Positions 1 to 64,000 of a stretch of 64,000 bases of DNA are shown one piece after another. The DNA comes from Candidatus Ruminimicrobiellum bubulum (GTDB lineage: Bacteria > Elusimicrobiota > Endomicrobiia > Endomicrobiales > Endomicrobiaceae), in assembly GCA_017651625.1 (NCBI GenBank), contig JAGCCP010000055.1, positions 124,001 to 188,000 of the forward strand, written 5' to 3'. A model generated the notes under the pieces. The model was not told where the DNA came from. It saw nothing but the letters and a program-made list of their open reading frames with translations, and did not search any database. A program made the translations under genes and the position numbers. Every line of letters begins with the position of its first letter. Within the stretch, counting starts at the first letter, position 1.

Positions 1-128
1 AAAATTCCGTAGGAATTTTTTATCCATGCATCAGTGCATCAAACTCGCAAAGCGAGTTTAGTCCATGCATCCAAGCATCTATGCATCCATACATCAAAAA
101 TCGCAAAGCGATTTTTAAGGAGAAAGGT
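1..128. repeat. Mosaic intergenic repeat tract upstream of ribH
   Basis: Three palindromes with exactly 3-nt loops lie here: 1-19 (stem AAAATTCC, loop GTA), 41-59 (stem AAACTCGC, loop AAA) and 96-116 (stem AAAAATCGC, loop AAA). Between them are repeats of the word CATGCATC. The last palindrome is followed directly by the ribH ribosome-binding site AAGGAG. The stems differ in sequence but keep perfect pairing. No FMN riboswitch-like sequence is seen. Confidence 0.75.
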
Positions 129-590
129 ATGAAAACAATAAACGGTCAATTAAATTCGGAAGGTAAAAAGTTTGCTATCGTTGTATCGAGATTTAACGAA
201 TTTATAACAAACAAACTTATTTCCGGTGCGGAAGACACATTAAAAAGACACGGAACAAAAGATGACGATATTACTATGGTTTGGGTTCCGGGCGCATTTG
301 AAATTTCTGCAGTAGCAAAAAAACTTGCAGATTCTGGAAAATACGATGCAATCATTTGCTTGGGTTGTGTTATAAGAGGAGCAACGCCACACTTTGATTA
401 TGTATCTGCAGAAGTATCTAAAGGTGTTGCTATGGTTGGTATGTCGAGCAAAGTTCCTGTAAGTTTTGGCGTATTAACAACAGATTCTATAGAACAGGCA
501 ATCGAAAGAGCAGGAACAAAAGCAGGAAATAAAGGTTCCGATGCAGCATTAACAGCAATAGAAATGGTAAGCTTATACGAACAGATATAG
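129..590 (+). CDS. ribH: 6,7-dimethyl-8-ribityllumazine synthase
   Basis: This is lumazine synthase, the penultimate enzyme of riboflavin synthesis. It condenses 5-amino-6-ribitylaminouracil with 3,4-dihydroxy-2-butanone 4-phosphate in the cytoplasm, usually as an icosahedral or pentameric assembly. The 153-residue length fits the family. Visible landmarks are VPGAFE (53-58), GATPHFD (84-90, containing the catalytic His88), SFGVLTTD (112-119) and AGNKG (132-136). I chose the ATG at 129, which follows an AAGGAG site; a longer reading frame from 81 would only translate the upstream repeat DNA. No other rib gene is visible, so the rest of the pathway presumably lies upstream of the window or elsewhere. 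Confidence 0.97.
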
Positions 591-603
591 TTTTTCAAAC
601 GAT

Positions 604-628
604 GTCATCCCGTACTTGATACGGGATC
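604..628. repeat. 25-bp GTCAT palindrome, copy 1
   Basis: A palindrome with left flank GTCAT, stem CCCGTA, central CTTGA, stem TACGGG and right flank ATC. It belongs to a family seen seven times in the window in which the stem changes while flanks and centre stay nearly constant. It is followed at about 645-677 by AAACTATAAACC-type words and at 678-698 by an imperfect 3-nt-loop palindrome that ends just before the next ATG. Confidence 0.8.
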
Positions 629-701
629 TCATCGTTGTCGTTACAAACTATAAACCATAAACCATAAACTATAAACCAAAAATTGCGGAGCATTTTTTAA
701 C

Positions 702-1205
702 ATGTTCAAACTAATTTCCTTACTATTTGTAATTATTATCATGGTAACAATATTTCTTTTCTCTGCTCAGTCTGCACAAGATTCAAGTAAACTGAGCGGG
801 GAAATTGTAGATGTTGTTATAAAAGTTATGTACCCGCATTACAACAATTTACCGGAAGAACAGCAACAACAAATAAAAGATAAAGTAACTTTAGTTGTTA
901 GAAAGTTAGCACACTTTACCGAATTTGCAACACTCGGTTTCTTTTTAATGTTACATCTTTTATCATACAAACCATATATTAAATCTTTTAATATTAAATT
1001 ATTTATTCGTGTATGTATTAGTTTTATTATAGGTGCTTTATATGCGTTTAGTGATGAAATTCATCAAATGTTTGTTACGGATAGATATTCAAGTATATAC
1101 GATGTTATGATAGACTCTTCCGGCGTCCTCTTCGGAATATTCTTATTATTAACTATACTCCCAATGTATCTCCGCCGTTCCCGTCGTTGTCGTTCTAAAC
1201 TATAA
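702..1205 (+). CDS. VanZ-like family membrane protein
   Basis: A 167-residue membrane protein with helices at about 5-21, 72-88, 102-118 and 138-156. The conserved VanZ-type features are RKLAHFTEFATLG (68-80) and SDEIHQ followed by DVMIDSSG (118-141). The family is named after the teicoplanin-resistance protein VanZ, but most members have no known role. The C-terminal RRSRRCRSKL is encoded by intergenic-type repeat DNA running into the gene end, so it is probably a recent extension rather than a functional tail. The start is 3 nt after a 3-nt-loop palindrome containing GCGGAGC, which may supply the ribosome-binding site. Confidence 0.85.
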   Translation: MFKLISLLFVIIIMVTIFLFSAQSAQDSSKLSGEIVDVVIKVMYPHYNNLPEEQQQQIKDKVTLVVRKLAHFTEFATLGFFLMLHLLSYKPYIKSFNIKLFIRVCISFIIGALYAFSDEIHQMFVTDRYSSIYDVMIDSSGVLFGIFLLLTILPMYLRRSRRCRSKL

Positions 1206-1385
1206 GCTTTAAGCTATAAGCTAGTCATTGTCGTTCGTAGTTCTCTGTTCCCGTAGCCAATCTTCCAATCTTCTAATCTTCTGCCTTTCCGCCGTTCTCG
1301 TCTGTCATCCCGCACTTGATGCGGGATCTCTCCGTTTGCCGTTGTCGTTAAACCCTTCAACCGTCGTTTCCATTTTTGCTATAAT
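1206..1385. repeat. Mosaic repeats and promoter upstream of the Sel1 gene
   Basis: The stretch holds AAGCTTTAAGCTATAAGC words (about 1203-1224), a CCAATCTTCCAATCTTC-type tract (about 1259-1283) and a second GTCAT palindrome at 1304-1328 with stems CCCGCA and TGCGGG. A likely -10 box TATAAT lies at 1380-1385, with a weak -35 TTCAAC at 1356-1361. The Sel1 gene then has a strong AGGAGGA site. Confidence 0.65.
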
Positions 1386-1424
1386 TTAATCAATAAACTA
1401 ATAACAAACTTTCAGGAGGAACCA

Positions 1425-3584
1425 ATGAAAATAAATAAAAAAATCTTTTTGGTTATCACCTCTCTTATACTTGCAGCATCATGTGTATTCGTTTTTGCCG
1501 TCGACACAAAACAAGGAACAAAAAAACAGGAAAATATTTCTACTGTATCATTTGATGAGTTTGTTTCTTCTGTTGAAAAAGGAAATAATCCGCAACAACA
1601 ATATGCTGTTTTAAAAATGTATTACGAATCAATGAAATACAGAGATGCCGTAAATTTTTATAACAAAATTACTAACCCCAATGATGCATCCAAACTTCTT
1701 ATAGCTAAAATTTATTATGAATCCGGAGATTATAAAAAAGCACTTAATTTATTTCAAAAATTTGCCGATAAAGACATACTTGTTGCCAAATTTTATATGG
1801 GCTTAATATATTTTGCCGGTAATTCGGATATAAAGCAAGACTATAAAAAAGCATTTGAATTATTCAATTATTGTTCCGAAAAAGGAAACATAAAATCTAA
1901 AATAAATTTAGCCGAAAATTTTTATTTTTTGGGAAGAGGTGTAGAAAAGGATACTAAAAAAGTGATTGAGTTGTACAAAGAAGCTGCCGATTACGGGAAT
2001 ATGGAGGCAAAGTCTAAATTAATATCATATTATTTAAGTGTAAAAAAAGATTTTGTAAAAAGTTTGGAACAGTTTTATTCTATGGGAGAATATGCTGATA
2101 TAAATACAATAAGAAATGTTGCGGAAATTTATTATGCAGGTATGGGGGAAGTAAAACAAAACTATAAAAAATCTTTTGAACTTTATAATAAAGCAGCCAA
2201 AAAGGGTTCAACGTATGCAAAATATATGTTAAGTACCATGTATTATTTTGGTTTGGGAACAAGTATAGATTATAAAAAATCGTTTGAATTGGCCGTTGAA
2301 GCTGTGGAAAAGAATTGTTATCAGGCAAAAAAAGTATTGGGATTTCATTATTGCAGCGGAAAAGCCGTAAAACAAGATTTAAATAAAGCAATAGAACTTT
2401 TTAAATTTGAAGGTAAACAAAATGAAAAGAATAAACATTTTATAGATTCTTTATCACAACTTATCGATACTAAAAATAATAAAATCAATTCGACAAAAAT
2501 AAAAGAAATCGTAAATCTTGCAAAGCAGGGAAAAGCCGAAGCGGAATATAAACTCGGTATTATTTATTATTTTGGCATTGATGACAGCATGAAACAAGAT
2601 TACCAAAAAGCATTTGAATGCTTTAAAAAAGCAGCGGATCACGGCTACACCGAAGGAGAATATAATCTGGCCATAATGTATTTTTATGGTATAGGCACGG
2701 AAAAAAACATTCAAAAAAGTATTGAATGGTTACAAAAATCTGCGAAGAGAGGAGATTACGAATCGGAATATTTTCTTGCTGCTATGTACCATTCGGGTAT
2801 AGGTGTAGAACAAAATTATAACAAAGCAATTGAATTGTATAAAAAAGCATCGGAACACGGTAATGCCGAAGCTCAGTATCAGCTTGGTTCTATATACTAT
2901 GTTAAACAAGATTATAACAAAGCAATTGAATTGTATAAAAAAGCAGCGGAACAAGAAAACGGTGCAGCGGAATATCTCCTTGCTGCTATGTACTATTCGG
3001 GTATAGGTGCAGAACAAAATTATAACAAAGCATTTGAATTATATAACAAAGCTGCGGAACACGGAAGTTCCGAAGCTCAATATGTTTTGGGACTTTCTCT
3101 TTATTATGGTATGAAAATACAGCAGGATTATCAAAGAGGTTTTAAATTGTTATTAAAAGCTGCAGATCAGGGAAATGTTGATGCACAGTATCTTATCGGT
3201 TGGGTTTATAAAAAAGCATTAGACTACAAAAAAGCTTTTGAATGGTTACAAAAAGCAGCGGAGCAGGGAAAAGCCGAAGCTCAATATGAGTTAGGCTCTT
3301 TTTATCGACAAACCGTAATTTTAAACAGTACACACGTTTATGAGAATAAAAAATTTTATCTTCCTGTTTCCGATCTTGAATTAGCTTACAATGAAGGAAC
3401 AAAATGGTTACAAAAAGCTGCAGAACAAGGAAATGAAAAAGCACTGTATGAATTGTCTGAAATAAGAACTCCGAAGTATGGGGGAAAAGAATACAATTTA
3501 AGGTACGACTACGAACTTTTGAAAAAAGCAGCTGTAAATGCCAGTCTCGATGCCCAAGCTTATTTGTTCGAAATGGGAAAATAA
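1425..3584 (+). CDS. Secreted Sel1-repeat (SLR/TPR-like) protein
   Basis: A 719-residue protein with an N-terminal hydrophobic signal peptide (about 6-26, ending near CVFVFAVD) followed by many tandem Sel1-like repeats. The recurring unit is roughly A-Y-LG-YY-G-GV-QDYKKAFEL-KAAEQG and runs over residues 75-700. Sel1 repeats are about 36-residue helix-turn-helix units that bind other proteins. Bacterial secreted versions often mediate surface, cell-envelope or host interactions. A recombinogenic core is visible at 2790-3060, where near-identical units such as YNKAIELYKKA recur. The start is set by AGGAGGAACC before the ATG. No catalytic domain is seen. Confidence 0.9.
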   Translation: MKINKKIFLVITSLILAASCVFVFAVDTKQGTKKQENISTVSFDEFVSSVEKGNNPQQQYAVLKMYYESMKYRDAVNFYNKITNPNDASKLLIAKIYYESGDYKKALNLFQKFADKDILVAKFYMGLIYFAGNSDIKQDYKKAFELFNYCSEKGNIKSKINLAENFYFLGRGVEKDTKKVIELYKEAADYGNMEAKSKLISYYLSVKKDFVKSLEQFYSMGEYADINTIRNVAEIYYAGMGEVKQNYKKSFELYNKAAKKGSTYAKYMLSTMYYFGLGTSIDYKKSFELAVEAVEKNCYQAKKVLGFHYCSGKAVKQDLNKAIELFKFEGKQNEKNKHFIDSLSQLIDTKNNKINSTKIKEIVNLAKQGKAEAEYKLGIIYYFGIDDSMKQDYQKAFECFKKAADHGYTEGEYNLAIMYFYGIGTEKNIQKSIEWLQKSAKRGDYESEYFLAAMYHSGIGVEQNYNKAIELYKKASEHGNAEAQYQLGSIYYVKQDYNKAIELYKKAAEQENGAAEYLLAAMYYSGIGAEQNYNKAFELYNKAAEHGSSEAQYVLGLSLYYGMKIQQDYQRGFKLLLKAADQGNVDAQYLIGWVYKKALDYKKAFEWLQKAAEQGKAEAQYELGSFYRQTVILNSTHVYENKKFYLPVSDLELAYNEGTKWLQKAAEQGNEKALYELSEIRTPKYGGKEYNLRYDYELLKKAAVNASLDAQAYLFEMGK

Positions 3585-3681
3585 TTCATCGTTTGCCGTT
3601 CCGTCGTTCGCAGTTAAAGACCTTAAAATTTTGAATTATAACAAAGCATTTAGTGATTGCGGTGTCGTCGTTGCCGTTAAA
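3585..3681. repeat. Truncated relative of the 113-bp element
   Basis: Downstream of the Sel1 gene, GACCTTAAAATTTT at about 3619-3632 repeats the left end of the complete element that begins at 3682. The intervening words (GTCGTCGTTGCCGTT and similar) are the usual mosaic type. This looks like a partial copy next to an intact one. Confidence 0.5.
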
Positions 3682-3794
3682 GACCTTAAAATTTTTAGTT
3701 AGAATGAAGCAACTAACGAATGAAGTGTACTTGGATCCCGAAAGGGTGTACTCGATTGAGTTAGTTGTAAGATTATAACAAAAATGTTAAGGCC
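3682..3794. repeat. 113-bp MITE-like palindromic element, copy A
   Basis: The element begins GACCTTAA (3682-3689) and ends TTAAGGCC (3787-3794). The terminal inverted repeats are imperfect and extend about 35 bp on each side through ATTTTT, GTTA and CAACTAAC/GTTAGTTG, and the centre has CCC-GAAA-GGG. An inverted copy of the same length lies at 63317-63429. It sits between the convergent Sel1 and sugar-transferase genes and could act as a two-way terminator. There is no transposase in the window. No target-site duplication is obvious. Confidence 0.75.
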
Positions 3795-3821
3795 GTTATA
3801 AATTGAAGTGCTAAAGCACTT

Positions 3822-5162
3822 CTATTCGCTCAACTTTTTATCGCGAATGAAAGCTCTCTTCGCCGTCTTCAACATAATTTCCAAATCAAGCATAAACGAA
3901 GCATTCTTTACATACCACACATCGTATGCAAGTCTAACGAAAGCATCTCTGAAATACACATGTTTTTGAAAATCATTTTCAAAGGTTGGAATTGCCGCTG
4001 CATAATAATTACGGGGTGCTTTAAAATTGAGTTGAGCCCATCCGGTTAGTCCCGGTTTTACAATTGTTCTTAATGAATGGGGAGGTATATACTTTTTTAA
4101 TAATTCATAATCTTCAAGTTGTAAAGGTCTTGGACCTACAATAGAAATATTTCCGTCTAAGATATTTATAAGTTGCGGAATTTCGTCCAACCTGAACTTT
4201 CTTAATATCTTACCTATTTTCGTAGGTGTTTCCGTTCCGATAATCATTGTTCTGAATTTGCATATCTGTATAGTTTTACCGCCGACACCGACTCTCTCCT
4301 GAAAGAATATCGGGTTTTGTTTATCAATAAAAAGAATTAAAAAATAAATTATTATACCCAAAGGCAAAAATACAGGTAACAAACAAATGGCAAACAAAAC
4401 ATCAAAAATTCTTTTAATAACAGGATATGTTGTTTTTTTTCTTTTGTTAGCAACATCTTTTATAAGCCAATTTGGATTTTTTAAAGTTTCTTTAGCTAAC
4501 CTCGAAAATATATATTCGAATAAAGCCAAATCCGTTAAACAGATAATGCCTTTAGAAATAAAATTGTGAAAAATAATTCTTGCCGTATTGTTATCTTTTT
4601 CTAAAATGTCGTTGGATACTACCAAGAAATCAATATCGAATACATCCAAACTTTGCGGAATTTCTTCAATGCTTTTAAAATCATAAACAACTTTGAATTT
4701 CGGAGCTTTTTTCCAAACTTCTCTAAGCCTGTTTAAAGTTCTGCTTGTTCCCAAACAAACAACTTTTATTTGCGAAAAATGAAGAAGTCTGTAAATGTTT
4801 CTCGATATAAATACATAACAATAAAAAACTAACAAAATTAACAGTAAGTTTGTTTTCGGTGTGGGGACATGAAATAGTGTTGCTCCGAAATATATACCCG
4901 CTGCGGATACAACAAAAGAAACTATAAATGCAGTTAGAAGTCCTGCAAAACGATTTGAATGTCTTTCATAAGATCTTCTTAAATCATAAAAAGAAAAAAT
5001 CACAAGTAATATCACATTCACTATAAATACGGGAAGCAATACTTTACAGTTACTTAAGAAAAACGAAAAATCCCAAGAACCGCTTGGGGAACGAAGGGTT
5101 AACACAATTGATGCTGTTACAATAAAAACTATAAAATCTAATAAGAAAAATAAAAATCTCAT
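3822..5162 (-). CDS. Polyprenyl glycosylphosphotransferase (initiating sugar transferase)
   Basis: A 446-residue WbaP/WcaJ-type enzyme that moves a sugar-1-phosphate onto undecaprenyl phosphate, the first step of surface polysaccharide repeat-unit assembly at the inner membrane. The N-terminal half has four to five hydrophobic segments and a Rossmann-like region. The C-terminal catalytic domain from about residue 245 shows KRIFDVLFA, the membrane re-entrant segment with LPVFLP, FFQERVG, CKFRTM, RKFRLDEIPQL, SIVGPRPL, and KPGLTGWAQ. It is divergent from wecC and opens the polysaccharide locus. A possible promoter on this strand has -10 TATAAT at 5192-5197. The sugar specificity cannot be read from sequence. 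Confidence 0.95.
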   Translation of the reverse strand: MRFLFFLLDFIVFIVTASIVLTLRSPSGSWDFSFFLSNCKVLLPVFIVNVILLVIFSFYDLRRSYERHSNRFAGLLTAFIVSFVVSAAGIYFGATLFHVPTPKTNLLLILLVFYCYVFISRNIYRLLHFSQIKVVCLGTSRTLNRLREVWKKAPKFKVVYDFKSIEEIPQSLDVFDIDFLVVSNDILEKDNNTARIIFHNFISKGIICLTDLALFEYIFSRLAKETLKNPNWLIKDVANKRKKTTYPVIKRIFDVLFAICLLPVFLPLGIIIYFLILFIDKQNPIFFQERVGVGGKTIQICKFRTMIIGTETPTKIGKILRKFRLDEIPQLINILDGNISIVGPRPLQLEDYELLKKYIPPHSLRTIVKPGLTGWAQLNFKAPRNYYAAAIPTFENDFQKHVYFRDAFVRLAYDVWYVKNASFMLDLEIMLKTAKRAFIRDKKLSE

Positions 5163-5349
5163 AAAACTTTTTCCTGTATTTTGGACTTTGTATTATAGCA
5201 ATTAAAAAATAATAAACAAATAGCTTTTATCAAACTACAAACTATAGTGATAATTTGATATAATCAAAAAATATATAAATTTTAGTTTTTGTTTTGTTAA
5301 GTTGTTGGTAGTTAAACCATTAAACCGTTCAACTATTCAACTTTTCAAC

Positions 5350-5368
5350 AAAAATCCGGAGGATTTTT
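5350..5368 (+). repeat. 3-nt-loop palindrome carrying the wecC Shine-Dalgarno
   Basis: AAAAATCC, loop GGA, GGATTTTT. The loop and right arm together form GGAGG, the ribosome-binding site of wecC, whose ATG follows at 5371. If the hairpin forms in RNA it would sequester the site. It is one of about a dozen palindromes of this design in the window. Confidence 0.7.
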
Positions 5369-5370
5369 TT

Positions 5371-6582
5371 ATGAAAGCTTGTTTTATGGGGCTTGGTTAT
5401 ATAGGTTTACCAACGGCAATTATTGCTGCTAAAAATGGTGTTGAAGTTATCGGTTGTGATATAAACCAAAAAGTTGTTAATATGACAAACAAAGGTATTT
5501 TGCACATAGTAGAACCAAATTTAGAAAAATATCTTCAAGAAGTAGTAAATAACAAAAGTTTAAAAGCCGTAACAAAACCTGAAACATCAGATATTTATTT
5601 AATAGTCGTTCCTACACCGTTTAAAGGGAATCACGAACCGGATATATCTTATGTTCAGTCTGCAACGGAAATGGTAATTCCTTTACTTAAAGAAAATGAT
5701 TTGTTCATTATAGAATCAACTTCACCTGTTGGAACAACAGAACTTATGACAAAACTTATTTTTTCAAAAAGACCGGAACTAAAAGATAAAATTTATATAG
5801 CATATTGCCCTGAAAGGGTGTTGCCGGGAAATGTTATTTACGAACTTGAACATAACGATAGAGTTATCGGCGGGATAAATGCTCAATCTACAGAAAAAGC
5901 AATATCTTTTTATTCTAAATTTGTAAAAGGAAACTTACACAAAACAAATGCTAAAACCGCTGAAATGTGTAAACTTACAGAAAATTCCAGCAGAGATGTT
6001 CAAATAGCATTTGCAAACGAACTTTCAATTATTTGCGATAAAGCAGGTATAAATGTTTGGGAGTTAATATCATTGGCAAACAAACATCCCAGAGTAAATA
6101 TTTTAAATCCGGGTTGCGGAGTAGGGGGGCATTGTATTGCCGTTGATCCATACTTTATAACAGCAGATTTCCCTATAGAATCTCAACTTATAGCAAAAGC
6201 AAGAGAAATAAATAACTATAAAGCTTTTTGGTGTGCGGAAAGAATACAAACTGAAGCTTTAAAATTTGAATTACAAAATAACAGAAAACCGAAAATTGCA
6301 TTGATGGGGCTTGCATTTAAACCGAACATCGACGATTTAAGAGAATCTCCTGCACAACATATAGTTAGTAGAGTATTAGAAACTTGTAACGAATGTGAAA
6401 TATTCATAGTTGAACCTTATGTTGGTGAACATAAAATATTTAAACTTACAGACTATAAAGAAGCTTTTGACAAAGCAGATATAGTTGCAATTTTGGTTGC
6501 ACATAATCAATTCAAAGAATTTTCGGATACAAAAAATAAAAAAATATTAGATTTTTGTGGTGCATTAAGGAAGATAAAATAA
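5371..6582 (+). CDS. wecC: UDP-N-acetyl-D-mannosamine dehydrogenase
   Basis: A 403-residue NAD-dependent UDP-sugar 6-dehydrogenase that oxidises UDP-ManNAc to UDP-ManNAcA. GLGYIGLPTA near the N-terminus is the NAD-binding glycine motif. The central domain contains the catalytic-cysteine region GVGGHCIAVDPYF, which is typical of the WecC rather than the UDP-glucose branch, and a C-terminal UDP-binding domain follows (LMGLAFKPNIDDLRESP). The frame is open from 5302, but 5302-5370 is repeat DNA; the ATG at 5371 has a good GGAGG site. It abuts wecB directly, and the two together convert UDP-GlcNAc to UDP-ManNAcA. Confidence 0.94.
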   Translation: MKACFMGLGYIGLPTAIIAAKNGVEVIGCDINQKVVNMTNKGILHIVEPNLEKYLQEVVNNKSLKAVTKPETSDIYLIVVPTPFKGNHEPDISYVQSATEMVIPLLKENDLFIIESTSPVGTTELMTKLIFSKRPELKDKIYIAYCPERVLPGNVIYELEHNDRVIGGINAQSTEKAISFYSKFVKGNLHKTNAKTAEMCKLTENSSRDVQIAFANELSIICDKAGINVWELISLANKHPRVNILNPGCGVGGHCIAVDPYFITADFPIESQLIAKAREINNYKAFWCAERIQTEALKFELQNNRKPKIALMGLAFKPNIDDLRESPAQHIVSRVLETCNECEIFIVEPYVGEHKIFKLTDYKEAFDKADIVAILVAHNQFKEFSDTKNKKILDFCGALRKIK

Positions 6583-7746
6583 ATGAAAAAAATAATGTTA
6601 GTATTTGGAACTCGTCCTGAAGCTATAAAAATGGCACCATTGGTAAAGCAGTTCCAAAAAGATACTACAAATTTTAAAACTATCGTGTGTGTAACAGCAC
6701 AACATAGGCAAATGTTAGACCAAGTTCTTAACTTGTTTGAAATTAAACCTGATTACGATTTAGACATTATGCAACAAGGTCAAGATTTGTATGATATTAC
6801 ATCAAGAGTATTAACCGGTATAAAACAAGTTTTAATTTCAGAAAAGCCGGATGTTGTTTTAGTTCATGGTGATACCACTACAACAATGGCAGCATCTCTT
6901 GCAGCATTTTATCAACAAATACCGGTAGGACACGTAGAAGCAGGTTTAAGAACAAACAATATTTATAGTCCATATCCGGAAGAAATAAACAGACAAATAA
7001 CAGGTAGAATATCAACTTACCATTTTGCACCTACACCGTTAAGCAAACAAAATTTACTTAAAGAAAATGTTAATGATAAAAATATTTTTGTTACAGGTAA
7101 TACGGTTATAGATGCTTTGTATTGGGTAGTAGACAAAATTAAAAATAACGAAAGCTTACAACAAGAACTTTCTAACCAAATATTAAGTTTTGGTTATGAT
7201 GTTGCACGACTAAACAATAATAAAAAACTTGTTTTAATTACAGGGCATAGAAGGGAAAATTTCGGTGACGGTTTTATTTCAATATGTAAAGCAATTAAAA
7301 CATTAAATCAAAAATATAACGATGTGGATTTTATTTATCCAATGCATTTAAATCCACAAGTAAGAAAACCTATAAAACAAGTTTTTGGAACAGATACGCC
7401 AAAGAATATGTTTTTTATAGAACCATTGGACTATTTACCATTCGTATATTTAATGGAAAAATCTTATTTAATTCTTACCGATAGTGGTGGAATACAGGAA
7501 GAAGCTCCGGGGCTTGGTAAACCGGTACTCGTAATGAGAAATACAACAGAACGACCTGAAGCAGTAGATGCCGGAACAGTCCGACTTGTCGGAACGGATT
7601 ACGATAAAATAGTGCAAGAAACTTCAAAACTTTTGGAAAATGAACAATATTACAATTCAATGAGCAAAGCTATTAACCCTTATGGTGACGGTAAAGCTTG
7701 TGAGAGAATTGTGGAAACCTTGAGGAATAGAGGTATAGAGGATTAG
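6583..7746 (+). CDS. wecB: UDP-N-acetylglucosamine 2-epimerase (non-hydrolysing)
   Basis: A 387-residue GT-B-fold epimerase that interconverts UDP-GlcNAc and UDP-ManNAc. Conserved segments are [14 protein letters not shown] at the N-terminus, [44 protein letters not shown] and [12 protein letters not shown]. The start codon follows the wecC stop immediately, so the two are translationally coupled. This is the last sugar-precursor gene before the ATPase/KAP insertion. Confidence 0.97.
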
Positions 7747-7788
7747 AAGAAAACAGATGAAAAATTTTTATAAAAATAGGAGAATATT

Positions 7789-10005
7789 GTGAGTAAAATT
7801 GATATCTCTCTAACAAATTGTTATGGAATAAATAAGTTAGACTATACTTTTGATTTTGATGCTACAAAATCTTATGCAATCTATGCACCAAACGGAACAA
7901 TGAAAACCTCTTTTGCCAAGACATTATTAGATTATAGTAAAAATCAACAACCTAATATTTTACCCTTTCCTAATATAATTCCTGTTATTGAAATAAAAGA
8001 AGATAATAAAGCTATTGAACCTAATGAAATTTTTGTTATAAAGTCAGAAGTAAGTAATTTTCAAACAGAAAAGATGTCAACATTACTTGTAAATAAAGAA
8101 CTCCGTGATAAACATTTAAAAATAACAAAAGATATAGAAGAGAAAAAAGAAATATTATTAAAAGAACTTGAAAAAGTTTCTGGTATAAAAAACACTAAAG
8201 GGAAATTAGAAATAATATTCATAAAAGATATTGTTGGTTCAGAAAAGAAAAACTTATTTTTAACAGCATTAAATGATTTAAGACATAGAGTTTCTATATC
8301 TGAAAAACAATTTATAAATGTGACTTATAGTATTTTATTTAACAGCAATACTGAAAAACTTTTTACGGACTCAAAATTCATTAATGAACTTGAAAAATAC
8401 ATGGAAACTTATGACAAACTTATCTCATCTTCTGTATTTTTTAAAAGAGGAGTATTTAATCATACAAATGCTGATATTATAACTAAACAACTTATAGAAA
8501 ATGGTTTTTTTAAAGCAAGTCATAAAGTTTCTATAAATACTAAAAATGGTATTAAAGAAATATCTACAGATGAAGATTTAAAAAAAGCGATAGAAGAAGA
8601 AAAATCATATATATTAAATAGTTCCGAATTAAAAAAATCTTTTGAAAACTTTTCAAAAATTTTACAAAGGAATGCAGAAACAAGAGCTTTAGCAACATAT
8701 CTTGAACAAAATCCTAACATAATAGAAAATCTTAGAGACTGGCAAAATTTTAAAAGAGATATTTGGGCAAGTTTTTTTAAAGAAATAGAAGTATTTTACA
8801 ATGACCTTGTACAAAGCAATGATGATGCTCAACCAAAACTTAAAGCAATACAAGAACAGGCAAAAAAAGAAACTTCTAAATGGGATAATGCCGTTCAAAT
8901 TTTTAAAGATAGATTTTATGTTCCATTTGATATTAAAGTAGATAATAAAATTGATGTAATGTTATCAGGGGAAGAAGTCGCACCCGCATTAAGTTTTAAA
9001 TATATTGACAGATTTACAGGTGAAAAACTTCCTATTAAAAAAGATGATTTATATACAAATTTAAGTACAGGTGAACAAAGAGCACTTTACATACTTGATA
9101 TAATTTTTGAAATTGAAGCAAGAAAAGAACTAAAAGCAAAAACATTATTTATATTTGACGATATTGCAGATAGTTTTGATTATAAAAACAAATATGCAAT
9201 AATTCAATATTTATATGAACTAAATAAAGAAAATAAAAACTCTTATCAAATTATACTTACACACAATTTTGATTTTTTTAGAACAGTTGTTTCAAGATTA
9301 GGAATTAAAAGAGATTATGCATTATCTCCTGAGATATCAAAAAATGAAATATCTTTTAAAAAAATGCCGTATCTACAAGATTTATTTAAAGTTTGGAATA
9401 ATGAATTAGGCGAAGATAAAAACAAACTAATTGCTTCCATACCTTTTATACGAAATATTGCTGGATATTGTGGACTGAAAAATATAGAAAATAAATTAAC
9501 AGCTTTATTACATATTAATCCACAGTGTTATCCAAATACGAATAAAATTACAATAGCAGATTTGGAAGCTATTGTAAAATTTGTTTTAAAGAGCAAAGAT
9601 GCAAATTTTGTCCTTTGTAAAAAAACAAATAATTTACAAGCTACAGATATAGTAAAAGATATTATTTATTCCACAGCAGATACATTAATAAAAGAAGGTA
9701 AAAATTTATATCTTTTAGAAAATAAGATAGTCCTTTCCATTGCTATAAGATTAAAAGTTGAGGAATTTATTCTAAGTGAAATTGGAAACAATAAAATTTT
9801 AGATTTAGAAAAATATCAAACATTTAATTTAATACAAAATCATATCAAATATTTTGGCGATAAGTATAAAAAATTATTCACCGAAGTTCAATTAATAACA
9901 CCAGAAAATATACATTTAAATTCTTTTATGTATGAACCTATTTTGGATACCGGTTATGAAAGTTTAGTAGATTTATATAAAGAGGTTAGTCAATTACAAA
10001 AGTAA
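7789..10005 (+). CDS. AAA_13/RloC-like ABC-type ATPase, probable defence protein
   Basis: A 738-residue SMC/ABC-type ATPase. The Walker A at about 33-41 reads APNGTMKTS, with Met in place of the usual second Gly. A helical, probably coiled-coil insertion (about 100-400) separates it from the ABC signature LSTGEQRAL (about 425) and Walker B LFIFDDIADSFD (about 453-464). A switch His lies in LTHNFDFF (about 487). The C-terminal 200 residues hold conserved-looking text such as NSFMYEPILDTGYESL of unknown function. RloC/PrrC anticodon nucleases and several phage-exclusion proteins have this architecture, but I cannot identify a nuclease motif. The GTG start has an AGGAGAAT site. It sits 9 bp before the KAP gene and is foreign to the sugar pathway around it. 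Confidence 0.75.
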   Translation: MSKIDISLTNCYGINKLDYTFDFDATKSYAIYAPNGTMKTSFAKTLLDYSKNQQPNILPFPNIIPVIEIKEDNKAIEPNEIFVIKSEVSNFQTEKMSTLLVNKELRDKHLKITKDIEEKKEILLKELEKVSGIKNTKGKLEIIFIKDIVGSEKKNLFLTALNDLRHRVSISEKQFINVTYSILFNSNTEKLFTDSKFINELEKYMETYDKLISSSVFFKRGVFNHTNADIITKQLIENGFFKASHKVSINTKNGIKEISTDEDLKKAIEEEKSYILNSSELKKSFENFSKILQRNAETRALATYLEQNPNIIENLRDWQNFKRDIWASFFKEIEVFYNDLVQSNDDAQPKLKAIQEQAKKETSKWDNAVQIFKDRFYVPFDIKVDNKIDVMLSGEEVAPALSFKYIDRFTGEKLPIKKDDLYTNLSTGEQRALYILDIIFEIEARKELKAKTLFIFDDIADSFDYKNKYAIIQYLYELNKENKNSYQIILTHNFDFFRTVVSRLGIKRDYALSPEISKNEISFKKMPYLQDLFKVWNNELGEDKNKLIASIPFIRNIAGYCGLKNIENKLTALLHINPQCYPNTNKITIADLEAIVKFVLKSKDANFVLCKKTNNLQATDIVKDIIYSTADTLIKEGKNLYLLENKIVLSIAIRLKVEEFILSEIGNNKILDLEKYQTFNLIQNHIKYFGDKYKKLFTEVQLITPENIHLNSFMYEPILDTGYESLVDLYKEVSQLQK

Positions 10006-10014
10006 ATTATAATA

Positions 10015-12936
10015 ATGAAAAACAAAATAAATAATTTTTACCAAATAATAAAAGATTCTTTATTTAAATATCTCGTATACTTAATAATTATATGCTTATT
10101 GGCACATTTAAATGAGGATATTAGAAATTTTGGTATTTGTTTAAAAGATAATAATCCTTATTTTTTAGCTGCATGTTTGATTATGTTGTTGTTATTAATT
10201 ATCGTTCCGTATACAAGAACAAAATATAAAAAATATATTGAAAAAATCTCAAAAGAAAATATTATTTATTCTATTTATATATTTTGGGCTTTTATCTTTT
10301 TTGAAAAAGAATATTTATTTGTAACTATATCTTTTGTAATGGTTATCTTTGTTTTTCCTTTTATCAGATGTTGCTTTTCTCAAAAAAAAGAAAATGAAAA
10401 ACTAGATAATATACAAACTTTAATATATTTGGATGAACCAATAAAAACAAAAGAACAGGATTCTTTAGGAAGAGATAATTTTATTAAAGCTATTAGGAAT
10501 ATATTATTGAAAAATCAAATATCTAATAAAAAAAATGGATTTGTTTTAATTTTATCTGCAAGTTGGGGAGAAGGAAAAACAAGTTGTCTTAATTTGTTAA
10601 GAGAAGCTGTAAGTGAAAGTTCGGAAGCAAAAGGAACGAATTCTTTTGAATTTATTGATATAAATCCATGGTTCAATGATACTAAAGAAAAATTATTAAA
10701 TGCTCTTTTTGGTGAATTGAATCATTTTGCAAAACTAAATTTTCCTCATATTTCTTTAGAAAATCAGTTTGATGAAATAGTAAAACTTTCAAGTGTAAAA
10801 TTAGGTAATATAGAACTTGAATTAGATAAATTTACAGAAGATAAAAATATACAAAATAAAATAAAAGAAGTCGGAGAACAATTAAATAAATATTCGAGAA
10901 GAATAATAATTACTATTGATGATATTGATAGATTAGAAAAAAATCATATATTGTACATATTACAAGTAGTTCAGATGTTTAAAGAATATACTAATATAAT
11001 TTTTATATTGAGTTATGATCCTGTAAAATTAGAAGAAATTTTATGTGAAAGTTCTGATTCTTGTTATACTGATAAAGCAATTTATAAAAGTTCATGTTAC
11101 AGAAATTATATTGAAAAAATAGCATCGGTTACAACACCACTTCCTAAAATAGAAAAAATTCACATGGAAAATATGTTATTTAAAGAAATAAATAATATTT
11201 TAGTAGAAGAAGAAATGCCAACAATAAAAAGAATTGATTTTGATTTTTATATTTCAACATCAAGGTTTAAAACCATTAGAGATATTAAAAGATTTTGTAA
11301 CACATTCTTGATATCTTATGCAGAAGTGAAAAATGAAGTTAATGTTTTTAATTATATTAATATAACTATATTATTTGTCTTTTATTCAGAAATTTATAAT
11401 GAAGCATGGATTGATCAAAATCAGTGGTTTAAATCAAAAATAAATGTTCATGATAATAAACAGGTAAGTTCAATAAGACAGTATTTTCAAAATATTATAG
11501 ATAAATACAAAGATGAAGATATTAAAAATATATATGAGTTAATAGAAGTAATCAGTCCTGTGTATCAACAAATTCCAGCAGAAGAAAATAAAAACTATCT
11601 AAAACAATCCAATAAAGGAGATAAAAGTTATTTTTTAGATGAAAGATATTTACAATATTATTTTACACATGATTTTTCAAAAAGCAGAATACCAGATAAA
11701 GTTTTAGATGAAAACTTGCAAGATTTTTTGAATGAAAAAAATGATGAAATAAGAGAACAAAATATATTGAGTTTTATGAAAAAATATAATTCTAAACTTG
11801 TAGATTTATTTAATTATCTCAATATTTATTATAAAGAAGAATATTTGAATTTAATTCAACAGATAATATTAATTTTTGCAAAAAACTCTTTTGATTTATT
11901 GAAAGATTTCTCTGATATTATAGAATATATTTCTAAAATAATATCAATATTTACAAAATATCAAGCTACAAGTGTCAATGATTTTTTGATAGAAATAATA
12001 AAAGATTCTTCATCAGTCTCTTTTTCTATAGAACTTTATGAAAAGTTGAACTATAACTATGATGGATTGTTAAATAATACTAATATAAATAATATTTTAG
12101 ATGATAAAATTTCAAGTAATATAAAAAAATCTTTAGAAAGTTTTAAATATGAGCAATGTACAAGATTCTTATATTTTTGGTTACAAAAATATTATGTTAC
12201 TAAAAAAGTAGATATTGTTGATATTGTTGATTCAAGACCGGAAGATTATATATTAACAAGGAATAAAGTAAAAAGCATATTACCTTTTATTAAAGATGAA
12301 GTTGAATATTTTATGGCATTTATCGGTAAAGATTTAGAACATGCAATTAAAAGTTATAGAGATAATAATTTTATAGGTTTAAATAATATTTCTTTTAGCA
12401 ATTTTATTTTTTTTATTGATATATGGGGAAAAAATAATATTTTAGATATGTTAACTAATTTTCTAGATAATGATAACGGGAAAAACTATTATGATAGAAT
12501 TAATAATTTAATTGTATTGTATAAAATGGTATTGAAAGATAAAAAAATTGCAAATAAGGTTAAAGAGCACGAAATAAAAATGTTTCATAAGATAGGTTTT
12601 TATGATTTAATAAGAAATATAGATATATATGAATTTGATACTGAAAAATTTTTTAATAATTTTAAATTTGATTATTCTTATAAATATAAAGATAAAAGAT
12701 TTTTTGTTGAAATTAGAGTAGCTAATAGAAATATCGAAAGTTCTCGTATAAAAGACTTACTTGTTAAATTAAGTAATAATGAAATTATTTATTTTTATTA
12801 TATTGTTGAAAGTAAAGATGAAAAAGAGAAATTAGAAAGAGAAATAAATGAATTTATATCAAATATAAATACAAGTGATAAAAATAAATTTGGGTATAGA
12901 GTAGAAATAAAAAAAGATTTGTTAGAGAAGTATTAA
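10015..12936 (+). CDS. KAP-family P-loop NTPase with membrane helices
   Basis: A 973-residue protein. The first 120 residues contain about four membrane helices, then a KAP NTPase domain. The Walker A is SWGEGKTS (about 183-190) and the Walker B region is IITIDDIDRL (about 298-307), followed by FILSYDP, a typical KAP sensor-like strand. The C-terminal 500 residues are helical, charged and unrecognised. KAP NTPases are membrane-tethered ATPases, and the family includes the F-plasmid phage-exclusion protein PifA. The gene follows the ATPase by 9 bp with no clear ribosome-binding site, so coupled translation is likely. The pair is very A+T-rich and has no link to polysaccharide chemistry. Confidence 0.8.
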   Translation: MKNKINNFYQIIKDSLFKYLVYLIIICLLAHLNEDIRNFGICLKDNNPYFLAACLIMLLLLIIVPYTRTKYKKYIEKISKENIIYSIYIFWAFIFFEKEYLFVTISFVMVIFVFPFIRCCFSQKKENEKLDNIQTLIYLDEPIKTKEQDSLGRDNFIKAIRNILLKNQISNKKNGFVLILSASWGEGKTSCLNLLREAVSESSEAKGTNSFEFIDINPWFNDTKEKLLNALFGELNHFAKLNFPHISLENQFDEIVKLSSVKLGNIELELDKFTEDKNIQNKIKEVGEQLNKYSRRIIITIDDIDRLEKNHILYILQVVQMFKEYTNIIFILSYDPVKLEEILCESSDSCYTDKAIYKSSCYRNYIEKIASVTTPLPKIEKIHMENMLFKEINNILVEEEMPTIKRIDFDFYISTSRFKTIRDIKRFCNTFLISYAEVKNEVNVFNYINITILFVFYSEIYNEAWIDQNQWFKSKINVHDNKQVSSIRQYFQNIIDKYKDEDIKNIYELIEVISPVYQQIPAEENKNYLKQSNKGDKSYFLDERYLQYYFTHDFSKSRIPDKVLDENLQDFLNEKNDEIREQNILSFMKKYNSKLVDLFNYLNIYYKEEYLNLIQQIILIFAKNSFDLLKDFSDIIEYISKIISIFTKYQATSVNDFLIEIIKDSSSVSFSIELYEKLNYNYDGLLNNTNINNILDDKISSNIKKSLESFKYEQCTRFLYFWLQKYYVTKKVDIVDIVDSRPEDYILTRNKVKSILPFIKDEVEYFMAFIGKDLEHAIKSYRDNNFIGLNNISFSNFIFFIDIWGKNNILDMLTNFLDNDNGKNYYDRINNLIVLYKMVLKDKKIANKVKEHEIKMFHKIGFYDLIRNIDIYEFDTEKFFNNFKFDYSYKYKDKRFFVEIRVANRNIESSRIKDLLVKLSNNEIIYFYYIVESKDEKEKLEREINEFISNINTSDKNKFGYRVEIKKDLLEKY

Positions 12937-12971
12937 GTTTACAAAATTTATTAAGAATAAAAATTTATTAA

Positions 12972-13070
12972 CAAGCTTGGTTAGAAATATCAAGTTTATA
13001 TGCATTAGGAAAAGATAACAAAATAGAAGAAAAATTTGTAAAAACAGTTTTGAATAAGAATTATGAGTAA
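12972..13070 (+). pseudogene. Possible 3' remnant of a lost gene
   Basis: Between KAP and wzy, one frame reads 32 codons without a start, from AWLEISSLYA to a TAA at 13068. Its amino-acid composition looks protein-like rather than repeat-derived. It may be the tail of a gene deleted when the ATPase/KAP pair inserted. I do not recognise the family; chance is a real alternative. Confidence 0.25.
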
Positions 13071-13102
13071 TAATTGTTTTTTATGGATTTTAAGGTAATT
13101 AT

Positions 13103-14320
13103 ATGGTAGCGATTTTTATAAATTTAATATCAATTGCTTTTTCTATATGGGTTGTTTACCATTATTTAAAAAAAGAGAATAATATCATAATTTATTTCTT
13201 TTTACTCTCTCTCTTTTTTGTAATAATCCCTATTTTTGTGGATTCTATTGGAATAAACTTTTTAGGACAAAATTATATACAAATAATATTAAATAATAAT
13301 TCTGAAATGTACAATATAAATTTTTTAGATTCAGAAATCAATCTTAAATTCACATTGTTCGTATTTGGATTTAATTTATTGCTTTTTTTATCATATAAAC
13401 TATTTACATATAAGTTAGATGGTTGTAAATATAGTATAAAAAAACAATCTTTCTATTCATCTTTTGTTTATATCTTGTTAGGTCTATTTTCTGTAATACT
13501 ATTTTTTATTCATAAAAATATAGATGTATTTAATTCTATAACTATAATTTTATTTAATTTTTTTTCTATAGGATATGTAATAGGAATTGTTCCAATTTTG
13601 AGAAAAAAATGTTATTTTCAATTTATAATTTTATTTTTACCAACCTTATTTTTTGCACTGACAACTGGAAGTAGAGCATTGTTTGTATCATTTTTTTTAA
13701 TTTTTTTCTATTCTTTATTGGATGATTTTGAAAAAAACAAACATGTTTTATTAAGAGCAATATATATTGTTGGACTAATATTAATTTTGATACCATTATT
13801 TAACTCTTTTAGAAAGGGTTCTTTATCTTTAAGTTATCCGTTTTGGAGAGATGTTTGTGTTGGTGATGGTTATTTTGCTTTTGCAGGTACATTTTATCAT
13901 CAATTTGCTAATGGTATAATTCGTCTCATACAAACAGGTCTTCCATATATTTCAGAATCAATGAATTATTATGATATTACAAAACAACTTGCAGATGAAA
14001 GATTTTTTATTGGTTGGGGGTCAATACATCCAACAGCATATGGTTGGCTTTTTATAGATTTACAATGGTACGGAATTTTAACAGCAATCTATTTTGCATT
14101 GTTTATATCTTTCATAGAATATATTAAATATTTTTTCAGAAAATACAAAATAGTATCAATGTTAATTGCATTTGAGTTAGTATTCCTTATAATATTTATA
14201 AGAGGCTCTGTTCAATATGCATATTCTACTGTTATTTATCCTATAATTATTATATTTTTATTAGTTTTATTATATTCTTTTTGTAATAGTAAGATAATAA
14301 AGACTAAATTTAAAAATTAA
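13103..14320 (+). CDS. Oligosaccharide repeat-unit polymerase (Wzy-like)
   Basis: A 405-residue protein with about 10-12 predicted membrane helices and few recognisable motifs, as is normal for Wzy polymerases. A long hydrophilic loop lies at about 235-310, between helix clusters, and matches the large periplasmic loop typical of these enzymes. It is followed by the flippase gene, which supports a Wzx/Wzy pathway. The call rests on topology and position rather than on catalytic residues; an exopolysaccharide-related membrane protein of another type remains possible. Confidence 0.7.
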   Translation: MVAIFINLISIAFSIWVVYHYLKKENNIIIYFFLLSLFFVIIPIFVDSIGINFLGQNYIQIILNNNSEMYNINFLDSEINLKFTLFVFGFNLLLFLSYKLFTYKLDGCKYSIKKQSFYSSFVYILLGLFSVILFFIHKNIDVFNSITIILFNFFSIGYVIGIVPILRKKCYFQFIILFLPTLFFALTTGSRALFVSFFLIFFYSLLDDFEKNKHVLLRAIYIVGLILILIPLFNSFRKGSLSLSYPFWRDVCVGDGYFAFAGTFYHQFANGIIRLIQTGLPYISESMNYYDITKQLADERFFIGWGSIHPTAYGWLFIDLQWYGILTAIYFALFISFIEYIKYFFRKYKIVSMLIAFELVFLIIFIRGSVQYAYSTVIYPIIIIFLLVLLYSFCNSKIIKTKFKN

Positions 14321-14337
14321 AAATATTTTACAATACT

Positions 14338-15672
14338 ATGTTTAAAACAAAAATAAGTTATTTAAAACAAACAATAAAATCTGCATTAGTAAAAAGAATT
14401 TCTAATGCAGCAAAATGGTCTTTTATAGGTGCAATTTGTCAAAATGCTTTAATGTTATTAATAGGTATAGTATGTATTCATATACTTGGTAAAGAAACTT
14501 TTGGTAAATTGGGAATTATAAGATCTACAATACAAATTTTTATAGTTTTAGGCGCTGTAGGTATGGGCTCTACAGCTACAAAATTTATTGCTGAATTTCG
14601 TAGTAAAGATTTAAATAATCTTAAAAGTATATATTCTATTGTAAATATAATAAGTTTTTGTACAGGATTAATTTCGTTACTATTTGTTTTGTTATTAGCT
14701 CCTAAAATTGCTGTTTATTTGAAAGATTATTCTTTAACATCTTCTATTAGAATAGGTGGGTTATTATTATTTTTTACAATTATAAATTCAGTTCAAAATG
14801 GAATTCTTTCGGGTTTAGAACAATTTAAACAAATTGCTTTAAATACAATAATAGGTTCAATAGCAGAATTTATATGTATTATTTTAGGTGCTTACTTTTT
14901 CTCTTTATATGGTGCATTATTAGGTTATGGAATTGGTTTTATAGTTTTATCTTTATTAAACCATATTTCTGTAAGAAAAAATTTAAAATCATTAGATGTT
15001 AAATTTTCTTTTAATACTGTTCATTTAAAACTACTAAAAAAATTGATTTTTTTTAGTATTCCTTTAATGTTTTCAAGTTTATTGGTTGCACCTGTAATGT
15101 GGTTTGCTCAATCTATAGTAGCTCGTTCTACTAATTTTTCGGAAATTGCTATTTACTCTGTAGCCGATCAATGGAGAATGGTATTGCTTTTTGTTCCAAG
15201 TGCATTATCTCGTATAGTATTGCCAATTTTATCTAATCTTTATTCAGATAACAATATGATATCTTATTTAAAAGCTTTGAAATACAATATAATTTTAAAT
15301 ATGTCTACTACAATTATATCTTTTATTGGGTTATTGCTATTTTCTTCTTTTTTATTAAAGCTATATGGATTAGAAAAGATAGCAATATATCCGATGTTAA
15401 TACTTGGAGCATCAACTATATTTGCATCAATTGGAAATGTTGTAGGGCAAGCTATAATAAGTAGGGCAAAAACATGGATAGGCTTTTTATTTAATTTATT
15501 ATGGGGAATAATGATAATATTATTTACTATTTTATTTTTAAATTTCTTTACAGGCTCACAATCTTTGGCATTAGCAGTTTTGTCTTCTTATATTTTACAT
15601 ACAATATTTCAATCAATATATTTTTATTATATAACTAAAAATATAAATACTAAACAAGAGGTAAAAGCATGA
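14338..15672 (+). CDS. Polysaccharide flippase (Wzx/RfbX-like, MATE-superfamily)
   Basis: A 444-residue protein with about 12-14 membrane helices. It starts with the family-typical WSFIGAICQNALMLLIG and has GKETFGKLGIIRSTIQ near residues 55-70. These proteins move undecaprenyl-linked repeat units across the inner membrane. The gene overlaps the next glycosyltransferase by 4 nt, so the two are co-translated. The length and helix number fit the family. Confidence 0.9.
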   Translation: MFKTKISYLKQTIKSALVKRISNAAKWSFIGAICQNALMLLIGIVCIHILGKETFGKLGIIRSTIQIFIVLGAVGMGSTATKFIAEFRSKDLNNLKSIYSIVNIISFCTGLISLLFVLLLAPKIAVYLKDYSLTSSIRIGGLLLFFTIINSVQNGILSGLEQFKQIALNTIIGSIAEFICIILGAYFFSLYGALLGYGIGFIVLSLLNHISVRKNLKSLDVKFSFNTVHLKLLKKLIFFSIPLMFSSLLVAPVMWFAQSIVARSTNFSEIAIYSVADQWRMVLLFVPSALSRIVLPILSNLYSDNNMISYLKALKYNIILNMSTTIISFIGLLLFSSFLLKLYGLEKIAIYPMLILGASTIFASIGNVVGQAIISRAKTWIGFLFNLLWGIMIILFTILFLNFFTGSQSLALAVLSSYILHTIFQSIYFYYITKNINTKQEVKA

Positions 15673-16778
15673 AAATATTAGTAATTTTAAAAGGGTCTTT
15701 AAGTAAATTACCTCCAATTATAACTACTTGTTTGTCATTATCAGAGTTAAATCATAGTGTTACAGTTTTTACACAAAGTTCAAGTGATTATATAGAAAAT
15801 ATTTTTAGAGAAAAAAATATAAGTATTGTTTACTATAAAGAAACTAAAATGTCTACGAAAATAAAATTGATTAGCAAAATATGTACATGGTTAAATTTTA
15901 GAAAACAAGTTAGAGAATACATTAGTAAAAATAAGTTTGATTTTTTCTGGATAGGTTCAGCTGATACTGCTTTAGCTATTGGTAAAAAACTTTTAAATTT
16001 TAAGTATGTTTTCCATGTACATGAATTATATGACACAGTTCCATATTATCGTAGAAATTTAAAAATTTATATGCAAAAAGCTTTAAAAATTTTAGTCCCT
16101 GAAGAAATACGTGCACATATATTTAGAGCTTGGTACCAGCTTAAAGAAACACCTATAGTTTTGCCAAATAAGCCATATTATCATCCAAGAAAAAGGAATT
16201 TAGAAATAACAGATAAAACTGCAAAAGAAGCTTTTGAAAAAATTCCAAAGGGATCAAAAATTGTTTTTTATCAAGGTGGGTTGAGTGAAAAGAGAGATTT
16301 GAAAACTATAGCAAAAGCTATTGAAGAAATGGGAACACCATGGTGTTTAGCTGTGCAGTGTCCTATTACTAAAAATGCTTATTATGAAGATTTTTTTAAG
16401 AATTATAAGTTTTATTATATTCCGTATGTCAAAGCACCTAAACATCTAGAAATAACTTCAAATGTGGATATAGGTTTAGTTTCTTATAGTCATATATCTT
16501 TAAACAATGAATTTTGTGCACCAAATAAAATATGGGAGTATGCTGGTTTTGGATTACCAATAATTGCAAATGATGTTTTTGGATTAAAAGAATTTTCTTA
16601 TAAATTTAAATTTGGAGTATGTTTGAATTTTAATAAAACGACAAAAGATGATTTTAAGAAAATATTATATGAACTAGATAATAATAGTGAATTATATTCA
16701 AGAGATAGTAAGTTATTATATGAAAGTATAGATATAACAAAAACGATAATGGAGGTAATTTCAACAGTAAAATGCTGA
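15669..16778 (+). CDS. Glycosyltransferase (GT-B, GT4-like)
   Basis: A 369-residue GT-B-fold transferase. The N-terminal acceptor domain begins MKILVILKGSLSKLPP. The C-terminal donor domain contains FYQGGLSEKRDLKT and a nucleotide-sugar-binding region APNKIWEYAGFGLPI, in which the conserved E of the E-x7-E-type motif is in the expected place. It overlaps the flippase by 4 nt and the next gene by 7 nt. Donor and acceptor sugars are unknown. Confidence 0.85.
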   Translation: MKILVILKGSLSKLPPIITTCLSLSELNHSVTVFTQSSSDYIENIFREKNISIVYYKETKMSTKIKLISKICTWLNFRKQVREYISKNKFDFFWIGSADTALAIGKKLLNFKYVFHVHELYDTVPYYRRNLKIYMQKALKILVPEEIRAHIFRAWYQLKETPIVLPNKPYYHPRKRNLEITDKTAKEAFEKIPKGSKIVFYQGGLSEKRDLKTIAKAIEEMGTPWCLAVQCPITKNAYYEDFFKNYKFYYIPYVKAPKHLEITSNVDIGLVSYSHISLNNEFCAPNKIWEYAGFGLPIIANDVFGLKEFSYKFKFGVCLNFNKTTKDDFKKILYELDNNSELYSRDSKLLYESIDITKTIMEVISTVKC

Positions 16779-17995
16779 AAAATTATAAATATACAATTGA
16801 AAATAAATTATGTATGGGCTGTGGAGCATGTTTTGATGAAAATTCCACAATTGAATTGCAAAAAGGATATCTTATTCCATCAAAATTTAAAGATATAGAT
16901 GTATGTCCCGGATTAGGATATAGTTTGCCTTTTGCTACAAAAGAATATTGTTATAAAATGGAACTTGGAGTATATGACAAAATATTTTCTGCTACAAGTT
17001 TAGATAAAACTATTTTAGAAAAAGCATCTTCTGGTGGAATAATGACAGCAATAGCAGAATTCTTATTAAAAGAGAATTTTGTGGATGGCATTATTGTTAC
17101 AAAAATTAATGTTGAAAATGGCAAAATTCTGCCTATGCCATATATTGCTAGAAATAAAGAAGATTTGTTGCTTGCACAAGGTTCAAAATATATGCCGGTT
17201 CCATTATTATCTTTTATTAAAACATTATCAAAAAGTGAAGAAACATTTGCATTAATTGGTACACCTTGCCAAATAGCAGGGTTACATTTAATGCAAGAAA
17301 AAAATCCAAAGTATAAACAAATAATTAAATATACAATAGGTAATTTTTGTGGAGGATTTAGAGATTTAAGAGAAATATATACTATTTTTAATAGATTAAA
17401 AATTTCAGCTGAAGATGTAGAAAATTTTTCGTATAGAGGTGGTGGACAACCTGGCTTTTTAACAATAAAAACTAGAGAGGGAATTTATAAAATTGCATAT
17501 CCTAAATATAACAAAATGACAGGATTTTCAACTATTAGAAGATGTAGACTATGTGTTGATGCTACAGCAGAACTTGCTGATTTTTCTTGTGGAGATGCTT
17601 GGCTTAAAAAATTTTTAAATAAAAAAGAATGTAAATCTATTATTATCACAAGAAATAAAAATGCTTCTAATATTTTAGAATTAATGGAAAAGCAAAAATA
17701 TATTACAAGAGATAAGATGTCTATAGATGATGTAATTGAAGCACAAAAAACAAATATTTATTCTAAAAAAATAAGACAAAAAGCAAGAAGAAAAATATTT
17801 AGTATTTTATGTAAAAAATTACCGGACTTTAAGGAAACATCTTTTAGTTCAAAAAACACAAGATTATTGACAGAACTAAAAGTTTTATTATCACATAGTA
17901 TTTTTTATTGTTTACAAGTGTTAGGTTTATATACTTTTATAGCTAAATTAATAAAAAGGGATAATGCTGAAATTATTTTTGAGGAGAAAAAATAA
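16772..17995 (+). CDS. FrhB-like iron-sulfur flavoprotein of polysaccharide loci
   Basis: A 407-residue member of the coenzyme F420 hydrogenase/dehydrogenase beta-subunit family. An N-terminal ferredoxin-like CMGCGAC plus a CPG further on gives a cluster site. Next come ASSGGIMTAIAEFLL, GTPCQIAGL, and a second cysteine pair RRCRLCVD followed by DFSCGDAW. Members in polysaccharide loci are usually next to a polysaccharide pyruvyl transferase, as here, and are presumed redox enzymes acting on sugar or pyruvate-linked intermediates; the reaction is unproven. It probably does not imply F420 use. Confidence 0.85.
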   Translation: MLKNYKYTIENKLCMGCGACFDENSTIELQKGYLIPSKFKDIDVCPGLGYSLPFATKEYCYKMELGVYDKIFSATSLDKTILEKASSGGIMTAIAEFLLKENFVDGIIVTKINVENGKILPMPYIARNKEDLLLAQGSKYMPVPLLSFIKTLSKSEETFALIGTPCQIAGLHLMQEKNPKYKQIIKYTIGNFCGGFRDLREIYTIFNRLKISAEDVENFSYRGGGQPGFLTIKTREGIYKIAYPKYNKMTGFSTIRRCRLCVDATAELADFSCGDAWLKKFLNKKECKSIIITRNKNASNILELMEKQKYITRDKMSIDDVIEAQKTNIYSKKIRQKARRKIFSILCKKLPDFKETSFSSKNTRLLTELKVLLSHSIFYCLQVLGLYTFIAKLIKRDNAEIIFEEKK

Positions 17996-17996
17996 A

Positions 17997-19367
17997 ATGC
18001 AACAAAAAGTATTTAATATTTTTGTTCCTGAATATGTTCCGGTTGCAAATAAAGGAGAATTGGCGATAGTACTTGGAATGATAGATTCTATTTTTCCGAA
18101 TGAAGAAGTTAAAGTTCACATTTTAGATATGAATTGTAAAAAAGTTTATAGTATTGATAATGTAGTAGTTTATCCTGCACAATGGTTTTTGCCTTCATGG
18201 AGATATAAAGAATTTAAATTAGGTTTTTCTTTAGAAAATATTATTGCTTCTATTTGTTCCGTCTTTAGAAAAGTACTTTATATCTTGTTTCCTAATTGGA
18301 TAAAAAAACCACAAAATAATTTAAAGTATATAAACAAAATTTTACAAAAATATAAAAACAAAATTATTCCCAAAAATTATAAAGAACAATATTTATATGA
18401 TTTATTTCAATGTGATTATATATTAGCTGGTCATAATGGTGGATTAAATGTTGAAGTTTGCCATATATTAGATTTGTTTTATAAATATGACTTTCATTTT
18501 GGAGTTTATGGCTCTTCTTTGAAACCTCGTGTAAAGAAAGGAGCACTAATTGAAATATTTGATAATATTCTTTCTAAAGCAGATTTTGTTTATGTAAGAA
18601 ATAACATTGCTTTACAATGGGCAAACAAATATTTAAATAAAGTAAAAGCTATTTTGGCACCTGATCCGGCTTTTTGTATGCAAGAAACTGATGAAAAAGA
18701 AATGAATGAAGTGTTAAAAGAAAACAAATTGGATAGTTTTTTTGATAATAATACTATTGTAATGACCGTTTGTGAACCGGCACCAATATCTCGTTATAGT
18801 TTTTTAGAAACAAAAGATTTTATAAAGAAGCAAACTTTACACAGACAATTGTTGGCTTCATTGATAAATCATATTACAAAAAATACAGATGCAAAAATTT
18901 TATTTTTACCTCATTCCATTGGACCGGAAAAATATTTAGATGATCGTTTGATAGCAAGACATGTTATGAAACTTGTAGAAAATACTGATAGAATACGAAT
19001 TTTAGATGCAGAAATTAGTCCTAGAGTTTTAAAAACTTTTATAAAAAAATCAAAATTACTTATAGCAGAAAGAATACATTCTTTAATAGGAAGCGTGAAA
19101 GTTAATACTCCTTTTTTAGCTATAGGTTCTAATTGGGATTCAAGAATTCATGGCATAGTAGAAGAAATGTTGGATGCAAAAGATTATGTATTTTTGTTGG
19201 ATTATCCTAAAAGTGATGATTTATGTAAATTATTTGATACCATTTGGAAGAATTTGCCAAATATAAAACAAAATAGAATAGAAAAAAATAATAATATTAT
19301 TTTATGGGCACAAAAAACTGGTTTAGAAATAAATAAGATAATAGAAAAGAATATAAACAAAAAATGA
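17997..19367 (+). CDS. Polysaccharide pyruvyl transferase family protein
   Basis: A 456-residue CsaB/WcaK-type protein that adds ketal-linked pyruvate from PEP to a sugar. Visible are VPVANKGELAIVLGM near the N-terminus, AGHNGGLN, GVYGSSLKP, LAPDPAF, LFLPHSIGPE, and AERIHSLIGSVKVNTPF in the donor half. The frame is open from 17964 inside the upstream gene, but the ATG at 17997 has a strong GAGGAG site at 17981 and starts right after the preceding stop. It forms a conserved pair with the FrhB-like gene. Confidence 0.88.
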   Translation: MQQKVFNIFVPEYVPVANKGELAIVLGMIDSIFPNEEVKVHILDMNCKKVYSIDNVVVYPAQWFLPSWRYKEFKLGFSLENIIASICSVFRKVLYILFPNWIKKPQNNLKYINKILQKYKNKIIPKNYKEQYLYDLFQCDYILAGHNGGLNVEVCHILDLFYKYDFHFGVYGSSLKPRVKKGALIEIFDNILSKADFVYVRNNIALQWANKYLNKVKAILAPDPAFCMQETDEKEMNEVLKENKLDSFFDNNTIVMTVCEPAPISRYSFLETKDFIKKQTLHRQLLASLINHITKNTDAKILFLPHSIGPEKYLDDRLIARHVMKLVENTDRIRILDAEISPRVLKTFIKKSKLLIAERIHSLIGSVKVNTPFLAIGSNWDSRIHGIVEEMLDAKDYVFLLDYPKSDDLCKLFDTIWKNLPNIKQNRIEKNNNIILWAQKTGLEINKIIEKNINKK

Positions 19368-20518
19368 AAGTTTTAATAAACACACTTTCTTTAAGAGCCG
19401 GTGGTGGGCAAAAAGTGGGATATAATATTGTTAGTTATTTGTTGGCTAACAAAAATAAATATCCGGCTTTTGATTTTTATTTTTTGTGTGCAAAGAATTC
19501 AAAGTTATATGATTTACTGATTGCAAATAGAGAGGAAAATATTGTTGCATTGAATTCTTCAAATAAATTTAATTATATGATAAATTATTTTTTTAAAATT
19601 CCAAACTTGTTAAAAAAAATTAAGCCAGCAGTTGTATATAGTATTTTTGGGTATCCGTTATGTCCTAAAAAATATTGCAATGTTATAGGTGAAGCTGCTT
19701 CAAATATTTTCTTTCCGGAAATTAATTTTTGGGAAGACTATAAAGGTTTTTCTCTTGCTAAAAAAAAGTTTATTGATTCTATTAGAATTAGAGCATTAAA
19801 ACAAGCTGATGGAATAATTTTTGAAAATGAAGCTATGTTTAGAAGAAGTCATACTGTTTTTAAAATTCCGGAAGAAAAAACTTGTTTTATAAAACCAGCA
19901 ATAGATAAAAGTATAAATGAAAACATAATAAATGAAAGATTAGATTCTAACTTTAAATTACTATTATTATGTTCTTGGCAATTAAATAAAAATATTATGA
20001 TTATTCCAAAATTACTTGAATATATTAAGCAGAAAGGAGAAAATATAAAAGTTTTGTTTTCTGTTAAATCTAATGAAACAAATAATATAGCACAACAATT
20101 TTATAAAGAAATACAAAATAGAAAGGTTGAAAATTATATTGAATATATTGGGAGCATATCTCCGGAAAAATTGCCGAATATTTATGAAAAAATAGATGCT
20201 GTTTTATTATTAAGCAAACTTGAAAGTTTTAGTAATAATATAATTGAAGCTTGGAAATTTCAAAAACCATTAATTATTAGTGATATGGAATGGAGTCGTT
20301 CTATAATAAAAAATCCCGCTGCTTGTTTTGTGAATAGAGACGATATTAATGATATTTTTGAGACTGTTTTAAAATTGAAAAAAGATAAATCTTATTATGA
20401 CAATATTGTTCTAAAAGGGAAAGAAGAACTTAATAAATATCCAAATATAGATATATTTGTGCAAGAAATATTTGATTTTATTGAAAAAATTATAAAAAAT
20501 TCAGAAAAGGAGAAATAA
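19364..20518 (+). CDS. Glycosyltransferase family 4
   Basis: A 384-residue GT-B retaining glycosyltransferase. The N-terminus [16 protein letters not shown] has the acceptor-domain glycine loop. Donor-domain landmarks are [48 protein letters not shown] with the E-F-x4-E-type ending, and PLIISDMEW. It overlaps the pyruvyl transferase by 4 nt and shares one base with the acetyltransferase start. Confidence 0.9.
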
Positions 20519-21039
20519 TGTTTCATAAAATACTTGTAATATCTTACGAATATATAATGGCTTTAATTTTTCTTTTACCAAGATTTCATTTTTGTAATGG
20601 TATAAAAGCATTGTTTTTGAAACTTCGTGGAGCAAAAATAGGCAAAAGAGTTGTTTTTTATCCGACAGTTTGGATTTCTATATCTAAAAAAGGAAAATTA
20701 ATAATTGAAGATGATGTTGATTTAGCTTTAGGTGTATTAATCACTGTTTCATCAAAAGTACACGTTGGTGCAAGAACATTAATAGGTTATCGTACTCAAA
20801 TTTTATCAAGTAATCACAATATTCCAAATAATAAAGAACAAATTTTTACAGCAGGACACACATCTAAAGATGTTATTATAGAAAAAGATGTTTGGATTGG
20901 TGCCGGTTGTATTATATTACCGGGTGTAACTATTGGAGAAGGGGCGGTTATAGCTGCAGGTTCTGTTGTAACAAAAGATGTTGCTCCTTTTACTATAGTT
21001 GGCGGATGTCCGGCAAAATTAATAAGAGAAAGAATATAA
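20518..21039 (+). CDS. Left-handed beta-helix O-acetyltransferase
   Basis: A 173-residue hexapeptide-repeat acyltransferase of the WcaF/maltose acetyltransferase type, acetylating a sugar of the repeat unit from acetyl-CoA. A short membrane or amphipathic segment (1-25) is followed by hexapeptide turns: [28 protein letters not shown], the catalytic-His region SSNHNIP, then [27 protein letters not shown]. The C-terminal GGCPAKLI is characteristic. The ATG overlaps the upstream stop (TAATG). Confidence 0.92.
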
Positions 21040-21050
21040 GAGGCAAAACA

Positions 21051-23174
21051 ATGAAACAGATAATACAAGATTTAAAAAACGGAAAAACTATTTTGGAAGA
21101 AGTTCCTGTTCCACAAGTTAAAGCAGGTTGTGTTTTAATTAAAACAACCGAAACTTTAGTTTCTTTGGGAACTGAAAGAATGCTAGTTGAATTTGGTAAA
21201 GCAAACTTAATTGATAAAGCTCGTCAACAACCAGATAAAGTTAAACAAGTATTGGATAAAATAAAAACGGATGGTTTAATGCCTACATTGGAAGCTGTTT
21301 TTAATAAATTAAACCAACCTTTACCGTTAGGTTATTGTAATGTAGGTGAAGTTATTGAAGTTGGAAAAGGTGTTACTGAATTTAAAGTTGGTGACAAGGT
21401 AGCTTCCAACGGGAACCATGCAGAATTTGTTTGTGTTCCTAAAAATTTGGTAGCAAAAATTCCGGATAATGTAACTGATGATGAAGCTTGTTTTACTGTT
21501 ATAAGTTCAATAGCATTGCAAGGTTTAAGAAATTTAAAACCGCAAATAGGTGAAACTATTGTTGTTGTGGGTTTAGGGTTAATTGGTTTAATTGCTGCTC
21601 AATTATTAAAAGCTAACGGTTGTAAAGTTGTAGGAACAGATTTCGATCAAGCAAAAGTTGATTTGGCAAAGAAATTCGGTGTTATTGCTTTTAACCCTGC
21701 AACAGACGGAGATGTTGTTGCCTTTGTTCAAAACTTAACAAATGATATCGGTGCAGATGGCGTTTTAATAACAGCTTCGGCAAAAGGTGATGAAGTAATA
21801 CATCAGTGTTGCCAAATGTGCAGGAAAAAAGGAAAAATAGTTTTAGTTGGTGTTATTGGTTTAAATATGAGGAGAGATGATTTTTATAAAAAAGAATTAA
21901 CTTTCCAAGTATCCTGTTCTTACGGAGCAGGAAGATACGACGAAAACTATGAAAATAAAGGGCAAGATTATCCTTTAGCTTATGTTCGCTGGACGGAAAA
22001 AAGAAATTTTGAAACTATATTACAATTAATTTCCGATGGAAAGTTAGATGTTAAAAGTTTAATTTCAGAACAAGTAGAATTAAAAGATTATTTGCAAATA
22101 TACGGAGATATGAGAAAAAAAGGTTCAATAGCTTCTTTAATTAAATTCTCTGAAAATTCAAATTATAACAAAACGGTAGCAGTTGAAAGTAATAAACATT
22201 TTGTTGCAGGTAAAGGTAAAATAGGAATTATAGGTGCAGGAAATTTTGCTTCTTCTACAATTGTACCTTGTTTAAATGCGACAAATGCCGATATAAAATA
22301 TGTTTCTTCCGCACATGGATTAACGGCAAAAATACTTGCTAAAAAAGCAAATGCACAATTTGCAACAAGTGATACAAGTGAAATTTTAAAAGATAGTGAA
22401 GTTGATTTAGTTATTGTGTGTACAAGACACAATTTGCATGCAAGTTTTGTTAAAGAAGTGTTATCTGCAAACAAAAGTGTGTTTGTTGAAAAACCTTTAT
22501 GTTTGAATAAACAAGAATTAGACGAAATAGAACAAATATATTCTGCTTGTGACGATGAAGTTTCGTTAACTGTTGGCTTTAACAGAAGATTTGCTCCGCT
22601 TGCTGAAAAAATGAAACAGTTATCTGGAACAGGTGCAAAAAATATTGTTGCAACAATGAATGCAGGATATATTCCGCCTGAAGTTTGGGTACAAGATTTA
22701 GAAGTAGGTGGGGGAAGAATAATAGGTGAAGCTTGCCATTTTATAGATTTGTGTTCTTATTTGGCAGATAGTAAAGTTGTTGCCGTTTGTATGAACGCTT
22801 TGGGTGTAAATCCGCAAGAAAATACAGATAATGCAAGTATTTTATTGAAATATGAAAACGGTTCAAATGCAGTAATAAATTATTTTGCTAACGGTTCAAA
22901 AAGTTATGCAAAAGAAAGAATTGAAGTTTTTGCACAAAATTCAGTTTTAGTGTTGGATAATTGGAGAAAATTAACAGGATATGGAATAAAAGGTTTTTCA
23001 AGTGCATCTTCAAGACTTGATAAAGGGCACAAAAGACAATTTGCATTACTTAATGAAAGAATTAAAAATGGTGGTAAGCCGCTAATTCCTTTTGAAAGTA
23101 TAAAAAATACGACATTGGCATCTTTTGCTGCTATTGAAAGTTTAAAGCAAAACAAGTGGATAGAGATTAAATGA
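21051..23174 (+). CDS. Bi-domain dehydrogenase: zinc-type alcohol dehydrogenase fused to Gfo/Idh/MocA
   Basis: A 707-residue fusion. The first half (about 1-370) is a medium-chain zinc-type dehydrogenase without the full zinc-ligand set; it has VGEVIEVG, FKVGDKVASNG and a Rossmann motif VVGLGLIGLIAAQ. The second half (about 385-707) is a Gfo/Idh/MocA oxidoreductase with IGIIGAGNFASS and EKPLC. Such fusions are usually beside a heparinase-like gene in surface polysaccharide loci, as here. The frame is open from 20892, inside the acetyltransferase gene, so I take the ATG at 21051 preceded by AAGAGGC. Substrate unknown. Confidence 0.9.
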   Translation: MKQIIQDLKNGKTILEEVPVPQVKAGCVLIKTTETLVSLGTERMLVEFGKANLIDKARQQPDKVKQVLDKIKTDGLMPTLEAVFNKLNQPLPLGYCNVGEVIEVGKGVTEFKVGDKVASNGNHAEFVCVPKNLVAKIPDNVTDDEACFTVISSIALQGLRNLKPQIGETIVVVGLGLIGLIAAQLLKANGCKVVGTDFDQAKVDLAKKFGVIAFNPATDGDVVAFVQNLTNDIGADGVLITASAKGDEVIHQCCQMCRKKGKIVLVGVIGLNMRRDDFYKKELTFQVSCSYGAGRYDENYENKGQDYPLAYVRWTEKRNFETILQLISDGKLDVKSLISEQVELKDYLQIYGDMRKKGSIASLIKFSENSNYNKTVAVESNKHFVAGKGKIGIIGAGNFASSTIVPCLNATNADIKYVSSAHGLTAKILAKKANAQFATSDTSEILKDSEVDLVIVCTRHNLHASFVKEVLSANKSVFVEKPLCLNKQELDEIEQIYSACDDEVSLTVGFNRRFAPLAEKMKQLSGTGAKNIVATMNAGYIPPEVWVQDLEVGGGRIIGEACHFIDLCSYLADSKVVAVCMNALGVNPQENTDNASILLKYENGSNAVINYFANGSKSYAKERIEVFAQNSVLVLDNWRKLTGYGIKGFSSASSRLDKGHKRQFALLNERIKNGGKPLIPFESIKNTTLASFAAIESLKQNKWIEIK

Positions 23175-24742
23175 ATTTAATATCAAAATATTTTAATACT
23201 TTAAAATATTTAAAATTTAGTCAATTTTATAATAGATTTATTTTTAAATTTACTAACCCTAAAGTAAATTTGGAAAGCATTCCTTTAATTAATGAGAATT
23301 TTGCAAATAAAGTGGAGTTTCCAAAATTTAAAAATGTTTTGTTTGAAAAAAACATTTTTAAATTTTTAAATGAAGAACATACTATAACGGATAATTGGAA
23401 TGATAACAATATTAATAAATTATGGTTGTACAACTTGCACTATTTTGATTATTTAAGACAAGAAAATATAACCAATGAACAAAGCTTGTTTTGGATTGAA
23501 AAATGGATCGATGAAAATAAAATAGGTTATGGAAATGGTTGGGAACCTTATACTTTATCTTTAAGAATTGTGAATTGGATAAAATTTTATTTGGCAGGTA
23601 ATAAACTTTCAGAAAAAATAATAAAATCTCTATCTATTCAAACAGAATATTTAAGTAAAAAATTAGAGTATCATTTGTTGGCAAACCATTTGCTTGCTAA
23701 TGCAAAAGCACTTGTTTTTGCCGGTTGTTTCTTTAAAGGTACTAAAGCAAAACAATGGCTAAATAAAGGAATTGAAATTTATAAAAAGCAATTATCCGAA
23801 CAAATACTTAACGATGGTGGACATTTTGAAAGATCTGCAATGTATCACAGTATTATTTTAGAAGATTTGTTAGATTTAAAAAATATTTCTGCACCATTAG
23901 AATTAGATAGTTATATTCAAAAAATGATTAATTGTCTTTCTGTTATGATAGGAACTGATGAAAAAATTTCATTGTTTAACGATGCTGCTTTTGGAATAGC
24001 ATTAGAACCAAAAGAAATATTTAAATATGCCGAACAACTGGGTTTTAAATTAAATAAGCATGAAAATTCTTATGATTTAGTTGATACAGGATATGCAAGA
24101 TTACAAAATAAAGATTGGACTTTAATTTGTGACGGAGCAGCACTTGGACCGGATTATCAATTAGGGCATTCCCATGCAGATTCTTTAACTTTTGAATTGT
24201 GGTATAAGAACGAAAGAATAATTTGTGATACAGGAACAAAACAATATTTTTATTCAGATATTCGCAAATATCAAAGGGGAACTTCTGCACATAATACAAT
24301 AGTTGTTGATGGGAAAAATTCATCTGAAATTTGGAGTGCACACAGAGTAGCTAAAAGGGCAAAAATAGTAGAAAGAAAATTTGATAATAATAGTTTTTCT
24401 GCAACGCATAACGGATATAAAACAATATTACATAAAAGAAAATGGTATTTCGAAAAAAATGAAGTTTGTATAGAAGATGTTGTTATTGGAAAAGGAATAC
24501 ATACTATTGAAAGTTTTTTTCATATTCATCTAAATTACAATGTTGATATAAAAGATGGTGTTGTAAAAATCTTTAATGATAAAAATATTTTTGGTATAAC
24601 AATAGATAAAGATATGGAAGTTTTTGTTGTTGATGGAACAGTTTCTTTTGAGTTTGGAAAAGAAGAACAAAATAAAATTATTTATTTTAAAAAGAAAGTT
24701 GATTTACCTTTTAATTTAAAAACAAAAATAGGTGTTTTATAG
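23171..24742 (+). CDS. Heparinase II/III family protein (alginate lyase-like)
   Basis: A 523-residue protein. The alpha-toroid half has NLHYFDYL, GNGWEPYTLSLRIVNW, LLANHLLANAKAL and DGGHFERSAMYH. The beta-sandwich half has GHSHADSLTFEL and QRGTSAHNTIVVDG, the family's conserved core. Members cleave or modify uronic-acid-containing glycans. In Wzy-dependent loci they are thought to trim or process the product, which would fit a ManNAcA-containing polymer. No signal peptide is seen, so a periplasmic role is not supported directly by the sequence. It overlaps its upstream neighbour by 4 nt. Confidence 0.88.
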   Translation: MNLISKYFNTLKYLKFSQFYNRFIFKFTNPKVNLESIPLINENFANKVEFPKFKNVLFEKNIFKFLNEEHTITDNWNDNNINKLWLYNLHYFDYLRQENITNEQSLFWIEKWIDENKIGYGNGWEPYTLSLRIVNWIKFYLAGNKLSEKIIKSLSIQTEYLSKKLEYHLLANHLLANAKALVFAGCFFKGTKAKQWLNKGIEIYKKQLSEQILNDGGHFERSAMYHSIILEDLLDLKNISAPLELDSYIQKMINCLSVMIGTDEKISLFNDAAFGIALEPKEIFKYAEQLGFKLNKHENSYDLVDTGYARLQNKDWTLICDGAALGPDYQLGHSHADSLTFELWYKNERIICDTGTKQYFYSDIRKYQRGTSAHNTIVVDGKNSSEIWSAHRVAKRAKIVERKFDNNSFSATHNGYKTILHKRKWYFEKNEVCIEDVVIGKGIHTIESFFHIHLNYNVDIKDGVVKIFNDKNIFGITIDKDMEVFVVDGTVSFEFGKEEQNKIIYFKKKVDLPFNLKTKIGVL

Positions 24743-25968
24743 TGAATATATTATTTTTAACACATTATTATTTGCCTGAAGGAAATGCTGCTGCTTCAAG
24801 AGTTTCTGCTCTTGCAACAAGATGGGTAAAACAAGGACATAAAGTAACAATTGTTACTTGTGTGCCAAATGCACCAAAAGGAAAGATTTATGAAGGTTAT
24901 AAAAATAAATATACAAAAGAAAATATTGATGGTGTAGAAGTTGTAAGAATTAAAACTTATATCGCTGCAAATAAGGGAACAGTTAAAAGAATATTAAATT
25001 ATATTTCCTATATGGTTAGTGCAGTTTGGAACTGCTTATTTATGAAAAAACCGGATGTTATGATAGCAACAAGCCCACATTTCTTTTGTGGTTGGGCAGG
25101 AGTATTATTGCATTGGATAAGAAGATTTCCTTTTATATTGGAAATTCGTGACATTTGGCCTGAATCTATACAAGCTGTAGGAGCAAAGATACCAAAACCT
25201 ATAATATTTGTGTTAGAAATAATGGAAAAAATTATGTATAAATCGGCAAAACATATTGTAACCGTAGGTGATGGTTATAAAAGTAGGTTAATTGAAAAAA
25301 ATGTTGCCGAAAATAAAATTTCTGTAATAATGAATGGTGTTGATAGTACAAATTTTTATCCTAAAGAAAAAAATAATAGTTTATTAGAAGAATTTAGTAT
25401 TAAAAATAAGTTTGTTATAAGCTATATTGGAACTATCGGTATGGCTTGTGGACTTAAAGTTGTAATAAATGCTGCCAAAATTTTAAAAGAAAAAAAACTA
25501 GATGATATAAGTTTTATGTTAGTTGGTGATGGTGCTATAAAAGATGAATTAGAACAAGAAGTAAAAAATACAAAACTTGATAATATTATTTTTACAGGAC
25601 TTAGACCTAAAAAAGAAATAGTTGATTGGATAAATTTAAGTGATGTAAGTTTAGTTCATTTAAAAAAGACGGATTTGTTTAAAACTGTTATGCCATCAAA
25701 AATATTTGAGAGTGCAGCTTGTAAAATTCCTATTCTTATCGGTGTTGACGGCTTTGCAAGACAATTTGTTGAAACAGCAAATGCAGGGATTTATTTTGAA
25801 CCTGAAAATGTTGATGGATTAGTTAATGCTATTGTTAAATTTTATAATGACAAAAAATTAATTAAAGAACTTGGTGAAAACGCTTTCAATAATATTGCAT
25901 TAAAATATAACAGAGATAATCAAGCAGCAAAATATTTAGAAGTAATGAATTCTGTTATAAGTAAATAA
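24742..25968 (+). CDS. Glycosyltransferase family 4 (WbuB-like)
   Basis: A 408-residue GT-B transferase of the WbuB/fucosaminyl-transferase kind. It begins FLTHYYLPEGNAAASR, then LEIRDIWPESI, MNGVDSTNFYP, YIGTIGMACGL, GLRPKKEI, and MPSKIFESAACKIPIL. The GTG start overlaps the previous TAG by one base (TAGTG). It is the last gene of the polysaccharide run; the next genes are on the opposite strand. Confidence 0.92.
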   Translation: MNILFLTHYYLPEGNAAASRVSALATRWVKQGHKVTIVTCVPNAPKGKIYEGYKNKYTKENIDGVEVVRIKTYIAANKGTVKRILNYISYMVSAVWNCLFMKKPDVMIATSPHFFCGWAGVLLHWIRRFPFILEIRDIWPESIQAVGAKIPKPIIFVLEIMEKIMYKSAKHIVTVGDGYKSRLIEKNVAENKISVIMNGVDSTNFYPKEKNNSLLEEFSIKNKFVISYIGTIGMACGLKVVINAAKILKEKKLDDISFMLVGDGAIKDELEQEVKNTKLDNIIFTGLRPKKEIVDWINLSDVSLVHLKKTDLFKTVMPSKIFESAACKIPILIGVDGFARQFVETANAGIYFEPENVDGLVNAIVKFYNDKKLIKELGENAFNNIALKYNRDNQAAKYLEVMNSVISK

Positions 25969-26084
25969 ACTAATCCCAACCCTCCTCAACGAAAAACCTT
26001 TAGTTGTTAAAGTATTCAAAAAGATAGTTAAGAAAATTTTGGGTAAAATTTGATTATATTGCGTATCAAAACGACTAATTAATA

Positions 26085-26870
26085 TTATTTTTCTACTTTT
26101 GTCATTTTGTTATTTATGTTATTCAATTTTAGTTCAATGTTTGAAAGTTTATTGTTTATATCTTCGTTGTTATAAATAATAGCATCTTGTATCTTTGAAA
26201 AATTTTCATCAATATTTTCAATTGCAATAGCATTTTTTACATTAACAACTTTGTCTTTTGTAGGATGTAAAAAAAATGTAACTATAGATAGTGAAATTAA
26301 AACTGCAATCAAATAAAAAGCCCAACGCATATAGTTTCGAGCTATATTTAAATTGTTTAGTTTTCTGTTATTAGTTTTTTCATTTGCATATATGCCATAT
26401 ATTAGGTTTTCTATTTCTTCTTCTAAAAAACTCTCAATACTGCTAAATTGTTTAGTGTTTTCAGGTGAGGGATAACTATAATTAAATTTTGTAGCATCAT
26501 AATTTTTATAAATAAAATATATGGACATAATATAAAGAAATATTAGAACAATAGTTAATATAGTAAAAGTGATTATAACCAGTTTGTTTGTGTTTTCTGA
26601 AAAAAACTCTATCAAAAATGTTAGGATTAAGCAGGAAATAGAAAGTATTATTCCTAAATGAGACATCATAACTGAAGAACGTTCATCAATAGAATTTTTC
26701 CTTTTTTCTTCGTAATCAAAAAGATTTCTTAAAAAAGATACTCGATATTTTAAGTCCTCAACTTTTTTGTTTCCATAGCTTTTTTCATATTTATGCTGAA
26801 TATTAAAAGTTTCTTCCTTTAAAGTACTACAAATTATTAAGTTTTTGATAAAAGAGATTAGTTTTTTCAT
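26085..26870 (-). CDS. Three-TM protein with SLATT-like hairpin and coiled-coil tail
   Basis: A 261-residue membrane protein. Helices lie at about 70-89, 97-121 and 183-201. The first is preceded by YEEKRKNSIDERSS, an ERxxxID-type amphipathic lead-in reminiscent of SLATT and related two-TM effectors of nucleotide-signal defence systems. The C-terminal 50 residues form a coiled coil (NIELKLNNINNKM). It overlaps the ATP-grasp gene by 4 nt and is the last gene of the run that starts with the CD-NTase. It could be a pore-forming effector, a graspetide exporter or immunity protein, or a receptor. The SLATT assignment is by eye and weak. Confidence 0.55.
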   Translation of the reverse strand: MKKLISFIKNLIICSTLKEETFNIQHKYEKSYGNKKVEDLKYRVSFLRNLFDYEEKRKNSIDERSSVMMSHLGIILSISCLILTFLIEFFSENTNKLVIITFTILTIVLIFLYIMSIYFIYKNYDATKFNYSYPSPENTKQFSSIESFLEEEIENLIYGIYANEKTNNRKLNNLNIARNYMRWAFYLIAVLISLSIVTFFLHPTKDKVVNVKNAIAIENIDENFSKIQDAIIYNNEDINNKLSNIELKLNNINNKMTKVEK

Positions 26871-27784
26871 ATTAAGTATTTTATTATTGCATCAGAAATT
26901 TGTAATCCTGTTTGTGCTTCTATCCAAGCCCATTGTCCATTGGGATTAATTTCCAAGAATATGTATTCTCCTTTTTTTGTTTTTATTAAATCTATTGCTC
27001 CAAATTTTAAATTAAGTTTCTTTACTAGGCTGATACATTTAAATTCTATAGTTTTAGGTAAATCTATTTTATAAAATTGTAAGTTTTTTCTTCGCCAATC
27101 ATTTTTTGTATCTTTATCTTTTTGGGAATATATTGCTGCTGCAAAAACTTTATTATTTACTACCGTCACTCTAATTTCGTATTTTTTTGTAATGTTTTGT
27201 TGATAAATACAAGGTGTTAGATCATATGAATCTATATTAGATATAATATTAAAAGGTACTTTGTTGGTAAAAAGGAACTTAGTACCTTCACAATAATCTA
27301 TCTTTGAATAAGAGAAAGGTTTTACTATTATATTATTGTTGTAAGTTTTAATAAATTTTTTTAGTTCTTCATGAGAGTTCGTTACCAAAGTTGCAGGAAT
27401 TTTGAAACCTATCTTCAATGCTTCTTGTAATTGTAAAAGTTTGTTTTCAGCTCGATAAACATAATTTGGATGGCTCAACCATTTTTTTACCGGTAACGAG
27501 GATATCATATTCTTTATCAAGTAATCTGTTTCATTTAAAACGTAAATTTTTTCTTCTTTTCTTAAATTTGATATTTCAGGTAATTTTGTTCGCCTAAACC
27601 AAACGGATTGATATTTCGTTTCCCCTAATATTGAGTAGGAATAGGCATTATTAAAATTTAAAGAACAATCGTTTTTTAATATGTCTTCGCAATTAAATCG
27701 TTTATATTTAATTTTTTGTTTGTTTAATTTATTAATAACAAAATCTACAGTGAAATCTGTTTTGTGTGTAATAATTAGAATCAT
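26867..27784 (-). CDS. ATP-grasp peptide ligase (graspetide/microviridin-type maturase)
   Basis: A 305-residue MvdC/MvdD-like enzyme that forms omega-ester or omega-amide crosslinks between Thr/Ser/Lys and Asp/Glu side chains of a precursor peptide. The N-terminus ILIITHKTDFTVDFV and WFRR (62-65) are typical of this branch. The ATP-grasp fold has IIVKPFSY and ends with the Mg-binding EINPNGQWAWIE (278-289). It lies 8 bp after a precursor gene with a matching leader. A RimK-like glutamate ligase is the alternative, but the QWAWIE ending and the neighbour argue for a graspetide ligase. Confidence 0.9.
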   Translation of the reverse strand: MILIITHKTDFTVDFVINKLNKQKIKYKRFNCEDILKNDCSLNFNNAYSYSILGETKYQSVWFRRTKLPEISNLRKEEKIYVLNETDYLIKNMISSLPVKKWLSHPNYVYRAENKLLQLQEALKIGFKIPATLVTNSHEELKKFIKTYNNNIIVKPFSYSKIDYCEGTKFLFTNKVPFNIISNIDSYDLTPCIYQQNITKKYEIRVTVVNNKVFAAAIYSQKDKDTKNDWRRKNLQFYKIDLPKTIEFKCISLVKKLNLKFGAIDLIKTKKGEYIFLEINPNGQWAWIEAQTGLQISDAIIKYLI

Positions 27785-27792
27785 CTTTACTC

Positions 27793-28140
27793 TTAATCTA
27801 TATCTGAATTTTCAGATGTTGCCGTTTTTGTCATAGTTCCCATTAGAAAAACGATATTCTCATCATTTTTATCCGAATCCGAATCTTCTTTACAAACATC
27901 TGTAACTGTTCTTGTTTGAGTGGCCATTAAAAAATTAATATTTTCATTGTTTTTATCTGAATCAGAATCTTCTTTACATACATTAGTAACTGTTCTTGTT
28001 GAAAGCATTAAACTATTAATAGCGGGCTTTCCTGTTTTTTTATCTATACTCAAATTTAAATCGTTATCATATCCTATCATAGAAAAATCATAGTTTTCTT
28101 CATTCCTTTTTTCAAGAAACTCAAATATTAAAGGTTTCAT
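27793..28140 (-). CDS. Three-core graspetide precursor peptide
   Basis: A 115-residue peptide. The leader starts MKPLIFEFLEKR, close to the PFFARFLE recognition helix that microviridin ligases bind. The C-terminal half has three repeats with a 28-residue period: TRTVTNVCKEDSDSD (48-62), TRTVTDVCKEDSDSD (76-90), and a shorter TKTATSENSDID (104-115). Each pairs a TxTxT donor patch with an acidic acceptor patch, as expected for ester-linked graspetides. The first two cores also hold a Cys (55, 83). A strong AGGGGGAA ribosome-binding site precedes the ATG. Its own promoter is possible (TATAAT in the 82-bp gap). Confidence 0.85.
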   Translation of the reverse strand: MKPLIFEFLEKRNEENYDFSMIGYDNDLNLSIDKKTGKPAINSLMLSTRTVTNVCKEDSDSDKNNENINFLMATQTRTVTDVCKEDSDSDKNDENIVFLMGTMTKTATSENSDID

Positions 28141-28222
28141 TGTTTCCCCCTATGAATTTATATTAGTAAAATTTAACTCAATGATATTATATAAAATTTT
28201 TTGATATCGAAGAAGAAAAGTT
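28141..28222 (-). promoter_or_regulatory. Gap before the graspetide precursor with possible promoter and strong RBS
   Basis: On the minus strand this 82-bp gap has a TATAAT followed about 40 nt later by AGGGGGAAACA and the precursor ATG. The best -35 at 17-bp spacing is TTCTTC, a poor match. No hairpin followed by a T-run is seen, so readthrough from the CBASS genes is not blocked by an obvious terminator. Confidence 0.4.
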
Positions 28223-28708
28223 TTATATGTGATTTTTTGTTTTCATAAATTTTATAATTTGTGAATCTTTAACTACATTTAAACTATATTGCCAACCCGT
28301 ATCGTTATTCCCTCCAATAATTAACAATATTGGTTCTGGACAATGAACATCTTTGTTTTTAGATATTTCTTTCATTTGTTTTATATCTATAAAGCTTGGT
28401 TCCGGAGAAGAGTTAGGGTGATAATGCCATTCACCTAAATAATATTTTTTACTTTTCCAAAATTTATCTATCACTGTTTCTAATCCCAATATTCCTCTAT
28501 AGAAAGTATACATTTCTCTTTTAGAATCTTTAGGTGCTTTTATATAGTCAGATATAATAGCAATTTTTCCATTGCTTAAATATTTACCTATTAAAATTCC
28601 ACCGGTTTCATAGTTTTTTGATTTAGTACATTCTGCTTGAATATTCTTAATTATACTACTATGGATTTCTATTACTATATCAAATTCACTTTTATAAACA
28701 TAATTCAT
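28223..28708 (-). CDS. cap3: CBASS JAMM/JAB isopeptidase (Cap3)
   Basis: A 161-residue JAB/MPN metalloprotease. The full JAMM set is visible: Glu34 in ETGGILIG, and HYHPNSSPEPSFID with His95, His97, Ser105 and Asp108. In type II CBASS, Cap3 removes the CD-NTase from its conjugates and so reverses priming by Cap2. The gene starts just after the Cap2 stop. The alternative, a generic prokaryotic JAB peptidase, is unlikely given the Cap2 and CD-NTase neighbours. Confidence 0.92.
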   Translation of the reverse strand: MNYVYKSEFDIVIEIHSSIIKNIQAECTKSKNYETGGILIGKYLSNGKIAIISDYIKAPKDSKREMYTFYRGILGLETVIDKFWKSKKYYLGEWHYHPNSSPEPSFIDIKQMKEISKNKDVHCPEPILLIIGGNNDTGWQYSLNVVKDSQIIKFMKTKNHI

Positions 28709-28709
28709 A

Positions 28710-30503
28710 TTAAATTTTATTTACCTCTTTATAGTGATATGTAAATCCATCTTTGTTTTTTTGATACACAATAGACAATTCACTTTTATTACCTAATATA
28801 CATTGCTCAAAGAAATTGAATGCCGTACATGAGGTAAGCCAAATATCGTCAATTCTTGCTGGAAATATTGGATGCCAACAACCAAAACCTTCTCGTAAAT
28901 TGTTATATTTTTGGAGCTCTTCATCCGATTTTATATAATTTTTTATTAGATTTTTAAAATTGTAGAAATTAAATTTATTTTTATTGTGAAAAGATAGAAA
29001 TAAATATTCTGCATCAATACCAATAGAAATTGATAAAAGAGAAGTTTCTTTCATCAATGTTGAATTTTCTATAACTTGAAGGACTTCGTTAGAACCACTA
29101 CATTCTAGTATAACATCAAAATCGTTAAAATTAAAACCACTTGAAATTAGTTTATTTAAAGATTTTACTTTTGCATGAGGGGATAATTTATTTAATCTTA
29201 AAGCCAAATTATCTGCTTTTGAAGAACTAATATCATCTATATTTAAAGTGTGTCTTGAAAGATTGCCAAACGTTAATGTATCGTTATCTATTATAGTGAT
29301 ATCTTGTGCTCCAGCTCTAATCAATAATTCGGAAAAGGTTGATCCTATACAACCTGCTCCTATTAATAAAAATTTTTTGTTTATTATATTTATATCCAAT
29401 TTGCCTCTAACTGAGATTTCATTTGGATTTAAATTTTGAGATTTTATCCAACATAAATTTCTATTAGGAGTCAATATATTTTGTTTGTCATAATATATAA
29501 GTTTATTATGTCTAAATCCTCTTGCACTTTTTCTCGTACTTAAAATAGGTAGTTTAATTGCTTGCCAGAAAATTTTTTCATTTTTACTACTAATTTTTTT
29601 AGGTATAGGAAAGCCAACCAGTAATAAATTTTGTTGCCTATTTCTTATTTTTGTTTCATCTACTTGTTGCAAAAAATCAAATAAATCAATATTTTCTTCA
29701 TTAAATATTTTTTGAAGTTCTGATATGGTCATAGGAGCTTGCCATATATTTACCACAGGAGTTTTTTTTAGTTTTATCCATAAACCACATATTGTAGATA
29801 TTTCTAAATTATTAAAAAGTTCTCCCCAATTACAAACAAAGAGTTCATTATTTTTCAAATCTGTAAATTTTCGTAAAACATAAATGTTCTGTGTATTTTT
29901 TTTGTTTTTATCATAAATACTTAAATAGGCATATCCTCTGTTTTGTGTGATAGTATTCCATTTCATAAAAGAAAGATTGTCTTCATTAAAAACGAAAATA
30001 TCAGTATTATATTTTTCAAAAAAATCAGGTAGTTCAAAAAAATCATTTTTTTGAACTAAGGAATTTTTAGATGCTTGGATAATCCATTCTATTGCTCTTT
30101 TTACATACCAATATAACTTGTAATTAGGGTTTTTATAATATTTTTCTTCACTGCTTTTTTCTTTTATTCCAGATATATCAAGACACAACTTGCCACATCT
30201 CCATAGATTATTATATGTATAAAAATTACAAGATTGATGTTGCAAAGTAAATGTTAAACTATTAGTTATGGATGGATAAATTTCTATGTTTGATAGTGGA
30301 TACTCTTCTCCTGTGACTATGTACCAATTAGAAATGTTTGGGATAATATCGCTATTTAAATTTAAAGAAATTTGTATTTTAAGATACCAATTATCTCTTC
30401 CTTTATCATATTCCCAATTATTCACTGTTTTTACACTGTTTATTTCGTCTAGTGTTCTACGAGCTCTTCTTAAATTTTCTGGTATTATACGTTTCTCTAT
30501 CAT
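28710..30503 (-). CDS. cap2: CBASS E2-E1 fusion ligase (Cap2)
   Basis: A 597-residue fusion. The N-terminal E2-like domain (about 1-160) has a candidate catalytic Cys107 in GKLCLDISG. A linker is followed by a ThiF/E1 adenylation domain from about 375 with GAGCIGS and DNDTLTFGNLSRH. A candidate E1 cysteine is in LTSCTAFNFF near the C-terminus. In type II CBASS, Cap2 links the CD-NTase C-terminus to target molecules and so boosts second-messenger synthesis during infection. The ATG overlaps the CD-NTase stop by 4 nt. Length fits the family. Confidence 0.92.
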   Translation of the reverse strand: MIEKRIIPENLRRARRTLDEINSVKTVNNWEYDKGRDNWYLKIQISLNLNSDIIPNISNWYIVTGEEYPLSNIEIYPSITNSLTFTLQHQSCNFYTYNNLWRCGKLCLDISGIKEKSSEEKYYKNPNYKLYWYVKRAIEWIIQASKNSLVQKNDFFELPDFFEKYNTDIFVFNEDNLSFMKWNTITQNRGYAYLSIYDKNKKNTQNIYVLRKFTDLKNNELFVCNWGELFNNLEISTICGLWIKLKKTPVVNIWQAPMTISELQKIFNEENIDLFDFLQQVDETKIRNRQQNLLLVGFPIPKKISSKNEKIFWQAIKLPILSTRKSARGFRHNKLIYYDKQNILTPNRNLCWIKSQNLNPNEISVRGKLDINIINKKFLLIGAGCIGSTFSELLIRAGAQDITIIDNDTLTFGNLSRHTLNIDDISSSKADNLALRLNKLSPHAKVKSLNKLISSGFNFNDFDVILECSGSNEVLQVIENSTLMKETSLLSISIGIDAEYLFLSFHNKNKFNFYNFKNLIKNYIKSDEELQKYNNLREGFGCWHPIFPARIDDIWLTSCTAFNFFEQCILGNKSELSIVYQKNKDGFTYHYKEVNKI

Positions 30504-31555
30504 GCAAAACGACTCTTTGGAATGTTGATTGATTTTTCTTTTCGTTCTGAAAAACTATTGGAATTATTGTTTTTATCTTCTGCTTTGGGGAATTTATTCC
30601 CAAAGAGTTCTCTCCATTTAGTTACACTATAAATAATATCATTAGATTCAAAAGCTTCTTTTGCTATATTTGCGGCTTCTTGTACTTTTTTATAAAATTG
30701 TTCATATTCTTTCGTTGTTATTCTAGCAAAGACATCATGTTCTGGAACACCATGATCCGGTAAAAAAGGTTTTGCCTTATGGTTAGAAACGATATTTTCC
30801 AACACAACCTTTACACCTTCTGCTATACTTGTAATGTTGTTAGGACAACAAAACCCAATAAAATGTTCTAAAGGATAACTTTTAGGATATTTTATATGTG
30901 CACATTTCTCTCTCTTCCACCATTTTAATGCTTTTACAACATTTACATATAATTTGTTTGTATCAGAATTTTTTTTAGAAGTCCATTCTATTTGCTTAAG
31001 AGGATGAGTTTTATCCCATATCTTTGCTTCCCTGTCCGGTATATATAGAGGTTCATTTTTCCATCGTTTACTAAACTCCTCGTTAAAAAATATATTATCT
31101 TTGCTATCGGTAGCTATATAATTAAAATCAATTGTAGAAAAATTTCGTAGTAGATTAATTTGTTGCTCATTCGGAGCAGATGTAGGTACTAAGTCTAATT
31201 TTATTTTATTGAACTCTATACAGATTGATCTTCCTTGTTTTTTATATCTGTTCTCATAGTAAGTATCTAAGAAAGGAATAAATTTATTAAAAACATTTTC
31301 AGGTGAATTTATATCTTTATTTAAGTTTGTGACAATGACAACATCGACATCAGCTTTTGAATTTTCTTCAGGTTTTACTGCAGTATATCTTCTATAACTA
31401 CCCTGTAAAAAAGTATTTACTATTATATCTTTTAAACCTTCAAAATTTTTTAACTTTTCTCTTACATCTATATGTGCTTTCTTTAATTCTTCAACTTGTG
31501 AGTCAGTTAATCTAATCTCTTCTAAAAAATCTTCAAAATAACTTTTAACTTCCAT
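30500..31555 (-). CDS. CD-NTase (cGAS/DncV-like nucleotidyltransferase), CBASS
   Basis: A 351-residue SMODS-type nucleotidyltransferase. The activation site is complete: GS (52-53) in FLQGSYRR, the metal-binding pair Asp69 and Asp71 in ADVDVVIV, and Asp121 in IKLDLVPT. It makes a cyclic oligonucleotide alarm signal; the product cannot be read from sequence. The flexible tail ends in KSRFA. A small C-terminal residue is what Cap2 is expected to conjugate. The AGGAGAA site lies before the ATG. It is the first gene of a minus-strand run and is divergent from the 31660 gene. Confidence 0.93.
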   Translation of the reverse strand: MEVKSYFEDFLEEIRLTDSQVEELKKAHIDVREKLKNFEGLKDIIVNTFLQGSYRRYTAVKPEENSKADVDVVIVTNLNKDINSPENVFNKFIPFLDTYYENRYKKQGRSICIEFNKIKLDLVPTSAPNEQQINLLRNFSTIDFNYIATDSKDNIFFNEEFSKRWKNEPLYIPDREAKIWDKTHPLKQIEWTSKKNSDTNKLYVNVVKALKWWKREKCAHIKYPKSYPLEHFIGFCCPNNITSIAEGVKVVLENIVSNHKAKPFLPDHGVPEHDVFARITTKEYEQFYKKVQEAANIAKEAFESNDIIYSVTKWRELFGNKFPKAEDKNNNSNSFSERKEKSINIPKSRFA

Positions 31556-31585
31556 AGAATTCTCCTATGATAAATAATGTTTACC

Positions 31586-31614
31586 TTGACTATAATTTTT
31601 ATATATTATATAAC
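31586..31614 (+). promoter_or_regulatory. Divergent promoter for the 31660 gene
   Basis: TTGACT (31586-31591), 17-bp spacer, TATAAC (31609-31614). A minus-strand TATAAT for the CD-NTase gene overlaps at 31605-31610, so the two divergent transcripts probably compete or are co-regulated. Confidence 0.6.
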
Positions 31615-31659
31615 TTTCGCATATAAGTTAAAAGATTTTTATTTGATAGGGTCTATTAT

Positions 31660-32166
31660 ATGAGTGAATATAGTATTATGGATTTTATAAAATTTATGCT
31701 TACTGCATTCGAGAATCACTTTATTGATATTCTTTTGTCTGCTGTTGTTTCTCTTTTTATGATTTCTATTGGAATTTTTTGTGGCTGGATAAAATTTCAA
31801 CTTAATTTAAAGAAACCATTGTTTTTATTTGAGTTTGACTCAGATAATTTAAAAAGGGTAGAAGAAGTTTTGAAAGATAGAAAATTTAAAATATCTAATA
31901 GAAGTAAAGACTTAACAAGTCTTGATGATTTTAAGAAAAAACATTCAATATTGATTGTTGGTTATTCTAATAATAATTCTGCTAAATTAGAAAAAGCAGT
32001 AAACAGAGCAATGTTATTAAAATTACCTATTATTATATTTTGTAATAGCAATTGCAGAATTAGTGATAATGATATGAATATTATTCTTTCATATACATAT
32101 TATGAAATTTGTACCAACCCATTAAGATTGATTTTAACAATTAGAAATATTTGTCAAAATTATTGA
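31660..32166 (+). CDS. Membrane-anchored Rossmann/TIR-like domain protein, candidate CBASS partner
   Basis: A 168-residue protein. One membrane helix (about 22-43) is followed by a soluble alpha/beta domain (53-168). Strands FLFEF, HSILIVGYS and PIIIFCN alternate with helices, an arrangement seen in TIR, SLOG and nucleoside-deoxyribosyltransferase-like folds. I do not recognise the family, and no clear NADase glutamate is identifiable. It is divergent from the CD-NTase and shares its promoter region, which suggests a receptor, effector or regulator of the CBASS. A chance neighbour is also possible. Confidence 0.5.
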   Translation: MSEYSIMDFIKFMLTAFENHFIDILLSAVVSLFMISIGIFCGWIKFQLNLKKPLFLFEFDSDNLKRVEEVLKDRKFKISNRSKDLTSLDDFKKKHSILIVGYSNNNSAKLEKAVNRAMLLKLPIIIFCNSNCRISDNDMNIILSYTYYEICTNPLRLILTIRNICQNY

Positions 32167-32586
32167 TGGAATAGTTTTTTATAAAATGGAAATTTATTGA
32201 GATATTTCAATTCTTTTCTCTGCAAATAATCCCAATATTGCTTACCGGATAAAAATTAAGAACAGCAAGTTTATTAAAAATTTGTAAAGCAAATTTTAGC
32301 TTATAGCTTATTAAAAAATCCTGCGGATTTTTTGTTTATGGTTTATAACGGCAACGACAGCTTAGAGCTAATAGCTTACAGCTTATGGTTTAACGACAGA
32401 ACTACCAACTACAAACGACTGGATTCTGAATCAAGTTCGGGATGACAAACAGAAAAGACCGGATTCTGTGTCGTAGCACGGAATGACGGAAAGACGGAAG
32501 ATTAGAAGATTGGAAGATTGGCAACTACCAACTACCAACTACAAACGACTTAGGTATGGAAACATGGGAACGGAAACGGCGGGAAT
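32167..32586. repeat. Mosaic repeat tract between the CBASS island and the small RNAs
   Basis: It contains 3-nt-loop palindromes at 32277-32297 and 32313-32333 (stem AAAAAATCC, loop TGC), GTCAT palindromes in reverse orientation at 32422-32446 and 32462-32487, a GAAGATTGGAAGATTGG tract near 32498-32521, and repeated ACTACCAACTAC words. No gene is visible. Confidence 0.75.
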
Positions 32587-32643
32587 AAAAAAAGACACTG
32601 GGGCTGACCTCCGCTATCCAGCAGTGGTCAATCCCCAATATCT
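32587..32643 (-). ncRNA. Tandem hairpin RNA, copy 2
   Basis: On the minus strand a consensus promoter (32650-32679) is followed by an almost fully paired hairpin. Its outer arms are AGATATTGGGG and CCCCAGTGTCT (with two G-U pairs), then TGACC/GGTCA, an A-A mismatch, CTGCT/AGCGG and a GGAT loop. A U7 run follows at once, so the hairpin is also its own terminator. The predicted transcript is about 55-60 nt. No ORF is present. I do not recognise it as any known RNA family. Confidence 0.75.
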
Positions 32644-32649
32644 GTATTT

Positions 32650-32679
32650 ATTATAATACACTTTATCCTTCTATGTCAA
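32650..32679 (-). promoter_or_regulatory. Consensus promoter of hairpin RNA copy 2
   Basis: Minus strand: perfect -35 TTGACA (32679-32674), 18-bp spacer, perfect -10 TATAAT (32655-32650). Predicted start is near 32643. The -35 begins within the U-run of copy 1. Confidence 0.8.
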
Positions 32680-32738
32680 AAATTAAACGGGAGGTGACCT
32701 CCGCTATTCAGCAGTGGTCAATCTCCCGTGTCCTGCAC
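32677..32738 (-). ncRNA. Tandem hairpin RNA, copy 1
   Basis: Minus strand, starting near 32737. The hairpin at 32728-32688 has outer arms CGGGAG/CTCCCG, then TGACC/GGTCA, an A-A mismatch, CTGCT/AGCGG and a GAAT loop, followed by TTTAATTTTT. The inner part is the same as copy 2, while the outer arms differ in sequence yet still pair. That covariation argues for a conserved RNA structure. It begins just after the tRNase stop codon. Confidence 0.75.
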
Positions 32739-32743
32739 TTGTT

Positions 32744-32772
32744 ATTATAATTAATCTACCTTGAAAAGTCAA
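32744..32772 (-). promoter_or_regulatory. Near-consensus promoter of hairpin RNA copy 1
   Basis: Minus strand: -35 TTGACT (32772-32767), 17-bp spacer, -10 TATAAT (32749-32744). The -35 lies inside the last codons of the tRNase gene, so the RNA is transcribed independently of the toxin gene. Confidence 0.75.
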
Positions 32773-33163
32773 TAAAAATAGTAGAATTTTTCTTTATTAT
32801 TATGATATTTTTTATCTTTTTAATTTTTACAAATTTTTCTTTTATTTGAGAAATAGCTCTTGTTTCATCTATCTTTATTCTTCTCAAGTCAATAATAATA
32901 TTTTTAGATTGTCTTAAAGCACATCTTAAATTATTTTCAATCGTCCTGCTACTGCTACCTTTAGGAGATTTTATTTCCCAAAACAAACCATCCATTTTTA
33001 TATCCGGTGTTCTTGTGTTTTTAATATCTAACGGAATTAAAAATTCAACATTTTTGCCATATTTATTTAAAATTTTGGCAATTTCTATTTCATGATCTTC
33101 CGGATGTGCTCCAAAAGGGATTATTGTTTTTCCAAAAACGTTCTCTATATTATCGGTACTCAT
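32756..33163 (-). CDS. Stand-alone CdiA-CT-type tRNA nuclease-like protein
   Basis: A 135-residue protein resembling the tRNA-nuclease domain found at the C-terminus of some CdiA contact-dependent toxins (PD-(D/E)xK fold). Key features are FGAHPEDHEIEIAK (17-30), then TPDIKMDGLFWEIKSPKG with Asp54, Glu63 and Lys65 as the likely catalytic set, and QSKNIIIDLRR (85-95). It has no secretion or export sequence and no adjacent protein immunity gene, so it may act inside the cell, with the twin RNAs downstream as candidate controllers. A non-toxic RNA-processing role is possible. Confidence 0.75.
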   Translation of the reverse strand: MSTDNIENVFGKTIIPFGAHPEDHEIEIAKILNKYGKNVEFLIPLDIKNTRTPDIKMDGLFWEIKSPKGSSSRTIENNLRCALRQSKNIIIDLRRIKIDETRAISQIKEKFVKIKKIKNIIIIKKNSTIFIDFSR

Positions 33164-33195
33164 AAATAACCTTATTATTTTTTTAATATAAATGT

Positions 33196-33224
33196 ATTAT
33201 ATAAAACAAATGTAAGTATGTCAA
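33196..33224 (-). promoter_or_regulatory. Perfect sigma70-type promoter of the tRNase gene
   Basis: Minus strand: TTGACA (33224-33219), exactly 17-bp spacer, TATAAT (33201-33196). The start would be near 33189, leaving a 26-nt leader with an AAGG site before the ATG at 33163. This is the best consensus match noticed in the window. Confidence 0.85.
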
Positions 33225-33418
33225 TGAAAATCGCAAGGCGATTTTGGAAGATTGGAGGATTGGAAGATTAGAAGATTGGGAACGGCCAACGACAAACGGC
33301 AAACGGCGATGGATTGCCGCACTTCGCTCACAATGACAAACAACCACCAACCACCACCCACAAACCATATTTAATTTAGTATAATAAATCCAACACAAAA
33401 TATAACTTAAGGGTTTAT
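33225..33418. repeat. Mosaic repeat tract upstream of a glycosyltransferase gene
   Basis: It contains a 3-nt-loop palindrome at 33227-33245 (stem AAAATCGC, loop AAG), GGAAGATTGGAGGATTGG tract (about 33246-33280), AACGGCAAACGGC words, and a GTCAT-family palindrome in reverse at 33312-33337 (the CACTTCGCTCACAATGAC type). A TATAAT lies at about 33380. No gene is visible. Confidence 0.7.
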
Positions 33419-34369
33419 ATGGACAAAATTTCTGTAATAGTACCTGTTTATAATGTAGAACCATATATAAGGCAATGTGTAGATAGTATAATTAACCAAA
33501 CATACAAAAATTTGGAAATAATATTGGTTGATGACGGCTCTCCGGACAATTGCGGAAAAATCTGCGACGAGTATGCAACAAAAGATAACAGAGTAAAAGT
33601 TTTACATATAAAAAACGGCGGTCCGGCAGTAGCAAGAAATGCAGGTCTTGATATTGCTACCGGTAAATATATCGGCTACGTAGATTCCGATGATTATATT
33701 GAGCCGGATATGTACGAAACACTGTATAATGCAATGATAAAAACAGATGCCGGTTTGGTTGTTTGTAATTGGTTTGAAGGAACGGAAAACAATTGGGTAA
33801 AAAATACGGTTTATCCGAAAAAAGAAATCGTAACATCCAATGAAGCATTTGAAATATTTTATAGCAGTATGTATGTTTGGAACAAATTGTTTAGAAAAGA
33901 TGTAGTGAAAAATCTTCGTTTTGTGGAAACTTATGCTCAAGATGTTTTGTATACGTTTACTACGTTTACAAGAATAGAAAAAGTTGTATGTTTGCAGGAA
34001 TATAAATGTTATTACAGAATCAATCCTACTTCAAGGCTGCACACAAAAAAGTTTAAGAAAAATTTTTTGCCTTTCCTAAAAGTTCAAAATCTTGAAATGA
34101 TTTATGCCGAAAAACATAAATTATTTAAATTAAAAGAAAAAATATATAACTTTAGATTATGCCTTTTAGCACAGTGGTTGGGTTTTATATCTTTACAGGA
34201 AAAACCTGACAGGGAAAGTGCTAATATTGTATTGAAAGAATTAAAATCCAATTGGTTTAGATATCTTACAATATCGGATAAAATAAGTAAGAAATGTTTT
34301 TTCTTAGTTGCTTGCATAAATTTTAATTTGGCAGGCAAGATTTATAAATTGGTAGAAAAGAATTTTTAG
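33419..34369 (+). CDS. Glycosyltransferase family 2
   Basis: A 316-residue GT-A inverting glycosyltransferase. ISVIVPVYNVEPYI begins the nucleotide-binding fold, followed by VDDGSPDNCG, GPAVARNAGLDIATG and the metal-binding YVDSDDYIE. The C-terminal third is helical and basic. It stands alone between mosaic repeat tracts, away from the main polysaccharide locus, so it could modify lipid A core, glycoprotein or polysaccharide. The start is the first Met of the conserved fold. Confidence 0.93.
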   Translation: MDKISVIVPVYNVEPYIRQCVDSIINQTYKNLEIILVDDGSPDNCGKICDEYATKDNRVKVLHIKNGGPAVARNAGLDIATGKYIGYVDSDDYIEPDMYETLYNAMIKTDAGLVVCNWFEGTENNWVKNTVYPKKEIVTSNEAFEIFYSSMYVWNKLFRKDVVKNLRFVETYAQDVLYTFTTFTRIEKVVCLQEYKCYYRINPTSRLHTKKFKKNFLPFLKVQNLEMIYAEKHKLFKLKEKIYNFRLCLLAQWLGFISLQEKPDRESANIVLKELKSNWFRYLTISDKISKKCFFLVACINFNLAGKIYKLVEKNF

Positions 34370-34620
34370 CTTAAAGCTTGCGACAACGACGGGATCCCGC
34401 ATCAAGTGCGGGATGACAGACTTAACGACAATGTATAATTTACAATGTACAATGTATAATTAACGATAAAACACCAACCACAAACAACAAACTACAAACC
34501 ATTCAACTGTTCAACCGTCGTTTCCAATCTTCTAATCTTCCAATCTTCCAACTGTGCTTGACGATACTAAAATAAAAATGTAAAATGTATCAACTTAATT
34601 ATAATTTTGTAATGATTTTT
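34370..34620. repeat. Mosaic repeat tract upstream of rpsT
   Basis: It contains an AAGCTT word, a GTCAT palindrome in reverse at 34393-34417 (stems CCCGCA and TGCGGG), AATGTACAATGTATAATT words, and CCAATCTTCTAATCTTCC (about 34526-34550). A likely -10 TAAAAT is near 34569. No gene is visible. Confidence 0.65.
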
Positions 34621-34632
34621 GGAGGAAATATA

Positions 34633-34914
34633 ATGGCAAAGTTAAAAACAGGAAGACACACATCTGCTCTTAAAGAAGCAAGAAAAGCAGAAAAAAGAAC
34701 AGCAAGAAATGCAGCAATGAAAAGTAAAATAAGAACATTATCAAAGAAAGTTGAAGCTGCAGTAAAAGCTAAAGATTTTGATGCAGCAGTAGCAGCTCTT
34801 AAAGTAGCTTTCTCGGAATGGGATAAAGCAAAGAAGAAAAATGTTATTCATAAAAATGCAGCAGCTAACCAAAAAGCAAGATTGTCTAAGAAAGTTGCAT
34901 CACTTAAGAAGTAA
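34633..34914 (+). CDS. rpsT: Small ribosomal subunit protein S20
   Basis: A 93-residue, Lys/Ala-rich helical protein that binds 16S rRNA in early 30S assembly. The family pattern is visible in SALKEARKAEKRTARN, KSKIRTLSKKVEAA and HKNAAANQKARLSKKV. The frame is open from 34585, but the ATG at 34633 follows GGAGGAAATATA and starts the conserved MAKLKTGR. Confidence 0.96.
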   Translation: MAKLKTGRHTSALKEARKAEKRTARNAAMKSKIRTLSKKVEAAVKAKDFDAAVAALKVAFSEWDKAKKKNVIHKNAAANQKARLSKKVASLKK

Positions 34915-34930
34915 TTCTAAAATGAATTTC

Positions 34931-34966
34931 AAAGCCGATATTTAAAAAGTATCGGCTTTTTTTATT
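34931..34966 (+). terminator. rpsT intrinsic terminator
   Basis: AAAGCCGATA, an 8-10 nt loop and TATCGGCTTT followed by T7. It sits 16 bp past the rpsT stop. Confidence 0.9.
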
Positions 34967-34977
34967 TACAGATAAAA

Positions 34978-36537
34978 ATGATTGAGATAAAAAAAATCAT
35001 CAAGTATGCGGGCAGTGTAAGTGCCGGAACAACAGTATCGAGAATATTCGGCTACATAAGAGATATGCTTGTAGCTTATATGTTCGGTGCCGGAATGTTT
35101 GCCGATGCTTTTTATGCGGCATTCAGAATTCCCAACCTTATAAGAAGAATGTTGGGTGAAGGTTCGTTTTCGGCGGCATTTATACCTGTATTTTCGGAAT
35201 ATCTTCACACAAAAACAAAATCGGAAACACAAAAGTTAATAAATGTGGTTTTTACATTATTGTTCTTGGTATTGTTGGTTATAACCATACTTGGAATGTT
35301 TTTTTCACCGTTACTTGTAAAAATAATCGCTTACGGTTTTACTTCCGATCCTGAAAAGTTGGCTCTTACCATAGAACTTACAAGATTGATGTTTCCGTTC
35401 CTTTTATTTATTTGTTTAGCCGCAATGCTTTTAGCATTGTTAAACACCTTAAATTCTTTTTTTATTCCGGCAATAGCACCTGCAAATTTAAGTTTTGCCG
35501 AAATTATTTATATATTAGCCTTAGCACCTTTATTATCACCGGGAAACCAAATTAAAGGTCTTGCGATAAGTGTTATTTTCGGCGGGTTGGGACACTTCCT
35601 TATGCAGTATCCTGCTTTAAGAAGTTTGGGTTGGAAATTAAATTTCGATTTTCATTTTAATCATCCCGGTATAAAGAAAATAATATTTTTAATGATACCT
35701 TCCATTATCGGTATTTCGGTAGACCAGATAAACACTTTTGTTGATACTATATGTGCTTCGTTTTTGGGAAACGGTGCGATAACCGCTTTGTATTATTCAA
35801 ACAGATTAATGCAGTTACCTCTTGCGATATTCGGGCTTGCGATGGCTACGGTTTCATTACCGATGATGTCGAAATCGGTTGCTACAAAAAATATAGAAGA
35901 ACTGAAAGAAACATTAAACTTTTCCATAAGAATTTCCATAATTGCTTTACTTCCCGCAACAATAGGACTTATGGCTATAGGTCTTCCGATAATACAAGTT
36001 TTGTTTGAAAGAGGAAAGTTTGATACGTTTGCATCGTTACTTACAAATAAAGCTCTTTTTTATTATGTGTTGGGCTTACCTGCTTTTGCAATAACAAAAA
36101 TTTTTGCAAACACATTCTTTTCGTTTCAAGATACAAAAACACCCGTTAAGATAGCATTTATAGTTATGTTCGTTCATGTGATATTGTGTGTTGCTTTAAT
36201 GAAACCGTTAGGTGTTGGCGGACTTGCCCTTGCAACTTCGGCTTGTGCATATATGAATGTGTTTATGTTGTTTTATAAACTTAAACAAAGAATAGGCAGA
36301 ATAGGTGCAAAGAAAATACTTATATCGTCTATAAAAGCATTAATAGCATCTACACTTATGGGTATAGTCGCATACGAAATAATGCAAATAAAAGTGTTGC
36401 CTATGATAGTTGCGTTAATGATTTCTATAATTTGTTCGATAATCTCTTTTATTATTTTCTTAAAAATATTAAAATCTCAAGAGATGGACCAAATATTATT
36501 AGGAATAAATAAAAAGAAAAATGCCAAAAACAGTTAA
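34978..36537 (+). CDS. murJ: Lipid II flippase
   Basis: A 519-residue MATE-superfamily membrane protein with about 14 helices that moves lipid II across the inner membrane for peptidoglycan synthesis. The N-terminus SAGTTVSRIFGYIRDMLVAYMFGAG holds the conserved Arg residues of the family, followed by FADAFYAAFRIPNLIRRMLGEG-type text and a late FERGKFD. It overlaps uvrC by 17 nt. Confidence 0.95.
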   Translation: MIEIKKIIKYAGSVSAGTTVSRIFGYIRDMLVAYMFGAGMFADAFYAAFRIPNLIRRMLGEGSFSAAFIPVFSEYLHTKTKSETQKLINVVFTLLFLVLLVITILGMFFSPLLVKIIAYGFTSDPEKLALTIELTRLMFPFLLFICLAAMLLALLNTLNSFFIPAIAPANLSFAEIIYILALAPLLSPGNQIKGLAISVIFGGLGHFLMQYPALRSLGWKLNFDFHFNHPGIKKIIFLMIPSIIGISVDQINTFVDTICASFLGNGAITALYYSNRLMQLPLAIFGLAMATVSLPMMSKSVATKNIEELKETLNFSIRISIIALLPATIGLMAIGLPIIQVLFERGKFDTFASLLTNKALFYYVLGLPAFAITKIFANTFFSFQDTKTPVKIAFIVMFVHVILCVALMKPLGVGGLALATSACAYMNVFMLFYKLKQRIGRIGAKKILISSIKALIASTLMGIVAYEIMQIKVLPMIVALMISIICSIISFIIFLKILKSQEMDQILLGINKKKNAKNS

Positions 36538-37819
36538 CGATTACACTGTAAATATTCCGCATCTTCCCGGCGTGTATATAATGAGAGATTCAGCGGCAAA
36601 CATTATATACGTTGGAAAAGCTAAAGATTTAAAAAACAGAATATCATCTTATTTTCATTCCGATACGGACAGTAAAGCCTTTTCGATAATAAGTGCAATG
36701 AAAACGATTAACTATATTCTGTGCGCATCCGAAAGAGAAGCATTTCTTGTTGAAAGACAGTTAATAAAAAAGATACAACCATACTTTAATGCGATGTGGA
36801 AAGATGATAAAACTTATCCGTACATAAAGTTAACCGTCGGTGAAGATTTCCCGAGACTTGTAATGACAAGAAAGGTAATAAAAGACGGAGCTTTGTATTT
36901 CGGTCCGTATCCGCAATTAACATACATAAAAAAGTTGATACTTTGGTTAAACAAAATTTTTAAAATAAGGCCGTGTAAAATAAATTTTTCCGAAAAAGAG
37001 TTACCGAAATTGGATAAAGTAAAATCTTGCTTATATTATCATACGGGATTATGTCTCGGACCTTGTATGGGAAAAATATCGTCGGCAGATTATAAAGATA
37101 ATTTAAAAGAAGTGGAAACGTTTTTTAACGGTAAATTGAAAAAGTTGGCTGATACCTGGCAAAAAGAAATGTTGGAATTAAGCAATAAACAGGAATACGA
37201 AAAAGCAAAAGAAATAAGAGACAGACTTTTTGCAATACAATCAATAAGCCAAAGAGTAGCAATAAGAGAAATAAGTATAGAAGATATTAATCAATATGTT
37301 TCAAAAACGGATTCTTTGCAGGAACTGAAACAAGTTTTAAAACTTCATAAACTTCCTGCCGTTATGGAATGTTTCGATATTTCAAACACGTCGGGAACAA
37401 ATCCTGTTGCATCCATGGTTCAGTTTGTAAATGCCAAGCCGAACAAGTCCGGTTACAGAAAATTTAAAATAAAAACGGTTAATCAAATAAACGATTTTGC
37501 TATGATAAAAGAAGCTGTATTCAGAAGATATTCCGGTATCATAAGAAGAAACGAACAATTTCCCGACTTGATTGTTATCGACGGAGGAAAAATTCAACTT
37601 GCCTATGCACAATCCGCACTCGACGAAATAGGAATTTATATACCGATGATTTCTCTTGCCAAACAGGAAGAAGAAATTTTTATGGTAGGAAAACAAAAAT
37701 CAATAATCTTGCCGAGAAATTCGTTAGGGTTGAGATTGTTACAGGCCATAAGGGATGAGGCGCATAGGTTTGCGATTACCTTTCACAAACAACTGAGAGC
37801 AAAAGATTTTATAAAATAA
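36521..37819 (+). CDS. uvrC: UvrABC excinuclease subunit C, shortened form
   Basis: A 432-residue UvrC, about 180 residues shorter than the usual form. The GIY-YIG nuclease domain is complete: GVYIMRD, IIYVGKAKDLKNRISSYF, and Glu at EREAFLVE. The UVR helix that binds UvrB is at about 224-244. The C-terminal RNase H-like nuclease keeps its triad: Asp286 in CFDISNT, Asp354 in VIDGGK and His415 in DEAHR. Missing are roughly 120 residues between the UVR helix and CFDIS, and the whole C-terminal (HhH)2 domain. The frame is intact, so it is probably functional but compact. Confidence 0.9.
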   Translation: MPKTVNDYTVNIPHLPGVYIMRDSAANIIYVGKAKDLKNRISSYFHSDTDSKAFSIISAMKTINYILCASEREAFLVERQLIKKIQPYFNAMWKDDKTYPYIKLTVGEDFPRLVMTRKVIKDGALYFGPYPQLTYIKKLILWLNKIFKIRPCKINFSEKELPKLDKVKSCLYYHTGLCLGPCMGKISSADYKDNLKEVETFFNGKLKKLADTWQKEMLELSNKQEYEKAKEIRDRLFAIQSISQRVAIREISIEDINQYVSKTDSLQELKQVLKLHKLPAVMECFDISNTSGTNPVASMVQFVNAKPNKSGYRKFKIKTVNQINDFAMIKEAVFRRYSGIIRRNEQFPDLIVIDGGKIQLAYAQSALDEIGIYIPMISLAKQEEEIFMVGKQKSIILPRNSLGLRLLQAIRDEAHRFAITFHKQLRAKDFIK

Positions 37820-37834
37820 CATTTAATAAAACCT

Positions 37835-37917
37835 TTGAGCGAAACGGATTTAAAAGAAAAATCCGTTTCGCTCAAAACAAAAAAACACCTGATGAAAAAT
37901 CATCAGGTGTCTTTTTT
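37835..37917. terminator. Bidirectional terminator between uvrC and aqpZ
   Basis: Two perfect hairpins: 37835-37875 (15-bp stem TTGAGCGAAACGGAT) and 37885-37910 (10-bp stem ACACCTGATG). The second is followed by T6 on the plus strand and preceded by A-runs that serve as T-runs on the minus strand. It ends both convergent genes. Confidence 0.9.
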
Positions 37918-37928
37918 GTTATAAGAAA

Positions 37929-38603
37929 TTAATTTTTTTCTTTCAAAACCAAATTATAGAATACACCGGCCAATGCTCCGCCGATTGCAGGAGCAATTAT
38001 AAATACCCAAACTTGAGCCAAAGCATTTCCGCCTTGGAACAATGCAGGACCGAAAGATCTTGCAGGGTTTACTGATGTTCCCGTGAAAGGAATACCGATT
38101 AAATGTATAAGAACAAGTGTTAAACCGATAACCAAACCTGCAACAGATGCATTTGCTGCTTTATCCGTAACACCGAGAATAGCCAAAACAAAAGCGAATG
38201 TTAAGATTATTTCAATTACTATAGCCATGGTAGCTGAAACTACTGCACCGTTAGGTAATACACCGCCGAAGCCGTTAGCACCTAAAGCGGAAAAACTTCC
38301 CAAGCAAACACCTAATACTATTGCACCGCAAATAGCACCTAAGAATTGTGAAATAATGTACTTTACACATTCCGCAACACTCATTTTACCTGCAACACAT
38401 ACTCCGATAGAAACGGCAGGGTTTACGTGACAACCTGAAACATTACCGATTGAATAAGCCATAGCAACGATTGTTAAACCGAAAGCCAAAGCTGTAGCAA
38501 TGTAACCTGCTTCCGGGAATCTGCAACCTGATACTGCTGCAACTCCGCAAGCGATGAACACTAAGAAAAATGTTCCTGTAAATTCTGCAACATACTTTTT
38601 CAT
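37929..38603 (-). CDS. aqpZ: Aquaporin Z
   Basis: A 224-residue MIP-family water channel with six membrane helices and both NPA boxes: HVNPAVS in the first half and SVNPARS in the second. The selectivity-filter region LIHLIGIPFTGTSVNPARS carries the His and Arg typical of water-specific AqpZ rather than glycerol facilitators. The ATG follows an AAGGAGAG site, with TATAAT about 30 bp upstream. It stands alone. Confidence 0.95.
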   Translation of the reverse strand: MKKYVAEFTGTFFLVFIACGVAAVSGCRFPEAGYIATALAFGLTIVAMAYSIGNVSGCHVNPAVSIGVCVAGKMSVAECVKYIISQFLGAICGAIVLGVCLGSFSALGANGFGGVLPNGAVVSATMAIVIEIILTFAFVLAILGVTDKAANASVAGLVIGLTLVLIHLIGIPFTGTSVNPARSFGPALFQGGNALAQVWVFIIAPAIGGALAGVFYNLVLKEKN

Positions 38604-38699
38604 TTACTCTCTCCTTAAATAAATTTTTATAAATTATATATTTTTTATCGTTTATTTTCAAAATCTTTTTATACGCGGATTTTTATATTAAATAAAATG

Positions 38700-38712
38700 T
38701 ATAATATAAACC
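38700..38712 (+). promoter_or_regulatory. -10 box placing folK transcription start at the ATG
   Basis: TATAAT at 38700-38705 is followed by 7 nt and then the folK ATG at 38713. No Shine-Dalgarno sequence lies between. This predicts a leaderless mRNA. The -35 region is poor. Confidence 0.5.
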
Positions 38713-39198
38713 ATGACAACAATATATTTATCTTTAGGTTCAAATATCGGTAACAGGGAAAAGAACTTAGAAAAAGCTTTAACCGAATTAAGTAACAATA
38801 ATATAAGTAAGATAAAAGTGTCTTCCTTATATGAAACGGAACCTGTCGGGCCGAAACAAAGAAACTTTTACAATATTGCCGGAAAATTTAAAACAAACTT
38901 AAACCCGCAAGATTTATTGAAAGTTTTAAAACAAATAGAACAAAACTTAGGAAGAACAAAAACTTACCGGTGGGGGCCGAGAGTTATAGATATAGATATA
39001 TTATTTTACGGTAAACAAGTAATAAAGTCACCTAAATTAACAATACCTCACAAAGAAATAATAAACAGAGCTTTTGTTCTTGTACCGATGAAAGAAATTG
39101 CTTCGAATTTCGTTCATCCGACACAACACAAAACAATAAAAACTTTAAATAATGCTTTACAAAAAGATACATATATAAAATGTATTGAAAAAATATAA
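38713..39198 (+). CDS. folK: 2-amino-4-hydroxy-6-hydroxymethyldihydropteridine pyrophosphokinase
   Basis: A 161-residue HPPK, which transfers pyrophosphate from ATP to the pterin in folate synthesis. Landmarks are YLSLGSNIGNREKNLE, SSLYETEPVG, NLGRTKTYRWGPRVIDIDILFYG (with the two Asp that bind Mg) and IPHKEIINRAFVLVP. Other folate genes are not next to it. Confidence 0.96.
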   Translation: MTTIYLSLGSNIGNREKNLEKALTELSNNNISKIKVSSLYETEPVGPKQRNFYNIAGKFKTNLNPQDLLKVLKQIEQNLGRTKTYRWGPRVIDIDILFYGKQVIKSPKLTIPHKEIINRAFVLVPMKEIASNFVHPTQHKTIKTLNNALQKDTYIKCIEKI

Positions 39199-39346
39199 TA
39201 ATTTTGGTACAATTTCTAAAATTTAGTCAGAAGGCTAAAATACACACACAAGCGGATTAATCAAAAGTCCCTGTAAAAAGGGTTTGAGTTCTGAAACTTG
39301 TGGAGGTCATCTTAAAAGATGAAAAAAACTAAAGGAGAGAAGTAAA
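39185..39346 (+). promoter_or_regulatory. rpsB-tsf promoter and structured leader
   Basis: -35 TTGAAA (39185-39190), 17-bp spacer, -10 TACAAT (39208-39213); the -35 overlaps the folK end. A leader of about 125 nt follows with short inverted pairs, including TCCCTG/AAAGGG and a run AAACTTGTGGAGGTC. It is a good place for S2 autoregulation, which is common upstream of rpsB; I cannot confirm a specific fold. AAGGAGAG precedes the ATG. Confidence 0.6.
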
Positions 39347-40138
39347 ATGGCAAACGTAACAATGAAGTCGTTGTTGGAATCCGGTGTTCATTTCGGACAT
39401 CAGACAAGAAGATGGAACCCAAAAATGGGAAAATTCATTTTTGGAAGCAGAAACAAAATTCACATCATTGATCTTCAAAAAACTTTAAAAGAACTTAAAA
39501 AAGTTTACAAAGTTGTAAGAGATTATGCCGCAGAAGGAAAAGATGTTCTTTTCGTAGGAACAAAAAAACAAGCTCAAGGACCTATCAAAGAAGAAGCTTT
39601 AAGATGCGGTTCTTATTTCGTTTGTGAAAGATGGTTGGGCGGAACTCTTACAAATTTCGAAACATTGAAAAAATCTATCGCAAGATTAAAAGAACTTGAA
39701 GCTATGAAAGAAAACGGAATATTTCAAGTTCTCTCAAAAAAAGAACAATCTCAAAAAGAAAAAGAAAGAGTTAAACTTGAAAAATCTCTTGAAGGTTTAA
39801 AACAAATGAACAAACTTCCTGAAGTTATGTTCATCATAGATCCTGTTGAAGAAGCTACAGCTTTAGCAGAAGCAAAAAAATTGAATATTCCCGTAGTTGC
39901 AGTTTGCGATACAAACTGTGATCCTGATTTAATAGATCATCCTATACCGGGAAATGATGATGCTATCAGAGCAGTAAAATTGTTCTGCTCCGTTATAGCA
40001 GATGCAATTCTCGAAGGTAAAGGTATAGAAAATAAACAAGCTGACGGAACAACAGAAGCTCAAGCAGAAGTAAAAGAAGAAGAAGTTGCCGCAGCCGAAG
40101 CAGAAGCAGAAAAAGCAGAAGAAGTTAAAGGAGAGTAA
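39347..40138 (+). CDS. rpsB: Small ribosomal subunit protein S2
   Basis: A 263-residue S2. Conserved parts are [38 protein letters not shown] and [25 protein letters not shown]. The C-terminus is an Ala/Glu-rich tail (about 235-263) longer than the core family. It begins the usual rpsB-tsf-pyrH-frr run; tsf follows after 2 bp. Confidence 0.97.
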
Positions 40139-40140
40139 TC

Positions 40141-40983
40141 ATGTCAGCAATTGAACTTATAACAAAATTAAGAGAAATGACCGGAGCAGGAATAAAAGAT
40201 TGTAACAATGCTCTTAAAGAAGCAAATAACAATATAGAAGAAGCTGTAAAAATCTTAAGAGAAAAAGGTATAGCTTCAGCAGTTAAAAGAGCAGACAGAT
40301 CTGCAAAACAAGGTGTTGTTGTTGCTCAACTCAGCGACGACAAAAAACAAGGTGTACTTGTTGAATTAAACTGCGAAACAGATTTCGTTGCAAGAACAGA
40401 CAAATTTAAAGATCTTGCAAACAGCTTGGCTTCTTTCGTTATGAAAACTTCTTCACAAGATAATATCTTGGAACAAAAATTCGACGATACAAGAACAGTT
40501 CAAGATGTTATAAAAGAAGCTATCGGAACAATCGGTGAAAACATTGTTTTGAAAAGAACAGCAAAATACACAACAACCGGTGAAATTTCTTCATATATCC
40601 ATATGAACAATTCATTGGGAGTTTTGGTAAATTTCGAAGCTCCTGCAGATGTTATTGCAAGTGACGATTTCAAAAATCTTGAAAAAGAAATTGCAATGCA
40701 AATTGCTGCAGTAAGTCCTCTTTACATAACAAGAGATCAAGTTACGGCTGATGAAATTGCAAAAGAAAAAGAAATTTATGTTAAACAACTTCAGGAAGAA
40801 GGAAAACCTGCTAACATAATAGATAAAATTGTTTTAGGAAAATTGAACAAATTCTATTCTCAAATATGTTTAATGGAACAACCTTATATGAGAGAAGAAA
40901 AAGAATCTATTAAAAATGTTATAGCAAAAGTAAGCAAAGACATAGTTGTTAAAAATTTTGCAAGATTTAAAATAGGTGAATAA
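40141..40983 (+). CDS. tsf: Elongation factor Ts
   Basis: A 280-residue EF-Ts, the nucleotide-exchange factor for EF-Tu. The N-terminal UBA-like domain has LREMTGAGIKDCNNAL, and the core has LVELNCETDFVARTDKF, the Asp-Phe pair that contacts EF-Tu. An AAAGGAG site lies at the end of rpsB. Confidence 0.97.
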   Translation: MSAIELITKLREMTGAGIKDCNNALKEANNNIEEAVKILREKGIASAVKRADRSAKQGVVVAQLSDDKKQGVLVELNCETDFVARTDKFKDLANSLASFVMKTSSQDNILEQKFDDTRTVQDVIKEAIGTIGENIVLKRTAKYTTTGEISSYIHMNNSLGVLVNFEAPADVIASDDFKNLEKEIAMQIAAVSPLYITRDQVTADEIAKEKEIYVKQLQEEGKPANIIDKIVLGKLNKFYSQICLMEQPYMREEKESIKNVIAKVSKDIVVKNFARFKIGE

Positions 40984-40987
40984 TTAA

Positions 40988-41686
40988 ATGAAAACAAATA
41001 AGAGAGTTTTACTTAAACTTTCGGGAGAAACTTTAGCGGGTGATGGTAATTCCATCAGTTCCAAAAGTCTTCAGAAAGTAGTAGATGAAATAAAATCTGT
41101 TTTATCGAAAAAGGTAGAACTCTCTATTGTTGTAGGCGCGGGAAATATTTGGAGAGGCGCGGGAAAAGAAATAGACAGAGTATCCGCAGATAAAATGGGG
41201 ATGCTTGCCACGGTAATGAATGCCATAGCAATATCCGAAGGATTAAAATCCAACGGTATAAAAGCTGTTGCACTTTCCGCCTGCGGTGTTTCGAATTTTT
41301 GCGAAACATTTTCTCAAGCCAAAGCAGATAAATATTTGAAAGAAGGCTATGTTGTTGTATTCGGCGGAGGAACGGGAAGTCCTTTCTTTACAACCGATAC
41401 GACGGCAGCTTTAAGAGCTTGCGAAATAAAAGCCGATATCTTGTTAAAAGCTACACAAGTTGACGGTGTTTATTCCGCAGATCCAAAGAAAGATCCCAAA
41501 GCAAAAAAATATGACAGAATAACCTACAGTGAAGCAATAAATAAAAATTTAAAAATAATGGACATTTCCGCTTTTTTGTTGTGCATGGAAAACGATATTG
41601 ATATTTATGTTTTCGATTTCCATAAAAAAGGCAACTTGAAAAAAGTGTTGAATAAACAAAAAATCGGAACTATAGTATCCAAATAA
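40988..41686 (+). CDS. pyrH: UMP kinase
   Basis: A 232-residue hexameric UMP kinase of the amino-acid-kinase fold, making UDP. Landmarks are VLLKLSGETLAG, VVGAGNIWRG, DKMGMLATVMNA, VVFGGGTGSPFFTTDTTAALRA and KATQVDGVYSADP. It sits 4 bp after tsf in the standard order. Confidence 0.97.
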   Translation: MKTNKRVLLKLSGETLAGDGNSISSKSLQKVVDEIKSVLSKKVELSIVVGAGNIWRGAGKEIDRVSADKMGMLATVMNAIAISEGLKSNGIKAVALSACGVSNFCETFSQAKADKYLKEGYVVVFGGGTGSPFFTTDTTAALRACEIKADILLKATQVDGVYSADPKKDPKAKKYDRITYSEAINKNLKIMDISAFLLCMENDIDIYVFDFHKKGNLKKVLNKQKIGTIVSK

Positions 41687-41696
41687 CGGAGGAATA

Positions 41697-42257
41697 ATGT
41701 TACCTAAAGAACTTTTGGCATCCGGCGAAGATGCTATGAAAAAAACCATAGAAAAAACAAAACATGATTTTTCTACAGTTAGAACAGGCAGAGCAAATGC
41801 AGCTCTTTTAGACGGAATAAAAGTTGAAAGTTACGGTTCATTATTGGCTTTGAATCAAGTTGCCGGAGTAAGTGTTCCCGACGGAAGAACATTGGAAATA
41901 AGACCTTGGGATTTAACTCAGCTCGGTGCAATAGAAAAAGCTATATTAAAATCCGATTTAGGTCTTACACCTGTAAATGACGGTAAAATCGTAAGAATTT
42001 CAATACCGGCATTGACGGAAGAAAGAAGAAAAGAAATTGTTAAAGTAGTTAACAAAATGTCGGAAGATTATAAAGTTGCAATAAGAAACGAAAGAAGACA
42101 TATCGTTGACGAAATAAAGAAATTGGAAAAAGAAAAAGCAATTACCGAAGACGATAGAAAAAAATATGAAGTTGATGTTCAAAAATTGACAGATACTTAT
42201 GTAGGCAAAATAGAAGAGTTGGTAAAACAAAAGGAAGAAGAATTAATGAAAATATAA
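41697..42257 (+). CDS. frr: Ribosome recycling factor
   Basis: A 186-residue tRNA-shaped protein that splits post-termination ribosomes with EF-G. It has VRTGRANAALLDGIKVE, LNQVAGVSVPDGRTLEIRPWD and LTEERRKEIVKVV, plus a long basic helix. An ACGGAGGA site lies before the ATG. Confidence 0.97.
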   Translation: MLPKELLASGEDAMKKTIEKTKHDFSTVRTGRANAALLDGIKVESYGSLLALNQVAGVSVPDGRTLEIRPWDLTQLGAIEKAILKSDLGLTPVNDGKIVRISIPALTEERRKEIVKVVNKMSEDYKVAIRNERRHIVDEIKKLEKEKAITEDDRKKYEVDVQKLTDTYVGKIEELVKQKEEELMKI

Positions 42258-42282
42258 CCAATAAAAAAGGGGAGGTTGTAAA

Positions 42283-42456
42283 ATGGCTTATTCAATAGAT
42301 AAGGAAACATGTGTAGGTTGCGGTTCTTGCGCAGCAAATTGCCCTGTAGAAGCAATAAAAGCAGGTGATGACGGAAAATATGTAATCGGTGATGCATGTG
42401 TTGAATGTGGTGCATGTGCAGCAAATTGCCCTGTAAACGCAATAGCTCAAAAGTAA
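42283..42456 (+). CDS. 2[4Fe-4S] ferredoxin (small gene)
   Basis: A 57-residue ferredoxin easily missed because of its size. Two cluster motifs are complete: CVGCGSCAANCP (10-21) and CVECGACAANCP (39-50), both followed by V-x-AI. It carries low-potential electrons, as in clostridial-type metabolism, and points to anaerobic life. A strong GGGGAGG site precedes the ATG. It lies between frr and uppS on the same strand and is probably co-transcribed. Confidence 0.97.
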   Translation: MAYSIDKETCVGCGSCAANCPVEAIKAGDDGKYVIGDACVECGACAANCPVNAIAQK

Positions 42457-42479
42457 TTTTTTTATAAAGTAGTAAAAAA

Positions 42480-43187
42480 GTGTCTTTGAAAGAACAAATA
42501 GATTTAACCAAGTTACCGAAACATATTGCAATAATTATGGACGGTAACGGAAGATGGGCAAAAAAAAGATTGTTGCCCAGAATAATCGGTCATACTAATG
42601 GGGTCAAGACTGTTAAGAAGATTGTTGAGTTTGCAAGAAAACTCAATATACAGGTTTTGACCCTATATGCTTTTTCTACCGAGAATTGGCAAAGACCTAA
42701 AGATGAAGTTGCCGGTATAATGACATTATTGAAAACATACTTAAAAAGCGAATTGGATAATATGATAGAAAACCAAATTTCGTTTAGAGTTGTCGGCGAT
42801 ATTTCAAGAATGTCCGAAGAAATTCAAGCTGAATTAAAAACGGCAATCGATAAAACAAAAGATATGAAAGGTCTTGTTTTGAATATTGCTTTAAATTACG
42901 GTTCAAGACAAGAAATATTGATGGCTTGCAAAAATTTAATAGATAAAGGAATAAAAAATCCGACGGAGCAAGATCTTTCAGATAGTTTGTATACGAAAGG
43001 TTTACCGGATCCCGATTTGTTGATAAGAACATCCGGAGAAATGAGAATTTCGAATTTTTTGTTGTGGCAAATAGCTTATACCGAAATTTATGTAACAGAT
43101 ATATTGTGGCCGGATTTTAATGAAGACGAATTTTGTAAAGCAATTATCGACTATCAAAAAAGGGACAGAAGATTCGGAAAAGTTTAG
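42480..43187 (+). CDS. uppS: Undecaprenyl (isoprenyl) diphosphate synthase
   Basis: A 235-residue cis-prenyltransferase that makes the lipid carrier for peptidoglycan and surface polysaccharide. It has HIAIIMDGNGRWAKKR (catalytic Asp), GHTNGVKTVKKI, YAFSTENWQRP, NYGSRQEI and DLLIRTSGEMRISNFLLWQIAYTE. The GTG at 42480 is taken as the start because the next Met lies within the catalytic motif; no good ribosome-binding site is seen. Confidence 0.94.
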   Translation: MSLKEQIDLTKLPKHIAIIMDGNGRWAKKRLLPRIIGHTNGVKTVKKIVEFARKLNIQVLTLYAFSTENWQRPKDEVAGIMTLLKTYLKSELDNMIENQISFRVVGDISRMSEEIQAELKTAIDKTKDMKGLVLNIALNYGSRQEILMACKNLIDKGIKNPTEQDLSDSLYTKGLPDPDLLIRTSGEMRISNFLLWQIAYTEIYVTDILWPDFNEDEFCKAIIDYQKRDRRFGKV

Positions 43188-43343
43188 AAAGACAAAACGG
43201 CAGAAGATTGGATGATTGGATGATTGGAAGAAAACAGGAATTTTAATTTTTTATAGATTCTGAATCAAGTTCAGAATGACAGACGGAAAGACAATTTGTA
43301 ATTTATAATTAACAGCTTTAAGCTAAATTTAAAGGATAAAAAA
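43188..43343. repeat. Short mosaic tract between uppS and cdsA
   Basis: GAAGATTGGATGATTGG words (about 43202-43230), then a GTCAT palindrome in reverse at 43256-43280 with stems TCTGAA/TTCAGA, which replaces the CCCGCA/TGCGGG stems of other copies but keeps pairing. An AAGCTAA word precedes an AAAGGAT site for cdsA. Confidence 0.7.
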
Positions 43344-44132
43344 ATGTTAATACCAAGAATATTGACTGCATTAGTAGGAATACCGATAGTTATTGCATGT
43401 ATATATTACGGCGGACTTGCATTCTATATTATGTTTTTTGCCGTTATACTTTTTTCGGTTATGGAATTTTATTCCATTTGCAAAAAGTATAAACCTTTGA
43501 GCATTTTCGGAACATTGGCAGCAATAGTTTTTTATCTTGCTTTGTGCACGGGAACTTATGTTCAGGAAACAGTAATAGTTTCAATATTTTTAATATTCTT
43601 TTTTGCAATGTTCAGAAAATCAATAGAAAATACTTCCGCTTCTTTAGCGGTTACATGTTTAGGAACTTTTTTTATTACTTGGGCACTATTCCATATGGTT
43701 TTAATAAGAGATATTCCTAAATACGGTATGCATTACATTATATTCTTGTTTGTTAATATTTGGATGTTGGATACCGGAGCATATTTTATCGGTAAAAAAT
43801 TCGGTAAACATAAACTTGCATCGCTTATAAGTCCTAAAAAAACAATAGAAGGGGCAATTGCAGGTGTAGTTACGGCAGTGATAGTTTCTTTAGTATATAG
43901 ACACCTTTTTATGCAGAATATAATAACAAACGGTGAAGCAATAATATTTGCTCTCGTTATCTCTTTTGTAGGTCAATTTTCGGATCTTGCCGAATCTTTG
44001 TTCAAAAGAGATTGTAATATAAAAGATTCCGGAAATATTCTTCCCGGACACGGCGGAATGCTCGACAGATTTGATTCTTATCTTTTCTGTGCACCGATAT
44101 TTTATTACCTTATCCAATTAATGAAATACTAG
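43344..44132 (+). CDS. cdsA: Phosphatidate cytidylyltransferase
   Basis: A 262-residue membrane enzyme with about seven helices that makes CDP-diacylglycerol. The family signature is complete near the C-terminus: SLFKRDCNIKDSG followed by LPGHGGMLDRFDS. SPKKTIEGAIAG is also typical. It follows uppS, the usual gene order in bacteria. Confidence 0.95.
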   Translation: MLIPRILTALVGIPIVIACIYYGGLAFYIMFFAVILFSVMEFYSICKKYKPLSIFGTLAAIVFYLALCTGTYVQETVIVSIFLIFFFAMFRKSIENTSASLAVTCLGTFFITWALFHMVLIRDIPKYGMHYIIFLFVNIWMLDTGAYFIGKKFGKHKLASLISPKKTIEGAIAGVVTAVIVSLVYRHLFMQNIITNGEAIIFALVISFVGQFSDLAESLFKRDCNIKDSGNILPGHGGMLDRFDSYLFCAPIFYYLIQLMKY

Positions 44133-44247
44133 TAACGGCAGAATGACAGTAACAACAGTTTATGGTTTGTAGTTTGTGGTTTATGGTTTGTTGTTTTGTC
44201 GGTAAACTCTAAGCTTTAAGCTATAAGCTGTAAGCCGGTCATTGTTG

Positions 44248-44276
44248 TTGCCAAAATATATCTGTTTTGCTAAAAT
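44248..44276 (+). promoter_or_regulatory. alaS promoter, predicted leaderless start
   Basis: -35 TTGCCA (44248-44253), 17-bp spacer, -10 TAAAAT (44271-44276), then 8 nt to the alaS ATG at 44285. No Shine-Dalgarno can fit. Upstream (44133-44240) lie TTTATGGTTTGTAG and AAGCTATAAGC words. Confidence 0.6.
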
Positions 44277-44284
44277 TATCTATT

Positions 44285-46909
44285 ATGAATAAACAATCAG
44301 CATATATCAGGAAAACTTTTTTGGACTTTTTTAGTGAAAAAGGTTGCAAAGTAGTACCGTCGGATTCATTAGTACCTTCGGGAGATAAAACATTGTTGTT
44401 TACTTCCGCGGGAATGGTTCAATTTAAGAAACATTTTTTAGGTCAAAGTAAGGATACTTTTACAAGAGCAACATCCTCACAAAAATGTTTTAGAACTTCA
44501 GATATAGATCAAGTAGGAGTAACAAACAGACACTTAACATTTTTCGAAATGTTAGGTAACTTTTCTTTTGGTGATTATTTTAAAGAAGAAGCTATTGCAT
44601 GGGCTTGGGATTTTCTTACCAACTATATGCAATTACCGAAAGAAAAATTATATGCAACAATTTATAAAGACGATGACGAAGCAGGACAAATGTGGAAAAA
44701 GTTTGTTCCCGAATCAAGAATAATAAAAATGGGTGACGAAACAAACTTTTGGACTATGGGACCTACAGGCCCTTGCGGACCATGTTCCGAAATTTTGATA
44801 GATTTAGGCGAAGATATGGGATGCCATAAACCTACATGCGGTCCGTGGTGCGATTGTAACAGATATCTCGAGATATGGAATCTTGTTTTCACACAATTCG
44901 ACAGACAAGAAGACGGTTCTTTAAAACCGTTAGGAAGAAAAAATATAGATACCGGTATGGGACTTGAAAGAATAGTTGCCGCAGCTAACGGTAAAAACAA
45001 TGTTTTCGATACGGATTTGTTTTTGCCGATGATGAATGCAGCATCGGAATTGTTGAAAGTTTCGTTTAACGATAATATACCGAAATTAAGAATGATTGCA
45101 GATCATGCAAGAGCAATAACGTTCTTGATTTCCGACGGTATCCATCCTTCAAATGAAGGCAGAGGATACGTTTTAAGAAGAATTTTAAGAAGAGCGGTAA
45201 GACAAGGAAAAGTGTTCGGTATGAACGAGCCTTTCTTATATAAACTCGTGGATGTTGTTCATGATGTTATGAAGCCGGCATATCCGGAACTTACTGCAAG
45301 ACTCGATAACATAAAATCGATGGCAAAAGTTGAAGAAGAAAAGTTCCTCGAAACATTAAATACCGGAACGGATTTGTTAAACAATCTTATATCACAATAT
45401 AAAGCAAAAAATGTTTCGGTGTTAAAAGGTTCGGACGTATTTAAACTTTATGATACTTACGGATTTCCTCACGAACTTACGAAAGAAATCGCAATAGAGC
45501 AAGGTTTAACCATCGACGAAAAAGGTTTTGAAGAAGAGAAAAAAATCGCTCAGGAAAAATCCAGAGGTGCCTGGAGCGGTTCAGGTGAACAAGATATAAC
45601 TTTCTATTCGGTATTACATAAAGAATGCGGAGATACAACTTTTGAAGGATACACGCAAAACAGTTCTTCCGTAAAAGTTGTTGCACTTATAAAAGACGGT
45701 AAAAAAGTTGAATCTTTGTCGAAAGGTGAAAACGGTGAAATGATTTTGACCAACAGTCCTTTTTATGCCGAATCCGGAGGACAGGTTGCAGATACCGGAA
45801 CAATGTTTAACGAATCTACCGATATCGAAGTTACCGATGTTACAAAACCTATCGGAAAACTTTTTGTTCATAAAATTACAGTTGAAAAAGGACAGGTAAA
45901 AGCAGGTGACATTTTAACTGCTTCAATAAATACGGAAAAAAGAAATCAAACCGCAAGACATCATACCGCAACGCATTTGTTACAGAAAGTTTTGAGATCT
46001 GTGCTCGGTAATCATGTTGCTCAGGCCGGTTCTTTGGTTTGTCCTGACAATTTAAGATTCGATTTTAACCACTTTAAAGCAGTAACAAAAGAAGAACTTA
46101 AGAAGATAGAAAAAGATGTAAATAAAGCCATAAGACAAAATTATCCGGTATCTATTACCGAAATGCCTATAGAACAGGCAAGAAAAGAAGGTGCAATGGC
46201 ACTCTTCGGTGAAAAGTACGGTGATGTTGTCAGAACCGTTAAAGTTATAGAAACCGACGACAAATATTATTCTATGGAACTTTGCGGCGGAACACATGTT
46301 CAAAAAACAGGTGATATCGGAATGTTTAAAATCATTTCCGAAAGTTCCGTAGGCAGCGGAATAAGAAGAATAGAAGCTGTTTGCGGCAGTGCATGCGAAA
46401 AATATATTGAAAGTTTGGAAGATAAAATAGAAGAAATTGCGGCACAATTAAAAACTTCAAAAGTTATGGTTGTTCCGGCAATTGAAAAAATGTTGCAGGA
46501 TGCAAAAAATCTTGAAACGGAAATTTCTTCTTTAAAGAGTAAACTAATTGCAGGCGAAATCGACGAATATATAAAATCCGCAAAAGTTATAGACGGTATT
46601 AACGTTATAGCTTTTGTTGTTGAAGGCGTGGATGTAAAAACTTTAAGAGAGATGGTAGATAAAATAAAAGAAAAACAAACTTCAGCGATTATAGTTATAG
46701 CATCGAAACTTCAAGATAAAATATCTTTCGTTATTTCTGTAAGCCAAGATATAGTTAAAAAAGGTTATGCTGCAGGAAAAATTGCAAAACAATTTGCTTC
46801 GAAAATCGAAGGTTCCGGCGGCGGAAAACCTGATTTTGCACAAGGCGGCGGTAAAAAAACAGACAATTTAAAGTCTGTTATAGAAAATATAGGGGAAATA
46901 ATAAAATAA
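44285..46909 (+). CDS. alaS: Alanyl-tRNA synthetase
   Basis: An 874-residue full-length enzyme. Class II catalytic core at the N-terminus (FTSAGMVQFKKHFLG, FEMLGNFSFGDYFK, GPTGPCGPCSEI, DTGMGLER), then the editing domain with its zinc-binding HHTATHLL and CGGTHV, and a C-terminal domain ending in GGGKPDFAQGGG. The frame is open from 44267, but the conserved N-terminus and promoter spacing support 44285. Confidence 0.97.
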   Translation: MNKQSAYIRKTFLDFFSEKGCKVVPSDSLVPSGDKTLLFTSAGMVQFKKHFLGQSKDTFTRATSSQKCFRTSDIDQVGVTNRHLTFFEMLGNFSFGDYFKEEAIAWAWDFLTNYMQLPKEKLYATIYKDDDEAGQMWKKFVPESRIIKMGDETNFWTMGPTGPCGPCSEILIDLGEDMGCHKPTCGPWCDCNRYLEIWNLVFTQFDRQEDGSLKPLGRKNIDTGMGLERIVAAANGKNNVFDTDLFLPMMNAASELLKVSFNDNIPKLRMIADHARAITFLISDGIHPSNEGRGYVLRRILRRAVRQGKVFGMNEPFLYKLVDVVHDVMKPAYPELTARLDNIKSMAKVEEEKFLETLNTGTDLLNNLISQYKAKNVSVLKGSDVFKLYDTYGFPHELTKEIAIEQGLTIDEKGFEEEKKIAQEKSRGAWSGSGEQDITFYSVLHKECGDTTFEGYTQNSSSVKVVALIKDGKKVESLSKGENGEMILTNSPFYAESGGQVADTGTMFNESTDIEVTDVTKPIGKLFVHKITVEKGQVKAGDILTASINTEKRNQTARHHTATHLLQKVLRSVLGNHVAQAGSLVCPDNLRFDFNHFKAVTKEELKKIEKDVNKAIRQNYPVSITEMPIEQARKEGAMALFGEKYGDVVRTVKVIETDDKYYSMELCGGTHVQKTGDIGMFKIISESSVGSGIRRIEAVCGSACEKYIESLEDKIEEIAAQLKTSKVMVVPAIEKMLQDAKNLETEISSLKSKLIAGEIDEYIKSAKVIDGINVIAFVVEGVDVKTLREMVDKIKEKQTSAIIVIASKLQDKISFVISVSQDIVKKGYAAGKIAKQFASKIEGSGGGKPDFAQGGGKKTDNLKSVIENIGEIIK

Positions 46910-47442
46910 TGAAAATGTTATCTTTATCGGCAATAGGAAAAGACAGAACAGGTATTGTAAGTTCAATATCGGAAATTCTTTTTAAGTTAGGTTGCAACAT
47001 TGAAGATTCTACAATGACATTATTATCGGGGCAGTTTGCGGTTATATTGCTGCTCGCTTGTCCTAAAAACTCGGATGTTTCCAAAATAAAGAGAAGTTTA
47101 AATTCTTCTATGAAAAAGTTGGGATTATCTTATTCTATAACCGAAGTGGATAAACCTAAAACGAATAAAAAGAATTTCGGCGACTATATTATTGCCGTTT
47201 ACGGTACGGATAGAGTAGGTATCGTTTATAACGTAAGCAAATTCTTGGCCGATAAAAAGATAAATATAACCGATGTTCAAACAAAAATTTCAGGCAAAAA
47301 AGATAAAGTGTACATAATGTTGTTGGAAGTAAATGTTCCTAAAACCGTTAATATGGATAATTTTAAACACAATTTAAAACATTTGGCACAAGAACTTAAT
47401 GTTGAAATATTTGTAAATCAAGCGGATTCCCAGAAAATATAG
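46909..47442 (+). CDS. Tandem ACT-domain protein (GcvR-like)
   Basis: A 177-residue protein of two ACT domains: SAIGKDRTGIVSSISEIL (about 7-24) and YGTDRVGIVYNVSKFLA (about 98-114). Such proteins sense small ligands, often amino acids. GcvR regulates glycine cleavage in gamma-proteobacteria, but there is no gcv gene here, so the role is open. The ATG shares a base with the alaS stop, so it is co-translated with alaS. Confidence 0.85.
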   Translation: MKMLSLSAIGKDRTGIVSSISEILFKLGCNIEDSTMTLLSGQFAVILLLACPKNSDVSKIKRSLNSSMKKLGLSYSITEVDKPKTNKKNFGDYIIAVYGTDRVGIVYNVSKFLADKKINITDVQTKISGKKDKVYIMLLEVNVPKTVNMDNFKHNLKHLAQELNVEIFVNQADSQKI

Positions 47443-47580
47443 AAGAATGGAAGATTAGAGGATTAGAAGATTAGAGGAAAAAAGGAATTTTAAATAATAA
47501 CAAAAATTGCGAAGCAATTTTTACAGATTTGCTTCCAATCTTCCAATCATCCAATCTTCAAGTCTTCAGTAGTTAAGGAA
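47443..47580. repeat. Mosaic tract between the ACT gene and def
   Basis: AGATTAGAGGATTAGAAG words (about 47450-47475), a perfect 3-nt-loop palindrome at 47502-47522 (stem AAAAATTGC, loop GAA), and the reverse word CCAATCTTCCAATCATCC (about 47535-47565). These two words are inverted relative to each other around the palindrome. Confidence 0.7.
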
Positions 47581-47586
47581 AAAACA

Positions 47587-48081
47587 GTGCCGATATTAGA
47601 TATAGTAACAATTCCAAATCCGATACTAAAACAAGTTAGTTTACCGGTAGATAAAATAGATTATAAAATAAAAACTCTCATAGGTAATATGAGAGAAACT
47701 ATGCTTTCTTCCAGTCATTGTGTCGGTATTGCTGCGGTTCAAGTAGGTGTATTATTAAGAATAGTATTGGTAGATATTTCTTTAAACCCTAAACCGCACC
47801 ACAATAACGGTTTTCTGATAATGATAAATCCTAAAATAACTTACAGTTCGGGAAAACTTAAATCGAGAGAAGGATGTTTAAGTGTTCCCGATTTTACCGG
47901 AAATGTTGTAAGAAAAAATAAAATAGAAGTTGAATATCTCGATATAGAAGGTAAAAAGCAGTTATTAAAAACTCACGGATTTGAATCTATAACAATTCAA
48001 CACGAAATAGATCATTTGGACGGTTTCATTTTCTTAGATAAAGTTTCATCTCTTAAAACAGATGTGTTTAAAAGAATATAA
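47587..48081 (+). CDS. def: Peptide deformylase
   Basis: A 164-residue metalloenzyme that removes the N-formyl group from new proteins. All three motifs are present: VGIAAVQVG, EGCLSVP (metal Cys) and QHEIDHLDG (HExxH-type with two His ligands). The GTG start has an AAGGA site. The next gene starts 3 bp after its stop. Confidence 0.96.
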   Translation: MPILDIVTIPNPILKQVSLPVDKIDYKIKTLIGNMRETMLSSSHCVGIAAVQVGVLLRIVLVDISLNPKPHHNNGFLIMINPKITYSSGKLKSREGCLSVPDFTGNVVRKNKIEVEYLDIEGKKQLLKTHGFESITIQHEIDHLDGFIFLDKVSSLKTDVFKRI

Positions 48082-48084
48082 AAA

Positions 48085-51000
48085 ATGGAAAGAATAAATA
48101 TAAAAAAAGCAAAAATATTGTTAAGTTCGGTATTGATACTGCTGTTAAGTGTTAGTTTGTTTGCGGAAACAATAGTAATAACAGATACAGCTTCTTTACC
48201 CAACGATACTTATCCCGAAACAACTTATAGTGAACAAAACGGAACCACCGGAGGTGCCATTTATGTTAATGGCGGTAAAGTCACCGTTGAAGGTATAACT
48301 TTTTCATCCAATACGGCAACATTCGGCGGCGGAGCTATAGCTTTGGATAGAATTTTCGGTTCTCTGACAATATCATCGGAAACAAGTTTTAATAATAACG
48401 GAACAATAACCAACGGCGGAGCAATAAACAATAATGCCGGAATATTAAAAATAAACGGGGACAATATTGTCTTCAGTGAAAATTATTCAAGTAACGGCGG
48501 AGCAATATTTAATAATTGGGGTAATGCTGCAATAGGAGACGGAGTAAGATTTGTATCAAACACCGCGACTGTCGGAGGTGCGATTTTTAGTAAATTCTGC
48601 GAAGATGACGGATCATTAAGTATAGGAAACAATGTTGAGTTTATAGGAAATAGTGCAAACTCTAACGGTGGAGCGATATATAATTATACGGAAGATAAAG
48701 TAACGGCATCAATAGGAGATAATGTTGTTTTTTCTTCTAATTCCGCAATTCTCGGCGGGGCAATATACAATCAGGCAAACAAGTTAAAAGCAGAATTAAC
48801 TATAGGGAAAAATGCAACTTTTTCTTATAACTCCGCTTCATCGTACGGAGGAGCAATATACAATAACAAAGGGACACTAACAATAACAGACGGTGCGACC
48901 TTTATCCATAACAGAAACACTGCAATATATAACAATAGCGGGATATTAAACTTAACCGCCGATACGACTCCGATAATATTTTCCGACAATATGACAGCAA
49001 TAAATGATAATGCGGGAACAATAAATTTATATGCAAAAAATTCAAATATAATTTTTAACGATTCGTTAGGTTCTCAGAATAATTCGAGTATATTAAATAT
49101 TAATCAAAATTTATCTTCCGCGGGAACGATAGAATTTAATACTGGAACGAGAGGCTATAAAGGAACCGTAAATTTCTACGGCGGAGAAATGAAAATCGGA
49201 GCTCTTACCGATGAGGACTCTAATATCAATAATATTAAATTTTTCAGCGGTAATATAAATCTGTCGAGCGGAACGGTGGATTTTTCAAATAATGCCATAG
49301 ATAATATAGCGGTAAACAATTTAACAACAACGGCAAACACAAATCTAAAATTTGATGTGGATTTAAGTAATAATACAAGTGATAATTGGACTGTAACAAA
49401 TACTGTATCCGGTACCAGCGAGTTAAATTTAACTAAAATAAATATTTTAGGTGTAGGCGAAACAACCGGAAGTATAACATTGTTTAATAACGAAAATTCT
49501 CCGATTTTAAATGTTATATCTGCAACTGTAAGTTACGGCAACAAAGTATATACTTTTACAAATAACGAAACAATTGCCGGAGTAATTGACTATGAGTTAA
49601 CCGGAATTAAAACATTTAAAGAAGTTGTAAATGATATAGAACCTGAAGTAAGAAATTATTCTTTTGAAAATGATGAAATCGTGACGGAAGGTTTGGAAGC
49701 ATTAGGCGGAACAGAATTATCTGTTTATGGTAACGGATACGATATTATTGCAAGTTCCGTAGCGGGAATAACTGTTAGTGAAAATCAAATATTAAATATT
49801 GAGGGACTAAAAGAAGTAATTGGATTTGCCTCTGAAAATGGTGGCGGATTTTTATATAACAACGGCGGAACAATAAATTTAACGGCGAATATAGTTGATA
49901 TTAATTTTAGTTCCAATACTGTAAACGGTATTTCAAATGCAATACACGATAATAGCGGGACAATAAATTTGTTGAGTACCAAAAAAGCGGATATAATTTT
50001 TAACGATAGAATAACAAGTGAAAATAATACAAGTGTTCTGAATATTAATAGTTCAGCATCAGCAAACGGAAAAATTATCTTAAACGAAGATATGACAGGT
50101 TATACCGGGCAAGTTAATTTGTATAAAGGAACAATTGAACTCGGAGAAAAAGGAACTTTGTTTGGCGGGAATATGTTTATAGATAATGCGACGATAAATA
50201 TGGTAAATGAAAATATTCAAGAACATAATTTTAATAAGTTAACCGTTAATAATAATTTAAATTTAATTTTAGATGTCGATTTGGAAAATAAAACAATGGA
50301 TACTATTTTTGCAACTGAGGATTCGGAAATAGAAGGGGCAATAAAAGTAAAATCCATAAATTTATTAAGCGATTCACTTGAAACAACAAAAATATTGTTT
50401 ACAAGTTCAACTGTTTTAAAAGACAACGTAACTATAGATATAAAAACCGTAAATTCAAAATTATATAAATATGATGTTCTTTATAAAGACGGTTTTTTTG
50501 AATTTATAAATGTAGATAATCCGGCAATAATTGAACAGGCTGTAGCAGCTTCCGTAGGCGGATATATGACACAAAATATGGTAGCCGGACAGGCTTTTGC
50601 AGGTGTTGATAATCAAATATTAAATAAAAAATCATCTTCCGCACAAACTTCCAATTTATATGCTTCAGCAGGAAATCAAGTGTTTGAAGAAAATAACAAA
50701 ATTGAAAAAGGGTTATGGTTAAGACCGGTCGCATTACAAGAAACAGTTAAAATAAATGAAGTAGAAGTTGATAATAATTTAGTCGGAACATTAGCCGGAA
50801 TAGATTTGCCTGTCGGGCAGGAAAAACAAGTATCTGTTTATATAGGGTATGTAGGCAGTAACCAAAAATATGGAGATGAATCAGAGAAAGATATAAAGAT
50901 AAGTCAGACGGGATATGTTATAGGAGCTACGGGGCTATTGGTAAAAGAGAACTTTTATTTGGGCGTAACGGCAAATGCGATATTTAATAAAGCGGAAAGC

Positions 51001-51468
51001 GAAAAGGATAACGGTACGGATAGTTTCGATATGAATATGTATACGATAGCCGCAAAAGCAGGATATAATTTTGATATTGGAAAGAATTGGATATTAGAAC
51101 CGAATATAACAATGTTGTATGGAATGGTAAATGCGGAAGGTTATAAAACAATAAATAACGAGAATATAGATAGTCAAAACAGTAATAATATAGTAATAGA
51201 ACCGAACATAAAAGCGAAATGGGAACTGGATAACGGATGGCAACCGTATTTGTTAATCGGATATGCAGCAAATATGAATGATAATGTAAAAGTAGTTGCC
51301 GAAGGGGAAGAATTCGAACTTGATAAGATAGACGGATATTTGGAATACGGAGCCGGAGTAAATAAAGAATTTATAAATTCTCCATGGACGATATATGCAC
51401 AATTAACCGGAAGAAACGGGGGAAGAAACGGTTTTGCAGGAAATTTTGGTATTAAGTATAAATTTTAA
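48085..51468 (+). CDS. Pmp-like autotransporter adhesin 1
   Basis: A 1127-residue protein. A signal peptide (1-28) is followed by a passenger with at least eight GGAI repeats and matching FxxN motifs (FSSN, FVSN, FIGN, FSYN), the pattern of chlamydial polymorphic membrane proteins, which fold as a beta-helix. The C-terminal autotransporter barrel (about 850-1127) ends in FGIKYKF with a terminal aromatic, as needed for outer-membrane insertion. A linker rich in repeats of INLY and IIFND lies between. It probably acts in adhesion. It starts right after def. Confidence 0.9.
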   Translation: MERINIKKAKILLSSVLILLLSVSLFAETIVITDTASLPNDTYPETTYSEQNGTTGGAIYVNGGKVTVEGITFSSNTATFGGGAIALDRIFGSLTISSETSFNNNGTITNGGAINNNAGILKINGDNIVFSENYSSNGGAIFNNWGNAAIGDGVRFVSNTATVGGAIFSKFCEDDGSLSIGNNVEFIGNSANSNGGAIYNYTEDKVTASIGDNVVFSSNSAILGGAIYNQANKLKAELTIGKNATFSYNSASSYGGAIYNNKGTLTITDGATFIHNRNTAIYNNSGILNLTADTTPIIFSDNMTAINDNAGTINLYAKNSNIIFNDSLGSQNNSSILNINQNLSSAGTIEFNTGTRGYKGTVNFYGGEMKIGALTDEDSNINNIKFFSGNINLSSGTVDFSNNAIDNIAVNNLTTTANTNLKFDVDLSNNTSDNWTVTNTVSGTSELNLTKINILGVGETTGSITLFNNENSPILNVISATVSYGNKVYTFTNNETIAGVIDYELTGIKTFKEVVNDIEPEVRNYSFENDEIVTEGLEALGGTELSVYGNGYDIIASSVAGITVSENQILNIEGLKEVIGFASENGGGFLYNNGGTINLTANIVDINFSSNTVNGISNAIHDNSGTINLLSTKKADIIFNDRITSENNTSVLNINSSASANGKIILNEDMTGYTGQVNLYKGTIELGEKGTLFGGNMFIDNATINMVNENIQEHNFNKLTVNNNLNLILDVDLENKTMDTIFATEDSEIEGAIKVKSINLLSDSLETTKILFTSSTVLKDNVTIDIKTVNSKLYKYDVLYKDGFFEFINVDNPAIIEQAVAASVGGYMTQNMVAGQAFAGVDNQILNKKSSSAQTSNLYASAGNQVFEENNKIEKGLWLRPVALQETVKINEVEVDNNLVGTLAGIDLPVGQEKQVSVYIGYVGSNQKYGDESEKDIKISQTGYVIGATGLLVKENFYLGVTANAIFNKAESEKDNGTDSFDMNMYTIAAKAGYNFDIGKNWILEPNITMLYGMVNAEGYKTINNENIDSQNSNNIVIEPNIKAKWELDNGWQPYLLIGYAANMNDNVKVVAEGEEFELDKIDGYLEYGAGVNKEFINSPWTIYAQLTGRNGGRNGFAGNFGIKYKF

Positions 51469-51484
51469 AGCTTGCTAAACATTT

Positions 51485-52453
51485 ATGTACTATTTTATTA
51501 AAAGAATAATATCATCAATTCCGATACTTATAGGAATAACAATAATAACTTTCTTTATTATGCATATTACTCCCGGTAAACCTACCGATTCGATAACCGA
51601 TATGAATATGAAGGTTACTGCCGAAGCTAAAGAAAGGTTACAGCAATTGTACGGGTTAGACAAACCTTTTTATGTTCAGTATGCAGATTGGCTTAAAAGA
51701 TTGGTAGTTTTTGATTTCGGTAACTCTTTTAAAGATTCAAGACCTGCCAGGGACAAAATATTCGAAAGATTGCCTGCAACGATTTTACTCAATGTTTTAT
51801 CGCTGTTTTTTATTTGTCTTATATCAATACCTCTGGGAATATATTGTGCCGTAAAAAAGGATTCTTTTGCGGATAAATCGATAACTATTCTGTTGTTCAT
51901 ATCTTATTCCGTTCCGTCGTTTTGGTTAGCTTTAATGTTTATGATTTTGTTCGGTGTACAATTAGGGTGGCTGCCGATATCGGGACTGGTATCTTTTGAT
52001 TTTGATACGATGAACATTTTTGAAAAAGTTTTTGATATCTCCAAACATTTAATATTGCCTGTAGCGGTTTCGGTAATAGTTTCTCTTGCAACACTTTCAA
52101 GATATACTCGTTCGGGTATGCTCGAAGTATTAAAACAAGATTATATTAAAACCGCTTATGCTAAAGGTTTAACGGAAAAACAGGTAATATTTAAACATGC
52201 ACTAAAAAATACACTTTTACCGATGATAACGATAATAGGTCTTTCTATTCCCGGACTTATCGGCGGAAGTTTTATTTTTGAAACTATATTTTCTTATCCC
52301 GGTATAGGAAGGTTGGGATATGAAGCCGTAATGGCAAGAGATTACCCGATAGTTATGGGTATAGCGACATTAACGGCAATACTTACTTTGCTCGGAAATA
52401 TTATTGCGGATATCTTGTACACTTATGCGGACCCGAGGATTAAGTATAAGTAG
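51485..52453 (+). CDS. Dipeptide/oligopeptide ABC transporter permease (DppB-like)
   Basis: A 322-residue inner-membrane permease with six helices. It has the DppB start (IKRIISSIPILIGITIITF), ITPGKP, LYGLDKPFYVQYADWL, and the EAA loop YIKTAYAKGLTEKQVIFKHALKN. It begins the transporter gene group. No periplasmic binding protein is in the window. Confidence 0.93.
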   Translation: MYYFIKRIISSIPILIGITIITFFIMHITPGKPTDSITDMNMKVTAEAKERLQQLYGLDKPFYVQYADWLKRLVVFDFGNSFKDSRPARDKIFERLPATILLNVLSLFFICLISIPLGIYCAVKKDSFADKSITILLFISYSVPSFWLALMFMILFGVQLGWLPISGLVSFDFDTMNIFEKVFDISKHLILPVAVSVIVSLATLSRYTRSGMLEVLKQDYIKTAYAKGLTEKQVIFKHALKNTLLPMITIIGLSIPGLIGGSFIFETIFSYPGIGRLGYEAVMARDYPIVMGIATLTAILTLLGNIIADILYTYADPRIKYK

Positions 52454-52541
52454 AAGATTGGAAGATTAGAAGATTGGAAGATTGGCAACAACAGTTGAAT
52501 GGTTGAACTTTAAAGCATTCAACCTTTCAACTATTAAAATT
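52454..52541. repeat. Mosaic tract between the two permeases
   Basis: GAAGATTGGAAGATTAGAAG words followed by GTTGAATGGTTGAAC and CAACCTTTCAAC words. An open frame runs through it into the DppC-like gene, but it is repeat-derived. Confidence 0.75.
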
Positions 52542-53378
52542 ATGAAAAATGTTTTAATTAAATTATTAAAGAATAAGTTTGCTTTAACGGGATTAATAGT
52601 AATAACACTATTAATAGTTGTTGCTTTGTTCGCTCCCGTTATTTCTCCGTATACACCGTCGGAACAAAATGTTTTCGAAAGATTACAGGCTCCTTCATTA
52701 TCGCATTTTTTCGGAACTGACGATTTGGGCAGAGATGTTTTTACAAGAATGGTTTTCGGTGCAAGAATTTCTCTTGCGGTAGGTTTTATTTCCGTATTTA
52801 TTATTCTTGTTATAGGAACTTTTTTAGGAATAATTTCCGGATATTACGGCGGTAAAATAGATTATATAATAATGAGATTTACCGATATAGTTTTATGCTT
52901 TCCGACTTTTTTCCTTATTATACTTGTTATAGCGTTTATAGAACCTAACATTTACAATGTTATGATAGTTATAGGTGTTACGTCTTGGCCGGGACTTGCA
53001 AGACTTGTCCGTGCGGAAGTGTTATCCTTAAAAGAAAGAGAATTTATCTTGGTTTCAAAAATGATGGCAATAAGCAATATTAAAATATTTTTTGTTCATA
53101 TATTGCCGAACATTATTTCACCGTTGATGGTTTATTCTTCACTTGCAATAGGCGGTGCAATACTTACGGAATCGGCCCTTTCGTTTTTAGGACTGGGAGT
53201 TCAACCACCTATGCCGTCGTGGGGACAAATTCTTACATCCGGTAAAGATTATATTTATATGGCTTGGTGGCTTTCTCTTTTTCCCGGTATAGCAATACTT
53301 GTAACGGTGTTGGCTTTTAATTTGGTAGGTGAAGCAATAAGAGATATTTTTGATCCTAAGGAAGAAAATGTTAAATAA
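52542..53378 (+). CDS. Dipeptide/oligopeptide ABC transporter permease (DppC-like)
   Basis: A 278-residue permease of the second Dpp type. It has KNKFALTGLIVITLLIVVALF, HFFGTDDLGRDVFTRMVFGARISL and the EAA loop AISNIKIFFVHILPNI, and ends with GEAIRDIFDPK. The start at 52542 is chosen because the longer frame lies in repeat DNA. It overlaps the next gene slightly. Confidence 0.93.
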   Translation: MKNVLIKLLKNKFALTGLIVITLLIVVALFAPVISPYTPSEQNVFERLQAPSLSHFFGTDDLGRDVFTRMVFGARISLAVGFISVFIILVIGTFLGIISGYYGGKIDYIIMRFTDIVLCFPTFFLIILVIAFIEPNIYNVMIVIGVTSWPGLARLVRAEVLSLKEREFILVSKMMAISNIKIFFVHILPNIISPLMVYSSLAIGGAILTESALSFLGLGVQPPMPSWGQILTSGKDYIYMAWWLSLFPGIAILVTVLAFNLVGEAIRDIFDPKEENVK

Positions 53379-54141
53379 TATATTATCTGTTAAAAATCTA
53401 TATGCAGGTTATTATGTGAATTCAAAATATCAGGAAGTTTTGAAAAATATAAACCTTGATGTTGAAGAAGGAAAAATTTATGCTGTCGTCGGTCAATCCG
53501 GTTCGGGTAAAAGTACTCTTGCACTCGGTTTAATGGGTCTTATTTCAATTGATAACGGTAAAATAGAAAAAGGAGATATAACATTTTGCGGGAACGATTT
53601 AATTTCCAATATAAACAAAATAAGAGGTAAAGATATCTCGATAGTTTTGCAGGATCCGCATTCTTATTTAAATCCCGTAATAACGGTAGGAAAACAAGTT
53701 TCGGAAGCATTGGAAGTTTATAATAAAAATTTAAGTAAAGAAGAAAAAATAAAGAGAGTAAAAGACGTTTTTAAAAAAGTAAAACTCGACGATTTTGAAA
53801 GAATTTATAATTCTTATCCGCACCAGTTATCCGGCGGACAAAAACAAAGAATTTTAATTGCTATGGCAATAATAAACAATCCTAAACTTCTTATTGCCGA
53901 TGAACCTACATCAGGACTTGATTTAACGGTTCAAAAACAAATTTTGGAATTGTTTGCAGAATTAAAAAAAGAATTAAATTTAACGATGATAATGATTACT
54001 CACAATATTTTGATAGCAAAAAAATATTGTGACTATGTTGCCGTTATGTATAAAGGGGAAATCGTGGAACAAAAAAATAAGAAAGAAATTTTTGAAAACC
54101 CCGTACACGAATACACAAAAAAGTTGTTGGATAATATTTGA
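53368..54141 (+). CDS. Dipeptide ABC transporter ATP-binding protein (DppD-like)
   Basis: A 257-residue ABC ATPase: Walker A GQSGSGKST, signature LSGGQKQR, Walker B LLIADEPTSGLD, and the H-loop in ITHNIL. The usual DppD C-terminal iron-sulfur or oligopeptide extension is reduced. The start at 53368 has an AAGGAAG site within the end of the upstream gene; 53350 is an alternative. Confidence 0.92.
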   Translation: MLNNILSVKNLYAGYYVNSKYQEVLKNINLDVEEGKIYAVVGQSGSGKSTLALGLMGLISIDNGKIEKGDITFCGNDLISNINKIRGKDISIVLQDPHSYLNPVITVGKQVSEALEVYNKNLSKEEKIKRVKDVFKKVKLDDFERIYNSYPHQLSGGQKQRILIAMAIINNPKLLIADEPTSGLDLTVQKQILELFAELKKELNLTMIMITHNILIAKKYCDYVAVMYKGEIVEQKNKKEIFENPVHEYTKKLLDNI

Positions 54142-54175
54142 TATAATGAATGTTCAAAAAATGCAGGGAGATTAT

Positions 54176-56500
54176 ATGTTTAAATTAAAATCTTTTTTTT
54201 ATGTTTCAGCATTAGTTTTTTTAAGTTACGGTTATGCTTTTGCAACAGATCATTATGAAATAAACGGAAGCAGTACCGTAGTTGGACAAGTTTATTCCAA
54301 TTTCAATCAATCCGGTTACGGCGGAGTGTTTGCAGTTTCGTCTTCGGGGACACTCACAATAAATGAGACAAAATTTGAAAACAATTCAGCTACCGGAATA
54401 GGCGGAGCAGTATTCAACGAAGAAGGTAAAATAGTTATTGGGGATAACGTAAGTTTTATATCAAATACATCCGGTTCTGCCGGTGGTGCTATATATTCCG
54501 ATGCGGCTGATTCTGAACTTACGATTGAAATAGGTAACAATGTTGAGTTCTCTTCTAATACAGCAAAAAATGACGGCGGTGCAATATGTAATTACGGGAC
54601 TTTAAAGATAGGAGATAATGCAAAATTTACATATAACAAAATTGTATCCAATGATGACAATTATTATGGCGGGGCGATAAGTAATAGAAGAGATGCCTTT
54701 GATCATGAGATAAAAGGTAATATTGAGATAGGAGCAAATGTTATATTCGAAGGTAATGTAAGTAATGCTTATGGCGGGGCGATATCAAACGGAAGCGATT
54801 CTACCTTAACAATAAAAGATGGAGCACTATTTAAAAATAATTCGGCAAGGAGCGGCGGAGCAATATATACTAAAGGAACAGTTAATTTGATAGCAAACAC
54901 AAACGATATTCTTTTTGACGGAAATACGGATGATGACGGCTCTTGTGCAATTTGTGCGGACGATGACGGAATCGGGGCAGGGAAAATAAATTTGTTTGCA
55001 AGTAAGGATGCTAAGATAACATTTAATGACAAAATAAGATCTGTTTTTGCGACTTCCGAATTGAATATCAATAAGTCAGGAACATTGTCGGATGCATCAG
55101 GTACGATAATATTAAATGAAGATATGTCCGGTTTTTCCGGTGATGTAAATATTTATGCAGGAACAATCATTATAGGAGAAAACGGAAAATGGTTTTCCGG
55201 TTCAACAACAATAGACAATTTAACAATGAATATTGCAAACAATGTTGTAGAAGAAATGGCTTTTAAAAATTTGCAAATAAACGGAATGATGAATATTTCC
55301 GTAGATGCAGATTTAGAAAATGAAAAAATGGATACAATATCTACTGACGGCTATTATGACGATAATCAAAAAAGAATAAAAGTAAATGCAATAAATATAA
55401 TATCCGATACAGAAAAGGATAAAGTAGACTTGGAGTTCATTAAAACACATGAAATAAAAAACGAAGTAGAAACGATAGGTTCTGCATCTTCGGATCTGTA
55501 TAAGTACAATATTAAGTACGATGAATCTACAGGAAATATAACATTCACAAAAACATCAATAGGAAATCCGTTGGCGCATGCAGCAGATATTTTAGGTTTA
55601 GTAGGCGGCTCTTTCTCGAAGATGGCAACAATAAATCAAGCTTTTGTAGGAATGGATACAAAAGTAAAAAGTATAAAACAAGCAAGAAATAATAAAAATT
55701 TGTATGCATCGACAACAAACCAGGTTTTTGAAAGTGATAACAAAATACAAAGAGGTGCATGGGTAAGACCATATGCCGCAAATGAAACAATGAAATTAGC
55801 GGGGCTTGATAAAGATATAGATACAACAATATACGGAACGATAGCAGGAATAGATTTGCCGGTAGATGAAGATAAGATGATGGCCGTATATTTCGGATAT
55901 AACGGTTCAAATCAAAAACTGGATACTATCAAAGTTAATAATACAGGTTATTGTATCGGAGCAACCGGAATGTTGATAAAAGATAGTTATTATATCGGTG
56001 CAACGATAAATGCGGAATTGGCAAAAGCAACTACGGATACCGATTTCGGAAGTGACAATACGGATATGACAAGCTATGCAGCAGCCGTAAAAGCGGGATA
56101 CAATTTTGAAGTAGGAAGTGATTGGATAATAGAACCTAACTTGATGGTTGCATATATAGGAATAAATACGAAAGAATTTACAAATGCTCAGGGAAACAAA
56201 GTAAGTGCGGAAGATATAAATAATGTGCATATAGAACCCGGAGTGAAAGCAAGTTTGGAATTGAACAACGGTTGGACACCATACGGTTTAATAAGTGCAT
56301 GTTTTAATACCGGAGAAGCTGCAACGGAAGTAAATGGTAAATCAGTAAAAGCATTGACAATTGATCCTTACTATGAATGTGGAATAGGTATAGGAAAGGA
56401 TTTTTCATCAACTCCATGGAGCTTCTATGCAGAAGTAAACGGAAAAGTTGGATCAAGACAGGGTGCCGGACTTAACCTTGGTGTAAAATATGCATTTTAG
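54176..56500 (+). CDS. Pmp-like autotransporter adhesin 2
   Basis: A 774-residue autotransporter homologous to the one at 48085. A signal peptide (1-24, ending near YAFA) precedes seven GG[AV] repeats with FxxN partners (FENN, FISN, FSSN, FTYN, FEGN, FKNN) and a C-terminal barrel ending in GVKYAF. Shared text with copy 1 includes AGIDLPV, NGWxPY and the linker NLYAST(A)NQVFE. The ATG at 54176 has a GGGAG site and replaces a false upstream extension. It splits the ABC transporter between D and F. Confidence 0.9.
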   Translation: MFKLKSFFYVSALVFLSYGYAFATDHYEINGSSTVVGQVYSNFNQSGYGGVFAVSSSGTLTINETKFENNSATGIGGAVFNEEGKIVIGDNVSFISNTSGSAGGAIYSDAADSELTIEIGNNVEFSSNTAKNDGGAICNYGTLKIGDNAKFTYNKIVSNDDNYYGGAISNRRDAFDHEIKGNIEIGANVIFEGNVSNAYGGAISNGSDSTLTIKDGALFKNNSARSGGAIYTKGTVNLIANTNDILFDGNTDDDGSCAICADDDGIGAGKINLFASKDAKITFNDKIRSVFATSELNINKSGTLSDASGTIILNEDMSGFSGDVNIYAGTIIIGENGKWFSGSTTIDNLTMNIANNVVEEMAFKNLQINGMMNISVDADLENEKMDTISTDGYYDDNQKRIKVNAINIISDTEKDKVDLEFIKTHEIKNEVETIGSASSDLYKYNIKYDESTGNITFTKTSIGNPLAHAADILGLVGGSFSKMATINQAFVGMDTKVKSIKQARNNKNLYASTTNQVFESDNKIQRGAWVRPYAANETMKLAGLDKDIDTTIYGTIAGIDLPVDEDKMMAVYFGYNGSNQKLDTIKVNNTGYCIGATGMLIKDSYYIGATINAELAKATTDTDFGSDNTDMTSYAAAVKAGYNFEVGSDWIIEPNLMVAYIGINTKEFTNAQGNKVSAEDINNVHIEPGVKASLELNNGWTPYGLISACFNTGEAATEVNGKSVKALTIDPYYECGIGIGKDFSSTPWSFYAEVNGKVGSRQGAGLNLGVKYAF

Positions 56501-56517
56501 TGCGGTTTAAATATAAA

Positions 56518-57273
56518 ATGTTAAAAGTAGAAAATATAACTAAAATTTACAAGAAAGAATCTTCTTTTTTTAAAAAGGAAGAAGATTTTAAGGCATTGAA
56601 TAATGTGTCTTTTGAATTGGAAGAAAATAAGGTTCTTTCTATTATCGGTGAAAGCGGTTCGGGAAAAACGACCCTTGCTAAAATAATTTGTGCATTGTTG
56701 CCGTTTGATGACGGTAATGTAAGAATAAGCAATAAAGATATTTCAGATTATACAAAGCAAGAACTTTCAAATACAATTCAAATGATATTTCAAAATCCGT
56801 ATGCTTCGTTTAATCCGAAACTTACGATAGGTTATTCTTTGTATGAAGCTGTCGATGAAAATATAAAAAATAAAAAAGAATTTATAAATGAAAAACTTGC
56901 ACTTGTAGATATGAAAGAAGATGATATATTTGATAAATATCCGCACCAATTTTCAGGCGGACAAAGACAAAGAATAGCAATAGCAAGAGCATTATTGAAA
57001 AATCCTAAAATATTAATTGCCGATGAACCTTTTGCTTCTCTTGATGTTATAAATCAGTCTTTAATAATGGATATTTTCTATAAAATAAAAGAAGAACAAA
57101 AAACAAATATTATATTTATTACACACGATATTTCCGCCGCATTTAAAATATCGGATAAAATTTTGATACTGCAAAACGGAAATATGGTAAAATATGGAAA
57201 CATTGCAGATATAAAACAAGATAATAATGAATATATTAAAGAACTTATAAATGCGACATATTTAATGGAGTAA
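56518..57273 (+). CDS. Oligopeptide ABC transporter ATP-binding protein (DppF/OppF-like)
   Basis: A 251-residue ABC ATPase: Walker A GESGSGKTT, Q-loop MIFQNPYASFNP (typical of OppF), signature FSGGQRQR and Walker B LIADEPFASLD. It is the second ATPase of the transporter. A GTG at 56500 overlaps the autotransporter stop (TAGTG) and would add six residues; the conserved MLKVENITK start favours 56518. Neither has a clear ribosome-binding site. Confidence 0.88.
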   Translation: MLKVENITKIYKKESSFFKKEEDFKALNNVSFELEENKVLSIIGESGSGKTTLAKIICALLPFDDGNVRISNKDISDYTKQELSNTIQMIFQNPYASFNPKLTIGYSLYEAVDENIKNKKEFINEKLALVDMKEDDIFDKYPHQFSGGQRQRIAIARALLKNPKILIADEPFASLDVINQSLIMDIFYKIKEEQKTNIIFITHDISAAFKISDKILILQNGNMVKYGNIADIKQDNNEYIKELINATYLME

Positions 57274-57279
57274 ATTAAA

Positions 57280-58734
57280 GTGCTTAAAGAAATAAATGAA
57301 GTTATAAAACTTGCACAGGAAACTAAAACCGACGTTTATGTTGTCGGCGGGTATTTAAGAGATTTTTTGTTAAAGAAAAAGTCTTTGGATATAGATTTGG
57401 CTGTATCCGATAAAGTTGAAAGTTTTGCAAAAAAGTTAGCAAAAAAAATAAACGGTAAATGTTTTAAGTTACACGATGATTTGCAAACTTACAGAGTTGC
57501 CGTATTTGATAATCCCGAATTGGAATATATAGATATTTCACTTATGCAGGGGAAAAATATCAAAGATGATTTATCGAGAAGAGATTTTACAATAAATGCA
57601 TTAGCTTTAAAAATAGAAGATTTCGATAATATCAAAAAAAATATAATAGATTATTTTAACGGATTAAAAGATTTAAAAAAGAAAGAAATAAATGCAGTTT
57701 CAAAAAATGTTTTTAATGATGATCCGTTAAGAATGTTAAGAGCATTCAGGTTTGCAAGCGAATACAAATTTAAAATTTCAAAGGGAACATTATCTTTAAT
57801 AAAAAAATGTTCTTTGAAAATAACAACCGTTGCAGGCGAAAGAATAAAAAATGAGTTGTTTAGAATATTGAATGACAAAAAATCTTCTCAATATATTGCC
57901 GCAATTGACGAGTGCGGACTTTTTGAAAAAATGTTTCCGGTAGTAACGAAAATGAAAAAATCCGCAAAGAATTTTTATTATCATCCGAAAGGACTTTTTC
58001 AACATTGTTTTCAAACTTATGAAGCATTAGAAAATATTTTAGTTAAGTTGGATAAATATTTCCCGAATTCAAAAGATATTTTGGAAAAACATTTAAGTGA
58101 ACCCTTTTCCGAAAATGTAAATAAGAAAAATTTGTTAAAGTTTATTGCTATTTTTCATGATTGCGCAAAACCGGAATGTGCTAAAAGAATGGACAATAAA
58201 ATGAGGTTTTTGGGACATGAAGCTTTAGGTGCCAAAAAAACAGCACAAATAATGAAAGAACTCAGAATGAGCAATAAAGAAATAGATTTTGCAAAAGCAA
58301 TAATATCCGAGCATATGAGACCTTCGAATTTGGCAAAATCAGAAGTTATAACAACAAGAGCGCAGATGAGATTATTCAGAGATATAAAAGAAAATACTCC
58401 GGATCTTTTAATAATGGCAATGTCGGATTGGCATTCATATAAAACATTAAAGAAAAAAATATATCCGAAAAAAGTATTACAGCAACAAGAAAAATCCGTT
58501 GCAAAACTAATATTTAGTTATTTTGATTTTATTAACAATAAACCTAAAGATAAAATTGTGGACGGTAATGTTTTGATGAAAGAGTTTCATCTTAAGCCGG
58601 GCAAAATTATAGGTGAGTTGTTAAAGTATATAAATAATGCTTATGAAGAAGGCAGAATAAAAGATAAAAAACAAGCATTAAAGTATGCTAAGTCTCAATT
58701 GACAGTACTGAAGAAAAAACATAAAATCATATAG
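57280..58734 (+). CDS. cca: CCA tRNA nucleotidyltransferase with HD domain
   Basis: A 484-residue class II nucleotidyltransferase. The N-terminal domain has VVGGYLRDFLL, the catalytic DIDLAV, RRDFTINALAL and DPLRMLRAFRFASEY; an HD phosphohydrolase domain follows (FHDCAKPECA). It adds or repairs the 3' CCA of tRNA; the tRNA-Gly gene just downstream lacks an encoded CCA, which makes this activity needed. A poly(A) polymerase is the alternative. GTG start. Confidence 0.85.
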   Translation: MLKEINEVIKLAQETKTDVYVVGGYLRDFLLKKKSLDIDLAVSDKVESFAKKLAKKINGKCFKLHDDLQTYRVAVFDNPELEYIDISLMQGKNIKDDLSRRDFTINALALKIEDFDNIKKNIIDYFNGLKDLKKKEINAVSKNVFNDDPLRMLRAFRFASEYKFKISKGTLSLIKKCSLKITTVAGERIKNELFRILNDKKSSQYIAAIDECGLFEKMFPVVTKMKKSAKNFYYHPKGLFQHCFQTYEALENILVKLDKYFPNSKDILEKHLSEPFSENVNKKNLLKFIAIFHDCAKPECAKRMDNKMRFLGHEALGAKKTAQIMKELRMSNKEIDFAKAIISEHMRPSNLAKSEVITTRAQMRLFRDIKENTPDLLIMAMSDWHSYKTLKKKIYPKKVLQQQEKSVAKLIFSYFDFINNKPKDKIVDGNVLMKEFHLKPGKIIGELLKYINNAYEEGRIKDKKQALKYAKSQLTVLKKKHKII

Positions 58735-58899
58735 TAAATATAGTTTGTGGTTTATAGTTGATAGTTTAATATATTTTTTTGTTTTGTAGAAAATCTAATA
58801 ATTAATCAAAAATTCACATTGTGAATTTTTACAATAAGCCGTAAGCTATAAGCTATAAACTGTAAACTAAAATTTTGTTTCACAAAATTTTAATATAAA
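58735..58899. repeat. Mosaic tract between cca and tRNA-Gly
   Basis: TATAGTTTGTGGTTTATAG words, then two perfect 3-nt-loop palindromes at 58808-58830 (stem AAAAATTCAC, loop ATT) and 58869-58891 (stem AAAATTTTGT, loop TTC), with AAGCTATAAGC words between them. The second may end the upstream transcript. Confidence 0.75.
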
Positions 58900-58970
58900 G
58901 CGGGCATAGTCTAGTGGTAAAACCCGAGCTTCCCAAGCTCGTGATGCGGGTTCGATTCCCGTTGCCCGCT
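58900..58970 (+). tRNA. tRNA-Gly (CCC)
   Basis: A 71-nt cloverleaf: acceptor GCGGGCA/TGCCCGC, D-arm with CTAGTGGTAAAAC, anticodon stem CGAGC/GCTCG with loop TTCCCAA (anticodon CCC), and T-arm GCGGGTTCGATTCCCGT. The discriminator base is T. CCA is not encoded. A T-run follows directly and may serve as terminator. Confidence 0.97.
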
Positions 58971-59048
58971 TTTTTTTATGTCAAATTTTATAAATTTCTA
59001 AAGAAATCGCGACATACTGTTGTCGTTATAAGGTTGTAAAATATAATC

Positions 59049-59396
59049 ATGAAAATATTAATTGCAGGCAGCAGGACTATCACCGATACAAATATTTTAT
59101 TGAAAGTAATAAATCTTTCCGGATATAAAATAACATCTCAAGATGAAATCGTTTCCGGCGGAGCAAGAGGTGTTGATACATTGGCTGAAATTTATGCGAA
59201 GAAGAACAATGTTCCTATAACGATATTTAAACCGGATTGGAATAAATACGGTAAATCGGCAGGTGTCATAAGAAATTATGAAATGGCAAAATATTGCGAT
59301 ATCGGTATTGTTATACATAACGGTAGTAACGGCAGTATGAATATGATAAAAAATTTAATTAAGTTTAAAAGAGATTTTTTTGAATATAAAATATAA
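59049..59396 (+). CDS. YspA-type SLOG-fold protein (DUF2493)
   Basis: A 115-residue Rossmann-like protein: IAGSRTITD at the N-terminus, VSGGARGVDTLAE (nucleotide-binding), FKPDWNKYGKSAGVIRN and a final GIVIHNGSNGS. SLOG proteins bind or cut nucleotide-like ligands and occur in both housekeeping and conflict systems. It is far from the CBASS genes, so a link is not suggested. A TATAAT/TAAAAT cluster lies directly before the ATG with no ribosome-binding site, so it may be leaderless. Confidence 0.88.
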   Translation: MKILIAGSRTITDTNILLKVINLSGYKITSQDEIVSGGARGVDTLAEIYAKKNNVPITIFKPDWNKYGKSAGVIRNYEMAKYCDIGIVIHNGSNGSMNMIKNLIKFKRDFFEYKI

Positions 59397-59436
59397 AAAT
59401 TTTATAATATAAAAAGATATTTACAAGGAGTAAAAA

Positions 59437-60684
59437 ATGTTAATAGCATTGATTATTTTAGTTTCGTTAAACCTGATTTTAATGTTAATATTTTTCTTGA
59501 AAAATAAAAATTCCGGTCAAGATATTATAAATAAAAAATTTGACGATTACGAAAAAAAATTGGATTCTTATGAAAAAGGTTTTAAAGATGAATTTGAAAG
59601 AAGCAGAAGAGAATCTTCCGAAAGTGAAAGAGCTGCAAGAAAAGAAAATCAAGACACTTTAATGAATTTTCAAAATTCAATAAATGCAAAATTCGACACT
59701 CTTTCGAAAAATACACAAGAATCTTTAGACAAACAAAAAGAAACCGTTCAAACAAGTTTGAAAAATATTCAAGACAGCAATGAGAAGAAATTGGAACAGA
59801 TGCGACTTACCGTTGACGAAAAATTGCAGTCTACATTGGAAAAAAGATTAAACTCTTCTTTTGAGCTTGTAAGTAAACAATTGGAATCAGTTCAAAAAGG
59901 GTTAGGTGAAATGCAGTCTATTGCAAACGATGTAGGTGGACTAAAAAGAGCGTTAACTTCCGTAAAGGTTGCAGGAACTATGGGGGAAGTTCAGTTGGAA
60001 GCATTATTATCTCAAATTTTAACTTCTTCTCAATATGAAAAAAATGCTCATCCCAATCCGTCAAATCCTACCGGAGTAGTGGAATTTGCCGTAAAGCTTC
60101 CGTCTAAAGAAAATGAAGAAGAATTTATTTATTTGCCGATAGATTCAAAATTTCCTACAACGGCATACGAAAAATTATTACAGGATTATGAGCTGGCAGA
60201 TAAAAATGCCATTGAGTCTGATAAGAAAAAGTTAGTAACAGATATTAAAAATTTTGCCAAAGATATAAAAGATAAATATATTTCCGTTCCTTACACAACA
60301 GATTTTGCGGTAATGTTTTTACCTTTTGAAGGGCTTTATTTGGAAATATTAAGAATTCCCGGGCTTATACAACAAATCCAGAACGACTTTTCAATAACGA
60401 TTTCGGGACCTACAACATTGGGAGCATTCTTGAACAGTTTACAAATGGGTTTCAGAACACTTGCCATACAGGAACAAACGGATAATGTTTGGAATATTTT
60501 AAGAGCGGTAAGAACGGAATTTGTAAAGTTCGGTGACGTTTTGGATGCAACCAAGAAAAAGTTGGAAAGTGCAAGCAAAGAAATAGATAATGCCGGTGTC
60601 AGAACAAGAGCGATAGAAAGAAAGTTGAGAGATGTGGAAACTTTGCCTGAAACTCAAGCGGAAAAGCTTTTAGATAATATTTAA
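59437..60684 (+). CDS. rmuC: DNA recombination protein RmuC
   Basis: A 415-residue protein: an N-terminal membrane helix (1-20), a coiled coil (about 28-150) and the RmuC nuclease-like domain (about 165-370) with GTMGEVQLEALL, LPIDSKFPTTAYEKLL, YTTDFAVMFLPFEGLY and GPTTLGAFLNSLQMGFRTL. RmuC limits inversions at short inverted repeats in E. coli, which is interesting in a genome this rich in short palindromes. An AAGGAG site is present. Confidence 0.94.
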   Translation: MLIALIILVSLNLILMLIFFLKNKNSGQDIINKKFDDYEKKLDSYEKGFKDEFERSRRESSESERAARKENQDTLMNFQNSINAKFDTLSKNTQESLDKQKETVQTSLKNIQDSNEKKLEQMRLTVDEKLQSTLEKRLNSSFELVSKQLESVQKGLGEMQSIANDVGGLKRALTSVKVAGTMGEVQLEALLSQILTSSQYEKNAHPNPSNPTGVVEFAVKLPSKENEEEFIYLPIDSKFPTTAYEKLLQDYELADKNAIESDKKKLVTDIKNFAKDIKDKYISVPYTTDFAVMFLPFEGLYLEILRIPGLIQQIQNDFSITISGPTTLGAFLNSLQMGFRTLAIQEQTDNVWNILRAVRTEFVKFGDVLDATKKKLESASKEIDNAGVRTRAIERKLRDVETLPETQAEKLLDNI

Positions 60685-60702
60685 TATTACAACATTATAT
60701 TA

Positions 60703-60792
60703 TTGAAAAAAAAGTTTCTTTTTCTTATAATATATTGATTGTTATTATTGTGTTTTTTTAGAATTGTAGCAATCGTTGCTGCAATTCTTTTA
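60703..60792 (+). promoter_or_regulatory. ndk promoter and leader hairpin
   Basis: -35 TTGAAA (60703-60708), 17-bp spacer, -10 TATAAT (60726-60731). The leader has a 13-bp hairpin at 60760-60788 (arms AGAATTGTAGCAA and TTGCTGCAATTCT with one G-U pair, loop TCG) followed by TTTATTTTAT. It looks like an attenuator or a roadblock terminator 30 nt before the ribosome-binding site. Confidence 0.55.
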
Positions 60793-60819
60793 TTTTATAT
60801 CTATTTTTGGAGATTAAAA

Positions 60820-61332
60820 ATGGCAATGGAATACGCTTTGATTTTAATAAAACCCGACGGAGTAAAGAAATCTTTAACGGGAAATGTTTTATCGAAACTT
60901 TCTCAAACGGGTTTTCATATTATCGGTTCTAAAGTTGTAAAAGTTTCAAGAGAGTTGGCCAGCCAACATTATCAACATCTTAAAGATAAACCTTTCTTTG
61001 AAGATGTTTTGGATTTTATTCAGGGAAAAACGTTTGGCGGAGCACCTTACGACAGAGTATTTGCATTTGTTTATAAAGGGGAAGATGCAATATCTAAATT
61101 AAGAGCAATTGTTGGTGCAACAAATCCTGAAAATGCAGATCCCACAACGATAAGAGGTTCTTACGGGAGAATAGCGAAGAACGGAACTATGGAAAATGTG
61201 GTTCATTGTTCTTCCGACACCACAGATGCAAAAAGAGAAATACAACTTTGGTTTAGTCCGAGTGAGTTAACAGAAGAAGTTTATCCGACAAAGAAAGAAA
61301 CCGTAACCGAAGAAAAAGAAGTTTGGGCATAA
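60820..61332 (+). CDS. ndk: Nucleoside diphosphate kinase
   Basis: A 170-residue NDK that balances nucleoside triphosphates through a phospho-His intermediate. ALILIKPDGVKKSLTG, APYDRVFAFV, GATNPENADPTTIRGSYG and the catalytic His in NVVHCSSD are present (the usual text is HGSDS, so Gly is replaced by Cys). It is about 25 residues longer than typical, with an acidic C-terminal tail. The frame is open from 60739 through the leader, but 60820 has a GGAG site. Confidence 0.93.
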   Translation: MAMEYALILIKPDGVKKSLTGNVLSKLSQTGFHIIGSKVVKVSRELASQHYQHLKDKPFFEDVLDFIQGKTFGGAPYDRVFAFVYKGEDAISKLRAIVGATNPENADPTTIRGSYGRIAKNGTMENVVHCSSDTTDAKREIQLWFSPSELTEEVYPTKKETVTEEKEVWA

Positions 61333-61546
61333 TGACAGAAGAATAGAGGTTTGGAGGAATGGAAGAATAGAAGAAAAAAGGAATATTAAATATTAACAAA
61401 ATTTGCAAAGCAAATTTTACAATTTAGCTTCCAATCTTCTAATCTTCAAATCTTCCAATCTTCATTTAGAGTACATAAGTTTTGAAATTACAAAGTTGCA
61501 GACCAAAACATTAAGGTCGCATAGAGATAACTAGGAGAAAAGAGAA
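61333..61546. repeat. Mosaic tract upstream of pckG
   Basis: GGAATGGAAGAATAGAAG words, a perfect 3-nt-loop palindrome at 61398-61418 (stem AAAATTTGC, loop AAA), the reverse word CCAATCTTCTAATCTTC, and at about 61503-61519 a fragment CCAAAACATTAAGGTC resembling one end of the 113-bp element. A CTAGGAGAAAAG ribosome-binding region precedes pckG. Confidence 0.7.
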
Positions 61547-63310
61547 ATGAAAACACCTTTACAGAATTGGGTTGACGAACAGATTGCATTAATGCAACCG
61601 GACAAAGTATATTGGTTGGACGGTTCCGAAGAAGAAGGTAAAAGATTAGCAGATATCGGAGAAAAAGAACAGATTGACGGTCATCCTGTTTTAGAAAAAT
61701 TAAATCAAAAAGAATTTTACGGTGCGTATTGGCACAGATCTAATCCTAACGACGTTGCAAGAACAGAACAATTAACATTTATTTGTTTGCCGAACAAAGA
61801 AGATGCAGGTCCGAACAACAATTGGATGGATCCTACGGAAGCAAAAACAAAATTAAATTCTCTTTTTAAAGGTTGTATGAAAGGAAGAACAATGTATGTA
61901 ATTCCTTTCCTTATGGGTAACCCAAAATCTCCTTATTCAAAATGTTGTGTTGAAGTTACGGATTCCGTTTACGTTGCAATAAGTATGAGAATTATGACAA
62001 GAACCGGAAAAGTAGCAATAGATAAAATCGGTAACTCAACAGACTTCTTTAAAGGTATGCACTCTATCGGTGATGTTAATCCCGAAAGAAGATATATTAT
62101 GCATTTCCCTCAAGAAAATTTAGTTATGAGTTTCGGTTCCGGTTACGGCGGAAATGCTTTGCTTGGTAAAAAATGTTGTTCTTTAAGAATCGGTTCTTAT
62201 TTAGGTTATAAGGAAGGTTGGCTTGCGGAACACATGATAATAATCGGGGTAGAAGATCCTAAAGGTAAAAAAACTTATTTCTTAGGTTCATTCCCTTCGG
62301 CATGCGGAAAAACAAATTTGGCATTGTTAAACCCTGTTTTGAAAGGTTATAAAGTTTGGACATTGGGTGATGATATTGCTTGGATTAATGTAGGTCCGGA
62401 CGGAAGACTTTATGCTATGAACCCTGAAATGGGATTCTTCGGTGTAGCACCGGGAACAGGTAAGAACACGAATCCTATAATGGTAGAAACATTGAAGAAT
62501 AACAAATTCTTCCCTACATTGTATACGAACACTGCAGTTAATGCAGACGACAATACACCATGGTGGGAAGGCTTTTCCGAAACTCCTGAAAATTTAATTG
62601 ATTGGCACGGAAAAAAATACGATAAGAATTCAGGAGAAGTTGCTGCACACAAGAATTCAAGATTTACAGTTTCAACATATAATTGTCCGACACTTGCAAA
62701 GGAATTTGATGATCCTCAAGGAGTACCTATTTCAGGTATTATCTTCGGCGGAAGAAGAAAATCTACAATTCCTTTGGTATATGAAAGTACAAGTTGGGAA
62801 AACGGTGTGTTTGATGCATCTATTATAGGTTCTGAAACTACCGCTGCAGCAGCAGGTAAACTCGGAACCGTTAGAAGAGATCCTATGTCCATGTTACCGT
62901 TCTGCGGTTACAATATGGGTGACTATTTCGGTCATTGGTTAAGTTTTGCAAAAAGAGCAAAAGTATTGCCTAAAATATTTATGGTTAACTGGTTCAGGAA
63001 AGATGAAAACGGTAACTATATGTGGCCCGGATTCAGAGATAATTCCAGAGTATTGAAATGGATGATCGATAGAATCGAAGGTAAAGTTGATGCTCAGGAA
63101 AAAGAAATCGGATTGTTCCCTAAAGTAGAAGATATGGATTTGTCCGGTCTTGATATATCTAAAGAAACTTTAGAAAAATTGTTTAAAGTTTCTAAAGAAG
63201 AATGGCAAAAAGAAATTCCTTTAATAGAGGAATTTTATGCTAAGTTCGGTGACAGATTGCCGAAAGCTTTGAGAAAACAACTTGATGATTTAAAGAAAAA
63301 ATTTGCTTAA
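61547..63310 (+). CDS. pckG: Phosphoenolpyruvate carboxykinase (GTP)
   Basis: A 587-residue GTP-type PEPCK that interconverts oxaloacetate and PEP. The P-loop is FPSACGKTNLA, preceded by GGNALLGKKC; GDDIAWI binds metal; the GTP-type signature is also seen in FGGRRKSTIPLVYES. Length is typical of the GTP class rather than the ATP class (about 530). In anaerobes it often works in the PEP-carboxylating direction to make succinate. The 113-bp element follows the stop within 10 bp. Confidence 0.97.
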   Translation: MKTPLQNWVDEQIALMQPDKVYWLDGSEEEGKRLADIGEKEQIDGHPVLEKLNQKEFYGAYWHRSNPNDVARTEQLTFICLPNKEDAGPNNNWMDPTEAKTKLNSLFKGCMKGRTMYVIPFLMGNPKSPYSKCCVEVTDSVYVAISMRIMTRTGKVAIDKIGNSTDFFKGMHSIGDVNPERRYIMHFPQENLVMSFGSGYGGNALLGKKCCSLRIGSYLGYKEGWLAEHMIIIGVEDPKGKKTYFLGSFPSACGKTNLALLNPVLKGYKVWTLGDDIAWINVGPDGRLYAMNPEMGFFGVAPGTGKNTNPIMVETLKNNKFFPTLYTNTAVNADDNTPWWEGFSETPENLIDWHGKKYDKNSGEVAAHKNSRFTVSTYNCPTLAKEFDDPQGVPISGIIFGGRRKSTIPLVYESTSWENGVFDASIIGSETTAAAAGKLGTVRRDPMSMLPFCGYNMGDYFGHWLSFAKRAKVLPKIFMVNWFRKDENGNYMWPGFRDNSRVLKWMIDRIEGKVDAQEKEIGLFPKVEDMDLSGLDISKETLEKLFKVSKEEWQKEIPLIEEFYAKFGDRLPKALRKQLDDLKKKFA

Positions 63311-63316
63311 TATAGC

Positions 63317-63429
63317 GGCCTTAATATTTTGGTTATAATTTTGCAACTAACTCAATCGAGTACACCCTTACGGGATCCGAGTACACTTCATTCGTTAGTT
63401 GCTTCATTCTAACCGAAAATCTTAAGGTC
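63317..63429. repeat. 113-bp MITE-like palindromic element, copy B (inverted)
   Basis: Same length as copy A at 3682-3794 but in the opposite orientation; it begins GGCCTTAA and ends TTAAGGTC. The internal text CAACTAACTCAATCGAG, CCCTTACGGGATCC and GAATGAAG-type sequence matches copy A with scattered changes. It lies just after the pckG stop and may terminate it. Confidence 0.75.
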
Positions 63430-63462
63430 TTAAAAGATTTTTGTAATGTAGGAAAACAAAAA

Positions 63463-63819
63463 ATGATAAGTTACATGTATAATTATTTTTTTAGATTGTT
63501 GACAACCGATTTGTTTAATTTCAGCGGATGTGAAGGCAGACTTACATACTTTTTATTTCTTGTGAATACTTTCATATTTAATGCTATCCTTCCGATAGTG
63601 TTTGATATGGTAAAAGGGATATCAATAGTAAATATATTGTTTGCCCTTTTTGCGATTGTTTGGATTATTGTCTCTTTGATTGCACACATTTCGTTGATTG
63701 TTCGCAGATTAAGAGATATTAATACCAGTGTGTTTTTGTTTTTTTTAATTATTGTTCCGGGAATTAATATTATTTTAGTTTTATTTTTATTGTTTTATCC
63801 CGGGGAGAGAAGTATATAG
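63463..63819 (+). CDS. DUF805 family inner-membrane protein
   Basis: A 118-residue protein of four hydrophobic helices. The family features are FNFSGCEGRLTYFLFL near residue 17-32, a central HISLIVRRLRDIN, and VPGINIILVLFLLFYPGE at the end. DUF805 proteins are small membrane proteins of unknown function. The ATG follows AGGAAAACAAAAA. Confidence 0.85.
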   Translation: MISYMYNYFFRLLTTDLFNFSGCEGRLTYFLFLVNTFIFNAILPIVFDMVKGISIVNILFALFAIVWIIVSLIAHISLIVRRLRDINTSVFLFFLIIVPGINIILVLFLLFYPGERSI

Positions 63820-64000
63820 TTTGAAATATGAGCTTTAAAAAAAAGAAGGAAGAAATGGAAAAAGGTTTACACGTATTAAGATATTCAATATCATATTTTA
63901 TAATTAAGTATTCGTTTGATTCACGTACACGAACACGAACTTGTAAATAAAAGTAGTACTGATTGTAGCGGTAGTATTAAGTAACTAATTTATTTTACAA
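63820..64000. other. Trailing sequence with no supported gene
   Basis: A 40-codon frame from ATG at 63829 ends at about 63951, but it is short, Lys-rich and ends in repetitive TACACGAACACGAAC text, so I do not call it a gene. A larger feature may begin past the window end. Confidence 0.3.

Follow-up and report, generated by a model that had tools for sequence, protein, structure and literature searches.

An ATPase gene of the candidate defence family PDC-S46 and a KAP NTPase gene side by side in a surface-polysaccharide locus of Candidatus Ruminimicrobiellum bubulum

Two adjoining NTPase genes and their surroundings

The stretch of DNA analysed here, referred to as the window, comprises 64,000 nucleotides (G000:C54:124001–188000) of the 1.88 Mb genome of Candidatus Ruminimicrobiellum bubulum. 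Two genes on the forward strand lie 9 bp apart: the first (7789–10005, GTG start) encodes an ATPase of 738 aa, and the second (10015–12936, ATG start) encodes a membrane KAP NTPase of 973 aa. Both reading frames are open over their full length. Upstream, the pair is flanked by wecB (6583–7746, forward strand), which encodes a UDP-GlcNAc 2-epimerase (Pfam Epimerase_2, 5.7e-124), and downstream by a gene on the same strand (13103–14320) whose product has ten TM-like segments. Identity and placement of the two genes as given in a first-pass annotation of the locus were thereby confirmed. The annotation had named the downstream gene wzy; from its ten TM-like segments and its position we infer a polymerase-like product, but a Pfam match is absent. 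A polysaccharide flippase gene follows (14338–15672, forward strand, Polysacc_synt), and the same-strand run further includes genes for a sugar transferase, a UDP-sugar dehydrogenase, glycosyltransferases, and a pyruvyl transferase. No restriction genes were found among the scanned window genes flanking the pair, and wecB was absent (E 1e-60) from all ten genus mates (G001–G010).

GC3 amounts to 0.115 in the ATPase gene and 0.116 in the KAP gene, to 0.109–0.147 in the sugar genes at 13103–21039, and to 0.204 in wecB, which places the GC3 step between wecB and the ATPase gene. The two genes had been described as very A+T-rich; their low G+C content is real, but it is not restricted to them. As the downstream sugar genes are equally G+C-poor, the pair forms the apparent edge of a low-G+C block and not an island within one. 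Compared with its nearest relative, the ATPase gene shows 90/70/203 differences at the three codon positions over 478 codons, and the KAP gene (nearest relative 61% identical) shows 237/169/311 over 963 codons; in both cases, the codon-position differences appear to fit genes under selection. A promoter scan returned 51 sites against 51.1 expected, i.e., chance level, and the same scan found no terminator.

The KAP gene is separated from the polymerase-like gene by a gap of 166 bp (12937–13102, forward strand), the place that is taken by abiH in relatives of the KAP gene. It holds only an orphan frame of 31 codons (12975–13067), perhaps the last part of a gene since lost, which matches nothing convincing. 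This frame is not an AbiH remnant, and none was recognised in the gap.

The ATPase and its C-terminal domain

The ATPase matched the PADLOC profile PDC-S46 with 734.9 bits and 3e-221 (residues 2–736, profile positions 2–718 of 719), and its only Pfam match was a weak one to SMC_N under the cut-off. Its AlphaFold model (pLDDT 86.9) predicts a Rad50/SMC-type ABC head at about residues 1–530, followed by a helical C-terminal part. The sequence includes the Walker A motif APNGTMKTS (residues 33–41; 7885–7911, forward strand) and the ABC signature LSTGE (residues 425–429; 9061–9075, forward strand). This Walker A motif, previously regarded as unusual, is present but ordinary for its family: N35, G36, K39, and S41 occur in 92/92 lettered rows of the conservation alignment, and M38 in 82 of them. 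The alignment contains 94 rows (92 distinct), with the window included and the row of L102 lacking the C-terminal end; three of the 96 ATPase loci, which did not form one complete reading frame, were omitted from the conservation count, namely L046, which is cut by a contig end, and L125 and L027, which contain stops. Alignment A2 comprised 63 of 80 eligible loci and the window. With PDC-S46, a single-gene candidate in PADLOC-DB, the window ATPase shares the full-length match, the length, and the Walker A motif, but it differs at 13 of the 147 columns that are ≥90% conserved, including Gly559 in place of the usual Glu.

Relatives of this ATPase were confirmed in at least 565 genome stretches from bacteria and archaea, the best 80 of which were kept. 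Furthermore, plasmids contributed 27 records, 24 of which cover ≥80% of the query in a single place, and additional relatives came from one phage record and six viral contigs. Titles of the records include Bacteroidota, Clostridium, Pseudomonas, Paracoccus, Nitrospira, Saccharibacteria, Dehalococcoidia, a cyanobacterium, and two archaea; the relatives from a Micrarchaeota bin (L073) and from Methanohalophilus (L116) extend the family to the latter. A relative on a Rhizobium anhuiense plasmid (L025:8001–10178) is publicly annotated as 'phage infection protein'. The PDC genes of PADLOC are viewed as candidates in one paper (PMC11514479), and a search of open-licence papers found none that names PDC-S46. 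NCBIfam holds no family for the ATPase or the KAP protein, and sequence searches returned no solved structure for the ATPase, the KAP protein, the ATPase profile, PrrC, or AbiH.

A nuclease had been suspected in the last 200 residues of the ATPase. Modelled alone, the C-terminal part reached a pLDDT of 87.3, and structural comparison by VIA related approximately residues 621–738 (9649–10002, forward strand) to the HEPN toxin 8yuf as the top match (Z 7.2, rmsd 3.5, 107 aligned), to HepT 6m6u (Z 6.2, rmsd 3.9, 107 aligned), the ROQ domain of Roquin 4qik (Z 6.1, rmsd 3.6, 104 aligned), 2q00 (Z 6.1, rmsd 3.3, 98 aligned), and the sacsin HEPN domain 3o10 (Z 4.8, rmsd 4.0, 100 aligned), where Z values below 8 among helical bundles can reflect a common arrangement and families beyond the listed rows may fit as well. 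The ROQ domain, too, is presumably HEPN-like. Foldseek likewise rated the model as weakly HEPN-like, with the sacsin HEPN domain as best match (E 1.6, prob 0.44). The C-terminal profile gave a single match among solved structures, which was taken as chance (E 0.37), and no match was found in the viral structure library. The predicted bundle includes R654 and E658, both present in 94/94 rows, and H709, present in 93/93 lettered rows; together with R555, N556, H575, K646, N711, E716, and D720, they form a cluster of invariant or near-invariant polar residues.

Other signs of a HEPN nuclease are missing. The canonical motif R-x4-6-H is absent from the C-terminal domain, as the single instance in the protein lies at residue 220, and residues 615–738 showed no similarity to the PrrC and RloC profiles (42/60 and 21/60 column shuffles scored equally high), whereas a profile comparison of PrrC with RloC did detect similarity (80.8%, score 35, against a shuffle maximum of 18). 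The protein has another R-x3-E site, R555/N556/E559, which aligned better with that of PrrC; none of 60 shuffles reached its score, and the probability was just 8.7%. Since the HEPN motif and the PrrC/RloC similarity are missing and this second site aligns better, we filed the ATPase as PDC-S46 only. Codon 559 of the ATPase gene in the window (9463–9465) encodes Gly, whereas 85 of the 94 rows have Glu and six have Asp. A hidden nuclease, in the form of the predicted HEPN-like bundle with invariant R654, E658, and H709, is plausible but unproven. The odds that the C-terminal domain is an RNase are roughly even or slightly under. The combination H-x-N-x4-E-P (H709 to P717 of the ATPase, and PrrC of L146) was dropped as a signature, as among 16 PrrC-like rows it is complete only in L146 and partial in L170.

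Two known systems invite comparison. With PrrC, the window ATPase shares an ABC ATPase head and a C-terminal helical domain, and its PDC-S46 relatives share the restriction-modification neighbours. Its R654/E658/H709, an R-x3-E with a downstream His, may correspond to the catalytic Arg-x3-Glu…His triad of PrrC, but the site R555/N556/E559 aligns better with PrrC. In contrast to PrrC, it is not matched by the PADLOC PrrC profile (E up to 1), it is longer (738 aa vs. 444 aa for PrrC of L146), it lacks the C-terminal profile similarity over residues 615–738, and no restriction genes adjoin it in the window. The link of PrrC to type I restriction-modification has no counterpart beside the pair among the window genes scanned, whereas type I, II, and III genes lie beside some relatives. 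With RloC (PDC-S06, AAA_13), the window ATPase has the Rad50-like head in common (hhalign 99.5%, mostly the ATPase part). The catalytic pattern of RloC is Arg-x3-Glu-x36-52-His, and mutating any one of the three residues abolishes its tRNase activity (PMC2610378). In the window ATPase, Arg654-x3-Glu658-x(n)-His709 has n = 50; the family mode is 53, and 12 of the 94 rows fall within 36–52. Unlike all seven RloC-like proteins compared, the 738-aa window ATPase lacks the zinc-hook CxxC, and it is not among the 7/64 members of the PDC-S46 family that match AAA_13. No viral contigs were found for two RloC-like queries. Within the Endomicrobiaceae, RloC-like (PDC-S06) genes lie right after type III methyltransferase-like genes (named by eye) at L126 and L128 (G017 and G032).

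Neighbours and partners in other genomes

The two genes had been proposed to form one two-gene defence system, and the same pair was sought elsewhere without success; for the samples searched, this is the outcome that the annotation itself had named as refuting the proposal. Just one of 96 ATPase loci (about 1.49 Mb of flanking sequence in total) contained a KAP-like match, which was 27.7% identical, about 5 kb off, and on the opposite strand. Across 99 genomes, the window's own included, the ATPase occurred in four and a KAP match in ten; the two occurred together only in the window's genome and thus in 0/98 other kin genomes.

We then compared the genes adjoining the ATPase relatives with more distant ones. 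Among 136 adjacent genes from 69 loci, five matched N6_Mtase, five N6_N4_Mtase, five ResIII, and eight PADLOC mad2, whereas 118 control genes more than 6.5 kb away included one match each to N6_Mtase and mad2, with N6_N4_Mtase and ResIII outside the 25 families listed for them. The number of PADLOC families matched was 445 among the adjacent genes vs. 83 among the control genes; these tallies count genes per family, and a single gene may match several families. Adjacent ORFs were called mechanically, and 136 of 138 were scanned (two of more than 1200 aa were omitted); one, downstream of L125, is the remainder of L125's own broken ATPase gene. Judged by these neighbourhoods, the usual company of the ATPase relatives is restriction-modification genes. 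In G024, for example, an ATPase relative follows C5-methylase, R.HinP1I, and Vsr genes after a gap of 21 bp. No sugar gene ranks among the 25 commonest Pfam families of the 136 adjoining genes, and this neighbour scan yielded no hint that the ATPase relatives belong to a sugar pathway. A truncated PDC-S46 gene (L033:9091–9645, G046) lies behind a restriction-modification-like pair, i.e., an Eco57I-type methylase gene and a gene with weak restriction-enzyme matches below the cut-off.

The KAP protein has three TM-like segments at its N-terminus (residues 11–30, 45–70, and 93–114), followed by a KAP P-loop domain at residues 153–436 (PF07693, 106.5 bits at a cut-off of 20, 2e-30). It also matched PADLOC PifA in part (2.8e-34), with the best stretch covering positions 158–468 of the 720 in the profile. 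Together with the PDC-S46 match of the ATPase (3e-221), this bears out, for each gene separately, the statement that both families occur in phage exclusion. PifA, the KAP protein of the F plasmid that acts in T7 exclusion, reportedly responds to T7 proteins and probably kills via membrane depolarisation (PMC8594841). The P-loop domain is common to both proteins, but the window protein has three TM-like segments before it and about 390 residues beyond the matched stretch, and its relatives pair with AbiH.

The full-length form of the KAP protein was found in three of 294 genomes of the phylum, i.e., in the window's own (G000), in G013 (61% identical), and in G003 (34%). Both other relatives are directly followed, on the same strand, by a gene for AbiH (PF14253, 3.4e-35 and 2.1e-35), whereas a search of the window's entire genome, at E up to 1, returned no AbiH. 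These two AbiH proteins share just 28% identity and yet both follow a KAP gene, which argues for a partnership that has been kept. Only three of 198 kin genomes encode AbiH, and two of these three proteins are the KAP neighbours. On the evidence of these two genomes, AbiH is the usual partner of the KAP gene. Two AbiH proteins match SIR2_2 weakly and below the cut-off (5.3e-4 and 1.3e-3), and the genes adjoining the two KAP relatives are toxin-antitoxin-like (by eye) or defence candidates. On plasmids, KAP matches occurred in 16 records, all distant and none more than 80% covered, and AbiH in three; no AbiH annotation was present in four KAP plasmid neighbourhoods and no KAP annotation in one AbiH plasmid neighbourhood. 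Viral contigs were not found for the KAP alignment. No description of a KAP–AbiH pairing was found in a search of open-licence papers. In the same genus, the KAP and AbiH genes of G003:C2 (L035:1921–11952) lie amid PADLOC matches to PDC-S47, PDC-S31, and an AriA/PtuA-like ATPase.

Possible functions and defence genes in polysaccharide loci

On sequence grounds, we regard as established the family membership of both genes, their lack of linkage in the other genomes searched, the restriction-modification neighbours of the ATPase relatives, and the AbiH partner of the KAP relatives. The best explanation, to which we assign a probability of roughly 0.6, is that two phage-defence genes, each moving independently, have come to lie next to each other in a surface-polysaccharide operon and do not form a conserved two-gene system. 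The two defence-type genes probably act separately. The same strand, the spacing of 9 bp, and the equal GC3 would also suit one joint defence system, which is nonetheless very unlikely, as the pair recurs in none of the other genomes examined (a distant KAP at one ATPase locus, and both genes in none of the kin genomes) and the relatives of each gene have other habitual neighbours. It is more improbable still that both genes serve polysaccharide synthesis, e.g., as regulators of the locus: the sugar genes around them on the same strand point in this direction, but no sugar gene is among the frequent families beside the ATPase relatives, and both full-length KAP relatives adjoin toxin-antitoxin-like or defence-candidate genes.

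Other alternatives concern the single genes. The KAP gene may no longer work and be the leftover of a KAP–AbiH system, since both full-length relatives have AbiH as the next gene downstream and the window's genome lacks it. We consider this rather doubtful, as the reading frame is intact over 973 codons, its differences from the 61% identical relative look selected, and nothing recognisable of AbiH is left in the gap of 166 bp. Regarding the ATPase, its C-terminal part may be no nuclease and may bind DNA, RNA, or a partner, the protein then being an ATP-driven sensor or silencer tied to restriction systems. The missing canonical HEPN motif, the weak structural matches by Foldseek and VIA, and the lack of PrrC/RloC similarity over residues 615–738 all suit this possibility, and one paper (PMC3710099) considers some motif-less HEPN domains to be RNA binders without catalytic activity. 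We hold it to be possible but not the likelier case, as the cluster of (near-)invariant polar residues suggests an active site more than a scaffold.

Under the preferred explanation of two separate defence genes, the Rad50-like ABC head of the ATPase would sense an infection signal, i.e., a DNA end or the failure of a restriction system. Nucleotide-driven dimerisation could then set free an RNase activity of the HEPN-like C-terminal domain, which would halt translation as PrrC and RloC do. The KAP protein might be an NTPase sensor that is anchored in the membrane and in the normal case drives the weakly SIR2-like AbiH; the lone KAP protein of the window could act in exclusion on its own, like PifA, or could be the remaining half of a KAP–AbiH system.

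More tentatively, PDC-S46 may join PrrC and RloC as a third lineage of suicide RNases that are linked to restriction and combine an ABC ATPase with a HEPN-like domain, with active-site residues of its own, and KAP and AbiH a module of membrane NTPase and SIR2-like effector, the halves of which lie apart in surface-polysaccharide loci of Elusimicrobiota; such loci would then collect defence genes. Both families are already known, and the leads worth testing are the C-terminal domain of PDC-S46 and the KAP–AbiH pairing. For an uncharacterised and very widespread candidate defence family, this provides a testable hypothesis with named residues. Adjacency in a single genome would have misled here, as the real partners emerge only when relatives are compared.

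Polysaccharide loci had been suggested as landing sites for defence genes, and one independent case in the Elusimicrobiota supports this. An AbiH gene of G202 (L226:7643–8659, G202:C25), the product of which is 68% identical to AbiH of G013, is placed without KAP between pyruvyl-transferase-like and flippase-like genes (named by eye) of a polysaccharide locus. Since this AbiH gene sits without KAP, parts of such defence systems seem to move separately. For the Endomicrobiaceae, the window adds a case of defence genes within a polysaccharide locus; such loci commonly give rise to phage receptors. The first gene of the G202 stretch matches the sugar transferase of the window at 48%, and the same locus contains, at 12070–16219, a SIR2_2 gene (1e-15) and, next after it, a gene of 1034 aa.

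Follow-up and report, generated by a model that had tools for sequence, protein, structure and literature searches.

A thuringinin-class graspetide triad with a PycTM-like membrane protein downstream of a type II CBASS operon in Candidatus Ruminimicrobiellum bubulum

Locus organization

A 64,000-nucleotide stretch of Candidatus Ruminimicrobiellum bubulum (Elusimicrobiota; GenBank assembly GCA_017651625.1, contig JAGCCP010000055.1, positions 124,001–188,000 of the forward strand) was analyzed and is called the window below. It encodes a predicted graspetide precursor as the fourth of six genes on one strand, in the order cyclase, Cap2, Cap3, precursor, ligase and membrane protein. Features are given in window coordinates; those of the cores were computed from the open reading frame (ORF).

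26085–26870, minus: membrane protein, 261 aa, remote PycTM homologue by profile comparison
26867–27784, minus: ATP-grasp ligase, 305 aa, MvdC/MvdD-like with a pre-ATP-grasp domain
27793–28140, minus: predicted graspetide precursor, 115 aa; leader MKPLIFEFLEKR, conserved linker (LNLS....PAI) and three cores
27796–27837, minus: core 3, TMTKTATSENSDID, residues 102–115, at the C-terminus, a class-typical last core
27871–27915, minus: core 2, TRTVTDVCKEDSDSD, residues 76–90
27955–27999, minus: core 1, TRTVTNVCKEDSDSD, residues 48–62
28223–28708, minus: Cap3-like JAB isopeptidase of CBASS (PADLOC JAB, E = 2e-54)
28710–30503, minus: Cap2-like E1-E2 protein of CBASS (PADLOC E1-E2, E = 2.8e-173)
30500–31555, minus: CD-NTase (SMODS), CdnD type (PADLOC cyclase, 5e-135)
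31660–32166, plus: divergent single-TM (1TM) protein with an alpha/beta C-terminus (PADLOC C3a59, 1.3e-6; 1TM effector, 3.5e-4)

The cyclase, E1-E2 and JAB genes follow the canonical order of type II CBASS and form a complete core. Among solved structures, the CD-NTase is closest to CdnD-type cyclic AMP-AMP-GMP synthases, and no relatives of it were found in viral contigs. The cyclase gene shares 4 nt with cap2, a single nucleotide separates cap2 from cap3, and cap3 lies 82 bp ahead of the precursor. Promoter and terminator matches in this gap were not above chance. The precursor and ligase genes are separated by 8 bp, and the ligase and membrane-protein genes overlap by 4 nt. This gene anatomy is near certain.

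Unlike typical type II systems, the operon has no Cap4/NucC-type effector; the divergent 1TM gene lies upstream and the graspetide triad (precursor, ligase, membrane protein) downstream. The 1TM protein, on its PADLOC matches, is a candidate CBASS effector of an uncommon kind. Its structural model is of low confidence (pLDDT 60), and searches of 290 genomes from the phylum and of viral contigs detected no relatives. The CBASS region is adjoined by an orphan 135-aa ORF (32756–33163, minus) that matches the CdiA C-terminal domain PF18451 (3.6e-17), possibly a stray module for contact-dependent inhibition.

Precursor and cores

The precursor ORF has an ATG start preceded by the ribosome-binding site AGGGGG. 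Cores 1 and 2 read TRTVT[N/D]VCKEDSDSD and start at residues 48 and 76; core 3 starts at residue 102. A preliminary description of this DNA had recognized three Thr/Glu/Asp cores with a 28-residue period, and these were confirmed. The pattern T.T.{3,6}E..D.D has three distinct core ends in the real precursor. When residues 45–115 were shuffled in 20,000 trials, 19,862 gave no core, 138 gave one and none gave at least two. The assignment as a graspetide precursor was also upheld: the ORF lies just ahead of an MvdC/MvdD-like ligase, and the pair, with matching leader and core, is kept in dozens of genomes.

The leader motif PLIFEFLEKR (PLIFEF), earlier likened to the microviridin PFFARFLE recognition helix, agrees with the motif Phhx(1,2)h that Makarova 2022 (PMC8939145) gives for graspetide leaders in general. 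It resembles the leader-helix motif of microviridin-type precursors. The microviridin core TxKYPSD is missing from the ORF, as had been noted.

Cores 1 and 2 follow the pattern T-x-T-x-T-x4-E-x2-D-x-D, which nearly all close relatives in Bacteroidota share. Core 3 had been called divergent and shortened, which came from reading it two residues late, at TKT. Read from TMT, it is T-x-T-x5-E-x2-D-x-D, the form that many Bacteroidota relatives show in their last core, and is therefore neither divergent nor truncated. It does end at the C-terminus, as described. The Cys in each of the first two cores, previously singled out as unusual, is a local feature: relatives have no Cys at that position, and a role as a second modification site was rejected as a class feature.

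The acidic repeats might instead be metal-binding loops of the D-x-D-x-D kind, holding calcium and carrying no ester bonds. Such runs resemble EF-hand or dockerin loops, and some relatives add N-G (DADTDKNG in locus L009). However, conservation of the Thr pairs and of the Glu, whose spacing is fixed, equals that of the Asp residues; the precursor always has a graspetide ligase beside it; and another branch carries E-x-D-D, which contains no such loop. We regard calcium binding as very improbable. The ORF is well supported as a graspetide precursor and falls in the multi-core class grouped with thuringinin; side-chain ester or amide rings are predicted from its ligase family.

Ligase

The ligase matches TIGR04187, TIGR04185 and TIGR04184 (E = 1e-58 to 1e-65; about 1e-64 for TIGR04187 and TIGR04185), at scores short of the NCBIfam equivalog cut-offs, and also PF21068. 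Residues D265, E278 and N280 are invariant and correspond to Mg-site positions of ATP-grasp enzymes. Solved microviridin-type ligases (5IG8, 5IG9, AMdnB 7M4S and CdnC 7MGV) align at E = 3e-39 to 5e-35. The locus thus has the ligase family in common with microviridin-type systems but differs in core, in having no peptidase and no ABC exporter, and in carrying NPNGQWAWIE where those ligases have NPGGEW.

Relation to the thuringinin class

In thuringinin-class loci as given by Makarova 2022, a shared leader is followed by several tandem Thr/Glu/Asp cores, and a single MvdC/D-like ligase and an uncharacterized membrane protein are encoded next to the precursor; the locus here is laid out alike, with a membrane protein in the corresponding place. 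Multi-core precursors of this kind form cluster 13 of that work, grouped with thuringinin and Lee groups 3/5/6 (PMC8939145). The preliminary description had suggested a new core class. This was not upheld, since nearly all close relatives have the same core and the peptide falls in a described class; its chemistry would accordingly be of a known kind. Comparison with catalogued core groups, also suggested there, matched the class (thuringinin, Lee 3/5/6); no letter-for-letter counterpart of the core spacing was found among the Lee group 3/5/6 motifs as far as the available text gives them. Variant triads at three loci (L077, L088 and L092) have a single different core, T.SKT..PGDDDPD...CY, with unchanged ligase and membrane-protein layout. 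The core spacing of thuringinin itself presumably differs letter for letter from that of the window.

Membrane protein

No Pfam family covers the membrane protein, and the gathering score of PycTM (PF18967) was not reached. Its AlphaFold2 model has four long helices (mean pLDDT 86.7); a Foldseek search of this model against PDB and viral structures returned nothing at E = 0.001 or below. A PycTM profile was built from short PycTM proteins (PF18967; loci L122–L134) and compared using hhalign. The match spanned 152 columns at 96.4% probability and kept the conserved Lys motifs E-x-K and N..K...L..A...F both in register. Control values were 0.8% for the reversed profile, under 0.1% for column-shuffled profiles and 0.2–0.3% for unrelated membrane proteins. 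SLATT membership was rejected, as comparison with a SLATT_5 protein gave 0.5%. Given a match of this strength with controls under 1%, the protein is, on profile evidence, a remote PycTM-like homologue and not a formal PF18967 member. The common layout includes a two-helix membrane hairpin after E/D-x-K, and K..L..A...F before the last membrane helix. Unlike PycTM, the protein has an extra C-terminal helix and no Pfam-level match, and its partner is the graspetide pair and not a nucleotide cyclase. PycTM is the effector of a cyclic-nucleotide pathway (Pycsar).

The protein stands where thuringinin loci carry the thuringinin-specific membrane protein of cluster 18, to which it is likened by position. 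Makarova 2022 guessed that protein to be a transporter because no known exporter was present (PMC8939145).

Relatives and origin

Related loci were collected in a ligase-alignment scan with one genome per species. The best 80 of 520 relatives and 14 loci from viral contigs gave 94 loci. The triad is present in most of these 94, across several phyla. Nearly all thuringinin-like loci carry it, with the membrane segments of the third protein in the same places; nine more distant loci (L094–L102) have no membrane protein. Using tblastn, homologous precursors were found ahead of the ligase in nearly all of L009–L041. Two loci (L021 and L026) have two tandem precursor genes upstream of one ligase. 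Across 60 loci, protein distances correlate between ligase and membrane protein (r = 0.89), ligase and precursor (r = 0.84) and the third pair (0.83), against permutation maxima of 0.12–0.14. The triad is a conserved, co-evolving mobile unit. Prophage or phage copies occur in L003–L007 and Leptospira phage LE1; no precursor relatives were found in viral contigs.

The window ligase groups in a Bacteroidota clade with L009 and L010 (support 97/81 with L009). Ribosomal protein S2 of the host is 42–44% identical to that of the Bacteroidota genomes hosting relatives, and 56–70% identical to that of other orders and families of its own phylum. The triad is absent from 149 relatives of the host, including all 10 same-genus genomes searched. 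Synteny with a close sister genome (G010) ends at window position 33409, and the defense region is missing in the sister. A Bacteroidota-nested ligase in a non-Bacteroidota host, absence in relatives and broken synteny show horizontal acquisition; the triad was acquired from Bacteroidota. Between about 5213 and 33409, the window holds about 28 kb of sugar and defense genes where the sister has about 3 kb. Right of the breakpoint identity is 91–94%, and the variable hotspot lies left of an rpsT-mviN-uvrC block.

Defense neighborhood

Searches using tblastn with the Cap2, Cap3 and cyclase of the window found none of them in the 94 related loci, with flanks up to 10 kb. CBASS is therefore not an obligate partner of the triad, and CBASS linkage as a general rule was rejected, the adjacency being seen in the present window only.

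The triad could nevertheless be the effector arm of this particular CBASS, with the cyclase signal or Cap2 conjugation acting on the graspetide or membrane protein in place of the usual effector. It follows cap3 closely on the same strand, and PycTM is itself an effector of cyclic-nucleotide signaling. The operon also has no counterpart of the Cap4-like effector, assigned by inspection, that a Bacteroidota genome (L140) encodes ahead of its orthologous cyclase. We consider this arrangement improbable, since dozens of genomes carry triads whose flanks of up to 10 kb show no Cap2, Cap3 or cyclase, the divergent 1TM gene already matches CBASS effector models, and a promoter of the triad's own could fit in the gap before the precursor, although promoter matches there stay at chance level.

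Other defense genes take the place of CBASS elsewhere. Genes directly upstream of triads on the same strand include AbiJ_NTD3, caspase, ThsA_Macro, CHAT (2) and EcoRI methylase, and further type III Mod and Res, HsdM, HsdR and MmeI; the HsdM gene stands last in an apparent type I operon. Proteins near the triads (133) matched 302 PADLOC families versus 81 matched by as many (133) distant proteins from these loci, counts that comprise redundant families and near proteins that are on average longer. Pfam matches of near neighbors include integrases, ThsB TIR, KAP, GmrSD and EcoRI, and those of far proteins are mostly housekeeping. A second near set added Gabija GajA/GajB, Wadjet JetA (2), DrmMI, DruM (DISARM/Druantia-type) and HsdR. 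A KAP NTPase operon precedes the triad in L017 and L022, and a GmrSD gene follows it in L021. At the CHAT-led triad locus L027, a large protein with a nuclease-like N-terminus and an NTPase (11599–15426) begins 11 bp past the membrane protein. Several plasmid copies of the triad sit among ordinary or mobile genes.

A 168-aa protein is encoded 0–24 bp ahead of the precursor in Flavobacteriaceae (L014 9127–9633, L017 9112–9621, L022 9124–9630 and also L015). The L014 copy has no Pfam match, and in L017 and L022 the gene is placed behind the KAP NTPase. It is a possible dedicated triad partner.

Defense islands also gather bacteriocins, toxins and other cargo. The triad may then be an ordinary secreted thuringinin-class RiPP, a protease inhibitor or antibacterial, with the membrane protein as its exporter or immunity factor; such genes would ride defense islands because both are mobile. 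Integrases are indeed frequent neighbors (7 of 133 near proteins, 5 of 96 in the second near set), the published transporter guess points the same way, and the graspetides of known activity are, to our knowledge, protease inhibitors. However, no leader peptidase was recognized with the triad genes, and ABC exporters are essentially missing: across 80 loci, a single one among 1063 ORFs carries an ABC signature. A GG, GA or GS pair at residues 21–70 is present in only 27 of 78 precursors. The neighbors are largely defense genes and not general cargo. The PycTM likeness and the defense neighbors together speak for an effector over the transporter of Makarova 2022. Secretion appears rather unlikely on this evidence, and a defense role is preferred.

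The preliminary description missed the more interesting part of the locus, namely the CBASS operon that precedes the triad, its PycTM-like third gene and its repeated placement in defense islands. What is new is this context; the peptide class is already described. The triad differs from described thuringinin loci in following CBASS, and the available text of Makarova 2022 (PMC8939145) makes no mention of a defense link for the class. In the open-licence literature searched, no publication joining a graspetide and CBASS was found, nor any precedent for the CBASS attachment, the PycTM relation or the recurrent defense-island placement. Among listed papers that mention both graspetides and phages, titles and abstracts report no defense link.

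Proposed function

The recurrence of the triad beside many anti-phage systems suggests an unrecognized role in phage defense. We give about even chances to a defense module that pairs a cross-linked multi-core peptide with a PycTM-like membrane effector. The ORF would be the substrate of a self-contained three-gene unit of precursor, ATP-grasp ligase and PycTM-like membrane protein. The ligase would dock onto the leader helix and, by analogy with its family, close omega-ester (or amide) bonds from Thr to the acidic residues of E..D.D in each core. The modified peptide probably remains inside the cell, as no exporter or leader peptidase comes along. There it may control the membrane protein or sense for it, by restraint or activation, and the membrane protein would damage the membrane upon infection. 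The triad would be an abortive-infection-type module, a second and independent layer behind the primary system that it follows, here CBASS.

The broader proposal is more tentative, at somewhat under even chances: thuringinin-class triads would be an unrecognized, widespread anti-phage system in which the peptide restrains or triggers a PycTM-like effector, wired here behind a type II CBASS. As the unit is only about 2 kb, the defense hypothesis is directly testable. Graspetides are commonly viewed as secreted inhibitors or bacteriocins. If the triads do serve in phage defense, the unexplained membrane protein of thuringinin loci would gain a function, and ribosomal peptide modification would become part of bacterial immunity.
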